DNA from: Rhodovulum adriaticum
GTDB lineage: Bacteria > Pseudomonadota > Alphaproteobacteria > Rhodobacterales > Rhodobacteraceae
Direction: 5' to 3'
Length of the DNA: 64,000 nucleotides
NCBI RefSeq assembly: GCF_004345735.1
Contig: NZ_SLXL01000001.1
Span: 1-64,000 of the forward strand
Positions 1-64,000 of the stretch are shown here, in pieces (position 1 is the stretch's first letter; each line of letters begins with the position of its first letter). The translations under genes and the position numbers were made by a program. Below the pieces are notes generated by a model. The model ran no database searches. It was not told the DNA's origin and saw only the letters and a list, made by a program, of their open reading frames with translations.

Positions 1-304
1 TCCGTCCCTCAATGTCCGAACCTTCAAACCTCAGCGGCCCGCCGGTCCGTCCCGCCAGCGCCTCAGCGCCGCCGGTGAAGGGGTGTTTACGGATACCGAT
101 CAGGACGCGCAAGAGCTTTTTTCAAGAAATATGACATTCGCCCAGATTTTTACCTAAATAACTGTTTTAGCGTCATTTTCTTCAAGGGCGCCGATCCCGC
201 GCCCCACTCGCCGCTCGACGCTCCAACCGCCTCGGAACTGTTCAGCCGGGTCGCCTGGTGGTTACCCACAGGCTTATCCCCAAGATCTGGGGATAAGCCC
301 GGAA
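1..304. other. Non-coding left edge with AT-rich patch
   Basis: I can support no gene here. Roughly 117-186 is clearly AT-rich (runs of T, then ATTTTTACCTAAATAACTG) against a strongly GC-rich background. Short frames touch the edge: a plus frame from an ATG at 12 (starts MSEPSNLSGPPVRP, stops near 132) and a minus frame running off the left end that has no ATG (reads KHPFTGGAEALAGR). Neither has a ribosome site or a recognisable domain. The right part, 262-299, carries near-matches to DnaA boxes and a palindrome listed separately. Confidence 0.4.
271..299. repeat. Perfect 11-bp inverted repeat 3' of msrQ
   Basis: GGCTTATCCCC (271-281) and GGGGATAAGCC (289-299) are perfect reverse complements around the loop AAGATCT. 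The hairpin begins six bases past the msrQ stop codon, so it may end or protect that transcript, although no T-run follows on the minus strand. Each arm also contains TTATCCCCA, one base from the DnaA box TTATCCACA, and TTACCCACA sits at 262-270. Terminator and DnaA-binding readings both remain open. Confidence 0.5.
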
Positions 305-913
305 TCAAGCGACGACTCGGCGCCGATTCAGGCGAATCCGGGCGGCAAGCAGGGCAAGAACGCCGATCAGGTACAGCAGCGGCTCTAGCTGCCAGCCTTT
401 GACCAGCATCACGAAATGCACCGCGCCCAGGGGCACGGCGACATAGACCAGCCGGTGCAGCCGTCGCCAGCGCACAGGCCCCATCCGCCGGATCGCACGG
501 TTGGTCGAGGTCAGCGCCAGCGGCACCAGCAGCAGGAACCCCGCCATGCCCACGGTGATATAGGGCCGCTTGACGATATCGGCCGCCACCCGCTGCACCG
601 ATTGCAGGTCCAGTACCAGCCAGACTAGCAGATGCAGCAGGATGTAGAAAAACGCGATCAGGCCCAGCGCCCGGCGGAATCGGATCAGGTTGATGCCGGT
701 CAGGCGCCGCAGCGGCGTCACCGCCAGGCCAGCGATCAGGAATTGCAGCCCGGTCAGGCCCAGCCGGTGTTCCAGTTCGGAAATCGGCTCTACCCCCAGC
801 CCGCCGGTAAAGCCCAACCAGAAGAACCAGACCGCCGGTGCCATCCCCAGCAGGTAGACCGGCCAGGTCGGCACCCGCCGCAATCCGCCATTCACGCGAC
901 CGGCAAGATCCAT
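305..913 (-). CDS. msrQ: MsrQ, haem-binding membrane subunit of MsrPQ
   Basis: Inner-membrane b-type cytochrome (ferric-reductase-like family, formerly YedZ) that passes electrons from the respiratory chain to MsrP in the periplasm. The 202-residue product is a chain of hydrophobic helices. Conserved histidines lie in FYILLHLLVWL and in LHRLVYVAVPLGAVH, as expected for haem ligands. The frame extends further upstream, but the start chosen is the ATG at 913, which shares its A with the msrP stop (TGATG). That means direct translational coupling to msrP, and the length fits the family (about 200 residues). Confidence 0.93.
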   Translation of the reverse strand: MDLAGRVNGGLRRVPTWPVYLLGMAPAVWFFWLGFTGGLGVEPISELEHRLGLTGLQFLIAGLAVTPLRRLTGINLIRFRRALGLIAFFYILLHLLVWLVLDLQSVQRVAADIVKRPYITVGMAGFLLLVPLALTSTNRAIRRMGPVRWRRLHRLVYVAVPLGAVHFVMLVKGWQLEPLLYLIGVLALLAARIRLNRRRVVA

Positions 914-1815
914 CAGAAGAACTTCGCCAGGTCCATCCCGGCATACAGGTCGGCCACCTGATCGCCGTACCCGTTGAACATCAGCGTCGGCTGACGGGGC
1001 GAAAAGATGCCGCCGCCGATCCGTCGTTCGCTGGCCTGGCTCCAGCGGGGGTGGTCCACATTCGGGTTCACGTTGGCGTAGAACCCGTATTCGTTCGGCG
1101 CCGCCTTGTTCCAGCTGGTGGCCGGTTCGCGGTCGGTCAGGGTGATGCGCACGATCGACTTGATCGACTTGAACCCGTATTTCCACGGCACCACCAGCCG
1201 CAAGGGCGCGCCGTTCTGGTTCGGCAGCGGCTTGTCATACAGCCCCGTCGCCATGATCGTCAGCGGGTGCATCGCCTCGTCCAGGCGCAGCCCCTCGACA
1301 TAGGGCCAATCCAGAATGCGCGCGCGCTGGCCCGGCATTTCCTCGGGACGGTAGAGGGTTTCAAAGCCCACGTATTTCGCCCCCGGCTGCACACCGACGC
1401 GGGTCAGCAGGTCGGCCAGCTCGAACCCCTGCCACGGCACGACCATCGACCAGGCCTCGACGCAGCGTAGGCGGTAGATGCGTTCCTCGATGCTGACGCC
1501 CTTCAGGATGTCGGCCAGGTCATAGGTGCCGGGGCGATCCACCATCCCGTCGATTTCCACCGCCCAGGGGTCGATGGTCATCTGCCCGGCATTATGCCAG
1601 GGATCCTCTTTCCGGGTGCCGAATTCGTAGAAATTGCAGTACCGCGTGATCTCTTCCCAGGTGTTGGGTTCCATGTCGTCAGCCGCCCGCGCAGGGCCGG
1701 CGGCCCCGGCCAGGGCCAGCGCCCCCGCGCCGGCCATCAACTGACGGCGGTTCAGGTAGACATGTTCCGGGGTCACGTCGGACCAGTTCAGATCGTTGCG
1801 CCAGCGGCCAGCCAT
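913..1815 (-). CDS. msrP: MsrP, molybdoprotein methionine-sulfoxide reductase
   Basis: Periplasmic catalytic subunit (formerly YedY) that reduces methionine sulfoxide in envelope proteins using a molybdopterin cofactor. The 300-residue protein starts with a Tat-type leader: arginines 23-24 in NRRQLM, a hydrophobic stretch, then ARA around residue 44, as needed for a folded cofactor protein. Cys118, in the context RCVEAW, is the expected molybdenum ligand. It overlaps msrQ by one base and is the first gene of the pair. A promoter-like pair lies about 35 bases upstream. It probably supports repair after hypochlorite or other oxidant stress, as known for the family. Confidence 0.95.
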
Positions 1816-1847
1816 CGTCGCATCCCTTTCCTGCTACGCATGACTTT

Positions 1848-1876
1848 CTTGTAGAGCGTCCGGCGCGCGGGCCCAA
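1848..1876 (-). promoter_or_regulatory. Likely promoter of msrPQ
   Basis: On the minus strand TTGGGC (1876-1871) is separated by 17 bases from TACAAG (1853-1848). This fits the alphaproteobacterial housekeeping pattern and would start transcription about 25 bases before the msrP ATG. Motif-only evidence. Confidence 0.4.
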
Positions 1877-1917
1877 ACCACGTCCTGTCACGTTCCTGTT
1901 TGTCCGTGGCGCTAAGC

Positions 1918-3471
1918 TTACACCTCGCCCAGCCGTTGCAGCGCCGTTTCGAAATGCTTGTGCCCCCGCGCCCTGGCCAGGCCCTCGGCGCCCAGGTGGA
2001 CCGAGGGGTGCAATTCGTTCATCTGGACAGAGGTGCCATCGTCCTGCACGACACGCACATGGCGGCGGCGCATCTGGCGCGGTTCGGCCACGCCGACGGA
2101 ATGGGCGATGGTTTCGACCTCGTTTATGACGGACCGCGCATAGGCTGCCACGCGCTTGTCCTTGTCCTCGACCACCAGCCCCTTTTGCAGATGCGGGTCA
2201 TGGGTGGTGATGCCGGTCGGGCAGGTGTTGCGGTTGCATTTCAGCGCCTGAATGCAGCCCAGGCTGAACATGAAGCCGCGCGCCGAGGTCACGAAATCCG
2301 CGCCCAGGCAGATCGCCCAGGCGACATCGCCGGGCGCCACCAGCTTGCCGCTGGCGATGATGCGGATGCGATCGTGCAGCCCGGCCAGATCGCGCAGGTC
2401 AACCATGCGGATCAGCGCCTCGCGCAGGGGCAGGCCGACAAGATCGATCAGCGGCATGGGGGCGGCCCCAGTGCCGCCCTCGCCCCCGTCCACGGTGATG
2501 AAATCGGGGGCGCTGTCCGGGCCGCGCGCCTTGATCGCCTTGAACAGGTCGAACCACGGCCCGGCAGAGCCGATGCAGCTTTTGATGCCCACGGGTTTTC
2601 CGGTGACCTCGCGGATGCGGGCGATCAGGTCCAGCAGGTCGTCGAAATCGTCCACCTCACGGTGGCGGTTGGGCGAGATCGCATCGCGCCCCATCGGCAC
2701 GCCCCGGATCTGCGCCACCTCTTGGTCGATCTTGGCCGCGGGCAGGATGCCGCCCTTGCCGGGCTTGGCGCCCTGGCTCAGCTTGATCTCGAACATCTTG
2801 ACCTCGGGGTGGGCGGCGACCTGGCGCAGCTTGTCGTCATCCAGGTTGCCAGCCGCGTCGCGCACCCCGAATTTCGCCGTGCCGATCTGAAAGACGATGT
2901 CGCAGCCACCCTCCAGGTGATAGGGCGACAACCCGCCCTCGCCGGTATTCAGCCAGATGCCCGCCCGTTTCGCCCCCCGCGCCAGTGCCTGAACCGCAGG
3001 TTTGGAAATCGCGCCATAAGACATCCCCGAGATGTTGAAGATCGACGGCGCGGCATAGGGTTCCCGGCATCCCGGCCCGATCACCAGCGGTTCGGTGCTG
3101 GCATATTGATCGTCCAGCGGCGGGAACACCGCATTCATGAAGATCGGCGTGCCGGGAATGTTCAGGTTACGGGTCGACCCAAAGGCCACCGTATTGCCCC
3201 GTCCCGCACTGGCCCGGCCCACCCAATCCCGCTGGGCGCGGTTAAAGGGCATCTCTTCGCGGTCCATGGCAAAGAAATACTGGCGAAAGAACTCGCCCAA
3301 TTCCGTGAACAACCCGCGAAACCGCCCGATCACCGGGTAATTGCGCCGGATGGCATCCCCGGTCTGGTGGCGGTCGATAAAGAACAGCACCAGCGCCAGC
3401 AGCAACAGCACCCCCAGGAAAAGGGCGAACATCCCCGCCAACACTTGCAATGCGTAATAGGCCCAGCCCAT
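1918..3471 (-). CDS. Membrane-anchored glutamate-synthase-like FMN/Fe-S protein
   Basis: Belongs to the FMN-binding glutamate synthase family (the synthase domain of GltB without amidotransferase). The 517-residue product has one N-terminal membrane helix (about residues 8-32), then a TIM-barrel flavin domain with VDGGEGGTGAAP around 328-338. Cysteines 406, 412 and 417 (CIQALKCNRNTC) match the 3Fe-4S ligands of glutamate synthase. The frame opens earlier, but the ATG at 3471 has a strong GGGGGGAG site directly upstream and gives the usual family start at the membrane helix. The physiological substrate of these stand-alone proteins is not established. It diverges from the DUF302 gene across a short region with an FNR-type palindrome. 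Confidence 0.85.
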   Translation of the reverse strand: MGWAYYALQVLAGMFALFLGVLLLLALVLFFIDRHQTGDAIRRNYPVIGRFRGLFTELGEFFRQYFFAMDREEMPFNRAQRDWVGRASAGRGNTVAFGSTRNLNIPGTPIFMNAVFPPLDDQYASTEPLVIGPGCREPYAAPSIFNISGMSYGAISKPAVQALARGAKRAGIWLNTGEGGLSPYHLEGGCDIVFQIGTAKFGVRDAAGNLDDDKLRQVAAHPEVKMFEIKLSQGAKPGKGGILPAAKIDQEVAQIRGVPMGRDAISPNRHREVDDFDDLLDLIARIREVTGKPVGIKSCIGSAGPWFDLFKAIKARGPDSAPDFITVDGGEGGTGAAPMPLIDLVGLPLREALIRMVDLRDLAGLHDRIRIIASGKLVAPGDVAWAICLGADFVTSARGFMFSLGCIQALKCNRNTCPTGITTHDPHLQKGLVVEDKDKRVAAYARSVINEVETIAHSVGVAEPRQMRRRHVRVVQDDGTSVQMNELHPSVHLGAEGLARARGHKHFETALQRLGEV

Positions 3472-3498
3472 GCTCCCCCCATGCGCGTCTGCGACAGC

Positions 3499-3539
3499 TT
3501 GACCTCGATCAAGGAGACCGGGGCCCCTGCCGATAGAGT
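3499..3539 (+). promoter_or_regulatory. FNR/Nnr-type site with class II promoter geometry
   Basis: TTGAC-CTCG-ATCAA at 3499-3512 (extended palindrome CTTGACCTCGATCAAG) matches the FNR/CRP-family operator TTGAT-N4-ATCAA with one change. A -10-like TAGAGT lies at 3534-3539. A start near 3546-3547 would place the operator centre at about -41.5, the classic activating position. The downstream gene is DUF302 at 3597. The site could also influence the divergent glutamate-synthase-like gene. Confidence 0.5.
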
Positions 3540-3596
3540 GCGCGGACTGGGACCGCGACACAACCCGTCGCGACAGGGAGTTAAGGGAGGAGTTTC

Positions 3597-4043
3597 ATGA
3601 AAAGGCTTTTCGCAGCCGCCGCGCTGGCGCTGAGTGCGGGCATGGCCCAGGCCGACGACGGCACCGTGACCTACACCGTCGACCAGGCCTTTGACGACGT
3701 GGTGTTCGGTCTGGAAAACGCCGTGCTGGGCCAGGGTCTGGTGATCGACAGCGTCAGCCATACCGGCGACATGCTGGAACGGACCAAGGCCGATGTCGGG
3801 TCTGATGTCACGATCTTTCTCAAGGCGGATATCTTCAGCTTCTGCTCGGCCTCGCTGTCGCGCAAGGTGATGGAGGCCGACCCGATGAACGTGCAGTTCT
3901 GCCCCTACGACATCTTCGTGCTGCAATTCCCCGACAGCCCGGACCAGACCACCATCGGCTATCGCCAGTATCCCGACGGCCCGATGAAAGAGGTCGAAGC
4001 GCTGCTTGATGAGATCGCGCGCGAAGCGGTCGGGATGGACTGA
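3597..4043 (+). CDS. Secreted DUF302-family protein
   Basis: A 148-residue protein with a Sec signal peptide (MKRLFAAAALALSAGMAQA, cleavage about residue 20) followed by a DUF302-type domain: FDDVVFGLENAVLGQGLVI near the start and a KEVEALLDEIAREAV helix at the end. DUF302 proteins are small alpha/beta proteins of unknown function, often exported. Two cysteines (FCSAS and FCPYD) could form a disulfide or bind metal. A GGGAGGAG site precedes the ATG. The FNR-type promoter upstream suggests induction by low oxygen or nitric oxide, which is inference. A strong GC hairpin follows the gene. Confidence 0.85.
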   Translation: MKRLFAAAALALSAGMAQADDGTVTYTVDQAFDDVVFGLENAVLGQGLVIDSVSHTGDMLERTKADVGSDVTIFLKADIFSFCSASLSRKVMEADPMNVQFCPYDIFVLQFPDSPDQTTIGYRQYPDGPMKEVEALLDEIAREAVGMD

Positions 4044-4089
4044 TCCCTCACGCCCGGTCAAACGCGGGCGAGAAAACGTGAAATGACAG

Positions 4090-4120
4090 CGCGCCGCGCC
4101 CGGGCTTAGGGCGCGGCGCG
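4090..4120 (+). terminator. Strong GC hairpin after the DUF302 gene
   Basis: CGCGCCGCGCCC (4090-4101) pairs perfectly with GGGCGCGGCGCG (4109-4120) around a 7-base loop. Only a short TT follows, so it is a weak intrinsic terminator or a 3'-end stabiliser. Confidence 0.55.
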
Positions 4121-4233
4121 TTCACATCCAATCCCTTGAAGCAATCGTGAGCGACATCCGTTCCGCGATGTGCGGCGTAGATCACGGTAACCCGCAAGGA
4201 CGGGTTTGTCTGGATACACAAGGGAGTTTTCAC

Positions 4234-4716
4234 ATGTTCCGCAGAACCTTCATCGCCCTGGGCGCCGCTGCCATGATCTCTGGCCCCGCGCTGGCCGACG
4301 GCCACATGGGCAAGGACATCGTCGATACCGCCGTGGGCGCGGGCAACTTTACCACGCTGGTTGCCGCCGTGCAGGCCGCCGGTCTGGTGGATACGCTGAA
4401 GGGCGATGGCCCCTTCACAGTCTTTGCGCCCACCGATGACGCCTTCGCCGCCCTGCCCGAGGGCACCGTCGCCTCTCTGCTGGAGCCGGAAAACAAGGAC
4501 CAGCTGATCGCGGTGCTGACCTACCATGTTGTGCCGGGCAAGGTGATGTCGGGCGATCTGAGCGACGGCATGATGGCCGCCACCGTGCAAGGCGGCGAGG
4601 TCACCATCGGCACCATGGGCGGCGTGACCGTTGACGGCGCCAATGTCGTGGCCGCCGATATCGAGGCCTCGAACGGCGTGATCCACGTCATCGACTCGGT
4701 CATCCTGCCGAACTGA
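4234..4716 (+). CDS. Exported fasciclin-domain protein 1
   Basis: A 160-residue single FAS1-domain protein. The leader [21 protein letters not shown] contains RRTFI, close to a Tat motif, and ends with ALA. The mature part shows the two FAS1 signatures: [15 protein letters not shown] and, at the end, [22 protein letters not shown]1 proteins are cell-surface or periplasmic adhesion-type modules. The frame is open from 4147, but GGGAG lies just before the ATG at 4234 and the signal peptide begins there. A paralogue follows 62 bases downstream. Confidence 0.9.
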
Positions 4717-4724
4717 CCGGGCGC

Positions 4725-4744
4725 GCGGCCCCGGCAGGGGCCGC
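4725..4744 (+). repeat. Hairpin between the fasciclin genes
   Basis: GCGGCCCC (4725-4732) and GGGGCCGC (4737-4744) form a perfect 8-bp stem with loop GGCA and no T-run. It may set different mRNA stability for the two fasciclin genes. Confidence 0.45.
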
Positions 4745-4778
4745 CACACCGGCCTTCCCAGCAGTACAGGAGCTTTCC

Positions 4779-5270
4779 ATGAACCGTCGCGAATTCTTTG
4801 CCGCCGGGGCCGGGCTTGCCGCCACGGCCCTTGCCACCCCGGCCCTGGCCCGCAGATCGGCCAGCATCGTCGATCTGGCCGTCGCCACGCCCGAACTGTC
4901 CACCCTGGTCGCCGCCGTACAGGCCGGCGGTCTGGTGGACACGCTGAACGGCGACGGCCCTTTCACCGTCTTCGCCCCCACCAACGCGGCCTTTGCCGCC
5001 CTGCCCGCCGGCACGCTGGACAGCCTGCTGCAACCGGCCAACAAGGGCAAACTGGTGGATATCCTGACCTACCATGTCGCCGGGGCCTATTACCCCGCGC
5101 GCAGCATCATCGGCCAGCGTGGGCGCATTCCCACCGTGCAGGGCAAGTTCCTGCATGCCAACGGCCAGGGCAACGGCGTGGTCCTGAACCGCAAGATCAG
5201 TGTCACCACCGCCGATATCATGGCCTCCAACGGCGTGGTGCATATCATCGACGGCGTCCTGCTGCCCTAA
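4779..5270 (+). CDS. Exported fasciclin-domain protein 2 (Tat leader)
   Basis: A 163-residue FAS1-domain protein, paralogous to its neighbour (shared LVAAVQAGGLVDTL, FTVFAPTNAAFAALPAG and a final NGVVHIIDGVLLP). The leader MNRREFFAAGAGLAATALA carries a clear twin-arginine motif (NRREFF) and ends ALA, so export is probably by Tat. It differs from protein 1 in an inserted stretch around 105-135 (YPARSIIGQRGRIPTVQG). The pair probably arose by tandem duplication. Both export routes look Tat-like, which is unusual for a domain that needs no cofactor. Confidence 0.9.
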   Translation: MNRREFFAAGAGLAATALATPALARRSASIVDLAVATPELSTLVAAVQAGGLVDTLNGDGPFTVFAPTNAAFAALPAGTLDSLLQPANKGKLVDILTYHVAGAYYPARSIIGQRGRIPTVQGKFLHANGQGNGVVLNRKISVTTADIMASNGVVHIIDGVLLP

Positions 5271-5292
5271 GCAGCGATACCCCCACAACGAC

Positions 5293-5319
5293 AAAGGCCC
5301 CGCCTGTGGTGGGGCCTTT
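5293..5319 (+). terminator. Intrinsic terminator, probably bidirectional
   Basis: AAAGGCCCC (5293-5301) pairs with GGGGCCTTT (5311-5319); the stem extends inward through GCC/GGT with one G-T wobble to a TGT loop. A T-run ends the stem on the plus strand. It lies between the convergent fasciclin gene and clpB and can serve both. Confidence 0.85.
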
Positions 5320-5341
5320 TCCATGTTTCAACCGCAACCGG

Positions 5342-7957
5342 TCAGTGCACCACGGCATCACCCGGCGCCGGGCGGTCGGACCCACCCACGCGGTCGCCCA
5401 CGATCAGGCCATCCGCCCCGGCATGCACCGGCACGGTCTGCCCATCGCGGATTTCACCGCCCAGGATCATTTCCGCCAGCCGGTCCTGCAGGCTGCGCTG
5501 GATCACCCGTTTCAGCGGCCGCGCGCCATAAACCGGGTCATACCCGGCATCGGCCAGCCACTTGCGGGCGCTTTCGTCCAGCTCCAGCGTGATGTTGCGA
5601 CCCGCCAGGCGTTTTTCCAGCCGCGAAAGCTGGATTTCGACGATGCCGGTCATGTCGGCCCGCGTCAGCCGGTCGAAGACCACCATTTCGTCCAGACGGT
5701 TCAGGAACTCGGGCCGGAAATGGGCGCGCACCGCATCCATCACATCCCGCTTGGCGGCGCTGGCGTCCCCATCCTCGGGCAACTGGCTGAGTGCCTGCGA
5801 CCCAAGGTTCGAGGTCAGCACGATCAGCGTCTGCTTGAAATCGACCGTGCGGCCCTGCCCATCGGTCAGCACCCCGTCATCCAGCACCTGCAACAGCACG
5901 TTGAACACCTCGGGATGCGCCTTTTCGACCTCGTCGAACAGCACCACCTGATAGGGGCGCCGGCGCACGGCCTCGGTCAGAACGCCCCCCTCGTCATAAC
6001 CGACATAGCCCGGCGGCGCGCCGATCAGGCGGGCGACCGAATGCTTCTCCATGAATTCGGACATGTCGATGCGGACCATCGCCTGGTCGTCGTCGAACAG
6101 ATACTCGGCCACGGCCTTGGTCAGTTCGGTCTTGCCGACGCCGGTGGGGCCCAGGAACAGGAAACTGCCAAGCGGCCGGTTTTCGTCGTTCAGGCCCGCG
6201 CGCGCCCGGCGCACGGCATTGGCCACGGCGGTCACGGCGGCCTTTTGGCCGATCACGCGCTTGCCCAATTCCTCTTCCATGCGCAGCAGTTTCTCGCGCT
6301 CGCCCTCCAGCATCTTGGAGGTCGGGATACCCGTCCAGCGCTCGACCACCTGGGCGATCTGTTCGGGGCGCACAGCCTCTTCGACCATGACGTCGTCGTC
6401 CTGCGCCTCGGCCTCGGCCAATTGCTTTTCAAGCTGCGGGATCACGCCGTAGGACAGTTCGCCAGCCTTGGCCAGATCGCCCTCGCGTTTCGCGTGGTCC
6501 AGTTCCGCGCGGGCGCGGTCCAGCTTCTCTTTCAGATCGCGCGCGCCTTCCAGCTTGTCGCGCTCTGCCTGCCACTTGGCGGTCATAGAGGCCGATTTCT
6601 GCTGCAGGTCGGCCAGCTCCTGTTCCAGCTTGGCCAACCGGTCCTTGGACGCGGCGTCGTCCTCTTTGCGCAGCGCCTCGGCCTCAATCTGCTTTTGCAG
6701 GATGTCGCGGTCCAGCGCGTCCAGTTCCTCGGGCTTGCTGTCCACCTCCATCCGCAAGCGGCTGGCGGCCTCGTCCACCAGGTCGATGGCCTTGTCCGGC
6801 AGGAAGCGGTCGGTGATGTAGCGGTGGCTCAGCGTCGCGGCCGAAACCAGCGCCGCGTCGGAAATCCGTACGCCGTGGTGCAGCTCGTACTTTTCCTTGA
6901 TGCCGCGCAGGATGCTGACAGTGTCCTCCACCGTGGGTTCCTCGACCATCAAGGGCTGGAACCGGCGGGCAAGGGCCGCGTCCTTTTCGACGTGTTTGCG
7001 GTATTCGTCCAGCGTGGTGGCGCCGATGCAGTGCAACTCACCCCGGGCCAGCGCGGGCTTGATCAGGTTGGCGGCATCCATCGCGCCCTCGGATTTACCG
7101 GCCCCCACAAGGGTATGCATCTCGTCGATGAACAGAATGATTTCGCCGGCGGCGGCGGTGATTTCCGACAGGATCGCCTTCAGCCGTTCCTCGAACTCGC
7201 CACGGTATTTCGCGCCGGCGATCAGCGCGCCCATGTCCAGCGCCATCAGGCGCTTGTTCTTCAGGCTTTCGGGCACGTCGCCATTGACGATGCGCAGGGC
7301 CAAGCCCTCGGCGATTGCCGTCTTGCCCACGCCCGGTTCCCCGATCAGCACCGGGTTATTCTTGGTCCGGCGCGACAGCACCTGCATGGCGCGGCGGATT
7401 TCCTCGTCCCGGCCGATGATCGGGTCGATCTTGCCCTCTTCGGCCATCTCGGTCAGGTCGCGCGCGTATTTCTTCAGCGCGTCATAGCCTTGCTCGGCCG
7501 ACGCGGTGTCGGCGGTGCGCCCCTTGCGGATGTCGTTGATCGCGGCGTTCAGGTTCTGGGCGGTCACGGCACCGGCATCCAGTGCGTCCTTGGCCCTGGA
7601 TTTCACCATGGCCAGCGCCATCAGGATACGTTCGACGGGCACATAGGAATCGCCCGCCTTGGTGGCGATCTTCTCGGCCTCGTCCAGCACGCGCCCGGTG
7701 GTCTGGTCCAGATAGGTCTGGCCCGCGTCGCCCGACACCTTGGGCATCTTGGCCAGGGCGGCATCGACGGCATCAACCACGCGCTCGGGCGCGCCGCCCG
7801 CGCGGCGGATCAGGTTGGAGGCCATCCCCTCCTCGTCGTCCATCAACGCTTTCAGCAGGTGTTCGGGGGCCAGCCGCTGGTGACTTTCCCGCATCGCGAT
7901 GGTCTGGGCAGCTTGCAGAAAGCCGCGCGACCGCTCCGTGAACTTTTCAAGGTTCAT
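5342..7957 (-). CDS. clpB: ClpB disaggregase
   Basis: Hexameric AAA+ chaperone that resolubilises aggregated proteins with DnaK. The 871-residue product has the full layout: Clp N-domain (1-145), first ATPase module with Walker A GEPGVGKT at 206-213, a long coiled middle domain (about 400-530), and second ATPase module with GPTGVGKT at 603-610 and [12 protein letters not shown] downstream. The length is normal. The C-terminus is extended and acidic-to-neutral ([14 protein letters not shown]). A sigma-32-type promoter lies about 80-105 bases upstream, consistent with heat-shock control. Confidence 0.98.
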
Positions 7958-8036
7958 CGGTCTCTCCTTTTGCTAAGCGCCCGGAATGTCAGGTGCCTGC
8001 CAGGCAGCGCACCCTCTTGTCGGGCCTTTGCATAGG

Positions 8037-8064
8037 AAATGTGCATTCGCGCCCCGCTTTCAAG
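8037..8064 (-). promoter_or_regulatory. Heat-shock (RpoH) type promoter of clpB
   Basis: On the minus strand CTTGAAA (8064-8058) is followed after 13 bases by GCACATTT (8044-8037). The consensus is CTTGAAA-N13-17-CCCCATNT; the -35 is perfect and the -10 matches at five of seven defined positions. It sits in the short gap between the sulfotransferase stop and clpB. Confidence 0.55.
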
Positions 8065-8078
8065 ACGGCGGCGGCTGG

Positions 8079-8801
8079 CTAGTAAAGGTCGGTCACGTAG
8101 GACAACAGCGGCCGGCGCATCGGCGCGGGCGGGCCGTAACGGGCCAGCAGGGCCATTTCATCGGGGCGCAGCCTGCGTTGCAGGAACCGCCAGGCCCGGT
8201 CGCGGTGCCAATCGGTCAGCGCGCGCTGGTGATAGCGGAAATCGGTTGGGTTCTCGCGCGTCTTGGACCCGCCGCCCACCGCCTGGCGGACATCGTATTG
8301 CGCGCGGCTGCGGGCGCCCAACTCGTCCCATTCGGCGCGGACCCGGTCCAGGCTGGGCGCGGTGCGGCCCGGCGCGGGGGCGATGTCCAGAAACTGCATC
8401 AACTCCAGCATCGCGACGGGCTGGGCGACCAGATCGTCGTAATAGAACACCCGCTTTTGCGGCGACACGGCGTCCGAGTAAAAACGGATGTTGCTGACAT
8501 AACAGCGAAAGCGCAGCAGGCTTTTCTTGGACATGCGCACATAGGTTTCCAGCGGATCGCGCAGCACCAGCGCCACCCGGTCATTCGCCGTGCCCGCCGG
8601 ATCGATATAGCGCCACAAACCGACCTCGCGCTTGCGCGTCCAGTTCAGTGCATCGTGCGACCGCAGGAACGCCACGGACGGATCGTCCTGGCGGTCGATC
8701 AGGCTGGTCTTGCCGGGGGTTCGCACGCCATAGAAATGTTCCACGCAAAAACGCAGCCAGTTCATCCCGCTGCGCGGCGCCGAAACGACATAGGATACCA
8801 T
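8079..8801 (-). CDS. Sulfotransferase-domain protein
   Basis: A 240-residue member of the PAPS-dependent sulfotransferase superfamily. Near the N-terminus SAPRSGMNWLRF resembles the 5'-phosphosulfate loop (PKSGTTWL in classic enzymes), and LVLRDPLETYVRMSKKS resembles the 3'-phosphate-binding segment. The acceptor cannot be deduced; family members sulfate sugars, lipids or small molecules. The frame is open upstream, but the ATG at 8801 gives the start right before the phosphate loop. It is a lone gene between clpB and pyrF, with no sulfate-activation genes nearby. Confidence 0.72.
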   Translation of the reverse strand: MVSYVVSAPRSGMNWLRFCVEHFYGVRTPGKTSLIDRQDDPSVAFLRSHDALNWTRKREVGLWRYIDPAGTANDRVALVLRDPLETYVRMSKKSLLRFRCYVSNIRFYSDAVSPQKRVFYYDDLVAQPVAMLELMQFLDIAPAPGRTAPSLDRVRAEWDELGARSRAQYDVRQAVGGGSKTRENPTDFRYHQRALTDWHRDRAWRFLQRRLRPDEMALLARYGPPAPMRRPLLSYVTDLY

Positions 8802-8857
8802 CGCCTTCCCCCTTGCGGGCCGGTCCCGCGCCCCCTGTAAAACCCAAGGCCCGCGGC

Positions 8858-8886
8858 TTGTCCACACGGGGGCTTGGGGCTACACC
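8858..8886 (+). promoter_or_regulatory. Likely promoter of pyrF
   Basis: TTGTCC (8858-8863), 17-base spacer, TACACC (8881-8886), about 27 bases before the pyrF ATG. Good spacing, moderate hexamers. Confidence 0.42.
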
Positions 8887-8912
8887 GCAGGAAACCAGCC
8901 CGGAGATGCCCG

Positions 8913-9608
8913 ATGACCGATGCCCGCGACCGCCTGATCGTTGCCCTGGACGTGCCCGACGCCCATAGCGGGCTGATGCTGGCCAACCGCATCGGCGAGG
9001 CGGTGAATTTCTACAAGATCGGCCTGGGGATGCTGACCGGGGGCGGGCTGGCCCTGGCGCAGGAACTGAAGGACCAGCACGGCAAGCGCATCTTCCTGGA
9101 CATGAAGCTGTTCGATATCGGCGCCACGGTCGAGGCCGCGGTGCGCGGCCTGGCCCGGTTCGATCTGGATTTCCTGACGGTGCATGGCGACCCCCATGTC
9201 GTGCGCGCCGCGGCAGAGGGCAAGGGCGGGTCGGACATGAAGATCCTGGCCGTCACGATCCTGACCTCGCTGGACCGGGCCGACCTGGATGCCAGCCTGA
9301 TCAGGCCCGGCGATATCCCCGACCTGGTCGCCGAACGCGCCGCCCGCGCGCTGGAGGCCGGGGCCGACGGCGTGATCGCCAGCCCGCAAGAGGCCGCGAT
9401 GATCCGCGCCCTGCCGCAGGCGGCGGGCAAGCTGATCGTCACCCCCGGCGTGCGCCCCGCGGGCGCGGCCCTGGGCGACCAGAAACGGGTGGCGACACCT
9501 GCACAGGCGATTGCCGACGGCGCCGATCACATCGTGGTGGGCCGCCCCATCTGGCAGGCCGACGACCCGAAAGCGGCGGCCCAGGCGGTGCTGGCAGACC
9601 TGCCCTGA
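8913..9608 (+). CDS. pyrF: Orotidine-5'-phosphate decarboxylase
   Basis: Last step of UMP synthesis: OMP to UMP plus CO2. The 231-residue TIM barrel has the catalytic tetrad segment DMKLFD at 63-68 (Lys65 is the proton donor) and the substrate-binding ALDVPD near the start. The C-terminal phosphate-binding loop is seen in IVVGRPIWQADDP. The earlier in-frame ATG at 8874 would add a basic, unrelated leader; the ATG at 8913, after CGGAG, is the family start. Monocistronic by appearance. Confidence 0.97.
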   Translation: MTDARDRLIVALDVPDAHSGLMLANRIGEAVNFYKIGLGMLTGGGLALAQELKDQHGKRIFLDMKLFDIGATVEAAVRGLARFDLDFLTVHGDPHVVRAAAEGKGGSDMKILAVTILTSLDRADLDASLIRPGDIPDLVAERAARALEAGADGVIASPQEAAMIRALPQAAGKLIVTPGVRPAGAALGDQKRVATPAQAIADGADHIVVGRPIWQADDPKAAAQAVLADLP

Positions 9609-9683
9609 GCGGCAGCAACGCCGGGTTGCCCCCCACACCACAGACCAGACAACAGCGTCCCCCGGCCTGCACCGCCCCCGTAG

Positions 9684-9700
9684 GGTGGGTGAAACCCACC
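9684..9700. repeat. Short hairpin GGTGGGT-GAA-ACCCACC
   Basis: A perfect 7-bp stem (9684-9690 with 9694-9700) preceded by TAG, in the gap between convergent pyrF and the Nudix gene. Similar GTAGGGTGGG...CCCACC strings occur in intergenic regions of many Proteobacteria (from memory). It may act as a bidirectional 3' structure. Confidence 0.45.
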
Positions 9701-9723
9701 GCCCGGCGGGCCACGCGCAAGGG

Positions 9724-10152
9724 TCAGACCCCTGCGCCAACCTCTGCCAGATAATCGCGCAGGCGGTCCTGCAGGGGCGGGATCGTCTTGGGATGGGACA
9801 GGTAATCCGCAACCCGCATCACCGCCCAGCCCTGCCCCTCGTCACCGAAAACGATCTGCTCGACCTCTTGTGCCGCGATCCGCGCCGCAAAGAACCACAT
9901 CGCCCGGCCCTGCTGATTGTGGAACACCCGCCGCCAGGTCAGCCGCTCCTCGGCCAGCGACAACCCCAGTTCCTCGTGCGTTTCGCGCAGGGCGCAGGCC
10001 GCCGGGGATTCGTCGCCCTCACGCTCGCCCCCGGGGAAATCCCAATAGCCGGGCCAGGGGATGTGCGGCACGTCATCGCGCAGCAGGCTGATCAGGCTGT
10101 CGCCGGTCAGCAGCAACAGCTTCGCACCGTGAAAGGCAGGTTCAGTCCTCAT
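9724..10152 (-). CDS. Nudix hydrolase
   Basis: A 142-residue hydrolase of nucleoside-diphosphate-linked compounds. The Nudix box runs from residue 41 to about 63: GGEREGDESPAACALRETHE followed by ELGL, with all Glu ligands present. WYDFPGG-type context (GYWDFPGG) precedes it. The substrate is unknown; the short size suits house-cleaning of damaged nucleotides. The start overlaps the end of the nfeD-like gene by 11 bases, so it is the third gene of a coupled leftward unit. Confidence 0.9.
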   Translation of the reverse strand: MRTEPAFHGAKLLLLTGDSLISLLRDDVPHIPWPGYWDFPGGEREGDESPAACALRETHEELGLSLAEERLTWRRVFHNQQGRAMWFFAARIAAQEVEQIVFGDEGQGWAVMRVADYLSHPKTIPPLQDRLRDYLAEVGAGV

Positions 10153-10411
10153 TGATGTCGCGATCCCAGATCTTGACCTGCCCCTTGCGCACCCCCAGCA
10201 CCGCGCGCAATGCCAGCCAGACCACCAGCGCGATCGCCCCCGCGATCAGCAGCAGCCACGGCAACGACAGCGACAGCCCCATCCAGATCGCGGCCCCCAC
10301 CATGAACGCCCCCGCGGCAAATCCGACGAAGACATAGCCCGGCGCCAGCAACTCCAGAATCGCCAGCGCCACGCCCGCGGCCATCCAGACCCACCAGATC
10401 GACGCCATCAA
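10142..10411 (-). CDS. Short NfeD-family membrane protein
   Basis: An 89-residue protein with two or three hydrophobic helices followed by a small basic tail (VRKGQVKIWDRDINED). NfeD proteins pair with SPFH/stomatin proteins and are thought to assist membrane-domain quality control. The short form lacks the N-terminal protease domain. The start overlaps the SPFH stop by four bases (ATGA), and the end overlaps the Nudix start. The neighbour relationship is the main support for the family call. Confidence 0.82.
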   Translation of the reverse strand: MMASIWWVWMAAGVALAILELLAPGYVFVGFAAGAFMVGAAIWMGLSLSLPWLLLIAGAIALVVWLALRAVLGVRKGQVKIWDRDINED

Positions 10412-11301
10412 CCCCGCCCCTTCAGCATGCTGAAGGCATCGGCAAAGGCATCCAGCGCATGGGCGGGCACGATGACGGTCTGCTTGCCGTCGCCCTGGCC
10501 GACGGCGGTCAGCGCCTCCACCTGTTTCAGGGCCACCTGGTATTGCGCGGCCTCCAGCCCGTTATCGGCAATGGCCTGGGCGACAACGGCGGTGGCATAG
10601 GCCTCTGCCTCGGCGGCGATGCGGCGGGCCTTGGCCTGCTGTTCGGCGGCATACAGTTCGGCATCGGCGTTCAGTTCGACCGCGCGTTTCTGGCCCTCGG
10701 CCTCGGTCACGGCGGCGCGGCGGGCGCGTTCGGCGTTCAACTGCTGCAGCATCGCCTCGCGCGTGGCGGCATCCAGGTTCACATCCAGGATTTCCGCGCG
10801 GGTCACCTCGATCCCCCAGTTGTCCACGGCATCCTCGACGCTGGCCTTGATCGTGGAAATCAGTTCCGAGCGGTTGGACTGCACCTGATCCAGTTCCATC
10901 TTGCCGATCTCTGCCCGGACGATGCCGGCCACGGTGGTCGCGATGGCCGCGTCCACGTCGCGGATGCGGTAGACTGTCTTTTCCGGTTCCAGGATGCGGT
11001 AGAACACGCTGGTTTCCACCTGCACCAGCACGTTATCGGCGGTGATCGCGTCCTGGCTGGCATTGGGCAGTTGCCGTTCAAGAATCGATACCTTGTGCGC
11101 CACCCGGTCCAGGAAAGGCACGATCAGGTTGATGCCCGGCCCCAGAACCGCGCGCAGCCGGCCGAAACGTTCGACCACATGCTTTTCGGACTGCGGCACG
11201 ATCCGCACGCCCAGGGCCACCGACACGATGACGAAAACCGCGATCAACAGCACGACGAGGTTGCCGCCAATAACCTGCCCGACAAGATCTGTCGAATTCA
11301 T
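10408..11301 (-). CDS. SPFH/stomatin-like membrane protein
   Basis: A 297-residue band-7 protein: one N-terminal membrane helix (LVVLLIAVFVIVSVALGV), the SPFH domain (RIVPQSEKHVVERFGRL to about residue 180), then a long Ala/Glu-rich helix that oligomerises (ERARRAAVTEAEGQKRAVEL). It organises membrane microdomains and is often linked to the FtsH protease. The frame is open for 79 codons upstream, but the membrane helix and family start point to the ATG at 11301. First gene of SPFH-NfeD-Nudix. Confidence 0.93.
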   Translation of the reverse strand: MNSTDLVGQVIGGNLVVLLIAVFVIVSVALGVRIVPQSEKHVVERFGRLRAVLGPGINLIVPFLDRVAHKVSILERQLPNASQDAITADNVLVQVETSVFYRILEPEKTVYRIRDVDAAIATTVAGIVRAEIGKMELDQVQSNRSELISTIKASVEDAVDNWGIEVTRAEILDVNLDAATREAMLQQLNAERARRAAVTEAEGQKRAVELNADAELYAAEQQAKARRIAAEAEAYATAVVAQAIADNGLEAAQYQVALKQVEALTAVGQGDGKQTVIVPAHALDAFADAFSMLKGRG

Positions 11302-11419
11302 TGCGAATGCTCCGTAGAATGGCGCGGCGTGTGATGCCTTGCGACAGGCACCGCGCGCAACACCGGGTTCAATCCAAGCCAGACTATGCCGACTTTGTGT
11401 CAAACCGTCGATCCTGCCA

Positions 11420-12673
11420 ATGCCCGCACTGTGCCGTGACTGCCTGACCACCTTTGCCGACGGGGCGCGCTGTCCCGCCTGCGGGCGGCCGCGTATCGTG
11501 TCGCACCCCGAGTTGTTCGACCTGTCCATCGCGCACATGGATTGCGACGCCTTCTATGCGGCGGTGGAAAAGCGCGACAACCCGGACCTGCGCGACAAGC
11601 CCGTGATCGTGGGCGGCGGGCGGCGCGGGGTGGTGTCCACGGCCTGTTACCTTGCGCGCATCCGCGGCGTGCGCTCGGCCATGCCGATGTTCAAGGCGCT
11701 GGAGCTTTGCCCCGAGGCGGTCGTGGTCAAACCCCGCGGCGCGGCCTATGCCGAGGCCAGCCGCGCCATCCGCGACATGATGACCGAGGTGACCCCCGCC
11801 ATCGAACCCCTGTCCCTGGACGAGGCGTTCCTGGACCTGTCCGGCACCGCCCGGCTGCACGGCGCGCCGCCCGCGGTGCTGATGGCCCGGCTGGTCAAGC
11901 GGATGGAGGACGAACTGGGCCTGTCGGGGTCCATCGGTCTGTCGCATAACAAGTTCCTGGCCAAGATCGCCTCGGACCTGGACAAGCCGCGCGGCTTTGC
12001 GGTGATCGGGCGGGCCGAAACGCTGGATTTCCTGGCCGACCAGCCCGTGCGCCTGATCTGGGGCGTCGGCGCGGCGGGACAGGCCGCGCTGGACCGGGCG
12101 GGCGTGCACAGCTTTGCCGATCTGCGCCGGTGGGACAAAACGGATCTGCAGGCCCGGTTCGGATCGATGGGCACGCGGCTGTGGCATCTGGCCCGCGGTC
12201 AGGACGACCGGCGGGTATCGCCCAACGCGCCAGTGAAAAGCATCTCGAACGAAACCACCTTCCCCACGGATCTTTCCGACCCCGATCTGCTGGACGGGCA
12301 TCTGTGGCGCATGGCCGAGAAGGTCGCCGACCGCGCCAAGGCCAAGGGGCGCGCAGGCCGCGTCGTGGTGCTGAAGCTGAAGCGCGCCGATCACCGGCTG
12401 CTGACCCGCCGCCATGCGCTGTCCGATCCCACCCAGATCGCCGACCGCATCTATCGCACCGCCCGCGCGCTGATGGACCAGGCGCAGGATCAGGCGCCGT
12501 TCCGGTTGCTGGGCGTTGGGCTGTCGGACATCGTTGCAGCCGAGGGCGCCGACAGGTCCGGCGATCTGCTGGACCCGCAGGCGGCCACGCGGGCCGGGGC
12601 GGAACGGGCCAGCGACCGTATCCGCGCGCGATTCGGCCCCGACGCGATCCTGAAGGGGCGATCGTTGCGCTAG
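11420..12673 (+). CDS. dinB: DNA polymerase IV (DinB) with N-terminal zinc ribbon
   Basis: Y-family translesion polymerase. With the ATG at 11420 the product has 417 residues. Catalytic acids are Asp41 and Asp43 (HMDCDAFYAAVE) and Asp134-Glu135 (SLDEAFLDL). IGLSHNKFLAKIASD and a C-terminal little-finger domain follow. Ahead of the palm domain is a short extra module with C5-x2-C8 and C18-x2-C21 (CRDC, CPAC), a probable zinc ribbon absent from E. coli DinB. No convincing LexA operator is visible upstream. It ends one base before the convergent amidohydrolase gene. Confidence 0.95.
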   Translation: MPALCRDCLTTFADGARCPACGRPRIVSHPELFDLSIAHMDCDAFYAAVEKRDNPDLRDKPVIVGGGRRGVVSTACYLARIRGVRSAMPMFKALELCPEAVVVKPRGAAYAEASRAIRDMMTEVTPAIEPLSLDEAFLDLSGTARLHGAPPAVLMARLVKRMEDELGLSGSIGLSHNKFLAKIASDLDKPRGFAVIGRAETLDFLADQPVRLIWGVGAAGQAALDRAGVHSFADLRRWDKTDLQARFGSMGTRLWHLARGQDDRRVSPNAPVKSISNETTFPTDLSDPDLLDGHLWRMAEKVADRAKAKGRAGRVVVLKLKRADHRLLTRRHALSDPTQIADRIYRTARALMDQAQDQAPFRLLGVGLSDIVAAEGADRSGDLLDPQAATRAGAERASDRIRARFGPDAILKGRSLR

Positions 12674-12674
12674 G

Positions 12675-13544
12675 CTATTCGGCGGCCAGCGGCATGGCCG
12701 CCCCGCCCGCCCGCCCGATCCGGGCGATATCGGCCACCACACCGCCCATCAGCCGCCGGAAATCGGCAAAACCGGCATTGGGACGGATTGCCGCCTCATC
12801 CATGTAAAGCGAGCGGTCGATTTCCACCTGCACCGCGTGACACCCCTGCAGCGGCCGCCCGTATCGCTGGGCGATATAGGCCCCCGCAAAGGGCGTGTTG
12901 CGCCCGACGCGAAAACCAGCCGCGCGAAAGGCATCCTCGACCTGGGCCACCACCTCGGCGCTGGCCGAGGCACCGAAACGGTCGCCCAACACCACGTCGG
13001 GACGGGGCCGGCCGGCGGCGGTCGCGGTTTCGATCGCATCGCGGGGCATCGAATGGCAGTCGATCAGGATGGCCTGGCCAAACTGCGCCTGCGCTTGTGC
13101 CAGCAGCGTTCGCAACTGGTCGTGATAGGGGTGCCAGATCCGATCCAGACGGGCCTTGGCCTCGGAAAGGGGGATCTTGCCCCGATAGATCGCGCGCCCG
13201 TTCGCAACGACCCGGGGAATCACCCCCAGCCCCGAGCTGATCCGCGGGTTCTGACCACTGACCCGCGCGCCCTCGATCACGGCGGGGTCCAGCTCGGCGG
13301 CATCGCGGTTCAGGTCCACATAGGCCCGGGGCGCGGTCGCGGCCAGCAAGGGCGCGCCGACCTCTGGCGCCTTGGAAAACAGCTGATCGACAAAGGCATC
13401 CTCGGACGAGCGGATCACGTGTTCGTCCAACACCGACTGCGTCAGAAAGGCCCAAGGATAATCGCACCCCGAATGAGGCGAGGAAAACACGACCGACGTG
13501 TCCACCTGCCGCGGCATGTGCAGGCGATAGGCGCTCTGGCTCAT
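12675..13544 (-). CDS. N-formylglutamate amidohydrolase-family protein
   Basis: A 289-residue protein of the HutG/FGase family, which hydrolyses N-formyl-L-glutamate in histidine degradation; many homologues have other, unknown substrates. Signatures are FSSPHSGCDYP near the N-terminus, ILIDCHSMP in the middle and VQVEIDRSLYMDE near the end (zinc-binding His/Glu). AAAGGAG precedes the ATG at 13544, and an earlier ATG would add only six residues. No other histidine-utilisation genes are nearby, so the specific reaction is uncertain. Confidence 0.85.
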   Translation of the reverse strand: MSQSAYRLHMPRQVDTSVVFSSPHSGCDYPWAFLTQSVLDEHVIRSSEDAFVDQLFSKAPEVGAPLLAATAPRAYVDLNRDAAELDPAVIEGARVSGQNPRISSGLGVIPRVVANGRAIYRGKIPLSEAKARLDRIWHPYHDQLRTLLAQAQAQFGQAILIDCHSMPRDAIETATAAGRPRPDVVLGDRFGASASAEVVAQVEDAFRAAGFRVGRNTPFAGAYIAQRYGRPLQGCHAVQVEIDRSLYMDEAAIRPNAGFADFRRLMGGVVADIARIGRAGGAAMPLAAE

Positions 13545-13598
13545 GGGCGCTCCTTTCGTCAAAGGTTATAGCGGCAATCGCGCACACACCAAAAGCCC

Positions 13599-13627
13599 TT
13601 GAACCCCGCTCCGACTCCTTTTATAGG
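13599..13627 (+). promoter_or_regulatory. Strong housekeeping promoter for tRNA-Val
   Basis: TTGAAC (13599-13604), 17-base spacer, TATAGG (13622-13627). Transcription would begin near 13634, about 60 bases before the tRNA. It probably also feeds rpmJ. Confidence 0.65.
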
Positions 13628-13692
13628 CATGCGAACCGACGCGGTCCTGCCCGCGTCCGTTTTGTTTAACGGACCGGCGGAACGTGTCGATA

Positions 13693-13767
<75 letters not shown>

Positions 13768-13775
13768 TCGAATTC

Positions 13776-13794
13776 CTGCCCCCACAGGGGGCAG
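13776..13794 (+). repeat. Hairpin between tRNA-Val and rpmJ
   Basis: CTGCCCCC (13776-13783) pairs with GGGGGCAG (13787-13794) around ACA, without a T-run. It probably marks a processing or pausing point between the tRNA and the rpmJ message. Confidence 0.5.
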
Positions 13795-13844
13795 CGGTTG
13801 CAACCCCAAGGCGCATGGACGCGCCGCGACAAGAGGAGAAGGCC

Positions 13845-13970
13845 ATGAAGGTCCGTAACTCGCTCCGCTCGCTGAAGCAGCGTCACCGCGACTGCCGCGT
13901 TGTGCGCCGTAAGGGCCGGGTCTACGTCATCAACAAGACCCAGCGCCGCTTCAAGGCCCGCCAGGGCTGA
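13845..13970 (+). CDS. rpmJ: Ribosomal protein L36 (bL36)
   Basis: A 41-residue, very basic protein ([20 protein letters not shown] to the end KARQG). This is the alphaproteobacterial form with a single cysteine, without the full zinc ribbon of the classical 37-38 residue L36. A strong AAGAGGAGAAGG ribosome site precedes the ATG. It lies 77 bases behind tRNA-Val and has its own intrinsic terminator, so the two may form one small transcription unit. Confidence 0.97.
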
Positions 13971-13996
13971 GCGCAGACGCTCTGACAGTTTGAAAA

Positions 13997-14025
13997 CGCC
14001 CCGGCCGCAACGCCGGGGCGATTTT
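13997..14025 (+). terminator. Intrinsic terminator of rpmJ
   Basis: CGCCCCGGC (13997-14005) pairs with GCCGGGGCG (14012-14020) around CGCAAC and is followed by ATTTTCGTTT. Confidence 0.88.
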
Positions 14026-14059
14026 CGTTTCGCCCCCCTGATCCGGGTCTTTTTCGCAT

Positions 14060-14087
14060 TTGCAGCATTTTCGTTTGCGTCTACGGG
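14060..14087 (+). promoter_or_regulatory. Possible phaC promoter and PhaR-type site
   Basis: TTGCAG (14060-14065), 16-base spacer and TACGGG (14082-14087), about 60 bases before phaC. The surrounding GCATTTGCAGCATTTT is rich in TGC/GCA, the kind of sequence bound by the PHB-responsive repressor PhaR in Paracoccus and Rhodobacter (from memory). Weak evidence. Confidence 0.3.
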
Positions 14088-14146
14088 GGCGCGCCGTAAC
14101 GATGGGCGGGAACGACACCGCCTGCCCCGACGACGGAGAGCGCTGA

Positions 14147-15886
14147 ATGACGACCCCCAACGGCCACAAGACCGGACCGCACCCCTATACCACCCTCGAC
14201 CGCACCGGCCGCGCCATGATGGCGCGCAGCACCGGGGGCGCCTCGCCCCATGCGGCCGCCGCGGCCTGGACCGACTGGGCGCTGCACCTGGCGCGCGCGC
14301 CGGGCCGGCAACTGGAACTGGCCGAGCATGCGATGCGGTCCTGGGCAAAGCTGGCCGCCTATGCCGCCGGCGGCGCGTCCAAGAATGCCCCCTTCGTACC
14401 CCGCCCCGAGGATCACCGCTTCAACCACATCGGCTGGGCGATGCCGCCGTTCAGCCTGTGGCAGCAAAGCTTTCTGGCCGTGCAGGACTGGTGGGACCGC
14501 GCGACAGAGGCGCCGCGCGGCACCAGCGCGCATAACGCGGAACGGGTGAATTTCATGGCCCGGCAGGCGCTGGACGTGCTGTCGCCCTCCAACAGCGTGC
14601 TGACCAACCCCGAGATCCTGCAAGCCACGATGAAACAGGGCGGCCGCAACCTGGCCGAGGGCATGAAGAACGCCGTCGCGGACATGGTCGCGCGCGCCAC
14701 CGATACCCCGGTTGAGGTCAAGAGCGAATTCAAGGTCGGCAAGACCCTGGCCTGCACCCCGGGCAAGGTGGTCTACCGCAACGATCTGTTCGAACTGATC
14801 CAGTACAGCCCGCAGACCGACACCGTGCACCCCGAGCCGGTGCTGGTCGTCCCGGCCTGGATCATGAAATACTACATCCTGGATCTGCGCCCGGAAAACT
14901 CGTTGATCAACTATCTGGTCGGGCAGGGGTTCACCGTTTTCGCGATGTCCTGGGTCAACCCGACAGAGGCGCATCGCGACGTTGCGCTGGACGATTACCG
15001 CCGCCAGGGGGTGATGGCCGCGCTGGACGCGGTGACGACCATCGTCCCGGATCAAAAGGTGCATGGCTGCGGCTATTGCCTGGGCGGCACGATCCTGTCC
15101 ATCGCCGCGGCCACCATGGCGCGCGAGGGCGACGAGCGTCTGGCCTCGATCACGCTCTTGGCCGCGCAGACCGATTTCACCGAGGCCGGTGAAATCATGC
15201 TGTTCCTGGACGAAAGTCAAGTCGCCTTCCTGGAGGACATGATGTGGGATCGCGGCTACCTAGAACAGGACCAGATGGCCGGGGCCTTTCGCGCGCTCCG
15301 CTCCGAGGATCTGATCTGGTCGCGCGCGGTGCGCCGCTACATGCTGGGCGAGCAAGAGCAGGATTTCGACATCACCGTCTGGAACGCGGACGCCACGCGC
15401 ATGCCCGCGCGGATGCATTCGGAATACCTGCGCGGCCTGTTCATGGAAAACCGGCTAAGCTCGGGCCGCTTTGCCGTGGACGGCCAGGTGATCGCGCTGA
15501 AGGATATCGCCGCGCCGATGTTCGTGCTGGGCACGGAAAAGGACCACATCGCGCCGTGGCATTCGGTCTACAAGGTGACGCTGTTCACCGATACCGAACT
15601 GACCTTTGTGCTGACCAAGGGCGGGCATAACGGCGGGATCGTTTCGGAACCGGGGCACCGCGGGCGGCACTACCGCATCGGCCACCGGGAACCCGGCGCC
15701 AGCTACATGGACCCCGATAGCTGGTTTAACCGGCACGAGCGTAAGGGCGGGTCGTGGTGGCCGGAATGGGCCGCCTGGCTGGCGGGCAAGAGCGGCGCCA
15801 AGGCCAAACCGCCCGCGATGGGCGCCCCCAAGGCCGGCCTGCCCCCGCTGGACCCCGCGCCGGGCAGCTACGTCTTTCAGAAATAG
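14147..15886 (+). CDS. phaC: Class I polyhydroxyalkanoate synthase
   Basis: Polymerises (R)-3-hydroxyacyl-CoA into storage polyester on the granule surface. The 579-residue length fits class I. The lipase-like box GYCLGG holds the catalytic Cys311. The other triad members are visible as Asp466 in GTEKDHIAP and His494 in KGGHNGG. The usual N-terminal domain (about 1-200) precedes the alpha/beta hydrolase core. No phasin, phaR or depolymerase gene is adjacent on the right; depolymerase is often divergent in relatives but here the left neighbour is rpmJ. A decayed copy of the 3' hairpin/tail element follows the stop. Confidence 0.96.
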   Translation: MTTPNGHKTGPHPYTTLDRTGRAMMARSTGGASPHAAAAAWTDWALHLARAPGRQLELAEHAMRSWAKLAAYAAGGASKNAPFVPRPEDHRFNHIGWAMPPFSLWQQSFLAVQDWWDRATEAPRGTSAHNAERVNFMARQALDVLSPSNSVLTNPEILQATMKQGGRNLAEGMKNAVADMVARATDTPVEVKSEFKVGKTLACTPGKVVYRNDLFELIQYSPQTDTVHPEPVLVVPAWIMKYYILDLRPENSLINYLVGQGFTVFAMSWVNPTEAHRDVALDDYRRQGVMAALDAVTTIVPDQKVHGCGYCLGGTILSIAAATMAREGDERLASITLLAAQTDFTEAGEIMLFLDESQVAFLEDMMWDRGYLEQDQMAGAFRALRSEDLIWSRAVRRYMLGEQEQDFDITVWNADATRMPARMHSEYLRGLFMENRLSSGRFAVDGQVIALKDIAAPMFVLGTEKDHIAPWHSVYKVTLFTDTELTFVLTKGGHNGGIVSEPGHRGRHYRIGHREPGASYMDPDSWFNRHERKGGSWWPEWAAWLAGKSGAKAKPPAMGAPKAGLPPLDPAPGSYVFQK

Positions 15887-15910
15887 GGCGTAGCGCACGC
15901 ATCCGGCGCC

Positions 15911-15959
15911 GGGGCCGCTGCCCCCGGACCCCCGGGATGTTTTCCTCCAAACCAAGAGG
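15911..15959 (+). repeat. 3' element, copy A (divergent copy)
   Basis: GGGGCCGCTGCCCC-type hairpin, then CCCCCGGGATGTTTTCC and CCAAACCAAGAGG. It resembles the better copies at 27.4, 43.6, 48.4 and 52.5 kb but the tail is decayed. It lies 25 bases after phaC, in sense. Confidence 0.5.
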
Positions 15960-15971
15960 GGCGCGGCGCGC

Positions 15972-17195
15972 TTAGTCGTAGCTGCGCTGATCGTCGATGA
16001 CCTTGCCGTCATTGGGCAGGCTGCCGGGCGGCACCAAATCGACCTGCCCCCTGAGTTTCAGCACCTCGACGATGCTGGCGGCAAAGGGCGCCGGGTCGGT
16101 GGCCCCGGTCTCGATCTGGACGGTCATGGTGTCCATCTCGCCGTCGCGCCCGGCAATCACGCGGGCGCGCAGGGCCTCGGGGTGGCGGGCGAGCAGATCG
16201 GCCACCTGCTCGGGGCGGACGAACATGCCCTTGATCTTGGTCGTCTGGTCGGCGCGGCCCATCCAGCCCTTGATCCGCATGTTGGTGCGCCCGCAGGGCG
16301 AGGTGCCCGGCAGCACCGCGGACAGGTCGCCGGTGGCAAAACGGACCAGCGGATAATCGGTGTTCAGGCTGGTGACCACGACCTCGCCGACCTCGCCCTC
16401 TGGCACAGGCGTGCCGGTGCCGGGGCGGACGATTTCGACGATCACACCCTCGTCCACGATCATGCCGTCCATCGCGGGGGATTCGTAGGCGATGTTGCCC
16501 AGGTCGGCGGTGGCGTAGCATTGCAGGCAGGCGATCCCGCGATCGGCATATTCCTGGCGCAGCGAGGGGAACAGCGCACCGCCCGACACCGCCGCGCGGG
16601 TGATCCGCGACAGGTCCAGGCCCAGCGCGTCAGCCTTGTCCAGAATGATCTTGAGGTAGTCAGGCGTTCCCGCATAGGCGGTGACGCCGATGTCATGGGC
16701 GGCGCGGGCCTGCAATTCGGTCTGGCCGGTACCGGCGGGCAGCACCGCAGCCCCCACCGCCCGCGCGCCGTTTTCAAAGATCATGCCGGCGGGGGTCAGA
16801 TGGTAGCCAAAGCAGTTCTGCACGATATCGCCCGCACCGATCCCGCAGGCATGCAGGAATCGGCCCATGCGCCACCAGTCCGCGCTGACCCGGCCGGGTT
16901 CGTAGATCGGGCCAGGCGACTGAAAGACGTGATCGAAGCCCGCGGCGGGCCGCGTGGTGAACCCGCCAAAGGGCGCATCGGCCGCCTGCGCCCCGGTCAG
17001 TTCCGATTTACGCAGCACCGGCAGGGCGGCCAGCGTCGCACGGTCAGTAATCTGCGCGGGGTCCACATCGGCCAGGCTGTCGGCATAGCCAGGCAGTCCC
17101 TTGGCCGTCGCGATCAGCGCAGGCAGGCACTGGGCCAGCGAGCCCCCCCGTTCATCGGCAGAGCGGGTTTCCAGGTCGTCGAAATAGCTGCTCAT
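15972..17195 (-). CDS. PaaK-like phenylacetate-CoA ligase family protein
   Basis: A 407-residue adenylate-forming ligase related to phenylacetate-CoA ligase. Visible features are CFGYHLTPAGMIFENGARAVG, QCYATADLGNIAYE and the hinge/C-domain stretch GRADQTTKIKGMFVRP. It is somewhat shorter than PaaK (about 430-440) and the canonical P-loop serine/glycine motif is weak. The aromatic or fatty acid substrate is unknown. It is the last gene of the leftward Liv-type transporter cluster, 142 bases after livF. The expected job is activation of the imported acid. Confidence 0.82.
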   Translation of the reverse strand: MSSYFDDLETRSADERGGSLAQCLPALIATAKGLPGYADSLADVDPAQITDRATLAALPVLRKSELTGAQAADAPFGGFTTRPAAGFDHVFQSPGPIYEPGRVSADWWRMGRFLHACGIGAGDIVQNCFGYHLTPAGMIFENGARAVGAAVLPAGTGQTELQARAAHDIGVTAYAGTPDYLKIILDKADALGLDLSRITRAAVSGGALFPSLRQEYADRGIACLQCYATADLGNIAYESPAMDGMIVDEGVIVEIVRPGTGTPVPEGEVGEVVVTSLNTDYPLVRFATGDLSAVLPGTSPCGRTNMRIKGWMGRADQTTKIKGMFVRPEQVADLLARHPEALRARVIAGRDGEMDTMTVQIETGATDPAPFAASIVEVLKLRGQVDLVPPGSLPNDGKVIDDQRSYD

Positions 17196-17337
17196 GGGTT
17201 CGGTTCCTTTGCCACCCGGGTCGTCCTTGCCAGCATGGCCTGCCGCTCAGGTCTGTGCCACAGGGTTCAATTCCTGCCGCGTCCAGCCGCGGGTGACCGC
17301 GCGTCCGGGCCATCGCGCATCTCTGCTGGTGCCGCAT

Positions 17338-18159
17338 TCATGACAGCCAGCGCTTGCGGCGGCGATAGCTGCGCACGTCGCGGAACGATTTGCGGCCCTC
17401 ATCGGCCATGCCGAGGTAGAATTCCTTGACGTCCGGGTTTTCGCGCAGGTCGGCGGCGGGGCCGTCCATCACGATACGACCCGATTCCAGGATATAGCCG
17501 TAATGGGCATAGCGCAGGGCGACATTGGTGTTCTGCTCTGCCAGCAGAAAGGTCACGCCCTCATTCTCGTTCACGGATTTCACGATCTCGAAGATCTGTT
17601 CGACCAGCTGCGGCGCCAGCCCCATGGACGGTTCGTCCAGCAGGATCGTTTCCGGCCGGGACATCAGCGCGCGGCCGATCGCCGTCATTTGCTGTTCGCC
17701 GCCCGAGGTATAGCCGGCCTGGGATTTGCGCCGCTCTTTCAGGCGGGGGAAGTAGGTATAGACCATCTCCAGATCTGCCGCGATCGCCCCCTTGTCGGGG
17801 CGGGTATAGGCGCCGGTCAGCAGGTTTTCCTCCACCGTCAGGTGTTCGAAACAGTGCCGCCCCTCCATCACCTGGATCACGCCCTTCTTGACCAGGTCCG
17901 CGGGATTCAGATCCTGCACCCGCTCTCCCCGGTAGAGGATGGATCCTTTGGTCACCTCGCCGCGTTCGGAATGCAGCAGGTTGGAGATCGCCTTGAGGGT
18001 CGTCGTCTTGCCCGCACCGTTGCCCCCCAACAGCGCGGTGATCCCGCCCTTGGGCACGTTCAGCGAGACCCCCTTCAGCACAAGGATCACATGGTTATAG
18101 ATCACCTCGATATTATTGACTTCCAGCAGGGTGTCTTGGGTGCGTCCAGCGTCCAGCAT
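17338..18159 (-). CDS. livF: Liv-type ABC transporter ATPase (LivF)
   Basis: A 273-residue ATPase of the branched-chain amino acid/amide (HAAT) importer family. Walker A is GGNGAGKTT, the signature is TSGGEQQM, and Walker B is ILLDEPSMGLAP. The basic C-terminal extension (DVRSYRRRKRWLS) is longer than in LivF of E. coli. The ATG at 18159 is preferred; the upstream frame crosses the strong hairpin that follows the binding-protein gene. In this cluster the cargo is probably a carboxylic acid and not leucine, given the flanking CoA ligases (inference). Confidence 0.93.
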   Translation of the reverse strand: MLDAGRTQDTLLEVNNIEVIYNHVILVLKGVSLNVPKGGITALLGGNGAGKTTTLKAISNLLHSERGEVTKGSILYRGERVQDLNPADLVKKGVIQVMEGRHCFEHLTVEENLLTGAYTRPDKGAIAADLEMVYTYFPRLKERRKSQAGYTSGGEQQMTAIGRALMSRPETILLDEPSMGLAPQLVEQIFEIVKSVNENEGVTFLLAEQNTNVALRYAHYGYILESGRIVMDGPAADLRENPDVKEFYLGMADEGRKSFRDVRSYRRRKRWLS

Positions 18160-18184
18160 GCCCGGTCGGCCTTTCTTGTCGGAA

Positions 18185-18211
18185 GGCCCCGGCGCACAGC
18201 GCGCCGGGGCC
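18185..18211 (-). repeat. 11-bp hairpin after the binding-protein gene
   Basis: GGCCCCGGCGC (18185-18195) and GCGCCGGGGCC (18201-18211) form a perfect stem with loop ACAGC, starting 10 bases past the binding-protein stop. No T-run follows. Such hairpins typically stabilise the abundant binding-protein mRNA relative to downstream livF. Confidence 0.65.
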
Positions 18212-18220
18212 GGGGTGGGG

Positions 18221-19501
18221 TCAGTCGCAGCGCAGATCGATGCCGTTCTCGGCGGCAAAGGCCATCGAGTCCTCTTCGACCAGCGGATCGATGATCGCGT
18301 CGTCAGGCGAGATATAGTCGGTCAGCGCGACCCACTTGCCCTCGCCCGCGTTCCACTGCTGCAGGATGCCCATGCCGGACCCGCCGTGATCGGCGCAGGT
18401 CACGCCGAATTCCGGGCCGATACCGGGGGCGCCCAGGGCCTCCATCTTGGCGGCATCCATCACCAGCGCCTCCATCCCGTCGCGCATCATCGCGGCGGTG
18501 ATGTCGGGCGTGCCGTGGATTTCCTGCGCGGTCTTGGCCGCCTCGACCGCCAGCATCGCGGCGTACATGCCACGGGTATACAGCACCTTGCCGATGTTCG
18601 ACCCGTCACCGGCGGCCATCCCCTTGTCCGCGACATAGGTACGGATGTCGTCAAACACCGGCAGATCGGCGATGCGGTTCATGTTCAGCGCCTTGTAGCC
18701 GTCAGCAGCCATGCCCGCAGGGGTCACGTCATGTTCGGCGCCCGCCCACCAGTTGCCGATGAAGTTTTCCATCGGGAAACGGATATTGGCGGCCTCTTGA
18801 ATGGCGACCTGGTTCATCACGCCCCAGCCCCACATGATGACGTAGTCGGGGCGTTCACGGCGGATCTGCAGCCATTGCGATTTCTGTTCCTGGCCGGGGT
18901 GGTCCACGGCGATGGTCGTCAGGTCGAAACCGTGCTTGGCCGACAGTCCCTCCAGGGTGCGGATCGGTTCCTTGCCATAGGCAGAGTTGTGATAAAGCAG
19001 CGCGATCTTCTTGTCGCCCAGGTCGCCGCCGCTTTCGTCCAGCAGGTACTTGATCGCCACCGAGGCCGCGTTCCAGTAGTTGGCCGGGTAGTTGAACACC
19101 CACTCGAACACCTTGCCGTTCGCCGCCGAGGTGCGGCCATAGCCCATCGTGTGCAGCGGGATGCCATCGGCGGACACTTTGGGGATCAGCTGATACGTGA
19201 TGCCCGTGGACAGCGGCTGATAGATCAGCGCGCCCTCGCCCTTGGTGGCCTCGTAGCATTCCACCCCTTTTTCGGTGTTGTAGCCGGTTTCACACTCGAT
19301 CACGCGGGCGGGCACGCCGCCGATCCCGCCGTCGCGTTCGTTCACCAGGGTAAAATAGTCCTGGTAACCGTCGGAAAACGGGATGCCGCCCGCCGCATAC
19401 GGGCCGGTGCGGTAGCTGAGATCGGGGAACACCAGGTCCGCCAGCGCCGGCCCGGCGGCCAGCGCCGCGCCCAACGCGATGGATGCAAGCTTCAGTTTCA
19501 T
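18221..19501 (-). CDS. Liv-type periplasmic substrate-binding protein
   Basis: A 426-residue periplasmic binding protein with Sec signal MKLKLASIALGAALAAGPALA. The mature region follows the Peripla_BP_6 layout: FSDGYQDYFTLVNERDGGIGG, then GYNTEKGVECYE and a second lobe beginning near KKIALLYHNSAYGKEP. GGGAGGAG precedes the ATG at 19501. The larger than usual size resembles binding proteins linked to aromatic or aliphatic acid uptake. The ligand is not predictable from sequence alone. Confidence 0.92.
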   Translation of the reverse strand: MKLKLASIALGAALAAGPALADLVFPDLSYRTGPYAAGGIPFSDGYQDYFTLVNERDGGIGGVPARVIECETGYNTEKGVECYEATKGEGALIYQPLSTGITYQLIPKVSADGIPLHTMGYGRTSAANGKVFEWVFNYPANYWNAASVAIKYLLDESGGDLGDKKIALLYHNSAYGKEPIRTLEGLSAKHGFDLTTIAVDHPGQEQKSQWLQIRRERPDYVIMWGWGVMNQVAIQEAANIRFPMENFIGNWWAGAEHDVTPAGMAADGYKALNMNRIADLPVFDDIRTYVADKGMAAGDGSNIGKVLYTRGMYAAMLAVEAAKTAQEIHGTPDITAAMMRDGMEALVMDAAKMEALGAPGIGPEFGVTCADHGGSGMGILQQWNAGEGKWVALTDYISPDDAIIDPLVEEDSMAFAAENGIDLRCD

Positions 19502-19569
19502 TTCAGGGTCTCCTCCCACTGTTTGCGGTCTTGCCGGGTTGTCCCGGTCGTTCGCGCATGCTGCCGCCC

Positions 19570-20646
19570 CTAGTGCGGGAACGGCCAAAGCCTGAGTTTT
19601 TCCTTGCCGATCCGCCAGAGTTGCGCCAGCCCGTGCGGCTCGGCGATCAGGAACACAATGATCAGCGCCCCCACGATCATCAGCTGCAGATGCGCCGTCA
19701 GGTCCGTGGGCCAGCCCATCCCCCCGACCAACAGGTTCTTCAGCAGGACGGGCAGCAGCACCATAAAGGCCGCCCCGGCAAAACTGCCGAAGATGGAGCC
19801 AAGCCCGCCGATGATGATCATGAACAGCACCAGGAACGATTTCTGGATGCCAAAGGCCTCGCCCACCTCGACCGCGCCCAGATAGACGGCAAAGAACAGC
19901 GCACCCGCGATCCCGATATAGAAGGACGAGACCGCAAAGGCCGTCAGCTTCGCCTTCAGCGGGTTCACCCCGATGATCTCGGCCGCGATGTCCATGTCAC
20001 GGATCGCCATCCACGAGCGCCCGACCGTGCCGCGCGTCAGGTTGCGCGCCATCCAGGCCAGCACCACCACAAAGACCAGGCAGATCAGGTACTGCGCCCA
20101 GGCCTCGGTGTTGGGGCCGGTGACGGGGATGCCCGCGACCGTGCGCTCGGGCGCGTTGATCTGACCCGAGGCCGAGTAGTTGTAGAACCACGGCACCTTG
20201 TTGAAGAGCCACACAAGGAAGAACTGCGCAGCCAGCGTGGCGACCGCCAGGTAAAACCCCTTGATCCGCAGCGATGGCAGCCCGAACAGCACGCCGACGG
20301 CGGCGGTCACGAAACCCGCGCCAAGGATGTGCAGCACGATGTTCACATCCGGAAAGGCGGTCATCAGCTTGTAGCAGGCATAGGCCCCCACCGCCATGAA
20401 CCCCCCGGTGCCCAGCGACAGCTGCCCGCAATATCCCACCAGGATATTCAGCCCGATCGCCGCGATCGCGTAGATCAGGAATGGCACGAAAATCGCATTG
20501 GCCCAGTAATCGTCGATCACGAAGGGAATGACCGCGAAGGCGGCAAACAGGACCGCCAGATAACGATAGCGGTCAAGACGGATCGGAAAGGTCTGATTAT
20601 CCGCCGCGTAGGATGTCTTGAAATCGCCGGCTTCGCGGTAAAACAT
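19570..20646 (-). CDS. livM: Liv-type ABC permease (LivM)
   Basis: A 358-residue inner-membrane permease with about ten hydrophobic helices. Family signatures are GLNILVGYCGQLSLGTGGF and the cytoplasmic coupling loop RNLTRGTVGRSWMAIRDMDI. It forms the channel with LivH. It directly abuts the small membrane protein gene upstream, with no gap. Confidence 0.94.
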   Translation of the reverse strand: MFYREAGDFKTSYAADNQTFPIRLDRYRYLAVLFAAFAVIPFVIDDYWANAIFVPFLIYAIAAIGLNILVGYCGQLSLGTGGFMAVGAYACYKLMTAFPDVNIVLHILGAGFVTAAVGVLFGLPSLRIKGFYLAVATLAAQFFLVWLFNKVPWFYNYSASGQINAPERTVAGIPVTGPNTEAWAQYLICLVFVVVLAWMARNLTRGTVGRSWMAIRDMDIAAEIIGVNPLKAKLTAFAVSSFYIGIAGALFFAVYLGAVEVGEAFGIQKSFLVLFMIIIGGLGSIFGSFAGAAFMVLLPVLLKNLLVGGMGWPTDLTAHLQLMIVGALIIVFLIAEPHGLAQLWRIGKEKLRLWPFPH

Positions 20647-20889
20647 TCAGATCTCCCTTGCCAGTCCGGGGGCACGCGGGACGCGCACAGGCGCCCGCCG
20701 CAGGTGGGGCCGTTTACCGGACACAAGGCGCACCCAGCAAAGCATGCCCATCAGGAACCCGGCAAAGGCCAGAAGCGCATAGGTCGTCGGCATCCAGGCG
20801 GCATCCTGCAACGAGGCGACCGCGAGATAGGCGAAGCTATAGAAAAAGCCCCAGCCGACGACACATGCAATGGCGTACAGTTTCTTCAT
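20647..20889 (-). CDS. Small two-helix membrane protein in the Liv cluster
   Basis: An 80-residue protein with two hydrophobic segments (IACVVGWGFFYSFAYLAVA and ALLAFAGFLMGMLCWV) and a basic, proline-rich cytoplasmic-type tail (RPHLRRAPVRVPRAP). Its ATG at 20889 sits two bases after the livH stop, and its stop touches the livM start, so it is translated as part of the operon. I recognise no family. The position suggests an accessory to the two permeases. Confidence 0.75.
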   Translation of the reverse strand: MKKLYAIACVVGWGFFYSFAYLAVASLQDAAWMPTTYALLAFAGFLMGMLCWVRLVSGKRPHLRRAPVRVPRAPGLAREI

Positions 20890-20891
20890 CC

Positions 20892-21908
20892 CTAGACCCT
20901 TTCGATAATCTTTTCCCCGAACAGGCCCTGCGGCCTGAACACCAGAAAGATTAGGGCCAGCACATAGGCGAACCAGTTTTCGGTCGCGCTCATGGTGAAG
21001 CCGAAGGCGTCGCCGAACCACGACGACGATACGGTGAACTCGAACAGCTTTTCGCCGACACCGATGATAAGCCCGCCCACGATGGCGCCGGGGATAGAGG
21101 TAAAGCCGCCCAGCATCAGCACCGGCAACGCCTTGAGCGCGATCAGCGACAGGCTGAACTGCACCCCCGATTTCGCACCCCACATGATGCCCGCGACCAG
21201 CGCGACAAAGCCCGCGATAGACCAGACCAGCACCCAGATAAAGCGCAGGCTGATCCCCACCGACAGCGCCGCCTGGTGGTCGTCTGCCACCGCGCGCAGG
21301 GCGCGGCCCTGCTTGGAGTATTGCGAAAACACCGTCAGGCCGATCACCAGCACCGCGGCAACCAGGGCGGCCACGATATCCAGCTTGTCGATGAAGAACC
21401 CGTAGAAGCCGTCCCCGCCCAGCACGGCGGTCTTTTCCTCGATCCAGAAACTGCCACCCTGGGGCAAGCCGACATCCAGGGTCTTGATCTCGGACCCCCA
21501 CATGATGTCGCCCAGACCCTCCAGGAAATAGGCCAGGCCGATGGTCGCCATGAACAGGATGATGGGTTCCTGATTCACCAGATGTTTCAGGATGAACCGC
21601 TCGATCGCGATGGCCAGCAGGATCATCACGCCAACGGTCAACAGGATGGCCAGCAGCGCTGGCAGGTGCCAGCCAAAGTGGTGCAACTCGGTGCCGAACA
21701 TGGCGTTTATCAGGTGGGCAAAGGGAATTTGCCCCTCTTGCAGGCCGACCAGCGTCAGCGCGGCGAACAGCGCCAGCACGCCCTGGGCATAGTTGAAGAT
21801 GCCCGACGCCTTGAAGATCAGCACAAAGCCCAAGGCCACCAGCGCGTACAGCACGCCCGCCATCAGGCCGTTAATCATCACCTCTACGGCATACAGAAAT
21901 TCAGTCAT
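20892..21908 (-). CDS. livH: Liv-type ABC permease (LivH)
   Basis: A 338-residue inner-membrane permease. The N-terminal GLMAGVLYALVALGFVLIFK and FNYAQGVLALFAA are typical of LivH, as is the coupling loop SKQGRALRAVADDHQAA. It is longer than E. coli LivH (308) by an insert after residue 55 and a loop around 165-175. It overlaps livG by eight bases. Confidence 0.94.
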   Translation of the reverse strand: MTEFLYAVEVMINGLMAGVLYALVALGFVLIFKASGIFNYAQGVLALFAALTLVGLQEGQIPFAHLINAMFGTELHHFGWHLPALLAILLTVGVMILLAIAIERFILKHLVNQEPIILFMATIGLAYFLEGLGDIMWGSEIKTLDVGLPQGGSFWIEEKTAVLGGDGFYGFFIDKLDIVAALVAAVLVIGLTVFSQYSKQGRALRAVADDHQAALSVGISLRFIWVLVWSIAGFVALVAGIMWGAKSGVQFSLSLIALKALPVLMLGGFTSIPGAIVGGLIIGVGEKLFEFTVSSSWFGDAFGFTMSATENWFAYVLALIFLVFRPQGLFGEKIIERV

Positions 21909-22718
21909 GGCTGACCCCCAGATAGGCGTCGATCACATCCTGGTTGCGGCGCACCTCGTCCGGCGGGCCGTCGCCGATCTTTTTGCCGTAATCCATGACG
22001 ACCACGCGGTCGGACAGGTCCATGACCACGCCCATGTCGTGTTCGATCAGCACGATGGTGGTGCCGAACTCGTCGTTCACATCAAGGATGAAGCGGGACA
22101 TGTCCTCTTTCTCCTCGACATTCATGCCGGCCATCGGTTCGTCCAGCAGCAGCAGGCGCGGTTCGGCGGCCAACGCGCGGCCCAGTTCCACCCGCTTTTG
22201 CAGGCCATAGGGCAGGCGCCCGACCGGCGTCTTGCGGATGTGCTGGATTTCCAGAAAGTCGATGATCTTCTCCACCGCCTCGCGGTGCTCGGTTTCCTCG
22301 CGCTGCGCACGGCCCCACCACAGCGCCTGCGCGGCCAGCGAGGATTTCATCCGCGTGATCCGGCCGGTCATGATGTTGTCCAGCGTGGACATGCCGGAAA
22401 ACAGCGCGATGTTCTGGAACGTGCGCGCGATGCCCTGGCGGGCCACCTGATAGGGGCGCATCGGCGGGCGCTTGCCCCCCTCGAACCAGACCTCGCCCTC
22501 GGTCGGGGTGTAGAACCCCGATATGACGTTCAGCATCGACGACTTGCCCGCGCCGTTCGGGCCGATGATCGCGCGGATTTCGCCCTCGCGGATATCGAAG
22601 GAAATATCCTTGATCGCGACCACCCCGCCAAAGCGCAGGGTGATATTGCGCAGCTCCATCACCGCGTCGCCGATGGTGCGGCCATCCTCGGTGACGTAAG
22701 GCTCGTAAGACACCATGT

Positions 22719-22722
<4 letters not shown>
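21901..22722 (-). CDS. livG: Liv-type ABC transporter ATPase (LivG)
   Basis: A 273-residue ATPase with Walker A GPNGAGKSS, an atypical signature LPYGLQKRVE in place of LSGGQ (common in LivG: LAYGQQRRLE), and Walker B LLLLDEPMAGM. The N-terminus has a 20-residue extension before the ATPase fold. The start overlaps the ligase stop by four bases (ATGA) and the end overlaps livH. Confidence 0.95.
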
Positions 22723-24881
<2,159 letters not shown>

Positions 24882-25114
24882 GTCTTCTCCTCCCTAGTGC
24901 CGAAAATCCCCGTCCGCGTTTATCACATGCGGATCTGGCAGGATGTCCCGGCCCGGCCCGTTTGGCGGGCCTTCTCGTTTTCGCCGGTTGGCCCGGCAGG
25001 TTTCCTCATCATGCCGCGGTGCAACCCTTTTCGGGCCTCCTCTGCATCGCGGCGCTGGTTGCAACGTTACGCATGCCCCCGGCCCGGTCAAGAAAAAGGT
25101 TGCCCCCCCGCCCC

Positions 25115-25143
25115 TTGGCCCGGCCCGGGCTTTGGCCTAGACC
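25115..25143 (+). promoter_or_regulatory. Possible promoter of the saccharopine operon
   Basis: TTGGCC (25115-25120), 17-base spacer, TAGACC (25138-25143), about 26 bases before the ATG. The rest of the 24882-25168 divergent gap holds a GGCCCG/CGGGCC hairpin near 24954-24970 but no gene. Confidence 0.38.
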
Positions 25144-25168
25144 CAAGGGAAAGGCGAAAAGGGGACAT

Positions 25169-26218
25169 ATGGCACATCTCTGGGTCCGGGCCGAACAGCG
25201 CCCAAACGAGGAACGGGTGGGGCTGACGCCCGAGGGTGCAGCGGCCCTGATCGCGGCCGGCCACCGCGTCAGCATCGAGCAAAGCAGCGTGCGCGCAATC
25301 CCCATCCACGGCTACGCCACAGCCGGCTGCGAAATCGTCCCCGAAAACACATGGCCCGAGGCCCCGGCCGACGCGATCGTCTTCGGCCTGAAGGAATTGC
25401 CAGAAGACGGCACGCCCCTGCCCCACCGCCACATCATGTTCGGCCATGCCTACAAGGGCCAGCCCGCCGGGCGCGAATTGCTGAAACGGTTCAAGGCCGG
25501 GGGCGGCACCCTCTACGACCTGGAATACCTGGTGGACGAGAACGGGCGCCGCGTCGCGGCCTTCGGCTACTGGGCGGGCTACGCGGGCGCGGCGGTCAGC
25601 CTGCAATGCTGGGCCGCGCAACAGCGGGGCAGCATCGCCGGACCCGTGGGCGTGCATGGGTCGTCCAAAGACCTGATTGCCGCGCTGGCCGAAACGCTCG
25701 CGGGGCTTGACCGCCCCCGCGCCATCGTCATCGGCGCGCTCGGGCGCGTGGGCACCGGCGCGGCGGACCTGTGCGACGCGATGGGGGTTGCGGTCACGAA
25801 ATGGGACATGGCCGAAACCGCCCATGGCGGCCCCTTCCCCGAGATCCTGGAACACGAAATCTTCCTCAACTGCATCCTGGCGATGCCGGGCACCCCGGTC
25901 TTCGTGCCGGAAACGGCGAAACGGGACGAACGCCGCCTCAGCGTGATCGGCGATATCGCCTGCGACCCGACCTCCGACTTTTCGCCGATCAAGGTCTACG
26001 ACCGCGCCACCGACTGGCAAGCCCCCGCCCTGCGCGTGCATGACGCCCCGGTGCTGGACGTGACCGCCATCGACAACCTGCCCTCGATGCTGCCGGTCGA
26101 ATCTTCGCAGGATTACGCGGCGCAACTGCTGCCCGCGCTGCTGGCCCTGCACGACCTTGAGACCGGCGTCTGGGGCCGGGCCAAGGCCCAGTTCGACACG
26201 CACACCGCAACGATCTGA
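25169..26218 (+). CDS. Saccharopine dehydrogenase, lysine-forming type
   Basis: A 349-residue LYS1-like enzyme that interconverts saccharopine and L-lysine plus 2-oxoglutarate with NAD. It starts WVRAEQRPNEERVGLTPEGA, the alanine-dehydrogenase-like N-lobe with the conserved Arg/Glu. The nucleotide fold is seen in AIVIGALGRVGTGAADLC and the active-site helix in MPGTPVFVPE. AAAAGGGG precedes the ATG. The next gene, 10 bases on, encodes the partner enzyme, so both halves of the saccharopine path are co-transcribed. Direction (lysine breakdown is likelier in this group) is inferred. Confidence 0.93.
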   Translation: MAHLWVRAEQRPNEERVGLTPEGAAALIAAGHRVSIEQSSVRAIPIHGYATAGCEIVPENTWPEAPADAIVFGLKELPEDGTPLPHRHIMFGHAYKGQPAGRELLKRFKAGGGTLYDLEYLVDENGRRVAAFGYWAGYAGAAVSLQCWAAQQRGSIAGPVGVHGSSKDLIAALAETLAGLDRPRAIVIGALGRVGTGAADLCDAMGVAVTKWDMAETAHGGPFPEILEHEIFLNCILAMPGTPVFVPETAKRDERRLSVIGDIACDPTSDFSPIKVYDRATDWQAPALRVHDAPVLDVTAIDNLPSMLPVESSQDYAAQLLPALLALHDLETGVWGRAKAQFDTHTATI

Positions 26219-26228
26219 GGAGCGCGCG

Positions 26229-27368
26229 ATGACCATCCACTGGTGCGGCACCGGCCTTTCCGCAATCCCCGGCCTGCGCCGCCTGATCCAGGCCGACCAC
26301 CCCGTCACCGTCTGGAACCGAACCCTCGACAAGGCGCAGGCGGCGGTCGGTGACCTGACCGGCGACATCCACGCCTTCGATCCCGACGCGCTGGCCGCAA
26401 TTCTGGCCCCCGGCGACGTGGTGGTCTCGATGCTGCCGGCGGACTGGCACGTGCCGCTGGCCGAACTTGCCATCCACAAGGGCGCACATTTCGTCTCTTC
26501 CAGCTACATCGCGCCCGAGATGCGCGCGCTGGATCAGCGGGCCCGCGTCGCCGGTGTGGCGCTGGTCAACGAAATCGGGCTGGACCCCGGCATTGACCAC
26601 CTGATGGCCCATTGGCTGATGGCCGATTACCGCGCCTCGGGCGCGCATGACCCGGAAAACGACTTTTCCTTCACCTCCTATTGCGGCGGCGTGCCGAAAA
26701 TCCCCAACGCCTTCCGCTACAAGTTCAGTTGGTCGCCGCTCGGCGTGCTCAAGGCGCTGCGCTCGCCCTCCCGCTCGATCCGGGAATTTTCAGAACTGAA
26801 TGTGCAACGCCCCTGGGACGCGCTCGGCCGCTATGACGCGCCCCTGCCAACCCCCGAAACGTTCGAGGTCTACCCCAACCGCGACTCGCTGCCCTTCCTG
26901 GCCGAATACGGGTTCGAACAGGGCTGGAAGGTCCGCGATTTCGTGCGCGGCACCCTGCGCCTGAACGGCTGGGCCGCGGCCTGGTCGGACATTTTCACGG
27001 AAATCGAAACCCTTCAGGGCCCCGAGGGCGAGGCCCGCCTGCGCGAGATGTCCGCCCGGCTGTGGCGCGACAACGCCTATGGCCCGGACGATCCCGACCG
27101 CGTGGTCCTGTGCGTTGCCCTGCACGTCCGCCGCGTAGGCGAAACCGTCTATCACAAGACCTACACGATGGATGCCTGGGGCGATGCGCGCGGCACGGCA
27201 ATGGCGCGGCTGGTCTCGATCCCGGTCTCGCTGGCGGTCGAGGCCGTCCTGAACCGCGAGATCCCCGCCGGCGTCTCGGCCGCGCCCCGCGACCCGAAAC
27301 TGATAAACCGCTTCATGGATCAGGTCGATCGCCTGGCCCAGCACCTGCAAGTGGTGGATCACACCTGA
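26229..27368 (+). CDS. Saccharopine dehydrogenase, glutamate-forming type
   Basis: A 379-residue LYS9-like enzyme: saccharopine to glutamate plus 2-aminoadipate semialdehyde. The N-terminus is a short Rossmann fold (IHWCGTGLSAIPGLRRLI) with VSMLPADWHVPLA and the active-site stretch NEIGLDPGIDHLMA, both hallmarks of the family. GAGGAG lies before the ATG. It ends near 27368, facing a 3' hairpin element that belongs to the convergent gene. Confidence 0.92.
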   Translation: MTIHWCGTGLSAIPGLRRLIQADHPVTVWNRTLDKAQAAVGDLTGDIHAFDPDALAAILAPGDVVVSMLPADWHVPLAELAIHKGAHFVSSSYIAPEMRALDQRARVAGVALVNEIGLDPGIDHLMAHWLMADYRASGAHDPENDFSFTSYCGGVPKIPNAFRYKFSWSPLGVLKALRSPSRSIREFSELNVQRPWDALGRYDAPLPTPETFEVYPNRDSLPFLAEYGFEQGWKVRDFVRGTLRLNGWAAAWSDIFTEIETLQGPEGEARLREMSARLWRDNAYGPDDPDRVVLCVALHVRRVGETVYHKTYTMDAWGDARGTAMARLVSIPVSLAVEAVLNREIPAGVSAAPRDPKLINRFMDQVDRLAQHLQVVDHT

Positions 27369-27378
27369 ACCGGCCGCC

Positions 27379-27464
27379 TTCTTCTTGGAAAAATACCCCG
27401 GGGGAGTCGCCCGGAAACGGGCGACGGGGGCAGCGCCCCCACGCGTCTTGTCCCGCAAGACGCG
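27379..27464 (-). repeat. 3' element, copy B
   Basis: Read on the minus strand, straight after the stop of the gene ending at 27471: hairpin CGCGTCTTG/CAAGACGCG (27464-27442), hairpin GGGGGC-GCT-GCCCCC, hairpin GTCGCCCG-TTTC-CGGGCGAC, then CCCCCGGGGTATTTTTCC and AAGAAGAAG ending at 27379. Same three-hairpin order as copy E. The GGGGTATTTTT part can act as an intrinsic terminator. Confidence 0.75.
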
Positions 27465-27470
27465 CCCGGC

Positions 27471-27839
27471 TCAGAAATGCGACTTGGGCTCGTCCGGCTT
27501 GCCCGCGGCCAGCGCCAGCAGGCCACCCACCAGGCAAAAGCCGATGGGGAACATCGTGAAAACGTTGAACCCGAACCCGTGATACATCAGCGCCGCGGAC
27601 ACCAGCAGCAGCAGCCCGCCCCACAGGGCGCGGACCTTGGCCATCGCGCCCCCGGCAATCGCCAGCAGCGGCGCCAGAAAGCTGGTGATCCGGATCAGTT
27701 GTTCGTCATCGACCGGCCCGAACAGGTCGCCCACCTCGGCATAGTTGCGCACGACCTCGGTATAGCCGTAGCCAAAGAACCCGATGATCATGGCGACCAG
27801 CCCGCCGATGATCCCCAGCATCAATGCTGCGTTCCGCAT
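27471..27839 (-). CDS. Four-helix membrane protein of unknown function
   Basis: A 122-residue protein with about four hydrophobic segments: LMLGIIGGLVAMIIGFFG, ITSFLAPLLAIAGGAM, LWGGLLLLVSAALMYHGFG and PIGFCLVGGLLALAAG. Between helices one and two is an acidic loop (EVGDLFGPVDDEQLI). I do not recognise the family. A three-hairpin 3' element follows immediately. The DUF3775 gene lies 21 bases upstream in the same direction. Confidence 0.8.
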   Translation of the reverse strand: MRNAALMLGIIGGLVAMIIGFFGYGYTEVVRNYAEVGDLFGPVDDEQLIRITSFLAPLLAIAGGAMAKVRALWGGLLLLVSAALMYHGFGFNVFTMFPIGFCLVGGLLALAAGKPDEPKSHF

Positions 27840-27860
27840 GTGACTGCCCCTTGATGCCCC

Positions 27861-28190
27861 TCAGCGGTCGAAGAAATCCTCTTCGACATCCGACGGGCTG
27901 ATGCCGATCGCTTCCAGCCCCGCCTCCAGGTAATCCGCGAACAGCGGCATGCCGACCAGATAGTTTTCGGTCGGCGCCGTCGCTTCCGCCTTGGCGGTGG
28001 CGATGGCCTCTTCCAGGTCGTCTGCATCGAACGTGTCCCGCCCGATCCAGGTCAACGCGACCAGGCTGGCCTTTTCGTCCTCGTTCATCGCCGCGATGAA
28101 GGCGCGCAATTCGGCCTCTGCCATGGCCTTTTCACGGGCCTGGAAGATGACCTGAACCACCTTGCGCGGGCTGATCTGCAACTCGTCCAT
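27861..28190 (-). CDS. DUF3775-family protein
   Basis: A 109-residue acidic, helical soluble protein resembling DUF3775: MDELQISPRKVVQVIFQARE at the start, then DEKASLVALTWIGRDTFD and a final ENYLVGMPLFADYLEAGLEA. The function of the family is unknown. The ATG at 28190 follows GAGGAG; the upstream frame has no support. It may be co-transcribed with the membrane protein downstream and lies 60 bases after the RpoE-type operon. Confidence 0.82.
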   Translation of the reverse strand: MDELQISPRKVVQVIFQAREKAMAEAELRAFIAAMNEDEKASLVALTWIGRDTFDADDLEEAIATAKAEATAPTENYLVGMPLFADYLEAGLEAIGISPSDVEEDFFDR

Positions 28191-28250
28191 TTTGCCTCCT
28201 CCGAACGGGCGCCCAGTGTCGCGCGCGCCCGCCGGATGCACAAGCCCCTG

Positions 28251-28994
28251 TCAGCGCTTCTTCGGTGCGAAAAGCGGGTAATACAGCCCCTCGGGCAGGA
28301 ACTGCGACAGGCGGAACAACCACGAAAACAGCAGCGGGAAGCTGCGGGCAAACCCGTCGGACATCATGTGCTCGACGATCTCGCGCGCGGCGGCCTCGGG
28401 CTCCTTGATGAAGGGCATGTCGAAATCGTTCTTGTCGGTCAGCCGCGTGCGGACAAAGCCGGGGTTGACCAGCTGCACCTTTACGCCGGTGCCGCGCAGG
28501 TCGGCGTGCAGGCTTTCGGCCAGCGACATCACCCCCGCCTTGGAGGCGCAGTAACCAACCGCGCCGGGCAACCCGCGGAAACCCGACAGGCTGCCGGTCA
28601 TCACGATGTGGCCCGCGTCGCGTTCCACGAAATAGGGCACCACCTGCCCCAGAACCCGCGCCGCGCCGGTAAAGTTGATGTCGCACATCGCCTCTACCTG
28701 CTCGGCATTCCAGTCCTGCGCCGATTGCGGCCAGTAGACCCCGGCCAGGAACACCATGCCGTCGATCTGGCCCACCTGTTCGAACGCGGCCTTGACCGAG
28801 GCGCTGTCGGACACGTCCATCGCGACCACGTCGGCCCTGCGCGGCAGCGCCTCGGCCAGTTCTTCCAGGCGCTCTGTGCTCCGCGCGCTCAACACCAGTT
28901 GCGCGCCCATCGTCGCCAGACGCTCGGCCACGGCCCGGCCCAGGCCCTCGCTTGCTCCAACGATCCAGTAGCGTTTGCCGATCAGTTCCGTCAC
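28251..28994 (-). CDS. Short-chain dehydrogenase/reductase
   Basis: A 247-residue classical SDR. The cofactor motif is GASEGLGR at 14-21, the catalytic Ser is in TGSLSG and the Tyr/Lys are in YCASK; NPGFVRT follows. The C-terminus carries a hydrophobic helix (FPLLFSWLFRLSQFLPEGL), suggesting membrane association. It overlaps the DUF3833 stop by four bases (ATGA) and is the last gene of the five-gene unit facing rpoE. As I recall, Rhodobacter sphaeroides has the same order (RSP_1087-1091), needed for full singlet-oxygen response. Confidence 0.92.
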   Translation of the reverse strand: MTELIGKRYWIVGASEGLGRAVAERLATMGAQLVLSARSTERLEELAEALPRRADVVAMDVSDSASVKAAFEQVGQIDGMVFLAGVYWPQSAQDWNAEQVEAMCDINFTGAARVLGQVVPYFVERDAGHIVMTGSLSGFRGLPGAVGYCASKAGVMSLAESLHADLRGTGVKVQLVNPGFVRTRLTDKNDFDMPFIKEPEAAAREIVEHMMSDGFARSFPLLFSWLFRLSQFLPEGLYYPLFAPKKR

Positions 28995-29554
28995 GCCGCC
29001 TCCTTCGGGCGCATGGTCGCGACCAGCTCGGCGACGGGAATGCCGAACTTGCGGAACTGGCTACGATTCATGATCGCCCCGTTTTCCATCAGATACATCC
29101 AGTCAATGGCATCCAGCACATGTCCGCCCGAATCCTCGGGCAGCCGGATGCGATAGCGCAGATGTACCCCCGATCCTTTCTGCATACCATGTCCGGACCC
29201 CACCAAATCGGGGGCCTCGGCCGTGATCGCCCCATCATTTCCCAGTTTGAAGGTCCAACTGCGGCTTTGGGTAGCACCGCTGTCATAGCGGAATTCCTCG
29301 GTCATCACGCCGGTATTGCCGTCCCAGCGGGCCTCCATGTCCGCCACGAATCGCGAGGTCACGCGCCCCGTGGGGCCGTAGATCACGCCCTCGCACAGGA
29401 TCGGGCCGTTCAGGTGGCGCGGCAGGTCGAATTCGGGGCCCTTTCCGGCGTAATCCCCGGCGGTTTGCGCGCGAAAGCTCAGCCGGCTGCCCTTCAGCCA
29501 GACCAGCGCCATAACCGCCAGCGCGCCCAGCACGAATGCAACGATGAATGTCAT
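28991..29554 (-). CDS. DUF3833-family membrane-anchored protein
   Basis: A 187-residue protein with one N-terminal hydrophobic helix (TFIVAFVLGALAVMALVWL) and a beta-rich domain of DUF3833 type (GPILCEGVIYGPTGRVTSRF, LDAIDWMYLMENGAIMNRSQ). The fold suggests a lipid- or ligand-binding barrel, which is inference; no activity is known. It overlaps both neighbours by four bases, so its synthesis is coupled to theirs. The cysteine at residue 54 is not in a lipobox. Confidence 0.85.
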   Translation of the reverse strand: MTFIVAFVLGALAVMALVWLKGSRLSFRAQTAGDYAGKGPEFDLPRHLNGPILCEGVIYGPTGRVTSRFVADMEARWDGNTGVMTEEFRYDSGATQSRSWTFKLGNDGAITAEAPDLVGSGHGMQKGSGVHLRYRIRLPEDSGGHVLDAIDWMYLMENGAIMNRSQFRKFGIPVAELVATMRPKEAA

Positions 29555-30783
29555 CCCGTTTCCTCCCTTTTCAGCGGCACCGCGGCCAGCAGTGCGATCC
29601 CCATCAGTTTCAGGGCGCAGGGCACCAGCGCGTACAGAACGCCCAGCATGACCAGCGCAGATGCGTCGTTTTCGGCCCCCGCGCGGAATCCGGCGGCCTC
29701 CAGCAGCGGAAGTAGCGTGACCGCGGCAAAAGCCAGCGTGAATTTCGACACGAAGGACCACAGCCCAAAGGCCTGCCCCGCATTGGGCGCGATCTGCGCC
29801 ATGCGCCCGGCGAAAATCGCGGGCAACAACGTCATGTCCGCCCCCAACGCCGCGCCAGAGGCCAGGCAGATGACCGCAAAGGGCACCAGATCGCCCGCCC
29901 CCAGCGTCGCGGCAAAGCCAAAGGCCACGATGGACAGCACCATGCCCGACAGCAGCGTGCGCTTGGCCCCCAAGCGCTGCGCCAGCCGCCCCCACAGCGG
30001 GGCCGAGGCCGCCGCAGCGAGGAAGAACAGCAGCAACAGCGGCCCCTCCCACCCCGGCGCGGCCAGGCGGCTTTCGACAAAGAACAGGAACAGGGTCGAG
30101 GTTACGGCCACCGGCGTCGCGTTCAGCAGCGCCACCAGCAACAGCCGCCGTGCAATGGGATCGGCCAGCACCGCGCGCAGGTTCGACGGCTCTGGCGCGC
30201 GGGCCATGCCCCATTCGCGCCGCATCGCCCAGACCGCCAGCAGGGCCAGCCCGACAAACCCCACCGCAAAGGCGGCAAAAGGCGCCTCGCTGACCGCGAC
30301 CAGCGCGGTTGGCGCCACGGCCGCCGCGCTGACGCCCAGCAGCGCCCCGGTTTCCCGCCAGGCGGCCAGCCGGACATGCCCGCCCCGCCCCATCCGCGCG
30401 GCGCGTGCCACGCCCTGCGCGTAAAAGGTGATGGTCAGGAAACTGAACGCGGTGAACAGCCCCGTCAGCGTCAGCCCGAACCACAGCAGCGGCGCCACCG
30501 GCGGCGTGACGGCAAAAAGCGCCACCATGGAGACCGCCAGCAGCGCCACGCCAAATCCGACCGCCAGCCCACGCACCCGGCGCAGCCGTTCCGACAGCCA
30601 GCCAAGGGCGGGATCCTGCACCACGTCGAACAGCCGCAGCCCGAACAGCACCGCGCCCAGGGCGGCCAGGCTGACGCCATATTCATCGACATAGAATTTC
30701 GGCGCGTGGATATAGATCGGCAGCCCCGCCGAGGCCAACAGCGCCGCGAACAGCGCATAGCCGGGCAGCGGGGCTGTGGCCAT
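29551..30783 (-). CDS. MFS/GPH-type transporter
   Basis: A 410-residue, twelve-helix permease of the sugar/cation symporter-like MFS branch (MelB type). Features are LFDVVQDPALGWLSERLRR in loop 2-3 (Asp and Arg typical of the family), two pseudo-symmetric halves and a central loop around RREWGMARAPEP. The ATG at 30783 shares its A with the DUF1365 stop; a TTG one codon earlier is less likely. In this operon it probably moves a lipid-related or oxidised compound (inference), not a sugar. Confidence 0.88.
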   Translation of the reverse strand: MATAPLPGYALFAALLASAGLPIYIHAPKFYVDEYGVSLAALGAVLFGLRLFDVVQDPALGWLSERLRRVRGLAVGFGVALLAVSMVALFAVTPPVAPLLWFGLTLTGLFTAFSFLTITFYAQGVARAARMGRGGHVRLAAWRETGALLGVSAAAVAPTALVAVSEAPFAAFAVGFVGLALLAVWAMRREWGMARAPEPSNLRAVLADPIARRLLLVALLNATPVAVTSTLFLFFVESRLAAPGWEGPLLLLFFLAAAASAPLWGRLAQRLGAKRTLLSGMVLSIVAFGFAATLGAGDLVPFAVICLASGAALGADMTLLPAIFAGRMAQIAPNAGQAFGLWSFVSKFTLAFAAVTLLPLLEAAGFRAGAENDASALVMLGVLYALVPCALKLMGIALLAAVPLKREETG

Positions 30784-31547
30784 CAACTGACCTCTTCGGT
30801 CGGCGGCTCGGGCCGCTTGCGATAGCCGGCGCGTTTCAGGAACAGCACCAGCGCGTGCCAGTGGATCAGCGCCAGCACCCGCCGCGAACCAAAGGGCCGG
30901 CGCAGCATCCCGCGCAGGATCGCCCCGTCGGTCAGCGGCTTGCGCGGGCCGGTCAGCGTTGCATAAAGCCCCAGTTCTTCATCGGCCGAATAGTCGATCC
31001 AGATCCCGATCTTGTCCGGCCGAATGTCAAAGCGGAACCGATATCCCCCCTCGATCGGCAGGAAGGGGGAGACATGGAAGATCTTGACCGCGGTCAGGAT
31101 GTCGCTGGACTCGATCGGGCGCTGGTCGGGGTGGTGGCACAGATAGGAATGCCGGTCGCCCCAGGGGTTGTTCACCTCGGCGATCACGACGCGCAGGGTG
31201 TCGTCCTTGCCGTAGCACAGCCAGAAGCTGACCGGGTTGAATTCATGCCCCATCACACGCGGTATGGTCAGCAACTCGATCCGGCCCTTGACCGCGAATA
31301 GGTCATGGGCGGCCAGTACCTCGCGCACCCATTCCGCGCCGCGCCCCTCGCCATACGGCCCGCCATGGTCGCGGTCCCAGACCGACATCCAGTTCTTTTC
31401 GTTCAGCGAAAACCGGCCGGGCATCTTCAGCCCCTCGGCCTCGGGCTGGTACAGGACGTAATCGACCGTGTGCCGCAGCTTGTGTTTCACCTTGCCGCGG
31501 CGCTGGTGAAAGGTCGTGCCCTTCACATGTTCGACGATTGCATTCAT
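30783..31547 (-). CDS. DUF1365-family protein
   Basis: A 254-residue cytoplasmic protein of family DUF1365 (COG3496). Signatures are FSLNEKNWMSVWDRDHGG, PRVMGHEFNPVSFWLCY and EVNNPWGDRHSYL. The family nearly always sits beside an FAD amine-oxidase-like protein and often a cyclopropane-fatty-acid synthase, so a role in fatty-acyl modification of phospholipids is assumed. Starts inside the end of the FAD gene (ATGA). Confidence 0.9.
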   Translation of the reverse strand: MNAIVEHVKGTTFHQRRGKVKHKLRHTVDYVLYQPEAEGLKMPGRFSLNEKNWMSVWDRDHGGPYGEGRGAEWVREVLAAHDLFAVKGRIELLTIPRVMGHEFNPVSFWLCYGKDDTLRVVIAEVNNPWGDRHSYLCHHPDQRPIESSDILTAVKIFHVSPFLPIEGGYRFRFDIRPDKIGIWIDYSADEELGLYATLTGPRKPLTDGAILRGMLRRPFGSRRVLALIHWHALVLFLKRAGYRKRPEPPTEEVS

Positions 31548-32845
31548 GCCGCCACCGTTTCGGGCTGACGCTGCCGCATGGCCTCGACCACGTCGACGGC
31601 GCTGGCCAGCCCGTCCTCATGGAATCCGTTCTTCATCCACGCGCCGCAGACCCAGGTGCGGTTCGCCCCGTTCATCGCGCGCAGCGTTTCCTGCGCCTGC
31701 AACGCCGGGCCGTCATAGACCGGATGGCGGAAGGTCACCGTGTCATAGATCAAGTCTTCGCGGATCGGACGTTGGGCGTTGAGCGTGACGAACATCGGGT
31801 CGCTTTCGGGGATCGGCTGCAGCGAGTTCATCCAGTAGGTCAGGTCGATCCGATCGCTGTGCTTGCCGGTTTCCTCGGTATAGTTCCAGCTGGCCCAGGC
31901 GGCGCGGCGTTTGGGCATCAGCGCCGTGTCGGCATGCAGCACGGCCTGGTTGGGCTGATAGCGCACCGCGCCCAGAGCGGCGCGTTCCTCGGGCGTGGCA
32001 TCGGACAGCAGCGCCAGCGTATCATCGGAATGGGTGGCAAGGATCACCTCGTCGAACCGTTCCCACTCGCCCCCCTGGGCGCGGACCTCTGCCCCGCCTT
32101 GCACGCGGCGCACACCCTGAACCGGGGCCGACAGGCGGATATCTGCGCCCTTGGCGCGCAAAGCGGCCTCGACCCGGCGGACATATTCGACCGACCCGCC
32201 CTTGACCGTGTACCACTGGTGCTGGCCCTTGTGCGACAACAGCGCGTGGTTCTGGAAAAACCGGATCATCGCATGGGCCGGGAAATCCAGGATGCCCTTG
32301 GACGGCGTGGACCAGATCGCCCCCGACAGCGGCAGCAGATAGCGGTCGCGGAACCAGTCGCCGGTGCCCAGTTCGGCCAGGAACTCGCCGATGGTGGCGC
32401 CGGGCATGCGGTCGGCCACGCTCAGCGCCTGCGCGTTGAATTTCAGCACGTCGCGCAACATACCCAGGAATTTCGGGCTCAGCGCGTTGGACGGCTGGGC
32501 GAAAACCGCGCGCAGGTTCTTCAGCCCGTATTCAAAGGCGCCACCGTCCAGCGAGGCGCCAAAGCTCATGTCCGATTTCGCGACCGGCACGTCCAGATCG
32601 CCGAACAGGCGGGTCATGTGCGGGTAGTTGACGTAGTTGAACACGATAAAGCCGGTATCGACCGGCTGATCGCCGTTCTTGCCCGCGATCACCGTGCGGG
32701 CATGGCCGCCCAGCCGGTTTTCGGCCTCAAACAGCGTGACATGGGTGTCTTTCCCCAACAGATGCGCGGCCCCCAGGCCGGAAATCCCCGCACCGATGAC
32801 GGCGATGCGCCGGGGGGCGGCGCCCGCTGCGGTTTCGAATGGCAT
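31544..32845 (-). CDS. FAD-dependent oxidoreductase (COG2907 type)
   Basis: A 433-residue flavoprotein. The dinucleotide motif is IAVIGAGISGLGAAHLL at 14-30, followed by FEAENRLGGHARTV. A C-terminal FAD-contact region is seen in WVCGAWMKNGFHEDGL. Related to amine oxidases/desaturases and always paired with DUF1365. It is the promoter-proximal gene of the coupled five-gene operon. An RpoE-type promoter lies about 60-90 bases upstream. Likely acts on membrane acyl chains damaged by or protecting against singlet oxygen (inference from the Rhodobacter system). Confidence 0.9.
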   Translation of the reverse strand: MPFETAAGAAPRRIAVIGAGISGLGAAHLLGKDTHVTLFEAENRLGGHARTVIAGKNGDQPVDTGFIVFNYVNYPHMTRLFGDLDVPVAKSDMSFGASLDGGAFEYGLKNLRAVFAQPSNALSPKFLGMLRDVLKFNAQALSVADRMPGATIGEFLAELGTGDWFRDRYLLPLSGAIWSTPSKGILDFPAHAMIRFFQNHALLSHKGQHQWYTVKGGSVEYVRRVEAALRAKGADIRLSAPVQGVRRVQGGAEVRAQGGEWERFDEVILATHSDDTLALLSDATPEERAALGAVRYQPNQAVLHADTALMPKRRAAWASWNYTEETGKHSDRIDLTYWMNSLQPIPESDPMFVTLNAQRPIREDLIYDTVTFRHPVYDGPALQAQETLRAMNGANRTWVCGAWMKNGFHEDGLASAVDVVEAMRQRQPETVAA

Positions 32846-32902
32846 ATGTCCCTGCTCCTGCTCTGTCTGCCGCTGGCAAATCGGTTTGTTGTCCGCGCGA
32901 TC

Positions 32903-32932
32903 CTAGTAGGTAGGTGCCCGCGCCGAAGATCA
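32903..32932 (-). promoter_or_regulatory. RpoE-type promoter of the FAD operon
   Basis: Minus strand TGATCT (32932-32927), 18-base spacer, TACTAG (32908-32903). It mirrors the plus-strand promoter at 32947-32976 in -35 sequence and spacing, and matches the Rhodobacter RpoE pattern TGATC...TA as I recall it. Confidence 0.6.
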
Positions 32933-32946
32933 AAGAACAAAAATGG

Positions 32947-32976
32947 TGATCCAATCCCCGACCTGCTGCGTATCAC
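32947..32976 (+). promoter_or_regulatory. RpoE-type autoregulatory promoter of rpoE-chrR
   Basis: TGATCC (32947-32952), 18-base spacer, TATCAC (32971-32976). The -35 is the textbook RpoE element of R. sphaeroides. The two divergent -35 elements lie only 14 bases apart. Confidence 0.62.
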
Positions 32977-33049
32977 GGTCATGTTAAACGGGCCACATGC
33001 CGTCGAGAAATCGGATGCAGTCCTTGTGGGGCGGGATTATCCTGTTCCC

Positions 33050-33631
33050 ATGGCGCAGAACGAACCCCCGAAGGCACCGCCCGTGAAAGAGGAAACGACG
33101 CCCGAAGCGCACTGGGTCAATCTGGTGCAGGCCGTCAAGACCCGCAAGGACCAGCGGGCCTTTGCCAGCCTGTTCGCCCACTTCGCCCCGCGCGTAAAGG
33201 CGTTTCTGATGAAATCGGGGGCCGACCCGGCCCTCGCCGAGGAGGTGGCACAGGACGTGATGGCAACGCTTTGGCACAAGGCGCACATGTTCGATCCCGA
33301 ACGGGCCAGCGTGGCGACATGGATCTTTACCATCGCCCGCAACCGGCGGATCGACGTGCTGCGCAAGAGCCGGCGACCGGAACCCGAGGATCTACCATGG
33401 GGGCCGGAACACGAACCCGATCAGGCCGACACCATCGCGCTGCAACAGGAAAGCGAACAACTGGGCAAGGCGCTGGCCGCCCTGCCCGAAAACCAGCGCG
33501 TGCTGATCGAACGGGCCTATTTCGGCGAGTTTTCGCATAGCGAGATTGCCGCCGAAACGGGCCTGCCGCTGGGCACGATCAAATCGCGGATACGGCTGGC
33601 CCTGGAACGCCTGCGCCAAGAAATGAACTGA
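33050..33631 (+). CDS. rpoE: ECF sigma factor RpoE (ECF11 type)
   Basis: A 193-residue sigma factor that drives the singlet-oxygen stress regulon. Region 2 spans FASLFAHFAPRVKAFLM to TWIFTIARNRRIDVLRKSRR, and region 4 spans LPENQRVLIERAYFGEFSH to KSRIRLALERLRQEM. The ATG at 33050 has only a poor ribosome site; an in-frame ATG at 32981 would start almost at the predicted transcript start. Directly followed by chrR, its anti-sigma factor. Regulation is by ChrR release and its own RpoE-type promoter. Confidence 0.95.
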   Translation: MAQNEPPKAPPVKEETTPEAHWVNLVQAVKTRKDQRAFASLFAHFAPRVKAFLMKSGADPALAEEVAQDVMATLWHKAHMFDPERASVATWIFTIARNRRIDVLRKSRRPEPEDLPWGPEHEPDQADTIALQQESEQLGKALAALPENQRVLIERAYFGEFSHSEIAAETGLPLGTIKSRIRLALERLRQEMN

Positions 33632-33634
33632 AAG

Positions 33635-34303
33635 ATGACGATGACCATGAAGATCAAGCATCACCTGACCGACGAGCTGCTGATGGCCTATGCCGCGGGT
33701 TCTCTGCCCGAGGCCTTCAGCCTGGTCGTCGCAACCCATGTGTCCATGTGCGACGAGTGCCGCGCCCGCCTGGCCGAGTATGAGGCCGTCGGCGGTGCGG
33801 TGCTGGAGGATACCGGCACTCCCGAGATGGATGCCGGCAGCCTGGAGGCCACGCTGCGCCTGATCGGCGAGATGCGCGAGGCCGAAGAGGCCGAAACCGC
33901 CGCCCCCGCCCCGCAGGCATCGGGCCTGTTCCCGCAGCCGCTGCGCGACTATGTCGGCGGCGATCTGGACGCGGTGGAATGGCGGTCGGTCGGGGGCAAG
34001 GTGCGCCAGGCGGTTCTGCCCACCGACAAGGGCGCCGCGGCCCGGCTGCTGTATATTCCCGCGGGCGCGGCGATGCCCGATCACGGCCATTCCGGCATGG
34101 AACTGACCATGGTGCTGCAAGGCGCGTTCGAGGATGCGGACGGCTATTTCGGCCGCGGCGATGTCGAGGTCGCGGGCGAAGAGATGGAACATACCCCCGT
34201 CGCCGCCCCCGGCGCCGATTGCGTATGCCTGGTGGCGACCGACGCGCCGCTGAAATTCAGCGGGTTCCTGCCGCGCATGGCGCAGCCCTTCATCGGGATC
34301 TGA
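33635..34303 (+). CDS. chrR: Zinc anti-sigma factor ChrR
   Basis: A 222-residue cytoplasmic anti-sigma factor. The N-terminal zinc domain has His10, His35, Cys39 and Cys42 (HVSMCDEC), equivalent to H6/H31/C35/C38 of R. sphaeroides ChrR. The C-terminal cupin has DHGHSGMELTMVLQG and EHTP, the second metal site. ATGs at 33635, 33641 and 33647 are all possible; alignment with R. sphaeroides favours 33647. Only three bases separate it from rpoE, so the pair is made together. Singlet oxygen triggers ChrR loss and frees RpoE (known for the family). Confidence 0.96.
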   Translation: MTMTMKIKHHLTDELLMAYAAGSLPEAFSLVVATHVSMCDECRARLAEYEAVGGAVLEDTGTPEMDAGSLEATLRLIGEMREAEEAETAAPAPQASGLFPQPLRDYVGGDLDAVEWRSVGGKVRQAVLPTDKGAAARLLYIPAGAAMPDHGHSGMELTMVLQGAFEDADGYFGRGDVEVAGEEMEHTPVAAPGADCVCLVATDAPLKFSGFLPRMAQPFIGI

Positions 34304-34309
34304 TCGGGG

Positions 34310-35497
34310 TCAGGGTCTGGGTTTGCCCAGGGCAACGACCTTGGCCTCGTCCGCCGCCAGATCCTCGAAATCGAAATTGTCCAGCCGCGCGGCCCGCTTG
34401 CCCGCGCGTTCGGCGGCGGTACCAATCCCGTCCAGATCGGCGCGTGCCTGGTTGAAATGGGTGTTCAGCTTGTCCACCCGTTCGACCACCAGTTCCACAT
34501 CCCGGTGCAGCAGTTTCAGCGTCTTGCGGATCGCGCCCGCCTGTTCGCGCATCCGGGCGTCCTTCAGGATCGCGCGCATCGTGTTCAGCGTCGCCATGCA
34601 GGTGGTGGGCGACACGATCCAGACCCGCGCGGCAAACCCCTCGCGCACCAGTTCGGGGAAATTGGCGTGCAGTTCGGCATAGACCGCCTCGGACGGCAGG
34701 AACATCAGCGCGCCGTCGGCGGTTTCGCCCTCAAGGATATACTTCTCGGAAATCGCCTTGATATGGGTGCGGACAGAGGTGCGCAGTTGTTTCGCGGCCT
34801 CGTTCAGTTCCCATTGGGTGTCAGCCCGGCGCAGGGCCTCGTAGGCCTCCAGCGGAAACTTCGAATCGATCACGATCGGCCCCGGCGGATTGGGCAGGTG
34901 GATCAGGCAATCGGCCCGCTTGCCATTCGACAGCGTGACCTGCATCCCGTAGCTGTCCGCGGGCAGCGCCTTGGCCACGATGTCGTGCAACTGGATCTCG
35001 CCAAAGGCACCGCGGGTCTGCTTGTTCGACAGAATATCCTGCAACGACAGCACGTCGCCCGACAGTTTTTCGATATTGGCCTGCGCCTTGTCGATGGTGG
35101 CCAGCCGCTGCTGCAACTCGCCGAGGGAATGCGCCGTGCGGCGCGAGGCACCTTGCAGGTTCTGGTTCATCTGCTCGCTGACCTGGCCCAGCCGGGCCTC
35201 CATCAGCTTCAGCATGTTCGCCTGGCTGGCCGATTGCGCCTCTGCGACATGGGTCAGGCCACCGGCCAGCTTGTGCTGACCGTCGCCCAGCGCCTCTACC
35301 CGGCGGGCCAGTTGATCCATCTGGTAGATCAGCGGTTCCGCCAACTGCGCAGACCGTCCGGCCCGGCGCACGGCAAGGAACAGCAGGACCAGCACCAGCA
35401 AGACCAGCGCAGCCGCGCCCCCGGCGGCCAGAACCTGCGGATCGGTCCATTGATAGACCCTGTCGCCTATGACGATCTGTTCCCCGATCTGAATCAT
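34310..35497 (-). CDS. rmuC: RmuC-family protein
   Basis: A 395-residue protein: one N-terminal membrane helix ([15 protein letters not shown]), a coiled-coil stretch (about 50-160), and the RmuC nuclease-like domain with [17 protein letters not shown] and [12 protein letters not shown] (PD-(D/E)XK-type DSK). In E. coli loss of RmuC raises inversion between short repeats. The ATG at 35497 overlaps the mutL stop by four bases; the long upstream frame lies inside mutL. Probably made with MutL, suggesting a shared genome-stability role. Confidence 0.92.
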
Positions 35498-37344
35498 GTG
35501 CGCCCGAATAGCCTTTCGATATCGGCCAGCCGCAATTCCACATAGGTCGGCCGCCCGTGGTTGCACTGGCCCGAATGGGGCGTGGCCTCCATCTCGCGCA
35601 ACAGCGCGTTCATCTCGTCCACCCGCATCCGGCGGCCAGAGCGGATAGAGCCATGACACGCCACACGGCTAAGGATCGCCTCGATCCGGGCTTGCAGGGT
35701 CTGGCTGTCGCCCAGATCCGACAACTCGTCCACGATATCGCGGATCAGCGCCTCGGCGTTCACCTCGCCCAGCAGGGCGGGGGTTTCGCGCACGGCGACC
35801 GTTCCGGGGCCGAAGGGTTCCAGCGTCAGGCCCAGCCGGGCCAGCGTGTCCGCATGATCCATCAACGCCGCGGCGTCGCCCTCGGACAGGGTCACGATTT
35901 CGGGGATCAGCAGCGCCTGCGCAGCAACGCCGGTTTCGGCCATCTGGCGTTTCAGTTTCTCGTAGACCAGCCGTTCATGGGCGGCGTGCTGATCGACGAT
36001 GACCATGCCGGTTTCGGTCTGGGCGATGATGTAGTTTTCATGCACCTGCGCACGCGCCGCGCCCAACGGCAGGGCGGTCGCCTCTGGCGCGGGCTCTGCC
36101 CCCTCAAACCGGGCCGAGGGTTCGGCCAGTTCGCCCCCCAGCGGCGCCTGTGCATGTTCCGGCAGCGGGGCCTGCGCAGCAAAGGCGGCGGAGATCGCCC
36201 CACGGCTGGGGCGGTCCATCTGGTAGACGCGGGGGGAAACGGGTTCGGGCCGCATCGCGCCCAGCGTCGCCCCCGCCACAGTGGTCGATGCCCGGTGCCC
36301 CGCCTCGGCCAGCGCATGGCGCAGGGCGGACACGATCAGCCCCCGCACCACGCCCGGCGCACGAAAGCGGACCTCGGCCTTGGCCGGGTGCACGTTCACA
36401 TCCACCAGATGCGGGTCGCATTCAACGAACAGCACCGCCGCCGGGTGCCGGTCGCGCGACAGGAAATCGGCATAGGCCCCGCGCAGCGCACCCACCAGCA
36501 GCTTGTCCCGCACAGGGCGGCCATTGACGAACAGATATTGCGCCACCGACGAGCCGCGCGAATAGGTCGGCAGGGCAGCATAGCCCGTCAACGTGATCTC
36601 TTCGCGGGTGGCCCCGATCGGCAGGGCGTTTTCGGCAAACTCGTTGCCCAACACCCGCGCCAGCCGCCGGTGCAGCGCGTCGAACAGATCGCCGGTTTCC
36701 GCGTCGGCGCGGAAGGTCACGCGCCCCTCGCCCCCGCCCGAGACATCGCGCAAGGTGAACCCAACGAAGGGTTCGGCCATCGCCAGCCGCTTCACCACGT
36801 CGGAAATCGCCTGCGCCTCGGCCCGGTCGGAGCGCAGGAATTTCAGCCGCGCGGGCGTGGCGTAGAACAGATCGCGCAATTCAACCACGGTGCCCTGCGA
36901 CAGGGCGGCGGGCGCGACCGCCCCCATCTGGCCGCCAGACACGGTGATGCGCGCGCCCTCGCCCCCCGCAACGCGCGAGGTGATGGCCAGCCGCCCCACC
37001 GCCCCCAGCGAGGGCAACGCCTCGCCCCGGAAACCAAAGCTGTGGATATCCAGCAGGTCGCTGCCGTCGATCTTGGACGTGGCGTGCCGGGCCAGCGCCA
37101 AGGGCAGATCATCCGCCGGGATGCCGCAGCCGTCGTCGGTGACGCGGATCAGCGTCTTGCCGCCCTCGGCATGGGCCACCTCGATCCGTCGGGCACCCGC
37201 GTCCAAGGCGTTTTCCACCAGTTCCTTGACCGCAGAGGCCGGGCGTTCCACCACCTCGCCCGCGGCGATACGGTTGATTGCCCCCTCGTCAAGCTGACGA
37301 ATTCTGGGGGTATCTGCATGTATGTTGGGGGCGGGCGAATTCAT
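35494..37344 (-). CDS. mutL: DNA mismatch repair protein MutL
   Basis: A 616-residue GHKL ATPase that couples MutS mismatch recognition to strand incision. N-terminal motifs are [10 protein letters not shown] (Glu41, Asn45), DDGCGI and GFRGEAL. The C-terminal domain carries the latent endonuclease motif [12 protein letters not shown] at 451-462, plus ACHGSIRSG and QCNHGRP. So this MutL should nick DNA itself and no MutH is expected. It is coupled to rmuC downstream. Confidence 0.97.
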
Positions 37345-37386
37345 GCCCCAACAGATAGCATGCCCTCGCGCGATTCGGCCATGGGC

Positions 37387-39132
37387 TCAGCCGCGGTTGG
37401 TGATCCAGCGGCACTGATAGGGGGCAAAGGGAATTTCCGGCCCGGTGGGCGAGATCGTTTCGCCCGACAGCAGGTCCACCCAATCCTCGCCCCCGATCAG
37501 GTTGATGGAAATGGGCGGCACGAACACCTCTTCGCAGCTGACATTGTGCAGGGCAAAGATCGACTGGTCGCGGTCCAGGCTTTGCCGCCACAACCCGAAC
37601 AGACGGTGATCCAGGTGCAGGGTGAACTGCGTCGCGTTGGGGTGAAAGGCGGGTTGCTGACGGCGGATCTCGATCCTGCGGCGCATGTGGCGCAACACCT
37701 GCGCCTGGGTCGAATCCGGATCCTCCAGCCGGGCCAGCAGCGTGGGATAATCCCAGCGATGCCGGTTGATCGCGCGTTTCACCCCGGTCTTTTCCACCCC
37801 GGCATGGTCATTGGGCGTGCCCAGCATCGAGTGGATGTAAAAGGCCGGGATGCCCTCCAGCGCCATCACGATGGTCTGGGAACACAGGAACCGTTCCAAC
37901 TGGTGCGCGTCCTCACCGGCAAAGGTGCCCTTCATCGCGTCGAACCAGGTTATGTTCAGTTCATAGGGCGCCTCGCCCCCGCCGTTCAGGGTGCGCATCG
38001 ACACCTCGCCGCCAAAGGACCGGACCGCCCCGATGATCTGGCCGATCTCTTCCTCGGGCAACAAACCCTCTACGGGCCGCATGCCGATCCCGTCATGGGA
38101 CGCGGTAAAGTTCAGATAGGCACAGCCCAGTTGCGCAGGCGGCATCGTCGCCTGCCAGCGGTGCAGGTATTGCGCGGTGCCCGACATCAGCGCGTGCAGG
38201 ATCAGTGGCGGCAGGGAAAAGTTGTAGACCGCGTGCGCCTCGTTCCGGTTGCCGAAATAGGACAGGTTTTCGACGTTGGGCACGTTGGTTTCGGTCAGCA
38301 GAATGATCGGTTCCACCGCGAAATCGCACAACACCCGCATCAACTGCACGATCGCGTGGGTCTGCGGCATGTGGATCGAGGGCGTACCGGCCTCTTTCCA
38401 CAGAAAGGCCACCGCATCCAGCCGCACGATGCGGATGCCGTTGTCGACATGCAGCCGCATGATCCGCAGGAATTCCAGCAGCACCTCGGGGTTGCGGAAA
38501 TCCAGGTCCACCTGATCGTGACTGAAGGTGCACCAGACATGGCGCACCCCGTTCACCGTTTCGACCTCGCGCAGCAGGGGGCTGGTGCGCGGGCGCACCA
38601 CCGGCGACAGATCGTCCTCCGGCGAGGCCTCGAAGAAGAAGCGGTCATAGGGCGGCTGGCCCTGCCGGTAGGCGTTGAACCAGGCCGACTGGCTGGACAC
38701 ATGGTTCAGCACCAGATCCGACATCACCGTGAAATCCCCGGCAATCCGGTTGATGTCGGCCCAGTCGCCCAGGTTGGAATTGACCGCCCGGTAATCGGTG
38801 ACCGCGAACCCGTCATCCGAGGTAAAGGGAAAGAAGGGCAGAATATGCACCGAACTGACCGTGCCCCGCAGGTAGTGGTGCAGAAAGTCGTGCAGCAGGT
38901 CCAGCGGCTTGTGCTGGCCGTCCTGGATGGAATTGCCATAGGTGATGACCATCGCGTCATGGGGCGACCACAGCCGGTTGGACGGCGTGCGTGCCCGGCG
39001 CCGGGGGTGGCTGCCCTCGGGCCAAAAGGCCTCGATCACGTTGTTGACCAGCAGATCGCGGTCGGTCTCGGGATAGACGCGGCCGATCAGGTCGGCCAGC
39101 TTCATCCGCAGGTTTTGAGAGGGTTCGGGCAT
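37387..39132 (-). CDS. GH13_18 sugar phosphorylase
   Basis: A 581-residue alpha-amylase-fold enzyme of the sucrose phosphorylase group. Asp239 (IRIVRLDAVAF) is the probable nucleophile, Glu281 (LLTETNVP) the acid/base and Asp347 (FTASHDGIG) the third carboxylate. Length is above sucrose phosphorylase (about 490) and fits glucosylglycerate or sucrose-6-phosphate phosphorylases. No sugar transporter or regulator is adjacent. A role in compatible-solute turnover is possible but unproven. A second in-frame ATG lies nine codons in. Confidence 0.85.
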   Translation of the reverse strand: MPEPSQNLRMKLADLIGRVYPETDRDLLVNNVIEAFWPEGSHPRRRARTPSNRLWSPHDAMVITYGNSIQDGQHKPLDLLHDFLHHYLRGTVSSVHILPFFPFTSDDGFAVTDYRAVNSNLGDWADINRIAGDFTVMSDLVLNHVSSQSAWFNAYRQGQPPYDRFFFEASPEDDLSPVVRPRTSPLLREVETVNGVRHVWCTFSHDQVDLDFRNPEVLLEFLRIMRLHVDNGIRIVRLDAVAFLWKEAGTPSIHMPQTHAIVQLMRVLCDFAVEPIILLTETNVPNVENLSYFGNRNEAHAVYNFSLPPLILHALMSGTAQYLHRWQATMPPAQLGCAYLNFTASHDGIGMRPVEGLLPEEEIGQIIGAVRSFGGEVSMRTLNGGGEAPYELNITWFDAMKGTFAGEDAHQLERFLCSQTIVMALEGIPAFYIHSMLGTPNDHAGVEKTGVKRAINRHRWDYPTLLARLEDPDSTQAQVLRHMRRRIEIRRQQPAFHPNATQFTLHLDHRLFGLWRQSLDRDQSIFALHNVSCEEVFVPPISINLIGGEDWVDLLSGETISPTGPEIPFAPYQCRWITNRG

Positions 39133-39187
39133 CTGCGCTTGGACTTTGCTTTGCCGTCACCCTTGCGCGGCACTGCGGCAAAGGCAA

Positions 39188-39213
39188 GGCGGCGCGTCGT
39201 GAAACGCGCCGCC
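39188..39213 (-). terminator. Hairpin after the DUF1523 gene
   Basis: GGCGGCGCGT (39188-39197) pairs perfectly with ACGCGCCGCC (39204-39213). On the minus strand it follows the DUF1523 stop by about 50 bases and precedes TTGCCTTTGC, a poor T-run. Confidence 0.5.
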
Positions 39214-39265
39214 GAAAGGGTCGAATGCCCAATATTCAGGCAAGTAGTGGCCGCGCGCGCGGTCC

Positions 39266-39898
39266 TCAGCGCCGCTTGCCCCCGAATATCCGCTTGAAGA
39301 TCCCCTCGGCCCGGTCATCCACGCTTTCCATAAAATCGCCGGCCTCATCGATCAGCGGTTCGATCCGGTCCTCTTTGAACCGGGCCAGGATCCGCCAGAT
39401 CCACAACGCGATCAGCGCCAGGACGGACAGGAACACGATGTTGAACCACGGGATGATCGTCACCTCGGGGCTGTCGACCTCGCGCAGCTTGACCGCGTTG
39501 GGATAGATCGACAGGTACTCGTTGCGCCACCCGTAATGGGTCACGACCATCCATTGCGGGGCGTCCCGGGTCGAAACCGCATCGCGGGCCAGGGCCTGCA
39601 GGTTGGAACTGTTGACCTTGAAATAGGGCGGCCAGCCCCAGCCGGTATCCTCGTTACGATAGACGTTGGGATCGCCATCGGGCGTGAAGCTCTCGATGAA
39701 CATCACGTCGCGGTTGGCGCTGCCCTCTTGCATCCCGGGCGTGGACCGCGCCCAGAAGATCGAGTTGTCGCCGTAATCGATCCGGCGCACATCGGTATTG
39801 GTGATGCGGACGATATCGTGCTGCGGCAGCGTGTAGTGCAGGAAGGACGCCACCAGCGCGGCAATCACCGCAAGGAAGGTCCATTTGACGTAAACCAT
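39266..39898 (-). CDS. DUF1523-family membrane protein
   Basis: A 210-residue protein with an N-terminal helix (WTFLAVIAALVASFLHYTL), an extracytoplasmic domain carrying DIVRITNTDVRRIDYGDNSI and RNEDTGWGWPPYFKVNSS, and a second helix (IIPWFNIVFLSVLALIALWIW) before a charged tail. It matches DUF1523, a family common in Rhodobacteraceae with no known function. The ATG at 39898 is the first residue before the signal-anchor. Seven bases separate it from the upstream small membrane protein. Confidence 0.85.
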   Translation of the reverse strand: MVYVKWTFLAVIAALVASFLHYTLPQHDIVRITNTDVRRIDYGDNSIFWARSTPGMQEGSANRDVMFIESFTPDGDPNVYRNEDTGWGWPPYFKVNSSNLQALARDAVSTRDAPQWMVVTHYGWRNEYLSIYPNAVKLREVDSPEVTIIPWFNIVFLSVLALIALWIWRILARFKEDRIEPLIDEAGDFMESVDDRAEGIFKRIFGGKRR

Positions 39899-39905
39899 TG
39901 CAGCC

Positions 39906-40172
39906 TCACATGTAATTCGTGATATAGATGATCGCGCCGACAACGATGGTCGGCACGACGTAAACCCCCAGGATCAGCTTGCGGCGCAGCGAGGCGTCGT
40001 ATTCCTCCAGCCCCTCGCGGACAAAGGCGGCCCGGTCGCCCTGACGGATGTCCTGATCCCATTCGCGTTCCAGTTTGCCGCGCCGCACGGCACGCGAATA
40101 GAGCGACAGGCTGACATAGACCACTGTCAGGGCGATGAAGCCCAGGATCACAAAGCGCAAGAGCGCGATCAT
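39906..40172 (-). CDS. Small membrane protein, function unknown
   Basis: An 88-residue protein with helices at both ends (LLRFVILGFIALTVVYVSL and LILGVYVVPTIVVGAIIYI) and a charged middle (RRGKLEREWDQDIRQGD). No family recognised. The tight spacing to the DUF1523 gene suggests they act together. Confidence 0.75.
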   Translation of the reverse strand: MIALLRFVILGFIALTVVYVSLSLYSRAVRRGKLEREWDQDIRQGDRAAFVREGLEEYDASLRRKLILGVYVVPTIVVGAIIYITNYM

Positions 40173-40278
40173 CGCTGCCCCTTTCCGGACGGGAACCCGT
40201 CACCCTCTGCCCGACAATATAGGTCAACCGCGCGGCGTTTTGCACCCTTTCGCCTTGCTGCGGCGCAAGGGCGCGGGG

Positions 40279-41130
40279 TCAGGCCGGGGCAAGGCCCAGG
40301 TTGTCGATCAGGCGCACCCCGTCCAGATGCGCCGCCGCCAGCAACCGCGCGGGCCGGTCCAGCACATCCAGCGGAACCAGGCTGTCGGCGGCGCGCAGGT
40401 CGATATAGTCGACCGACGCGAACCCGCCCGCCAGAACGGCATCGCGGGCCGCGGCCAATGCCTGCGCGACCGGCACCCCGTCCCCGATCGCCCCGGCGGC
40501 CTGCTGCAACGCGCGATACAGCACCGGCGCCTGCGCACGCGCCGCGGGCGACAGCCGCACATTGCGAGAGGACAGCGCCAGCCCGTCCCCCTCGCGCACG
40601 ATGGGACAGCCGACGATTTCAACGGGAATATCCAGATCCCGCGCCATGCGGCGCACCACCGCCAGTTGCTGAAAATCCTTTTCGCCGAAACAGGCGATAT
40701 CGGCCTGGGTCTGGGCGAACAGCTTGGCCACCACGGTTGTCACCCCGTCGAAATGGCCGGGCCGGTGCGCGCCGCACAACCCCTCGGTCAGACCCGCGAC
40801 CGAAACAGTGGTGGCAAAGCCGGGCGGATAGACCTGGTCGGGATCGGGCGCATAGATGGCATCCACCGCATAGGGCGCCAGCTTGGCCGCGTCGTCCTGC
40901 TCGGTCCGGGGATATTTCGCCAGGTCATCCGCGTTGTCGAACTGGCGCGGATTGACAAAGATCGTGACGATCACGCGGTCGGCGCGGGCCTTGGCCACCT
41001 CTACCAGGCTAAGATGCCCGGCATGCAGCGCGCCCATCGTGGGCACCACCGCCACGCGCTGCCCCTGCCCGCGCCAGCGCGCGGTCATCTCACGCAGATC
41101 GGCCAGCCGCCGCAGGATCGGCGCGGTCAT
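40279..41130 (-). CDS. panC: Pantothenate synthetase
   Basis: ATP-dependent condensation of pantoate with beta-alanine. The 283-residue product has [15 protein letters not shown] (HxGH nucleotide motif), [17 protein letters not shown] and LALSSRN, all family signatures. The start at 41130 overlaps panB (ATGA), so the two pantothenate genes form an operon. Normal length, no anomalies. Confidence 0.97.
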
Positions 41131-41945
41131 GTCGCGTCCCCGAACACATGCTCGGCCGCCGGAAAACGGCGCGCGCGCACCTCTTCGGCATAGGCGGCGA
41201 TGGCGGCCTGCGCGCCCTGCCCCAGTTCGGCATAGCGCTTGGCGAATTTCGGTTGGAAATCGGTGAACAGGCCCAGCATGTCGTCGATCACCAGCACCTG
41301 CCCGTCGCACCCGGCAGAGGCGCCGATACCGATGGTCGGAATCGCCACCGTTTCGGTAATCCGGTCGGCCAGCGCGGCAGGCACCTTTTCCAGCACCACG
41401 GAAAACGCGCCAGCCTCCGCCACCGCCTGCGCATCTGTCAGCACCCGGTCGGCATCCGCGCCGCGGCCCTGCACCTTGTAGCCGCCCAGCGTGTTGATCG
41501 CCTGCGGGGTCAGCCCGACATGGGCCATCACCGGGATCGAGCGCGCCGTCAGAAAGCGGATCGTATCCGCCATCGCGGCGCCGCCCTCCAGCTTGACCGC
41601 GCCGGCGCCGGTTTCGCGCATCAGCCGGGCGGCATTGCGAAAGGCCTGCTCGGGGCTTTCTTCATAGCTGCCGAAGGGCATGTCGATGACCATCAGGGCA
41701 CGATCCAGCCCACGCGCCACCGCCTGCCCGTGCAGGATCATCATGTCCATCGTCACGCCCAGGGTCGAGGGCAGGCCGTGCAGCACCATGCCCACGCTGT
41801 CGCCCACCAGAACCACGTCGCATTCCGCGTCGGCCAGACGTGCCACGGGCGTGGTATAGGCCGTCAGACACACCAGCGGCGCACCGCCCTTGCGGGCCTG
41901 CACGTCCACTGCGGTCAACTGGCGTTGTCTCGCATTGGCGCTCAT
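41127..41945 (-). CDS. panB: Ketopantoate hydroxymethyltransferase
   Basis: Transfers a hydroxymethyl group from methylene-tetrahydrofolate to 2-oxoisovalerate, the first committed step to pantothenate. The 272-residue TIM barrel shows [21 protein letters not shown] (metal-binding Asp), VKLEGG and HVGLTPQ. GGGAGGAGG precedes the ATG at 41945. TATAAG on the minus strand (41981-41976) could be its -10 element. Divergent from the ABC binding-protein gene. Confidence 0.97.
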
Positions 41946-42084
41946 CGCGTCCTCCTCCCGGTCACGGTGGCGGGGCTTATAGCCATGCCGCGCCGCAGAA
42001 TCCAGACCTGCCCGGCGCGCGGCCTCTTGCGCTTTGGCCCGCCGCACCGCCAGATGGGTGCAACCGAGCTGGAGGAGAGTCTCG

Positions 42085-43551
42085 ATGCGCCTTGTTGCCC
42101 CCACCCTGTGTGCCGTCCTGCTGGCAGGCGCCGCGATGGCCGCAGAGGACCGGATCACCCTAGGCATGGTGCTGGAACCGCCGAACCTGGACCCCACCGC
42201 CGGGGCCGCCGCCGCCATCGACGAGGTGGTCTATGCCAACCTGTTCGAGGGGTTGACGCGATTCGCCCCCGACGGGCGCATCGTGCCCGCCCTGGCCGCC
42301 AGATGGGAGGTCAGCGCAGACGCCACGCGCTATACCTTTCACCTGCGGGACGGCGTGACCTTTCACGACGGCACCGCGATGGATGCCGACGATGTGATCT
42401 TTACCCTAGATCGCGCACGGGCCGAGGACAGCACCAACGCGCAGAAACAGCTTTTCGCCGGGATCGAGCGGGTCGAGGCGCTGGACCCGCTGACCGTGCG
42501 CGTGACCCTGTCCGCCCCCGATGGCGATTTCCCCTTCAAGATGGCCTGGGGCGACGCGGTAATCGTGGCCCCCGAAAGCGCGGACAGCCTGGCAACGGCC
42601 CCCATCGGCACCGGCCCCTTCCGCCTGGCCCGCTGGGCCAAGGGCGACCGGGTGGACCTAGTGCGCAGCCCCGATTACTGGGGCACGTCCCCCGCGCTGG
42701 CGGCGGCCACGTTCAAGTTCATCTCGGACCCCAACGCCGCCTTCGCCGCGATGATGGCCGGTGACGTGGACGCCTTTCCGAACTTTCCGGCGCCGGAAAC
42801 GCTTGAGCTGTTCGAGGCCGATCCGCGTTTTTCCGTCATCGTCGGCACGACCGAGGGCGAAACGATCCTGGCGATGAACAACCGCCAACCGCCGCTGGAC
42901 GATCCCCGGGTGCGCGCCGCGATTGCCCATGCCATCGACCGGCAGGACATCATCGACGGGGCCATGTTCGGCTATGGCACGCCCATCGGCACCCATTTCG
43001 CGCCCCACCACCCGGCCTATCTGGACCTGACCGGCCTGTCGGCCCATGACCCCGACAAGGCCCGCGCCCTGCTGGCCGAGGCCGGGCTGGAAACGGTCAA
43101 GCTGCGGCTGGCCCTGCCGCCCCCGGCCTATGCCCGCCGCGGCGGCGAGATCCTGGCCGCGCAACTGCGCGCGGTGGGGATCGAGACCGAGATCACCAAC
43201 CTGGAATGGGCGCAGTGGCTGGAACAGGTGTTCCGCGGCCATGATTTCGACCTGACCATCATCAGCCATACAGAACCCGCCGATATCGGCATCTACGCCC
43301 GGCCGGATTATTACTTTGGCTATGGCGATACCGAGTTCGCGGGCCTGATGGAGCGACTGGCCACCACCGCCGCCCCGGCCGAGCGCACCGCGATCTTGCA
43401 CGCCGCCCAACGCATGATCGCCGAGGAACATGTCAACGGCTACCTGTTCCAACTGGCCAAGACCGGGGTCGCCGATGCCCGCATCCGGGGCCTGTGGGAA
43501 AACGCCCCCACCCAGGCCAACGATCTGACCGGCGTTTCCTGGGCCGAGTGA
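42085..43551 (+). CDS. Peptide-type ABC substrate-binding protein
   Basis: A 488-residue periplasmic solute-binding protein of the SBP_bac_5 (DppA/OppA) family. Signal peptide [19 protein letters not shown], then [18 protein letters not shown] and [15 protein letters not shown], which define the family. GGAGGAGAG precedes the ATG at 42085. The permease and ATPase genes start at 45072 in the same direction, separated only by an opposing creatinase gene. The ligand could be a peptide, creatine/guanidino compound or other amine; this is not decidable from sequence. Confidence 0.93.
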
Positions 43552-43566
43552 GGGGCATTCAAAGGG

Positions 43567-43638
43567 GCGCCTGCGGCGCAATCCTGTTTGCCCGCCCCTG
43601 ACGGGGCGGGCCATTTGGGTATTTGGACCAAGAAGAAG
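43567..43638 (+). repeat. 3' element, copy C
   Basis: Hairpin GCGCC-TGC-GGCGC (43567-43579), hairpin CCCGCCCC-TGAC-GGGGCGGG (43591-43610), then GGGTATTTGGACCAAGAAG ending AAG at 43638. It starts 16 bases after the binding-protein stop, in sense. It also lies 14 bases before the end of the convergent creatinase gene. Confidence 0.72.
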
Positions 43639-43651
43639 GGGGGCGACCCGG

Positions 43652-44857
43652 TCAGCCCACCACGTTAGATTCGGGGCCGTAGGGGTAGCCGGTGATGTTC
43701 TCGGCGCCATCCTCGGTAATGATCAGGATATCGTGTTCGCGGTAACCGCCCGCGCCCGGCTGACCCTGCGGAATGGTCAACATCGGTTCCATCGAGATCA
43801 CCATGCCCGGTTCCAGCACCGTTTCGATATCCTCACGCATTTCCAATCCGGCCTCGCGCCCGTAGTAGTGGGACAGAAGGCCGAAGCTGTGGCCATAGCC
43901 GAAGCTGCGGTATTGCAGCAGGTCGCGCTCGGTGAAGAAGGCGTTGATCGCGTGGGTGACCTGGGCGCAACTGACCCCGGGTTTCAGCAGTGACATGCCG
44001 TATTCATGGGCCGCCACGTTGGCCTGCCAGATGGCCAGGCTGGCGGCGTCCACCTCACCCACGAACAGGGTGCGTTCCAGCGCGGTGTAATAGCCCGAGA
44101 TCATCGGGAAGGTATTCAGCGACAGGATATCGCCGCGCCGTATTTGCCGCGCGGTGACGGGGTTATGCGCCCCATCGGTGTTCAGCCCGGACTGAAACCA
44201 GACCCAGGTGTCGCGATATTCGGCATCGGGAAAGCGGCGGGCGATTTCCAGTTCCATCGCGTCGCGCCCGGCCATGGCGATGTCGATTTCACGGGCGCCC
44301 GCGCGCACCGCGTCGCGGATTGCGTAGCCGCCGATATCGGCCACCTGCGCGCCTGCGCGAATCAGGGCGATCTCGGCCGCGCTTTTCCGCATGCGCTGCT
44401 GCATGGTGGCCGGTGCGATATCCAGGGTTTCGCGCGGGGAAAGGAAGCTTTCCAGCTTGGCCTTTTGCGTCAGGGTCAAGTGGTCGCCCTCATACCCCAC
44501 GGCGCGGCCCTGGCCTGCGACATGGGCCACCGCACGCCAGAAATTGTCCCGCTGCCAATCGGTATAGGTGATGTTGTCGGTGGCGCAGCGCCGCCAGGGC
44601 TGGCCCGCGTCGATCCCCGCGCTGATCGTCACCGCATCCGAGGCTGTGACCACCAGGGCGTAGGGCCGCCCGAAGCTGCAATAAAGAAAGCCCGAGTAAT
44701 AGGCCACGTTCTGCATAGAGGTCAGCACGACCACCTCGGCCCCCGCGGCATCCATGGCAGTGCGCAGGCCCATCAGGCGGGTGTCGTATTCGGCGGGTGA
44801 AAACGGCAGCGGGGCCTTTTCGCCATTATGGAAACGGTAGAAATCGGGACGGTTCAT
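43652..44857 (-). CDS. Creatinase (creatine amidinohydrolase)
   Basis: A 401-residue pita-bread (M24-fold) enzyme hydrolysing creatine to sarcosine and urea. Strong recall-level similarity to Pseudomonas creatinase: FLYCSFGRPYALVVT, YTDWQRDNFW, TWVWFQSGLNTDGAHNP, FGYGHSFG and the C-terminal GGYREHDILI. Length is the same as the known enzyme (about 403). GGGAG precedes the ATG at 44857. It lies in opposite orientation between the binding protein and permeases of a peptide-type importer. No sarcosine oxidase or creatininase is visible in the window. Confidence 0.93.
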   Translation of the reverse strand: MNRPDFYRFHNGEKAPLPFSPAEYDTRLMGLRTAMDAAGAEVVVLTSMQNVAYYSGFLYCSFGRPYALVVTASDAVTISAGIDAGQPWRRCATDNITYTDWQRDNFWRAVAHVAGQGRAVGYEGDHLTLTQKAKLESFLSPRETLDIAPATMQQRMRKSAAEIALIRAGAQVADIGGYAIRDAVRAGAREIDIAMAGRDAMELEIARRFPDAEYRDTWVWFQSGLNTDGAHNPVTARQIRRGDILSLNTFPMISGYYTALERTLFVGEVDAASLAIWQANVAAHEYGMSLLKPGVSCAQVTHAINAFFTERDLLQYRSFGYGHSFGLLSHYYGREAGLEMREDIETVLEPGMVISMEPMLTIPQGQPGAGGYREHDILIITEDGAENITGYPYGPESNVVG

Positions 44858-45071
44858 CTTGGGACTCCCAGGCTCGGGGGCCCGGAGATCGACCGGGCCG
44901 CATGCGATCCCGGCGTTCAGGACGAGGGGCGGGTCGTGCCGCCGGGCCTTGGGCTGCCCCCGCAGCGACGCCATCGCCACGCGGCCCGGGCGTTACCATA
45001 CCCATCGCGCGCGCCCCGGCAAGCGGGCAAATCCACTGGCGCGGCGGACGGGGCTTGCCTAGGGTCGGGCC

Positions 45072-46016
45072 ATGTTGCGCTATGCCCTTTCCCGATTGCT
45101 GTCGCTTGGCCTCAGCCTGCTGGTGGCCAGCGTGGTAGTCTTTGCGGTGATCGAGGTAATCCCGGGCGATCCGGCGGCCTTTATGCTGGGACTGAACGCC
45201 ACGCCCGAGGCCGTGGCCGCCCTGCGCGACGATCTGGGCCTGACCGGCAGCGCGGGGCTGCGCTATCTGGACTGGGCGGGGGGCATGCTGCGGGGCGATT
45301 TCGGGGTGTCCTATACCTATCGCGTGCCCGTGGCCGAGTTGCTGGCAGACCGGCTGTGGGTCTCGCTGCCGCTGGCGGTCTATGCGCTGGCGCTGTCCAC
45401 GGCCATCGCGCTGCCCGCCGGGATGTGGGCGGCGGCACGGCGCGGGGGCGCGGCGGATATCGGCGTGATGGGGGCGACGCAACTGGGCATCGCGGTGCCG
45501 AATTTCTGGTTCGCGATGCTGCTGGTGCTGCTTTTCGCGGTGAACCTGCGCTGGTTTCCGGCGGGCGGGTTTCCGGGCTGGGACGGCGGGGTGATGGCGG
45601 GGCTGAAGGCACTGACCCTGCCCGCCATCGCACTGGCCCTGCCGCAGGCCGCGATCCTGGCGCGGGTCATGCGGTCGGCCCTGATCGAGACGTTGGGGCA
45701 GGATTACATCCGCAGCGCACGGGCCAAGGGGCTGACGCGCGCGCAGGCGATCCGGCGGCACGGGGTTCGCAACGCGCTGATCCCGGTGCTGACGATCCTG
45801 GGGTTGCAGTTTTCCTTTCTGCTGGCCGGCGCGATCATCATCGAGAACGTGTTCTACCTGCCGGGCCTGGGGCGGCTGATCTTTCAGGCGATCACCCAGC
45901 GTGACCTGATCGTGGTGGAAAGCGTGGTGATGCTGCTGGTCTTTGCGGTGATCTGCGTGACCTTCGCGGTCGATATCGCCTACGCGGCGGTGGACCCCAG
46001 GCTGCGGCGGCGATGA
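45072..46016 (+). CDS. Peptide-type ABC permease (DppB family)
   Basis: A 314-residue membrane permease: IEVIPGDPAAFMLG after helix 1, and the EAA loop MRSALIETLGQDYIRSARAK. It has no obvious ribosome site; TAGGGT at 45060-45065 lies seven bases before the ATG, so the mRNA may be leaderless (inference). The gap 44858-45071 to the divergent creatinase shows no gene. Overlaps the next permease (ATGA). Confidence 0.93.
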   Translation: MLRYALSRLLSLGLSLLVASVVVFAVIEVIPGDPAAFMLGLNATPEAVAALRDDLGLTGSAGLRYLDWAGGMLRGDFGVSYTYRVPVAELLADRLWVSLPLAVYALALSTAIALPAGMWAAARRGGAADIGVMGATQLGIAVPNFWFAMLLVLLFAVNLRWFPAGGFPGWDGGVMAGLKALTLPAIALALPQAAILARVMRSALIETLGQDYIRSARAKGLTRAQAIRRHGVRNALIPVLTILGLQFSFLLAGAIIIENVFYLPGLGRLIFQAITQRDLIVVESVVMLLVFAVICVTFAVDIAYAAVDPRLRRR

Positions 46017-46834
46017 GCGGGCGGGCGCAACTGATCGCGGGCGGCGGGCTGAGCGCGGCGGTTTTGGCCGCGGCCGCCCTGTCGCTGGTCTGGGTGCCCC
46101 ATGACGTGACCGTTCTGGAGATCGGTCAGCGGCTGCGCCCGCCCGGCGGTGCCTTTCCGCTGGGCACCGACCAGTACGGGCGCGACCTGCTGTCCATGCT
46201 GATGGTGGGCGCGCGGGTGTCCATCGCGGTGGCGCTGGTGGCGGTGGGGATCGGCATCGCGTTGGGGGTGCCGCTGGGCCTGATGGCGGCGGCCAACCGG
46301 GGCAGCTGGCTGGATGAGGTCGTGATGCGCCTGAACGACCTGATCTTCGCCTTTCCGGCGCTGGTCATCGCGATCCTGATTACCGCCGTTCTGGGGCCCT
46401 CGGCGCTGAACGCGATCCTGGCGATCGGGATCTTCAACATCCCCGTTTTCGCCCGCGTGGCGCGCGGTGCCGCACTCAGCCTGTGGACGCTGGATTTCGT
46501 GCTGGCCGCGCGGCTGGCGGGCAAGGGGCGGCTGCGGATCAGCGCGGAACACATCCTACCCAATATCGCCCCCTTGCTGATCGTGCAGGCGACGATCCAG
46601 TTTTCCCTGGGCATCCTGGCCGAGGCCGGGCTGTCCTATGTGGGCCTTGGCGCGCAGCCGCCCACGCCCAGCTGGGGCCGCATGCTGGCCGAGGCGCAGA
46701 CGATGATCTACACCGCGCCGCGCCTGGCGGTGCTGCCGGGGCTGGCCATCGTTCTGACGGTGCTGGGGCTGAACCTGCTGGGCGACGGGTTACGCGACGC
46801 GCTGGACCCGCGGCTGCGAAAGGCGGCGCGATGA
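46013..46834 (+). CDS. Peptide-type ABC permease (DppC family)
   Basis: A 273-residue second permease: LGTDQYGRDLLSMLMVGARV is the typical DppC start region, and the EAA loop is LDFVLAARLAGKGRLRISAE. Both ends overlap neighbours by four bases, which ties its expression to dppB and the ATPase. Confidence 0.93.
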   Translation: MSGRAQLIAGGGLSAAVLAAAALSLVWVPHDVTVLEIGQRLRPPGGAFPLGTDQYGRDLLSMLMVGARVSIAVALVAVGIGIALGVPLGLMAAANRGSWLDEVVMRLNDLIFAFPALVIAILITAVLGPSALNAILAIGIFNIPVFARVARGAALSLWTLDFVLAARLAGKGRLRISAEHILPNIAPLLIVQATIQFSLGILAEAGLSYVGLGAQPPTPSWGRMLAEAQTMIYTAPRLAVLPGLAIVLTVLGLNLLGDGLRDALDPRLRKAAR

Positions 46835-48405
46835 TCGAGGTCGAGAACCTGTCCCTGACGATCCACAGCACGCCGGTTCTGCAGGGCGTTTCCTTTCAGA
46901 TCGCGCCGGGCCAGATCGTCGGGCTGGCGGGCGAAAGCGGGTCGGGCAAGTCGATGACGGCGCTGGCGATGATGGGCCTGTTGCCGCCGGGCGCACGGGC
47001 AACGGGCGCCATACGGCTGGTAGACCGCGAGTTGCTGGACCTGACCGAGCGGCAGCTTTGCGCGATCCGGGGGCGGCAGATCGGGATGATCTTTCAGGAA
47101 CCGATGACCGCGCTGAACCCGATGCAGACCATCGGCGCGCAGGTGGCCGAAACGCTGGTGATCCATGACGCGGCGACCCGGTCAGAGGCGTTGGAAAAGG
47201 CCCGCGCGCGGCTGGACCGCGTGGGCCTGCCCGCCGACCGTTTTCCACTGACCCGCTATCCGCACGAATTGTCGGGCGGCCAGCGGCAACGGGTCTGCAT
47301 CGCCATGGCTATCGCCCTGCGCCCGCGCCTGCTGATCGCGGACGAACCGACCACGGCGCTGGACGTGACCACGCAGGCGCGCATCCTGGACCTGCTGGCC
47401 GGTCTGGTCCGAGAAGAGGGCATGGCCCTGATGCTGATTACCCATGACCTGGCGGTTCTGTCGGGGCTGGCCGAACGGGTGGCGGTGATGCAGGGGGGCC
47501 GGATCGTCGAACAGGGGCCGACCAGCGCCATCCTGCGCCGCCCCGGCCATCCCTATACCCGCGCGCTGATCGCCGCCGCCACGCATCACCCCGCCCCGGG
47601 GACACGCGCCCCCGGTGCCGCGTTGTTGGAGGTGCGAGAGGCCCGGCGCGCGTATCGCCCGGCGGGGCGGGGCGCGTTCACCCGGCCCGCGCCGGTGCGC
47701 GCGGTCGATGGGGTCAGCTTCGACCTGCGGCGGGGCGAATGCCTGGGCCTGGTAGGCGAATCCGGGTCGGGCAAATCCACCCTGGCCCGCGCGATCCTGG
47801 GGCTGGACCCCTTGCAGGGGGGCGCGATCCGGCTGGACGGGCAGCGCGTGGCCGCCGGCCAGCCGATGCCGCACGACCTGCGTCGCCGGATGCAGGCGGT
47901 GTTTCAGGACCCTTATGGCAGCTTCAACCCCCGCCACCGGGTCGGCCGCCTGATTGCCGAGCCGTTCCACCTGGCCGGGCGCCCGCCCGATGCCGATGAC
48001 AGGGTGGCCGAGGCGCTGCGCGCGGTGGGCCTGGACCCGGACGACAGGAACCGATTCATCCACGAGTTTTCGGGCGGACAGCGCCAGCGCATTGCCATCG
48101 CCCGCGCGCTAATCACACGGCCGGACCTGATCGTGCTGGACGAACCCGTTTCGGCGCTGGACGTGCGGGTGCGGGCGCAAATCCTGGACCTGCTGGCCGA
48201 TCTGCGGGGCCGGTTCGGCCTGTCCTACCTGTTCATCGGGCACGACCTGCAGGTAGTGCGCGCAATCGCCGACCGGGTCATGGTGATGCACGCGGGCCGG
48301 ATCGTCGAGCAAGGCGCAGCCGAACAGGTTCTGCATGCCCCGCGCCACCCCTACACGCGGGAATTGCTGGCCGCCGTGCCCGAATTGCCCGCACCGATTG
48401 CCTGA
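46831..48405 (+). CDS. Fused double ATPase of peptide ABC importer (DppD-DppF)
   Basis: A 524-residue protein joining two ATPase domains that are separate in E. coli. Domain 1: Walker A GESGSGKS at 34-41, [22 protein letters not shown]. Domain 2: Walker A GESGSGKS at 309-316, [22 protein letters not shown]. Each ends with the oligopeptide-ATPase tail (HPYTRALI and HPYTRELL). Fusion fixes 1:1 stoichiometry. A hairpin series and a tail element follow the stop. Confidence 0.95.
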
Positions 48406-48496
48406 CGGACGACTTTTCCGGGAAAAATCGTCCGTTTCTTCGTAAAAGAAACGGGCGCGGCTGCGCCGCGCGCGGGTATTTGGACCAAGAAGAAGG
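48405..48496 (+). repeat. 3' element, copy D, with overlapping hairpins
   Basis: Starting at the ATPase stop: ACGGACGACTTTTCC (48405-48419) pairs with GGAAAAATCGTCCGT (48421-48435) with one mismatch; CCGTTTCTT (48432-48440) pairs with AAGAAACGG (48446-48454); GCGCGGC-TGC-GCCGCGC follows (48455-48471); then GGGTATTTGGACCAAGAAG to 48496. The first two stems share bases 48432-48435 and exclude each other in part. The tail's AGAAGGA may serve as ribosome site for the next gene. Confidence 0.7.
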
Positions 48497-48509
48497 ACAG
48501 GGGGGCGCG

Positions 48510-49505
48510 ATGCGACCGGGGCGGCGGAACCTGATTACCGATGTGGACGGGCTGCGGGTCGGGCAGGCGCAGGACGCGCGGCTGAAATCCGGGGTCAGCG
48601 TGCTGGTGGGCGCGGCGCCCTTTGTGGCCGGGGTGCATGTGATGGGCGGCGCGCCGGGCACGCGGGAAACCGACCTGCTGGCCCCCGACAAGCTGGTGCA
48701 GGAGGTGGACGCGCTGGTTCTGTCGGGCGGATCGGCCTTTGGGCTGGACGCGGTCGGGGGCGTGGTCGAGGGGCTGCGCACGGCCGGGCGCGGATTTGCC
48801 GTGGGCGGGGTTCAGGTGCCTATCGTGCCCGGGGCGATCCTGTTCGACCTGCTGAACGGGGGCGACAAGGGATGGACGCAAAACCCCTATCCCGCGCTTG
48901 GCCGCGCGGCGCTGGCAGCGGCGGGCGCAGATTTCGCCCTGGGCAGCGCGGGGGCGGGCTATGGCGCCACGACCGCCGATCTGAAGGGCGGTATCGGCTC
49001 GGCCTCTGTCGTGTTGGAGGGCGGGATGACCGTGGGCGCACTGGTGGCTGTGAATGCCCTGGGATCGGCCGTGATGGGCGGCGGGCCGCAATTCTGGGCC
49101 GCGCCCTGGGAAATCGGGGACGAGTTCGGCGGGCTGGGCACCGGGGCCAACGATCCCGGCGCCGAACCCGCGCTAGAGATCGGCCCGGGCGAGGCCACCA
49201 CCATCGCGATCGTCGCCACCGATGCCAAGCTGACCCAGGCGCAGACCACGCGCCTGGCGGTGGCCGCCCATGACGGCATGGCGCGCGCCCTGTCGCCCAG
49301 CCATACGCCGTTTGACGGCGATCTGGTTTTTGCCGCGGCGACAGGTGCCCGCGCCCTGGCCGACCCGGCGGGCGACCCGCTGCGCCTGGGCCATGCCGCC
49401 GCAACCTGCTTGGCGCGGGCCATCGCGCGCGGGGTCTATCACGCCAGGCCAGAGCCCGGCGATACGCGTCCGGCCTGGATCGCACGCTTCGGCCCGCGCG
49501 ATTGA
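48510..49505 (+). CDS. P1-family peptidase (DmpA-like aminopeptidase/esterase)
   Basis: A 331-residue N-terminal-nucleophile hydrolase of the DmpA/BapA family, which self-cleaves and removes N-terminal amino acids, including D- and beta-residues in some members. Visible features: NLITDVDGLRVGQAQD at the start, VLSGGSAFGLDAVGGV, and EATTIAIVATDAKLTQ, where cleavage should expose a Thr/Ser nucleophile. The ATG at 48510 follows AGAAGGACAGGGGGG. Its place behind a peptide importer suggests it processes the imported compound. Confidence 0.9.
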   Translation: MRPGRRNLITDVDGLRVGQAQDARLKSGVSVLVGAAPFVAGVHVMGGAPGTRETDLLAPDKLVQEVDALVLSGGSAFGLDAVGGVVEGLRTAGRGFAVGGVQVPIVPGAILFDLLNGGDKGWTQNPYPALGRAALAAAGADFALGSAGAGYGATTADLKGGIGSASVVLEGGMTVGALVAVNALGSAVMGGGPQFWAAPWEIGDEFGGLGTGANDPGAEPALEIGPGEATTIAIVATDAKLTQAQTTRLAVAAHDGMARALSPSHTPFDGDLVFAAATGARALADPAGDPLRLGHAAATCLARAIARGVYHARPEPGDTRPAWIARFGPRD

Positions 49506-49530
49506 GCGGTGACGGGGCGGGTGCTAGGCT
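49502..49530 (+). promoter_or_regulatory. Likely promoter of the secreted protein gene
   Basis: TTGAGC (49502-49507), 17-base spacer, TAGGCT (49525-49530). The -35 overlaps the stop codon of the peptidase gene. It suggests a separate transcription unit. Confidence 0.48.
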
Positions 49531-49556
49531 GGGGGCCTTACCTGCGGAGGACCCCC

Positions 49557-50117
49557 ATGAAACGGTTGATTCTGAGCGCCGCGTTTGCCCTGAGCGCCGC
49601 GACCCCTGCCCTGGCCGATGACGTGACCGACACGCTGCAAAGTGCCATCGAGGCCTATGAATCCGGTGATGTGCAATACGCGCTGGAGGAACTGGCCTAT
49701 GCTCAGCAATTGTTGCGCGCGATGAAGGCCGAGGGGCTGACCGCCTATCTGCCACCCGCGCCCGAGGGGTGGAGCCGCGAGGTCAATACCGACATGAACC
49801 AGGGTCTGGCCATGATGGGCGGCGGCACCGGGGCCGAGGCGGTCTATTCCGGCAATGGCGCCAGCTTTACCGTTACCCTGATGGCCGACAACCCGATGGT
49901 CGGGGCGATGGGCGCGATGTTCGCCAGCCCCATGCTGATGGCCGCGGGCGGCGAGATCATCCGCGTGGGCCGGCAGAAATTCGTCGATCAGGATGGCGAA
50001 CTGACGGCGCTGGTCGACAGCCGCATCCTGGTGCAGGCCAGCGGGGCGGATGCCGATACGATGCTGCCGGTGCTGGAGGCAATCGATTACAAGGCGCTGG
50101 CGGGCTTCGGCCGTTAA
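49557..50117 (+). CDS. Secreted protein of unknown function
   Basis: A 186-residue protein with signal peptide MKRLILSAAFALSAATPALA. The mature part begins with a helix (TDTLQSAIEAYESGDVQYAL, resembling a TPR unit), and the rest is rich in Met and Gly (MNQGLAMMGGGTG, NPMVGAMGAMFASPMLMAAG). No family recognised with confidence. CGGAGG precedes the ATG. Its TAA overlaps the stop of the convergent hydrolase in the palindrome TTAA. Confidence 0.85.
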   Translation: MKRLILSAAFALSAATPALADDVTDTLQSAIEAYESGDVQYALEELAYAQQLLRAMKAEGLTAYLPPAPEGWSREVNTDMNQGLAMMGGGTGAEAVYSGNGASFTVTLMADNPMVGAMGAMFASPMLMAAGGEIIRVGRQKFVDQDGELTALVDSRILVQASGADADTMLPVLEAIDYKALAGFGR

Positions 50118-50932
50118 TCCGCGAACCCGTCCAGCAGGGCGGCGGTCAGGGGGCTGTCGGCTTGGGCCAGCCCGTCGATCACGTCGAAATGGTGCCGGCC
50201 CGATTCGACATGCAGCGCCGTGCCGGGCCAGGCGCGGGCCAGCCAGCGGGCCTGGTCCAGAAAGGCGGGCAATTCGCCCCCGCCCACCCAGGCGGTGACG
50301 GGCACATCATCGCGGGGGATGTGGCAGACCGGGCTTTCTGCACTGGCCGCAGCCACATCCAATCCGAAAGCGGCGTTCATCTGCGTTCGCAACAGCGGGC
50401 GCAGGTCGGACAGGGGCGAAATCGGCACCACGCGGGCGATGCGCCCGGCCACCTGCGGGGGCAGTTCGATATCGTCGCAGATCATCCGCGCCACCAGGTG
50501 CCCGCCTGCCGAATGCCCGGACAGCACCAGCGGCCCGCGCGCCAGCCGTGCCATCACCGTCAGCGCACCGGCGATATCAAGGGTGATCTCGGCGATCGGG
50601 GCCTCTGGCGCCAGCCGATAGCTGGGCATTGCGACGGCCCAGCCTCGCGCCAGCGGACCGGCGGCAAGGTGCGACCAGACCGACTTGTCGAACCGCAGCC
50701 AATAGCCGCCATGGACGAACACCACCACCCCGCGCGCTGCGGCCGGGGGCAGGAACAGATCGAACCGCTGGCGCGGGTGGGCCCCATAGGGCAGATCGCA
50801 TTCGCCGCGCGCCTGCGCGCGAAAGGCCGCCGCCTGCGCCGCCCAGCGGGGCGGGTAATCAGCCGCGCCGGGGATATGGGCGGCATTGGCATAGGCGTCG
50901 TCCCAGTCGATCCCGTCCTCGTGTCTGGACAT
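50114..50932 (-). CDS. Alpha/beta hydrolase, arylformamidase-like
   Basis: A 272-residue esterase-fold protein. The oxyanion motif HGGYW is at 74-78 and the nucleophile elbow GHSAGG at 139-144. The acid/His pair would be in the C-terminal half (SGRHHFD contains the probable catalytic His). HGGYW is typical of kynurenine formamidases and related enzymes, but no tryptophan-degradation gene is nearby, so the substrate is open. It starts MSRHEDGIDWDDAY and diverges from gabD with a 48-base gap. Confidence 0.85.
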   Translation of the reverse strand: MSRHEDGIDWDDAYANAAHIPGAADYPPRWAAQAAAFRAQARGECDLPYGAHPRQRFDLFLPPAAARGVVVFVHGGYWLRFDKSVWSHLAAGPLARGWAVAMPSYRLAPEAPIAEITLDIAGALTVMARLARGPLVLSGHSAGGHLVARMICDDIELPPQVAGRIARVVPISPLSDLRPLLRTQMNAAFGLDVAAASAESPVCHIPRDDVPVTAWVGGGELPAFLDQARWLARAWPGTALHVESGRHHFDVIDGLAQADSPLTAALLDGFAD

Positions 50933-50980
50933 CGCCCCGCCCCCCGTGGTTTGCCTGTGCCAAAGTCCAAGGGAGGATGC

Positions 50981-52456
50981 ATGATGCCCGGAACCGATCT
51001 CAAGACCCTTCTGAACGACCCCGCGCTGTTGGCCGACCGCGCCTATCTGGCCGGCACCTGGGCCGGGGCCGATGACGGCGCCACGTTTCAGGTCCTGAAC
51101 CCCGCCGACGGATCGGTATTGACCAACGTGCCCGATCTGACCCGCGCCGAAACCGCGCGCACCATCGCTGCCGCCAAGGCCGCGCAAAAGGACTGGGCCG
51201 CGCGCACCGCCAAGGAACGCGCCAACATCCTGCGCCGCTGGTTCGACCTGATGATGGCCGCGCAGGACGACCTGGCCGTGATCCTGACCGCCGAGATGGG
51301 CAAACCGCTGGCCGAGGCCAAGGGCGAGATTGCCTATGGCGCGTCTTTCGTCGAATGGTTCGCCGAAGAGGCCAAGCGCATCTATGGCGAAACGATCCCG
51401 GGCCATGCCCCCGACAAGCGGCTGAGCGTGATCCGCCAGCCCATCGGCGTGGTGGGGGCCATCACGCCCTGGAATTTTCCCAACGCCATGATTACCCGCA
51501 AGGCGGCGCCTGCCCTGGCGGCCGGGTGCACCTTCCTTGTCAAACCGGCCGAGGATACGCCGCTGTCGGCGCTGGCGCTGGCGGTGCTGGCCGAACGGGC
51601 CGGGATTCCCGAGGGCGTCTTTTCGGTCCTGCCCTCTACCCGGTCGGCGGATATCGGCAAGGAGTTCTGCGAAAACCCCGATATCGCCAAGATCACCTTT
51701 ACCGGGTCGACCCAGGTGGGGCGTATCCTGCTGGAACAGGCCGCGCCGCAGGTCAAGAAATGCTCGATGGAACTGGGCGGGAATGCGCCCTTCATCGTGT
51801 TCGACGACGCCGATGTGGACGCGGCGGTCGAGGGCGCGATTGCCTGCAAGTTTCGCAATAACGGCCAGACCTGCGTTTGCGCCAACCGGATCTACGTGCA
51901 GGCCGGCATCTACGACGAATTCGCCAAGAAACTGGCCGAGGCGGTGGGCCGCCTGAAGGTGGGCAACGGGCTGGAGCCGGACACCGACCTGGGCCCGCTG
52001 ATTTCCACCGCCGCGCTGGAAAAGGTCGAGGATCACCTGACCGACGCCACCGCCAAGGGGGGCCAGATCCTGCGCGGCGGCCAGCGGCACGGCAATGGCG
52101 GGACGTTCTATGAACCCACGGTCGTCACCGGCGCGACCCAGGCGATGAAATGCGCGACCGAGGAAACCTTTGGCCCCGTGGCGCCGCTGTTCCGGTTCGA
52201 GACCGAGGACGAGGTGATCGCCATGGCGAACCACACGATCTTTGGCCTGGCGTCCTATTTCTATGCCCGCGACCTGTCGCGCGTCTACAAGGTGGCAGAG
52301 GCGCTGGAATACGGGATCGTCGGGGTCAATACCGGCATCATCTCGACCGAAACGGCGCCCTTTGGCGGGGTCAAACAGTCGGGCCTGGGCCGCGAGGGCA
52401 GCCGCCACGGGATCGAGGACTACCTGGAGATGAAATACATCTGCATGTCGGTCTGA
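50981..52456 (+). CDS. gabD: NAD(P)-dependent succinate-semialdehyde dehydrogenase
   Basis: A 491-residue aldehyde dehydrogenase oxidising succinate semialdehyde to succinate, the exit of GABA and related amines into the TCA cycle. Features: TPWNFPNAMITRKAAPALAA (cofactor binding), FTGSTQVGR, MELGGNAPFIVFDDAD (general base Glu) and GQTCVCANRI (catalytic Cys). GGGAGG precedes two adjacent ATGs (50981 and 50984); the first has better spacing. No GABA transaminase adjoins. A well-formed copy of the 3' hairpin element follows. Confidence 0.95.
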   Translation: MMPGTDLKTLLNDPALLADRAYLAGTWAGADDGATFQVLNPADGSVLTNVPDLTRAETARTIAAAKAAQKDWAARTAKERANILRRWFDLMMAAQDDLAVILTAEMGKPLAEAKGEIAYGASFVEWFAEEAKRIYGETIPGHAPDKRLSVIRQPIGVVGAITPWNFPNAMITRKAAPALAAGCTFLVKPAEDTPLSALALAVLAERAGIPEGVFSVLPSTRSADIGKEFCENPDIAKITFTGSTQVGRILLEQAAPQVKKCSMELGGNAPFIVFDDADVDAAVEGAIACKFRNNGQTCVCANRIYVQAGIYDEFAKKLAEAVGRLKVGNGLEPDTDLGPLISTAALEKVEDHLTDATAKGGQILRGGQRHGNGGTFYEPTVVTGATQAMKCATEETFGPVAPLFRFETEDEVIAMANHTIFGLASYFYARDLSRVYKVAEALEYGIVGVNTGIISTETAPFGGVKQSGLGREGSRHGIEDYLEMKYICMSV

Positions 52457-52469
52457 GCCGTTCCGGTTT

Positions 52470-52560
52470 CGGCTTGCCTGCGGCAAGCCGACCGTTTGGG
52501 GGCGCTGCCCCCGTCGCCGCCTGCGCGGCGACTCCCCCGGGGTATTTGGCCAAGAAGAAG
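52470..52560 (+). repeat. 3' element, copy E (best copy)
   Basis: After gabD: hairpin CGGCTTGCC-TGC-GGCAAGCCG (52470-52490), hairpin GGGGGC-GCT-GCCCCC (52498-52512), hairpin GTCGCCGC-CTGC-GCGGCGAC (52513-52532), then TCCCCCGGGGTATTTGGC and CAAGAAGAAG to 52560. All three stems are perfect. The third stem differs from copy B by paired changes that keep base pairing. Confidence 0.78.
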
Positions 52561-52805
52561 ATGGCCGGCGGCCGGGAAAGGGCGCGGCAGGGGCAGGCGC
52601 GGTCAGGGCGCGCAGGCACCCGATTTCCCTTGACCCGGCATGACTTGAAGGCCGAACATCGCGGGGAACGGGACAGCGGCCCGGCGCCTGTGGCGGCCGC
52701 ACCCATGGCCGGCTGCCCCCTCGGGCGGCCCGACCCGGGCGCAGCATCCGACCGGCGCGCAGGGCGGCATGAACCCCGCCAACGCGACCGATCGGAGGAT
52801 GTCAG
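52561..52805 (+). other. Leader region of the EF-G-like gene, no gene seen
   Basis: Together with copy E this makes a 349-base gap. I see no coding frame of interest. TTGACC at 52630-52635 with GAACAT 18 bases on is a weak promoter candidate. CGGAGGATGTCAG just before 52806 supplies the ribosome site of the next gene. Confidence 0.4.
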
Positions 52806-54740
52806 ATGCGCTGTTTCACGATTTTGGGCCCCTCGCAGGCGGGCAAGACCACGCTGCTGAACGCGCTGAGCGCGCTGGAGGGGCGCGCCACCGCCGCCAC
52901 CTTTACCGACGCGCTGAGTGTGCGCCAGTTCACCTATCTGGATGAGCCCTGGGCCGGGTTCGACATCACCGGCGGCCCCGACTACCTGGGCCAGGCGGGC
53001 GAGGCGCTGGCCGCCTCGGATGCCGCCGTTCTGTGCGTCGGTCCCGATCCGCAGGCCGCGGTTCTGGCTGCGCCCTATCTGCGGCTGGTCGAGGAATCGG
53101 GCGTTCCCTGCTTTGTCTTCATCAACAAGATGGACCTGATGGATGCCCGCATCCGCGACATCGTCGGCGCGCTGCAGGCCTATGCCCAGCACCACATCAT
53201 TCTGCGTCAGGCCCCGATCCGCGATGCGGAGGGGCATGTGACCGGGGCGGTGGACCTGATTTCAGAGCGGGCCTTTCAGTATCAGGAGGGCCAGCCCTCG
53301 CGCCTGGTCGAGATCCCGGCCCATGTTCAGGACCGCGAGCAGGAGGCCCGCGCCGACCTGCTGGAACACCTGGCCGATTACGACGATCACCTGATGGAAG
53401 AGCTGATCGAGGATCGCGACCCCGCCCCCGAAGAAATCTACTCGGTCCTGGCCGAGGCGCATCGGGACAACCGCGTGATGGCCGCCTATCTGGGCGCGGC
53501 GGGGCATGGCAACGGGCTGACCCGGCTGATGAAGGCGCTGCGCCACGAGGCGCCTGGCATGTCGGTGCTCAGGGCGCGGCTGCGCGTGGCCGATCCCCTG
53601 GCCATCGGCGTGGCCGCCGACACCAAGCGCCATGTCGGCAAATCCATCCTGATCCGCGCCCTGGGCACCGGCATCCAGCACGCCGCGCCCCTGGCCGGCG
53701 ACACCATCGGCAACCTGTCGGGCATAGACGGCAAGCCGGTGGCCGAACCGCTGGCCCCCGGCACGCTGGCGGTGGCGGTGAAATCCGATCACCTGAACCC
53801 TGGCCTGGCCTACACCGCCCAGGACAGCACGCCGCTGCCCGGCTGGACCCACGGGCGCCCGCCTGCCTATGCCCGGCTGCTGTCCCCCGCAAATGAACGC
53901 GACGATGCGCGCCTGTCGGCCGCGCTGGCGCGCATGGCGGCCAGCGATCCGGGGATGGAAACCACGCAGGATCCGGCAACCGGGCAACTGCTGGTCTGGC
54001 TGCAGGGGCCGATCCACCTGCGGCGTGTTCTGGCCAAGCTGGCAGAGGATTTCGGGATCGCGGCAGAGGAACACCCCGTCTCTGGCATCTACCGCGAAAC
54101 GATCACGAAACCCGTGGACACCCACCACCGCCACCGCAAGCAATCGGGCGGCGCGGGACAGTTCGCCGACGTGCAGGTGACCGTGCGGCCGCAGGGGCGC
54201 GGCGCGGGCTTTGCCTTTGACGAAACGGTCAAGGGCGGCGCGGTGCCGCGCAATTATATCCCCGCGGTCGAGGCCGGCGCACAAGAGGCGATGGTGCGCG
54301 GGCCGCTGGGATTCCCGGTGGTGGATGTCGCGGTCACCCTGACCGATGGCAAGCATCACGCGGTGGACAGTTCCGACCATGCCTTTCGCACCGCCGCGCG
54401 AAACGGCGTGCGCGAGGCGCTGGAACAGGCCGGCGCGGTGGTGCTGCAACCCATCGACCGGGTCGATATCCATGTGCCCAGCGTCTATAGCGGGTCGCTG
54501 GTCGCACTGGCCAGCAGCCTGAAGGGGCAGGTTCTGGGGTTTGAGGCCCACCCTAGGGCGCGCGGCTGGGACGTGTTTCAGGCCCTGATCCCCGCCGCCG
54601 CGAAAGAGGAGCTGTTCCAGGCGCTTGGTGGGCTGAGCCACGGCACCGCCTGGTTCGAGGCCCGCTTCGATCATTACGAAGAGTTGCACGGCAAGGAGGC
54701 TGACCGCGTCCGCCAGGCGCGCGCCGAGGAACTGGCCTGA
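52806..54740 (+). CDS. EF-G-like translational GTPase with eroded G domain
   Basis: A 644-residue EF-G paralogue, shorter than true EF-G (about 695-705). The P-loop GPSQAGKT (8-15) and NKMD (107-110) are present, but only about 40 residues lie between the P-loop and the G3 region. The switch I segment with RGITI is missing, and the usual DTPGH is replaced by DITGGPDYLG. Domains III-V look intact: VWLQGPIHLRRVLAKLAE, HRHRKQSGGAGQFADV, VPRNYIPAVEAGAQEAM. GTP hydrolysis may be altered or lost. The main fusA must be elsewhere. Confidence 0.9.
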   Translation: MRCFTILGPSQAGKTTLLNALSALEGRATAATFTDALSVRQFTYLDEPWAGFDITGGPDYLGQAGEALAASDAAVLCVGPDPQAAVLAAPYLRLVEESGVPCFVFINKMDLMDARIRDIVGALQAYAQHHIILRQAPIRDAEGHVTGAVDLISERAFQYQEGQPSRLVEIPAHVQDREQEARADLLEHLADYDDHLMEELIEDRDPAPEEIYSVLAEAHRDNRVMAAYLGAAGHGNGLTRLMKALRHEAPGMSVLRARLRVADPLAIGVAADTKRHVGKSILIRALGTGIQHAAPLAGDTIGNLSGIDGKPVAEPLAPGTLAVAVKSDHLNPGLAYTAQDSTPLPGWTHGRPPAYARLLSPANERDDARLSAALARMAASDPGMETTQDPATGQLLVWLQGPIHLRRVLAKLAEDFGIAAEEHPVSGIYRETITKPVDTHHRHRKQSGGAGQFADVQVTVRPQGRGAGFAFDETVKGGAVPRNYIPAVEAGAQEAMVRGPLGFPVVDVAVTLTDGKHHAVDSSDHAFRTAARNGVREALEQAGAVVLQPIDRVDIHVPSVYSGSLVALASSLKGQVLGFEAHPRARGWDVFQALIPAAAKEELFQALGGLSHGTAWFEARFDHYEELHGKEADRVRQARAEELA

Positions 54741-54755
54741 GCGGCCCGGCCGGCC

Positions 54756-56072
54756 CTAGTTCGCGGGCGTTTCCAGCCCCTCGGGCCGACCGACCACGAC
54801 AAAATGCAGTGCATCGGGCTGCAACAGGTCGGATGCCACGCGGCGGATATCCTCTTGCGTCACCGCGCGGATACGGTCGTTGCGCGTGGTGACGTAATCG
54901 GGGCTCAGCCCATCCATCTGCATGCCGACCAGAATGCGCGCGATCTTGGCGTTGCCGTCGAATCGCAGCGGGTAGGCCCCGGTCAGGTAGGTCTTTACCG
55001 CCTCCAGTTCCTCTTGCGTGACGCCATCCTGGGCCATGCGCGCCCATTCGGCCCGGATCACCTCGATCGCCTCGGCGACCCGCCCGTTGGACGAGGCCAC
55101 CTGCCCCAGCATCATCGGCGCAAGGTCCATCGGGTAGAGATAGGAATAGACGCCGTAGGTCAGGCCCCGCTTTTCGCGGACCTCTTCCATCAGACGAGAG
55201 CCGAAGCCGCCCGCGCCCAGAACCTCGTTCATCACATAGGCAGCAAAGAAGTCGGGATCGTCGCGTTCCATGCCCGGCTGGCCGAACACCGCCACCGCCT
55301 GCGGCGTGTCGAAGGGCACCACGGTTACACCGCCCGGCAGCCCGTAATCCGACTGCGGCGGCATCGGGGCGCCGGTTTCCGGCAGGCCCGCAAACAGCCG
55401 GTCCAGCAGCAGGCCCAGTTCCTGCGCCGTGATATCGCCCGCGGCGGCCACATACAGGCGGTCGCGCGCGATCACCCGTGCATGCGCCTCGACCAGATCG
55501 GCGCGGCGCAGCGCCTGCACGCTGTCCGCCGTGCCATCGGGGGCGCTGCCATAGGGATGGTCGCCAAAGGCCAGCCGATCAAAGGTCTGGCTGGCCAGCG
55601 CCTGCGGGTCCTTGGCATCAGAGGCAATGGCCGACAACACCTGCCCGCGCACCCGTTCGATCGCGTCCGCATCGAAACGCGGGGCGTGCAGCGACTGCCG
55701 CAGCAGATCCGCGGCCTGATCGCGGTTTTCGCTCAGCATGCGGGCCGACACCCGCAGCGAATCCGCGCCAACGTCAAAGCGAAAGCTGGCGGCCAGCGCA
55801 TCGCGGGCGCGGGCAAATTCGCGGGCGCCCATGTCGCCCGCCCCCTCCTCCAGCAGGGCCGTCATCAGGTTGGTCGCCCCGCGTTTGCCCGGCGCGTCCA
55901 GGCTGGCCCCACCACGAAAGCGGATTTCCAGCGCCACGAAGGGAATGTCGTGGCTTTCGACCAGCCACGCGCCCACACCGCCGGGCGATGTCACCTGCCG
56001 GATTTCAATCGCGGCCCGAACGGGCGCGGCCATCGTCAGCGCAAGCGCGAGGGCAAGAATCAGGCGCATCAT
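54756..56072 (-). CDS. M16 peptidase-like subunit without zinc motif
   Basis: A 438-residue M16B-family protein with signal peptide MMRLILALALALTMAAPVRA. At the site where active members have HxxEH it reads GKRGATNLMTALL, so it cannot bind zinc there. The C-half keeps the partner features GGFGSRLMEEVREKRGLTYG (Arg/Tyr pair that completes the active chamber). It overlaps the active subunit gene by four bases (ATGA), typical of heterodimeric M16B proteases in the periplasm. Confidence 0.92.
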   Translation of the reverse strand: MMRLILALALALTMAAPVRAAIEIRQVTSPGGVGAWLVESHDIPFVALEIRFRGGASLDAPGKRGATNLMTALLEEGAGDMGAREFARARDALAASFRFDVGADSLRVSARMLSENRDQAADLLRQSLHAPRFDADAIERVRGQVLSAIASDAKDPQALASQTFDRLAFGDHPYGSAPDGTADSVQALRRADLVEAHARVIARDRLYVAAAGDITAQELGLLLDRLFAGLPETGAPMPPQSDYGLPGGVTVVPFDTPQAVAVFGQPGMERDDPDFFAAYVMNEVLGAGGFGSRLMEEVREKRGLTYGVYSYLYPMDLAPMMLGQVASSNGRVAEAIEVIRAEWARMAQDGVTQEELEAVKTYLTGAYPLRFDGNAKIARILVGMQMDGLSPDYVTTRNDRIRAVTQEDIRRVASDLLQPDALHFVVVGRPEGLETPAN

Positions 56073-57415
56073 TGGGTCACCTCCGTCACCTCTGCCACGG
56101 GTCGCGACAGCCAGCCGGTCACGGCGTTCCCGCCTTTCAGAAGGTCGTGCGCGGCGGCCATCACATCCTCTGGCTTCACCGCCTGCAACACGTCGGGCCA
56201 GGCCTGCACATCCTCGATCGTCAGGCCAGAGGTCAGCGCGCGGCCATAGCGCCGGGCCAGTCCCTGGATGTTGTCACGGGCGTAGATCTCGGCGGCCAAC
56301 AACTGACTTTTGAGGCTGTCGAACAGGGCCGGGTCCACCCCCTCGCGCAAGAAGGCGGCAAGCGCCTTGTCCAGTGCGTCCTCGGCCGTTTCCAGCGACA
56401 CGCCGGGGGCGGGCACGACGAACAGGTTGAACGCAGTGTCGTCCAGAGACAGCCCGCCATAGGACGCGCCGGTATAAAGCGCGACCTGCCGCTCGAATTG
56501 CAGCCGCTCACCAAGGAAGGATGTGGCCCCCTCGCCCCCCAGCAATTCCGCCAGATAGGTCAGGGCGGCGGCGCGCCCCTGGTCGCCAGAGTCGCGTTCG
56601 GGGGCCAGATAGCTGCGCATCAGATAAGGCTGTGCAACGCGCGGATCCTCGAACATCACGCGCCGTTCGGCCAGGTGCGGCGGTTCCTGCGGGCGCACGC
56701 GTGCAGGCAGCGCATCCGACGGGGCCAGTCCGCCGAAATGCGTCTGCGCCATGTCGCGCACCGCATCGGGCGTCACGTCGCCGGCCACGACAAGGATGGC
56801 GTTGTTCGGCGCGTAATAGGTGTCGTAGAACGCCAGCGCATCGGCCTTGGACAGAGTTTCCATTTCATGCCGCCAGCCGATAATCGGGATGCCGTAAGGG
56901 TGGTTGAGGTAAAGCGCCGCGCGCATCTGTTCGCGAAACAGCGCGCCGGGGTCGTTGTCGGTGCGCTGGTTACGCTCTTCCAGGATCACGTCGCGTTCGG
57001 TTTCCACATCCGGCCCGGCTAGGCGCAGGTCGGTCATGCGGTCGGCCTCCAGCTGCATCATCAGGTCCAGCCGGTCGGCGGCGACGCGCTGGAAATAGGC
57101 CGTGTAATCCCAGGACGTGAACGCATTGTCGGACCCGCCCTGCGCCTTGACGATGCGGGAAAACGCGCCCGGCGCAACCTCGTCCGTGCCCTTGAACATC
57201 AGGTGTTCCAGGAAATGCGCGATCCCCGAAACGCCGGGCGGTTCATCCGCGGCGCCGACGCGATACCAGACCATGTTCACGGTGACCGGCGCGCGGTGAT
57301 CCTCGATCACGACGACCTGCAACCCGTTATCCAGGGTAAAGTCGGTCACCCGGTCGGCCGTCGCCGGACCTGCCCAGATCAGCAGAAGAACCAGTAGGTT
57401 GCGCAGTCGCCGCAT
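56069..57415 (-). CDS. M16 zinc peptidase, catalytic subunit
   Basis: A 448-residue periplasmic metalloprotease with signal peptide ending ATA near residue 20. The inverted zinc motif HFLEH is at 67-71 with the distal Glu in VILEERNQR. The first gene of the heterodimer pair; the second, zinc-less subunit follows with an ATGA overlap. Substrates are unknown, though related pairs degrade peptides in the envelope. It lies 85 bases downstream of the DUF3035 lipoprotein gene. Confidence 0.95.
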   Translation of the reverse strand: MRRLRNLLVLLLIWAGPATADRVTDFTLDNGLQVVVIEDHRAPVTVNMVWYRVGAADEPPGVSGIAHFLEHLMFKGTDEVAPGAFSRIVKAQGGSDNAFTSWDYTAYFQRVAADRLDLMMQLEADRMTDLRLAGPDVETERDVILEERNQRTDNDPGALFREQMRAALYLNHPYGIPIIGWRHEMETLSKADALAFYDTYYAPNNAILVVAGDVTPDAVRDMAQTHFGGLAPSDALPARVRPQEPPHLAERRVMFEDPRVAQPYLMRSYLAPERDSGDQGRAAALTYLAELLGGEGATSFLGERLQFERQVALYTGASYGGLSLDDTAFNLFVVPAPGVSLETAEDALDKALAAFLREGVDPALFDSLKSQLLAAEIYARDNIQGLARRYGRALTSGLTIEDVQAWPDVLQAVKPEDVMAAAHDLLKGGNAVTGWLSRPVAEVTEVTQ

Positions 57416-57500
57416 CGCCCGTCCCCTTTCGAACCGTTCCAGTTCAAGCTACGGGGAAAGGGGCCGTTTTCAAGACGGGGCCACGGGGATGTGAGCGGGC

Positions 57501-58028
57501 TCAATCCTCTTCGGACAGCGTCGCCTTGGGGGGTGCGGAAACGTTGCGCACGCCCCGCTGCCGCCAGCGTTCCAGTTCGGCGTACTGGTCCAGCGACTGT
57601 CTTTCGTAGGCGCGGAAATAGACGTTGGTGTTGAACACCCGTTCCAGCAGCCGGCCATCGTTGCGGCGGCGGTATTCCAGATCCTCGGCCGCCAGGGTCT
57701 GACGGATGGACTGCGACACGCCAAAGCGGGTGACATGGGAAATCAGGCCGTTATCGGCCCGCGCCCCGGCCCCCGGGCGCCCGCCAAGGGCGGCGATCGC
57801 ATCGGATTCAGGTGTCGGATCGGTGCGCGAGGACTGGCCCGGGGTCGGCGCGGGCAGCGCCGACAGATCCTGCGGCATTTCCAGCGGCTTGTTCGGCAGG
57901 ATCATGAATTCGTCCGGCGAGCCGGATTGCGAGCGGACATTCATCAGTTGCGGGGTCTTGTCGCCCGAGCAGCCAGCCAGGATTGAGGCCACCACCGCCC
58001 CCAGGAGCATGCTCCGACTGACACGCAT
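57501..58028 (-). CDS. DUF3035-family lipoprotein
   Basis: A 175-residue protein with lipoprotein signal MRVSRSMLLGAVVASILAGC (lipobox LAGC, Cys20). The remainder is hydrophilic, with a conserved middle (PDEFMILPNKPLEMPQDL) and a C-terminal helix ending YAELERWRQRGVRN, as in DUF3035, which is almost always found beside lspA in this group. The ATG at 58028 is preceded by GGAGGG, better than the ATG five codons upstream. Function unknown. Confidence 0.92.
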   Translation of the reverse strand: MRVSRSMLLGAVVASILAGCSGDKTPQLMNVRSQSGSPDEFMILPNKPLEMPQDLSALPAPTPGQSSRTDPTPESDAIAALGGRPGAGARADNGLISHVTRFGVSQSIRQTLAAEDLEYRRRNDGRLLERVFNTNVYFRAYERQSLDQYAELERWRQRGVRNVSAPPKATLSEED

Positions 58029-58080
58029 CTTTCGTCCCTCCATCCGGTTCCGCCCTCTTTAACGCAGGTGTCCGCCCGCG

Positions 58081-58551
58081 TCACGGGGTCTTGTCGCGGC
58101 CGGTAAAGACGACCAGCCCCAACGCCCCGGCAAAAATCGCGATATCGGCCACATTGAACGCATAAGGATTGTCGATCCCGCAGCACGACATGTTCAGGAA
58201 ATCGGCCACCGCGCCATAGATCACCCGATCCACCGCATTGCCCAACGCGCCCCCGATCAGCAACCCCGCCGACAGGCGCGCCCAGATGCCGTGCGACTCG
58301 CGCAGCATCCAGACCAGCACGCCCGCCGAAATCGCCAGGGCAACCCCGATCAGGATCCAGCGGCCCGCATCGCCCTCGGCGGGCAGCAGGCCGAAATTGA
58401 TCCCCCGGTTCCACGCCATGCGCAGGTTCAGGTAGGGGGGCCAGACATCCAGGCGCAGCGTTTCGGCCAGGTCCAGCACGTGCACCACGTACACCTTGAC
58501 GATCTGGTCCAGGGCGAACACCGCCCCAGCCATGGCAAACAGCGCGCGCAT
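58081..58551 (-). CDS. lspA: Lipoprotein signal peptidase (signal peptidase II)
   Basis: A 156-residue four-helix aspartyl protease that cleaves prolipoproteins before the modified cysteine. Motifs: [28 protein letters not shown] (first catalytic Asp) and FNVADIAIF (second catalytic Asp). It starts 19 bases after purH and precedes the DUF3035 lipoprotein gene, one of its own likely substrates. Confidence 0.97.
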
Positions 58552-58570
58552 CGCCCGCCCCCCCTGCCGA

Positions 58571-60160
58571 TCAGTGCCGGAAGTGGCGCATGCCGGTGAA
58601 CACCATCGCCAGCCCGGCCTCGTCGGCGGCGGCGATCACCTCGTCGTCGCGCATGGACCCGCCGGGCTGGATCACCGCCGTCGCCCCGGCCTCGGCCGCC
58701 GTCAACAGACCATCGGGGAAGGGGAAGAACGCATCAGAGGCCACGACCGACCCCTTGGTCGGCGTGCCCGGCAGGCCAACGGCCTCGGCCATGTCCTGGG
58801 CCTTGCGCGCGGCGATGCGGGTGGAATCCACCCGGCTCATCTGGCCGGCGCCGACACCCACGGTCGCGCCATCCTTGACGTAGACGATGGCGTTGGATTT
58901 CACATGCTTGCCCACGGTCCAGGCGAACAGCATATCGGCGATCTCGGCCTCGGTCGGGGCTTTCTTGGTGACCACCTTCAGATCGTCGGCGGTGATCCGC
59001 CCGTTATCCTTGTCCTGCGCCAGGAACCCGCCGGAGACCTGCCGGATCGTCATCCCGGCGGCGGCCGGGTTGGCCAGGCCCCCGGTGGTCAACAGGCGCA
59101 GGTTCTTCTTGGCGGCAAAGACCTCTTTGGCGGCATCGTCAGCGGCGGGCGCGATGACGACCTCGGTAAAGATCTCACAGATCGCGCGCGCCGTGGCCTC
59201 GTCCAGCTTCATGTTCAGCGCGATGATCCCGCCAAAGGCCGAGGTCCGGTCGCAGTCAAACGCCCGGCGGTACGCATCTTCCAGGCTGGCGCCGCGGGCC
59301 ACGCCGCAGGGGTTGGCGTGCTTGATGATCGCGCAGGCCGGGCCATCGGCAGGCAGGAATTCGCTGACCAGTTCGAACGCCGCGTCAGTGTCATTGATGT
59401 TGTTGTAGGACAGTTCCTTGCCCTGCCACTGTTTCGCGGTCGCCACGCCGGGCCGGTCGGATCCGTCCAGGTAAAAGGCCGCGCGCTGGTGCGGGTTTTC
59501 GCCATAGCGCAGGGTCTGGGCCAGAGACCCGGCCACTACACGGCGGCGGGGGGCGTCCTGCCCGATGGCACCGGCCATCCAGTTGGACACCGCCGCATCA
59601 TAGGCCCCGGTGCGGGCATAGGCGGTCTGCGCCAGTTGCTGGCGGAAGGCCAGCGAGGTCGCACCGTCATTGGCATCCAGTTCGGCCAGCAGGGCGGCGT
59701 AATCCTCGGTATCGACCACCACGTTCACGAAGGCATGGTTCTTGGCGCCCGCACGGATCATTGCCGGGCCACCGATGTCGATATTCTCGACACATTCGGC
59801 GTAATCGGCCCCTTTGGCGACGGTCGCCTCGAACGGGTAAAGGTTCACCACCAGCAGGTCGATTCCGGCGATGCCATGGGTTTCCATCGCGGCCAGATGC
59901 TCGGGGTTGTCGCGCAGCGCCAGCAGGCCGCCATGCACCATCGGGTGCAGCGTCTTGACCCGCCCGTCCATCATTTCGGGAAATCCCGTCACCTCGGCCA
60001 CATCCACCACGCCAAGGCCCGCCTCGCGCAGGGCCTTGGCGGTGCCGCCGGTGGACAACAGTTCCACCCCGCGCGCGGCCAGCGCCTGGCCCAGTTCGAC
60101 CAGCCCGGTCTTGTCGGAAACGGAAAGCAATGCGCGGCGAACGGGGACGAGATCGGTCAT
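58571..60160 (-). CDS. purH: Bifunctional AICAR transformylase/IMP cyclohydrolase
   Basis: Catalyses the last two steps of IMP synthesis. The 529-residue protein has an MGS-like cyclohydrolase domain (1-150; [33 protein letters not shown]) and the transformylase domain with KHANPCGVA and FFPFPDGL. Normal length. Upstream by 36 bases is the heparinase-like gene, so they may share a transcript. Confidence 0.98.
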
Positions 60161-60196
60161 CGGGGTATCCTTCGTGTGTGGTCGGCGGGCCCGGCC

Positions 60197-61915
60197 CTAG
60201 GGTGTCTGCGACAGCACCAGGGCCTCGTCGGTCGCAGCTGGTTCCAGATCGCGCAGCGCCCGCGGAGTGTCCTGCGCCTTGGCCAGGGTCCATGTGATGA
60301 GGCTCGCATAATCCATCACGCGGGCAGATAGAACGATTTGTTTCGTCGCGCGCGGTTTCAGGCGGCCTTTTTCCAGGTACACGCTGGGCGCCAGCCGCAA
60401 TTCCGCGGCGCCATCGTGACGCAGAACCCAGATTTCACCGCTTTTCAGGGCCAGCGACACCGCCGCGCCGCCCATGTCGATCGCGGCATCCACATCGGGG
60501 TGCAGATGGAATCGGATGGAAAAGCCGATCCCCTGCAGGCTGACCCCGTCCATCGCCCGGTCAAAGCGCGCGCGCTCGTCCTCGTCAAAGGCGGCAAGCG
60601 TGTCCTCGCCCGACAGGGCGCGCCCGTCATAGGCCAGCCGCAACTGGCGCACATGCGTCAGTCCGTGGGTGGGCCCATAACCGTCATGCCAGGCGGTCAG
60701 GCCGTGCCCGCCCAGCCCCGATTCCTGCCGGGCCTCTACCGTCGCGGGCGTGTCCACCAGCCACAGCCCCTGGCCGCGCCCGTGCAACGCCCCCAGCCGG
60801 GACGAGGACAGCCCATCCAGCCCCAGTGCCGAATGGGATTGCGTGGCGCGCCCCGCCTTGCGCCAGTCGGGCCCGAAACTGCCCCCCGCGCCGCAATTGA
60901 CGATCACCGGGCGGCGGCCCGAGGTCAGCTCGAACGCCAGGGTCGAGGCATGCGCCTGACGCGCGGCGGCGCGGACGGGCGGCGGCGCGGCATCGACAAT
61001 CACGGTGCTGCGCCCCGCCGACAGCCGCGCATAGCCCATCGCCAGCCCCTTGATCCCGCGCGGGCGCACGCCGGCCTCTGCCAGGGCCTGGTCCAGCCGA
61101 CCGGGCAGGCCGCGCCCGCCCCCATGAAACCGCGCCAGCCCGCCATCGGCATGGCGCAGCGCACGCAGCACCGGCGCGATGCGTTCGATCGCGGCGCGGT
61201 GGGCGGGGCCCGGTTCGCGCCCGACCTCACGCAATGTCGCCTCGGCCCAGGTCAGCAGGGTAAAGATGTCCAGCAATTCCTCGGGGGTGCGGCTGGGAAT
61301 GCCGCCATCGGCATCGATCTGGCCCGCGCATTCCCGTTCCAACGCGCGCAGGGCGGGGGCGGTATAGCGGTCCAGCCCCGTCAGCGACAGCCCCGCATAA
61401 AGCAGCCCGGTCAACGCCTCGAACCGGGGCAGGCCCGGCTGCGCCCGGCGCCATGTGCGCGACAGAAAACGGGTCTGACGGGCCAGTGACCCATAGAGCG
61501 CCCGCGCCCCCTCCCCGTCCAGACCGTTCAGCAGCAACAGCGCATGGTGCACCCAGCGGATCAGCCGCCGCCCGGTCAGGTCCGGGGTCCAGCCCGGCCC
61601 GCGCCCCCGGCCATAGCGGGCAATCCAGCCCAGCGTCCAATCCTGCGCGCAGCGCCGCGCCGCGCCGTCGCCCGCGGCCGCCAGATCGTCCAGCCAGGTG
61701 AAACCGTGCAGCGCCGCGGCAAAGGCCGGGCCGGGCGGGTCCAGATCCCAGATGGGGGTATCCGGCGCCTCGACCAGGGCGCCCTCGAACAGGAAATTCC
61801 CGGCACACAGCTGGCGCCCACGCGCGTAAGACCCGATCGAACGCGGCTCGGGCTGCGACACGAACCCGCTGGCCGGGCGGGCAAATCCTGCCAGCCGCGC
61901 CTGAAGGCGGATCAT
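60197..61915 (-). CDS. Heparinase II/III-like protein
   Basis: A 572-residue protein of the heparinase II/III family (alpha-toroid plus beta-sandwich): WIARYGRGRGPGWTPDLTGR and VNCGAGGSFGPDWRKAGRAT (family core), HGLTHVRQLRLAYDGRALSG near the C-domain. Rhodobacteraceae carry it constantly between rsmB and purH, with no polysaccharide genes, so a cell-envelope role is more likely than glycosaminoglycan breakdown. The ATG at 61915 is chosen over 61966 because family similarity starts at ARLAGFARPASGF. Confidence 0.88.
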   Translation of the reverse strand: MIRLQARLAGFARPASGFVSQPEPRSIGSYARGRQLCAGNFLFEGALVEAPDTPIWDLDPPGPAFAAALHGFTWLDDLAAAGDGAARRCAQDWTLGWIARYGRGRGPGWTPDLTGRRLIRWVHHALLLLNGLDGEGARALYGSLARQTRFLSRTWRRAQPGLPRFEALTGLLYAGLSLTGLDRYTAPALRALERECAGQIDADGGIPSRTPEELLDIFTLLTWAEATLREVGREPGPAHRAAIERIAPVLRALRHADGGLARFHGGGRGLPGRLDQALAEAGVRPRGIKGLAMGYARLSAGRSTVIVDAAPPPVRAAARQAHASTLAFELTSGRRPVIVNCGAGGSFGPDWRKAGRATQSHSALGLDGLSSSRLGALHGRGQGLWLVDTPATVEARQESGLGGHGLTAWHDGYGPTHGLTHVRQLRLAYDGRALSGEDTLAAFDEDERARFDRAMDGVSLQGIGFSIRFHLHPDVDAAIDMGGAAVSLALKSGEIWVLRHDGAAELRLAPSVYLEKGRLKPRATKQIVLSARVMDYASLITWTLAKAQDTPRALRDLEPAATDEALVLSQTP

Positions 61916-62050
61916 CGTGTTGCCGCGCGGCCGCGACGCGGGGGGGCTGTGCCGGGCGCCTGCCATGGTCGGGTACTGCTCTGGGACATTTTGCCTGTTT
62001 GGCCCACAATACCGGCGCCGGGCGCGGGTGTCACCGGCTTTGCCGCATGC

Positions 62051-63331
62051 TCAGCCCGATTTGACAAGGCAGGCCATATAGAACCCATCCATCCCGCCGC
62101 GATCCGGCCAGAAATCGGGGCGCAGGCGCAGCCCGCCCAGATCGTCGCGCCAGTCGGGCGCAATACCCGGCAGATCGGCGGGCCGGACGGACAGGCCGGG
62201 GTGACGGTCCAGCGTGGCGGCGACCTGTTTTTCGCCCTCTTCGGGCAGCAACGAACAGGTGCAAAAGACCAGCCGCCCCCCCGGCGCCAGCAGGTCCAGC
62301 GCCCGGTCCAGCAGTTGTGCCTGCAACGCGAAAAGCGGCTTGATCGACGCGCCGTCCTTGGCAAAGGGCAGGTCGGGATGGCGGCGGATCGTACCGGTGG
62401 CCGAACAGGGCGCATCCAGCAGGATCGCATCAAGGGGCTGGGGCGGCGACCATGTCAGCGCATCGGCGACTACCAGATCGGCGGACAGATCGGTGCGGGC
62501 CAGGTTTTCCTCTACCCGCGCCATGCGTTGTTCGGAAATGTCCAATGCGGTGACCTGTGCCCCGGTGGCCGCCAGTTGCATCGTCTTGCCCCCGGGCGCG
62601 GCGCACAGGTCGGCCACCCGTTCGCCGGGTTTCGCGGCCAGCAGGCGCGCGGGCAGCGCGGCGGCAGCATCCTGCACCCACCAGGCGCCCTCGGCATAGC
62701 CCGGCAGGGCGGACACCTGCGCCGCCCCGTGCAGACGTACCGATCCGGTGGGCAGCGCGACGCCCCCGACCATGTCGGCCAGCGCGTCCGCGTCGCCATC
62801 GCGCGGCGTCAGGTCCAGGGGCGCACCGGCGGCATGCGCGGCCTCAACCCCCGTCACGGCGGCGCGGCCCCAGGCGCTGTCCAACCGCCCGCGCAGCCAG
62901 CCGGGCAAACGTTGCGGCGGCAGCGCGTCCCACGCGGCGGGCGGGGTCTCGGCCACCTTGCGCAGCACCGCGTTGACCAGCCCGGCCATCGCGCCGGTGC
63001 GCCGGTCCGCACGGGCCAACGCCACGGCGGCATTGACCGCGCCATGGGCGGCGGCGGCCTCTTGCAGCATTTCGACGGTGGCCAGGCGCAGCAGGGCGCG
63101 CACCGGGGGCGGCGGGGCTTTGCGCAGGTGCGGCTTCAGCACGGCGTCGGCCCGGTCGATGTGGCGCAGGGTCATCCGCGCCAGCCGGGCTGCGCGCGCG
63201 CGTTCCGCCGGGGTCAGATCGGCCAGGGGGCCGAACTCGCCCTCCATCTCGGCCAGAAGCTGGCGGTCCTCCAGCACCGCGCGCAGCAATTGCCACGCCG
63301 CCCCCCGCGCCCTGTCGCCCTGCCCTGCCAT
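62051..63331 (-). CDS. rsmB: 16S rRNA m5C967 methyltransferase
   Basis: A 426-residue RsmB-type enzyme: NusB-like N-domain (about 1-130) and Rossmann methyltransferase with DLCAAPGGKTMQLA (SAM site), DAPCSATGTIRRHPD and CTCSLLPEEGE (the two catalytic cysteines). The long upstream frame has no support; the ATG at 63331 gives the family start AGQGDRARGAAWQLL. It diverges from the SdhAF4-type gene. Confidence 0.95.
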   Translation of the reverse strand: MAGQGDRARGAAWQLLRAVLEDRQLLAEMEGEFGPLADLTPAERARAARLARMTLRHIDRADAVLKPHLRKAPPPPVRALLRLATVEMLQEAAAAHGAVNAAVALARADRRTGAMAGLVNAVLRKVAETPPAAWDALPPQRLPGWLRGRLDSAWGRAAVTGVEAAHAAGAPLDLTPRDGDADALADMVGGVALPTGSVRLHGAAQVSALPGYAEGAWWVQDAAAALPARLLAAKPGERVADLCAAPGGKTMQLAATGAQVTALDISEQRMARVEENLARTDLSADLVVADALTWSPPQPLDAILLDAPCSATGTIRRHPDLPFAKDGASIKPLFALQAQLLDRALDLLAPGGRLVFCTCSLLPEEGEKQVAATLDRHPGLSVRPADLPGIAPDWRDDLGGLRLRPDFWPDRGGMDGFYMACLVKSG

Positions 63332-63346
63332 CGCCCGTGCCCCCGC

Positions 63347-63374
63347 TTGCCAGTCAACCGCGCCGGGGTATATC
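63347..63374 (+). promoter_or_regulatory. Likely promoter of the DUF1674 gene
   Basis: TTGCCA (63347-63352), 16-base spacer, TATATC (63369-63374); the ATG follows about 30 bases on. Confidence 0.5.
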
Positions 63375-63404
63375 ACCATTGCCGCACCGGCAAGGAGCCC
63401 CGCC

Positions 63405-63590
63405 ATGACAGACGAACCCCGCAAGGATCTGCCCCCCGCCGCGATCCGCGCCCTGCAAGAGGCCGCAGAACGCCGCAAGAAGGCCGAGGCCGAGGCACAC
63501 GCGATGCCCACGGAACTGGGCGGCCGCGACGGGCCGGAACCCGTGCGCTATGGCGATTGGGAGAAGAAGGGGATCGCGGTCGATTTCTGA
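63405..63590 (+). CDS. DUF1674/SdhAF4-type assembly factor
   Basis: A 61-residue charged protein. The C-terminal motif GPEPVRYGDWEKKGIAVDF is the hallmark of DUF1674, whose eukaryotic member SdhAF4 helps assemble flavinylated SdhA of succinate dehydrogenase. The N-half is a Lys/Glu/Ala-rich helix. AAGGAG precedes the ATG. It sits away from sdh genes, next to rsmB, as usual in the family. Confidence 0.92.
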   Translation: MTDEPRKDLPPAAIRALQEAAERRKKAEAEAHAMPTELGGRDGPEPVRYGDWEKKGIAVDF

Positions 63591-63606
63591 CCGCCGCGCG
63601 GCGCGC

Positions 63607-63960
63607 CTATTTCAGGCGCAGGTCCGCCGTGTCCCCCGCGCCCCGGTCGGCGGTAAAGCGCAGCGTTTGCCCGCGCACCTGCACCAGTTGGCAATTGTCG
63701 CCCAAGCGTTCGCTGCCCACGACCATGTCACGACAGAAATAGCGCCCCTCCCACCGCCAGGCCCCGCGCACCTGGCGCCCGAAGGCCTGTCCGGCGATGG
63801 TGCCGCCGGGGGCCACATCCAGCGAGATACCGAATCGGGTCAGGCTGCGGCCCTCGACCAGGCCCAGAAACCCCGCACGGGTTTCCACCCTTTGGAACCC
63901 TTCGGCCCAAAGGGGCGTTGCAGGCAGCGCCAGCGCGGCGGCGAAAAGGGGGCGGATCAT
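63607..63960 (-). CDS. Small secreted protein, function unknown
   Basis: A 117-residue protein with signal MIRPLFAAALALPATPLWA. The mature part is a short beta-rich domain with two cysteines (RYFCRDMVV and GDNCQLVQV) probably forming a disulfide. The ATG at 63960 is placed ideally behind GGAGG; an in-frame ATG at 63978 is less good. Convergent with the DUF1674 gene. Confidence 0.82.
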   Translation of the reverse strand: MIRPLFAAALALPATPLWAEGFQRVETRAGFLGLVEGRSLTRFGISLDVAPGGTIAGQAFGRQVRGAWRWEGRYFCRDMVVGSERLGDNCQLVQVRGQTLRFTADRGAGDTADLRLK

Positions 63961-64000
63961 CGCGAACCTCCGTGCCATGTCACGGGGGGTATACGCGGCC

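Follow-up and report, generated by a model that had tools for sequence, protein, structure and literature searches.

Translational GTPases read GTP through a threonine of switch I together with the G3 loop, and hydrolyse it with the G3 histidine. Among EF-G paralogues, the available sections of the literature describe Bacteroides EF-G2 as translocating without GTP hydrolysis (Han et al. 2023; PMC12775393, PMC10294740), with Bacteroides fusA2 raised 238-fold and fusA lowered ten-fold on carbon limitation (PMC6989115), and M. smegmatis EF-G2 as having no ribosome-dependent GTPase (PMC3832671). In the same sections, T. thermophilus EF-G-2 has GTPase activity (PMC3832671, PMC3150367), and mtEFG2 and Borrelia EF-G2 are recycling-only paralogues (PMC3832671). 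The EFG II subfamily was defined by Margus, Remm and Tenson in 2011 (PMC3150367); an EFGII protein is reported to be able to stand in for EF-G, though it translocates far more slowly, and its role is there called unknown (PMC4342817). In the literature searched, which for PMC3150367 means sections of the text as distinct from the figures and supplement that map indel regions I-XI, we found no EF-G described as lacking switch I. Both the subfamily and GTPase-less EF-G are thus known; a clade from which switch I has been removed has, as far as we searched, not been described.

The window analysed here, a 64,000-nucleotide stretch of Rhodovulum adriaticum DNA, carries an EF-G-like gene (Table 1) whose protein scores 743.2 bits against NCBIfam NF009379 (PRK12740.1-3, elongation factor G; cut-off 513), covering profile positions 8-672 of 674. 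This cut-off is not specific by itself, since some fusA proteins narrowly exceed it too (up to 520 bits). In a tree made without reference EFG II, spdEFG or Tet sequences, 88 rows including the window branch apart from three fusA rows (SH-aLRT 100). Furthermore, the P-loop positions that separate EFG II (16 = Gly, 25 = Leu) from EFG I (Ala, Thr) correspond, in our alignment of the PMC3150367 numbering to the window, to G8 and L17; Gly is found in 33/33 and Leu in 30/33 of the switch I-less proteins described below. As the available text of PMC3150367 describes it, the alpha-proteobacterial and cyanobacterial EFG II sub-subgroup resembles the window protein in this P-loop Gly and Leu (Ala and Cys/Thr in fusA), in a domain II Lys at a position that is Gly in fusA, in a conserved domain IV, and in the presence of a fusA-like gene in the same genome (11/11 genomes checked here). 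It differs in that it retains both a G2 (R/HxMS/GV) and DxPG, where the window protein has no G2 segment and reads DITGG.

Taken with the G2 of its full-length relatives, and on trees that include no sequences labelled EFG II by PMC3150367, these features place the window protein in the known group NF009379/EFG II. The initial annotation knew of no function assigned to paralogues of this kind; the group itself is an established one. Neither the EFG II G2 motif xxxSx (Ser, or Thr/Gly) nor the EFG II G3 motif DxPG is present: the former segment is absent from 33/33 switch-less proteins, and the window reads DITG at the latter. The window protein also lacks the RGITI-type switch I and catalytic G3 His expected of a translational GTPase. 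By these motifs, the switch-less proteins so descend from EFG II but lack one of the motifs that define it (G2). Against the Bacteroides EF-G2 model NF058620 the window protein reaches 199.8 bits, below the cut-off of 1000.

Table 1 Features of the switch-less EF-G paralogue gene in the window
Feature	Position	Strand	Basis or remark
CDS, switch-less EF-G paralogue (EFG II, NF009379), 644 aa	52806..54740	+	ORF reading, profile score
GGAGGA, ribosome-binding-site-like, 6 bases 5' of ATG	52794..52799	+	read from sequence
G1 / P-loop GPSQAGKT, residues 8-15	52827..52850	+	G8, G13, K14 invariant in 33/33 switch-less proteins
Short link at the place of switch I/G2 (RGITI), residues 23-36	52872..52913	+	alignment, model
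G3, DITGG instead of DTPGH, residues 53-57 (DITGGPDY 53-60)	52962..52976	+	motif reading
G4 NKMD, residues 107-110	53124..53135	+	motif reading
G' subdomain, approximately residues 129-219	53190..53462	+	boundaries set from alignment
G5-like AA, residues 231-232 (SA in EF-G)	53496..53501	+	motif reading
Domain II, approximately residues 250-344; K326 clade-invariant	53553..53837	+	boundaries set by us; no Pfam match
Domain III (EFG_III), residues 353-421	53862..54068	+	profile match
Domain IV (EFG_IV), residues 429-542	54090..54431	+	profile match, 135.3 bits
Domain IV tip loop KQSGGAGQ, residues 445-452	54138..54161	+	K445, Q446, Q452 invariant in 33/33
H518, aligned with the EF-G domain IV tip histidine	54357..54359	+	same residue in all 33 switch-less, 47 full-length and 21 fusA proteins
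Domain V (EFG_C), residues 547-634	54444..54707	+	profile match

Canonical EF-G is encoded elsewhere in the same genome, as the initial annotation had suggested checking: a 706-aa fusA frame with RGITIT, DTPGH and NKMD lies at G000:C13:79496-81580. The window protein shares its five domains and domain IV tip, and differs from it in RGITIT, in DTPGH and in the spacing between G1 and G3. Only 37 residues separate the P-loop from G3 in the window protein by motif count, compared to 56 in 44/47 full-length relatives (the remaining three have 50, 51 and 54) and 67 in the three fusA proteins counted, so that the interval is 19 residues shorter than in most full-length relatives. The same G2 segment is missing from 33/33 switch-less proteins, where the spacing is 37-39 residues, and a shortening shared by 33 sequences is no assembly error or chance. 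The 47 full-length relatives are a chosen spread from the sequences in hand, not the whole set.

The initial annotation had proposed an EF-G paralogue without switch I but with intact P-loop and NKMD motifs, and both the loss of the RGITI segment and the presence of the two motifs are borne out. Its description of a lost DTPGH holds in that G3 reads DITGGPDY; absence of the His, however, is not special to this protein, as 0/47 full-length relatives have it. NKMD is itself unusual within the switch-less clade, in which G4 reads NR in 28/33 proteins and NK in only 2/33. Across the 33 proteins the P-loop GK is found in 33 and the G1 T/S in 32 (A in L027); the G3 Asp in 28 (E in 4, Y in 1), the G3 Gly in 33 and the G3 His in 0; the G4 Asn in 32, Lys in 2 (R in 28) and Asp in 33; and the G5 Ala in 33. 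Thus, as read from these motifs, ligands of the base and phosphates appear mostly kept, and Mg and gamma-phosphate sensing weakened or gone. The full-length relatives carry S (41), G (4) or T (2) at the fourth position of G2, and DxPG is present in 47/47 of them vs 7/33 switch-less proteins. Within the remaining link (residues 23-41), no column of the 33 switch-less proteins has Ser/Thr above 42%, so the link proper shows no conserved residue that could take over from the Mg-binding Thr. L24 and F42 do not vary, and Ser/Thr is found in 76% at residue 43, inside the strand that follows the link. Three switch-less proteins with full-length open frames lack additional nucleotide ligands: L027 reads GKA/YVPGG/NGID, L024 GHMD at G4, and L066 EMPGG/NQMD; in L024 and L027 the lost ligands are those of Mg or the base. 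Between the GTP-locked and the nucleotide-independent factor suggested in the initial annotation the motifs favour neither, the P-loop GK and G4 Asp never changing while such single members have lost ligands.

An AlphaFold2 model of the window protein, for which the window was combined with 63 of the 80 loci scanned, was obtained with a mean pLDDT of 92.7, a pTM of 0.87 and no residue below 50. Between helix 14-22 and strand 37-44 it places only a short strand (28-32), whereas the connection in a full-length control model (L081) is longer and includes a helix (53-58). A switch I supplied intact by another segment, which would have undone the original proposal, is not seen among the helices and strands of the model; a short ordered link is predicted instead. 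The Pfam matches on the window protein are GTP_EFTU, EFG_III, EFG_IV and EFG_C, in line with the earlier reading that domains III-V are conserved; the G-domain match begins only at residue 52, past the place of switch I, and domain II has no Pfam match. In Foldseek comparisons the model is nearest to EF-G, with ribosome-bound EF-G (8p2g, TMq 0.84, Z 37.8) among the best matches. The ribosome-bound shape of the model was considered as evidence of locking and rejected, the full-length control and free 1wdt being alike.

Characterised EF-G paralogues resemble the model in fold too. Bacteroides thetaiotaomicron EF-G2 (8dmf), likewise a second EF-G beside fusA, and T. thermophilus EF-G-2 (1wdt/2dy1), likewise EFG II, are among the best matches with TMq 0.85 and 0.84; M. 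smegmatis EF-G2 (9k0z) and mtEFG2 on the 39S subunit (7nsh) reach 0.80 and 0.77. Against a full-length EFG II query, the G domains align over 137 to 137 residues (10-146 to 1-137) in Bacteroides EF-G2 (718 aa), 132 to 132 (15-146 to 9-140) in M. smegmatis EF-G2 (709 aa) and 132 to 132 in T. thermophilus EF-G-2. Judged by aligned length, none of the three has a net deletion at switch I, and the window protein does have one. The GTPase-less precedents in Bacteroides and M. smegmatis would therefore have been reached by another route.

To describe occurrence we used an order sample of 149 genomes from 73 genera of the window's order, all labelled with the window's own family. EF-G-like matches are found in 149/149 of these genomes, and matches of at least 700 bits to NF009379, clearly above the fusA level (520 or less), in 25/149 among the matches listed, which represent the strongest end, so that a very degenerate member could be missed. 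Among these listed matches, 22 of the 25 genomes (12 genera) carry a switch-less protein and 3 a full-length one; the statement in the initial annotation that Rhodobacteraceae hold paralogues of this kind was thus correct. The 33 switch-less proteins comprise the window's, 21 from the order sample (L007-L028 minus the duplicate L020) and 11 (L064-L074; Ruegeria, Leisingera, Boseongicola MAG, Phyllobacterium, Rhizobium and others) from a profile scan of genome contigs, in which 80 loci were kept of at least 593 matches, so that no frequency follows from it. Over the columns used for the tree, L015 does not differ from L064. In 11 genomes behind named loci, each holds one EFG II-type protein (switch-less in 7, shortened in 2, full-length in 2) and, apart from it, a fusA-like match. 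An extra EF-G-like frame of 646-688 aa with a weak two-piece NF009379 match is seen in the genomes of L069, L071 and L074 (G437:C5:377252-379105, G438:C28:459665-461506 and G440:C42:225390-227249), and could be a Tet(M)/Otr(A)-like protein or another EF-G paralogue. Rhizobium etli FusA2 is reported in extracellular proteomes (PMC2964644, PMC9855851), where in the available text the name may denote either the switch-less protein or fusA.

Trees were inferred from post-G4 columns only, so that the trait itself does not shape the topology. A tree of 91 chosen rows unites all 33 switch-less proteins (SH-aLRT 100 for their branch, which has a stem length of 0.70), and a bootstrapped tree of 63 chosen rows including 18/33 switch-less proteins gives the branch 100/100 support and recovers it as a single branch in 200/200 bootstrap trees. 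On these trees, deletion of the G2 segment defines one clade. Its deepest branches, L073 (Boseongicola MAG) and L017, still read DCPGS at G3, and five Rhizobiaceae-type proteins read D-A/T-P-G in four cases and DTSGS in one; the other 26 have xxxGG, 21 with D, and Pro is retained in L027, L028 and L066. Since the deepest branches still carry DCPGS, switch I was probably lost first and G3 decayed afterwards; the retained Pro in L027, L028 and L066 and the moderate support for deep branching order within the clade (85/86 and 86/82) make this the simplest reading, not proof.

Switch I is also shortened in alphaproteobacterial EFG II proteins outside the main clade, by 16 residues in L087, 14 in L143 and, by eye, about 12 in L168, L169 and L170. 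L087 and L169 have no recognisable G2, and L168, L170 and L143 retain one. L087, L168 and L170 cluster with 100/100 support; L169 lies nearby, where its fork with full-length L171 lacks support. A topology joining L087 and L169 to the switch-less clade was rejected (p-AU 0.0006), a test weakened by the group having been named after the first tree.

Each of the 33 switch-less genes is one open frame of 634-662 aa after trimming of leading extensions; frames were cut at stops, and hence their length is the informative point (a TGA flagged as internal in L028 sits at the frame end). Approximate Nei-Gojobori dN/dS is 0.023-0.151 for ten switch-less pairs with dS up to 1.12, five further saturated pairs (dS 1.4 or more) being left out. 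A total of 123/644 sites are invariant, 41 of them in domain IV, including K445, Q446, G448, G449, G451, Q452 and H518; Q446 and H518 do not vary in the 47 full-length relatives or the 21 fusA proteins examined either. In EF-G, glutamines and a histidine of the tip contact the codon-anticodon helix, and this histidine (H573/H583) is the one aligned with H518. Because the P-loop GK, the G4 Asp and the tip residues are invariant in 33/33 proteins and dN/dS is low, the switch-less paralogue is, judged by its sequence constraint, a working protein and not a relic.

Mean pairwise identities were compared over domain limits that we set. Among switch-less proteins of 21 genomes they are 0.62 (G core), 0.69 (G'), 0.54 (end of G plus II), 0.57 (III), 0.73 (IV) and 0.63 (V), vs 0.96, 0.76, 0.86, 0.95, 0.88 and 0.92 for fusA of the same genomes; the mean identity of the switch-less clade to fusA of 21 genomes is 20% over the G core and reaches 50% over domain IV. 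The excess of domain IV over the G core is +0.106 [0.039,0.175] in the switch-less proteins vs -0.080 [-0.127,-0.034] in fusA. However, full-length EFG II (n=47; G core 0.51, IV 0.64) shows the same bias, +0.127 [0.055,0.201]; the bias thus belongs to the wider group and was rejected as specific evidence for switch loss. For the excess of G' over the G core in the switch-less clade (+0.066), the interval spans zero. A dN/dS comparison with fusA (0.026-0.136, higher in 7/8 pairs) was not used; it is uninformative because fusA dS is low and 5/8 paralogue pairs are saturated.

Gene neighbourhood was dropped as a functional clue, as neighbours vary: they differ among six switch-less loci read by eye from ORF starts, and no conserved neighbourhood pointing to starvation or any pathway was seen there. 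An aspartate-aminotransferase-like gene, named by eye, lies near EFG II in 29/70 loci (over 9 kb, window included), on the same strand in 27/29, at 1.4-6 kb upstream in L085, L113, L107, L131 and others and downstream in L081 and L090; it is near 0/12 switch-less loci. In the window itself, two adjacent M16 peptidase genes occupy 54756-57415 (-). The gene at 56069-57415 matches Peptidase_M16 and Peptidase_M16_C and that at 54756-56072 the C-terminal domain only (E < 1e-10), which looks like an active/inactive M16 pair.

With the switch I Thr deleted and the G3 loop and its His changed, the window protein is very unlikely to run a normal GTP switch cycle, and its motifs strongly suggest failure as a GTPase. 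The kept G' subdomain, whose charged region is described in the available text as the L7/L12 contact (PMC3150367), and the kept domain IV tip suggest work on the ribosome, which the protein very probably binds. We propose, at roughly even chances, a ribosome-binding EF-G-like factor that serves as a slow, GTP-hydrolysis-free accessory translocase like Bacteroides EF-G2. Briefly, an EFG II member is without the switch I segment, and hence without the GTP-sensing part of the G domain; its predicted fold is still that of EF-G, and it very probably docks into the ribosomal factor site by way of G' and the domain IV tip. Because the P-loop GK and G4 Asp are invariant in 33/33 proteins, most members probably still bind guanine nucleotide, as a fixed part of the fold; the gamma phosphate would not be read, nor the usual hydrolysis carried out. 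Binding energy, not GTP hydrolysis, would then drive slow accessory translocation when fusA output or GTP is low, and translocation with use in starvation is, by analogy, the most likely employment of the protein.

Such a factor could instead sit in the A/factor site when ribosomes are idle or stalled, storing them or helping RRF to split them, without translocation. A protein whose release is not timed by GTP hydrolysis would suit stable occupancy, the recycling-only mtEFG2 and Borrelia EF-G2 (PMC3832671) offer precedents in the text available, and the model fits mtEFG2 on the 39S subunit too; yet the translocation-linked tip residues Q446, Q452 and H518 are invariant in 33/33 proteins, a Pfam scan of six window neighbours found no RRF or hibernation-type gene, and we consider occupancy, rescue or recycling, the chief alternative, rather unlikely. 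That the protein is still a GTPase, its active site completed by the ribosome or by a residue outside switch I and its GTP cycling slow, appears improbable. The P-loop GK, the G3 Gly and the G4 Asp do not change in 33/33, residue 43 is often Ser/Thr, and T. thermophilus EF-G-2 hydrolyses GTP despite the relaxed EFG II G2 (PMC3150367, in the sections available); but the whole G2 segment is missing here and not merely altered, no conserved Ser/Thr of the link substitutes for it, the G3 His is absent from 33/33 switch-less and 47/47 full-length proteins, 5/33 have E or Y in place of the G3 Asp and 31/33 another residue in place of the G4 Lys.

Ribosomal protection against an antibiotic, in the manner of Tet(M)/Tet(O), is highly unlikely. 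The overall architecture is alike and Tet protection models do match weakly, but the best of them, the tetracycline ribosomal protection model NF012153, gives 146.2 bits vs a cut-off of 775 and Tet(M) 36.4 vs 1420, the tip residues of domain IV are those of EF-G, and the six scanned neighbours are not resistance genes. The antibiotic-response role floated in the initial annotation is, with these scores so far below cut-off, poorly supported. It is scarcely credible, finally, that the gene is decaying without function: lost G motifs, worst in L027, and patchy presence (22/149 genomes among the matches listed) would fit, but full-length open frames in 33/33, the low dN/dS of ten pairs and the 123/644 invariant sites speak against it.

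Beyond a slow accessory translocase that still holds its nucleotide in the fold, we also entertain, as an unlikely version of the same theme, a nucleotide-insensitive translocase in which the nucleotide would be a structural cofactor only, perhaps unbound in L027 and L024, and the binding of a rigid domain IV alone would drive translocation. Were this true, the shortened proteins L087, L168-L170 and L143 would represent intermediate stages of such a course. Whether EF-G needs GTP hydrolysis, or any GTP switch, is still debated (PMC12775393, in the text available). The proteins described here form a natural series, running from full-length EFG II (changed G2, no His) through loss of switch I with DCPGS retained (L017, L073) and a changed G3 (window, Ruegeria) to loss of G1/G3/G4 ligands (L027), and such a series would tell apart what translocation owes to the binding of nucleotide, to the sensing of the gamma phosphate and to hydrolysis.
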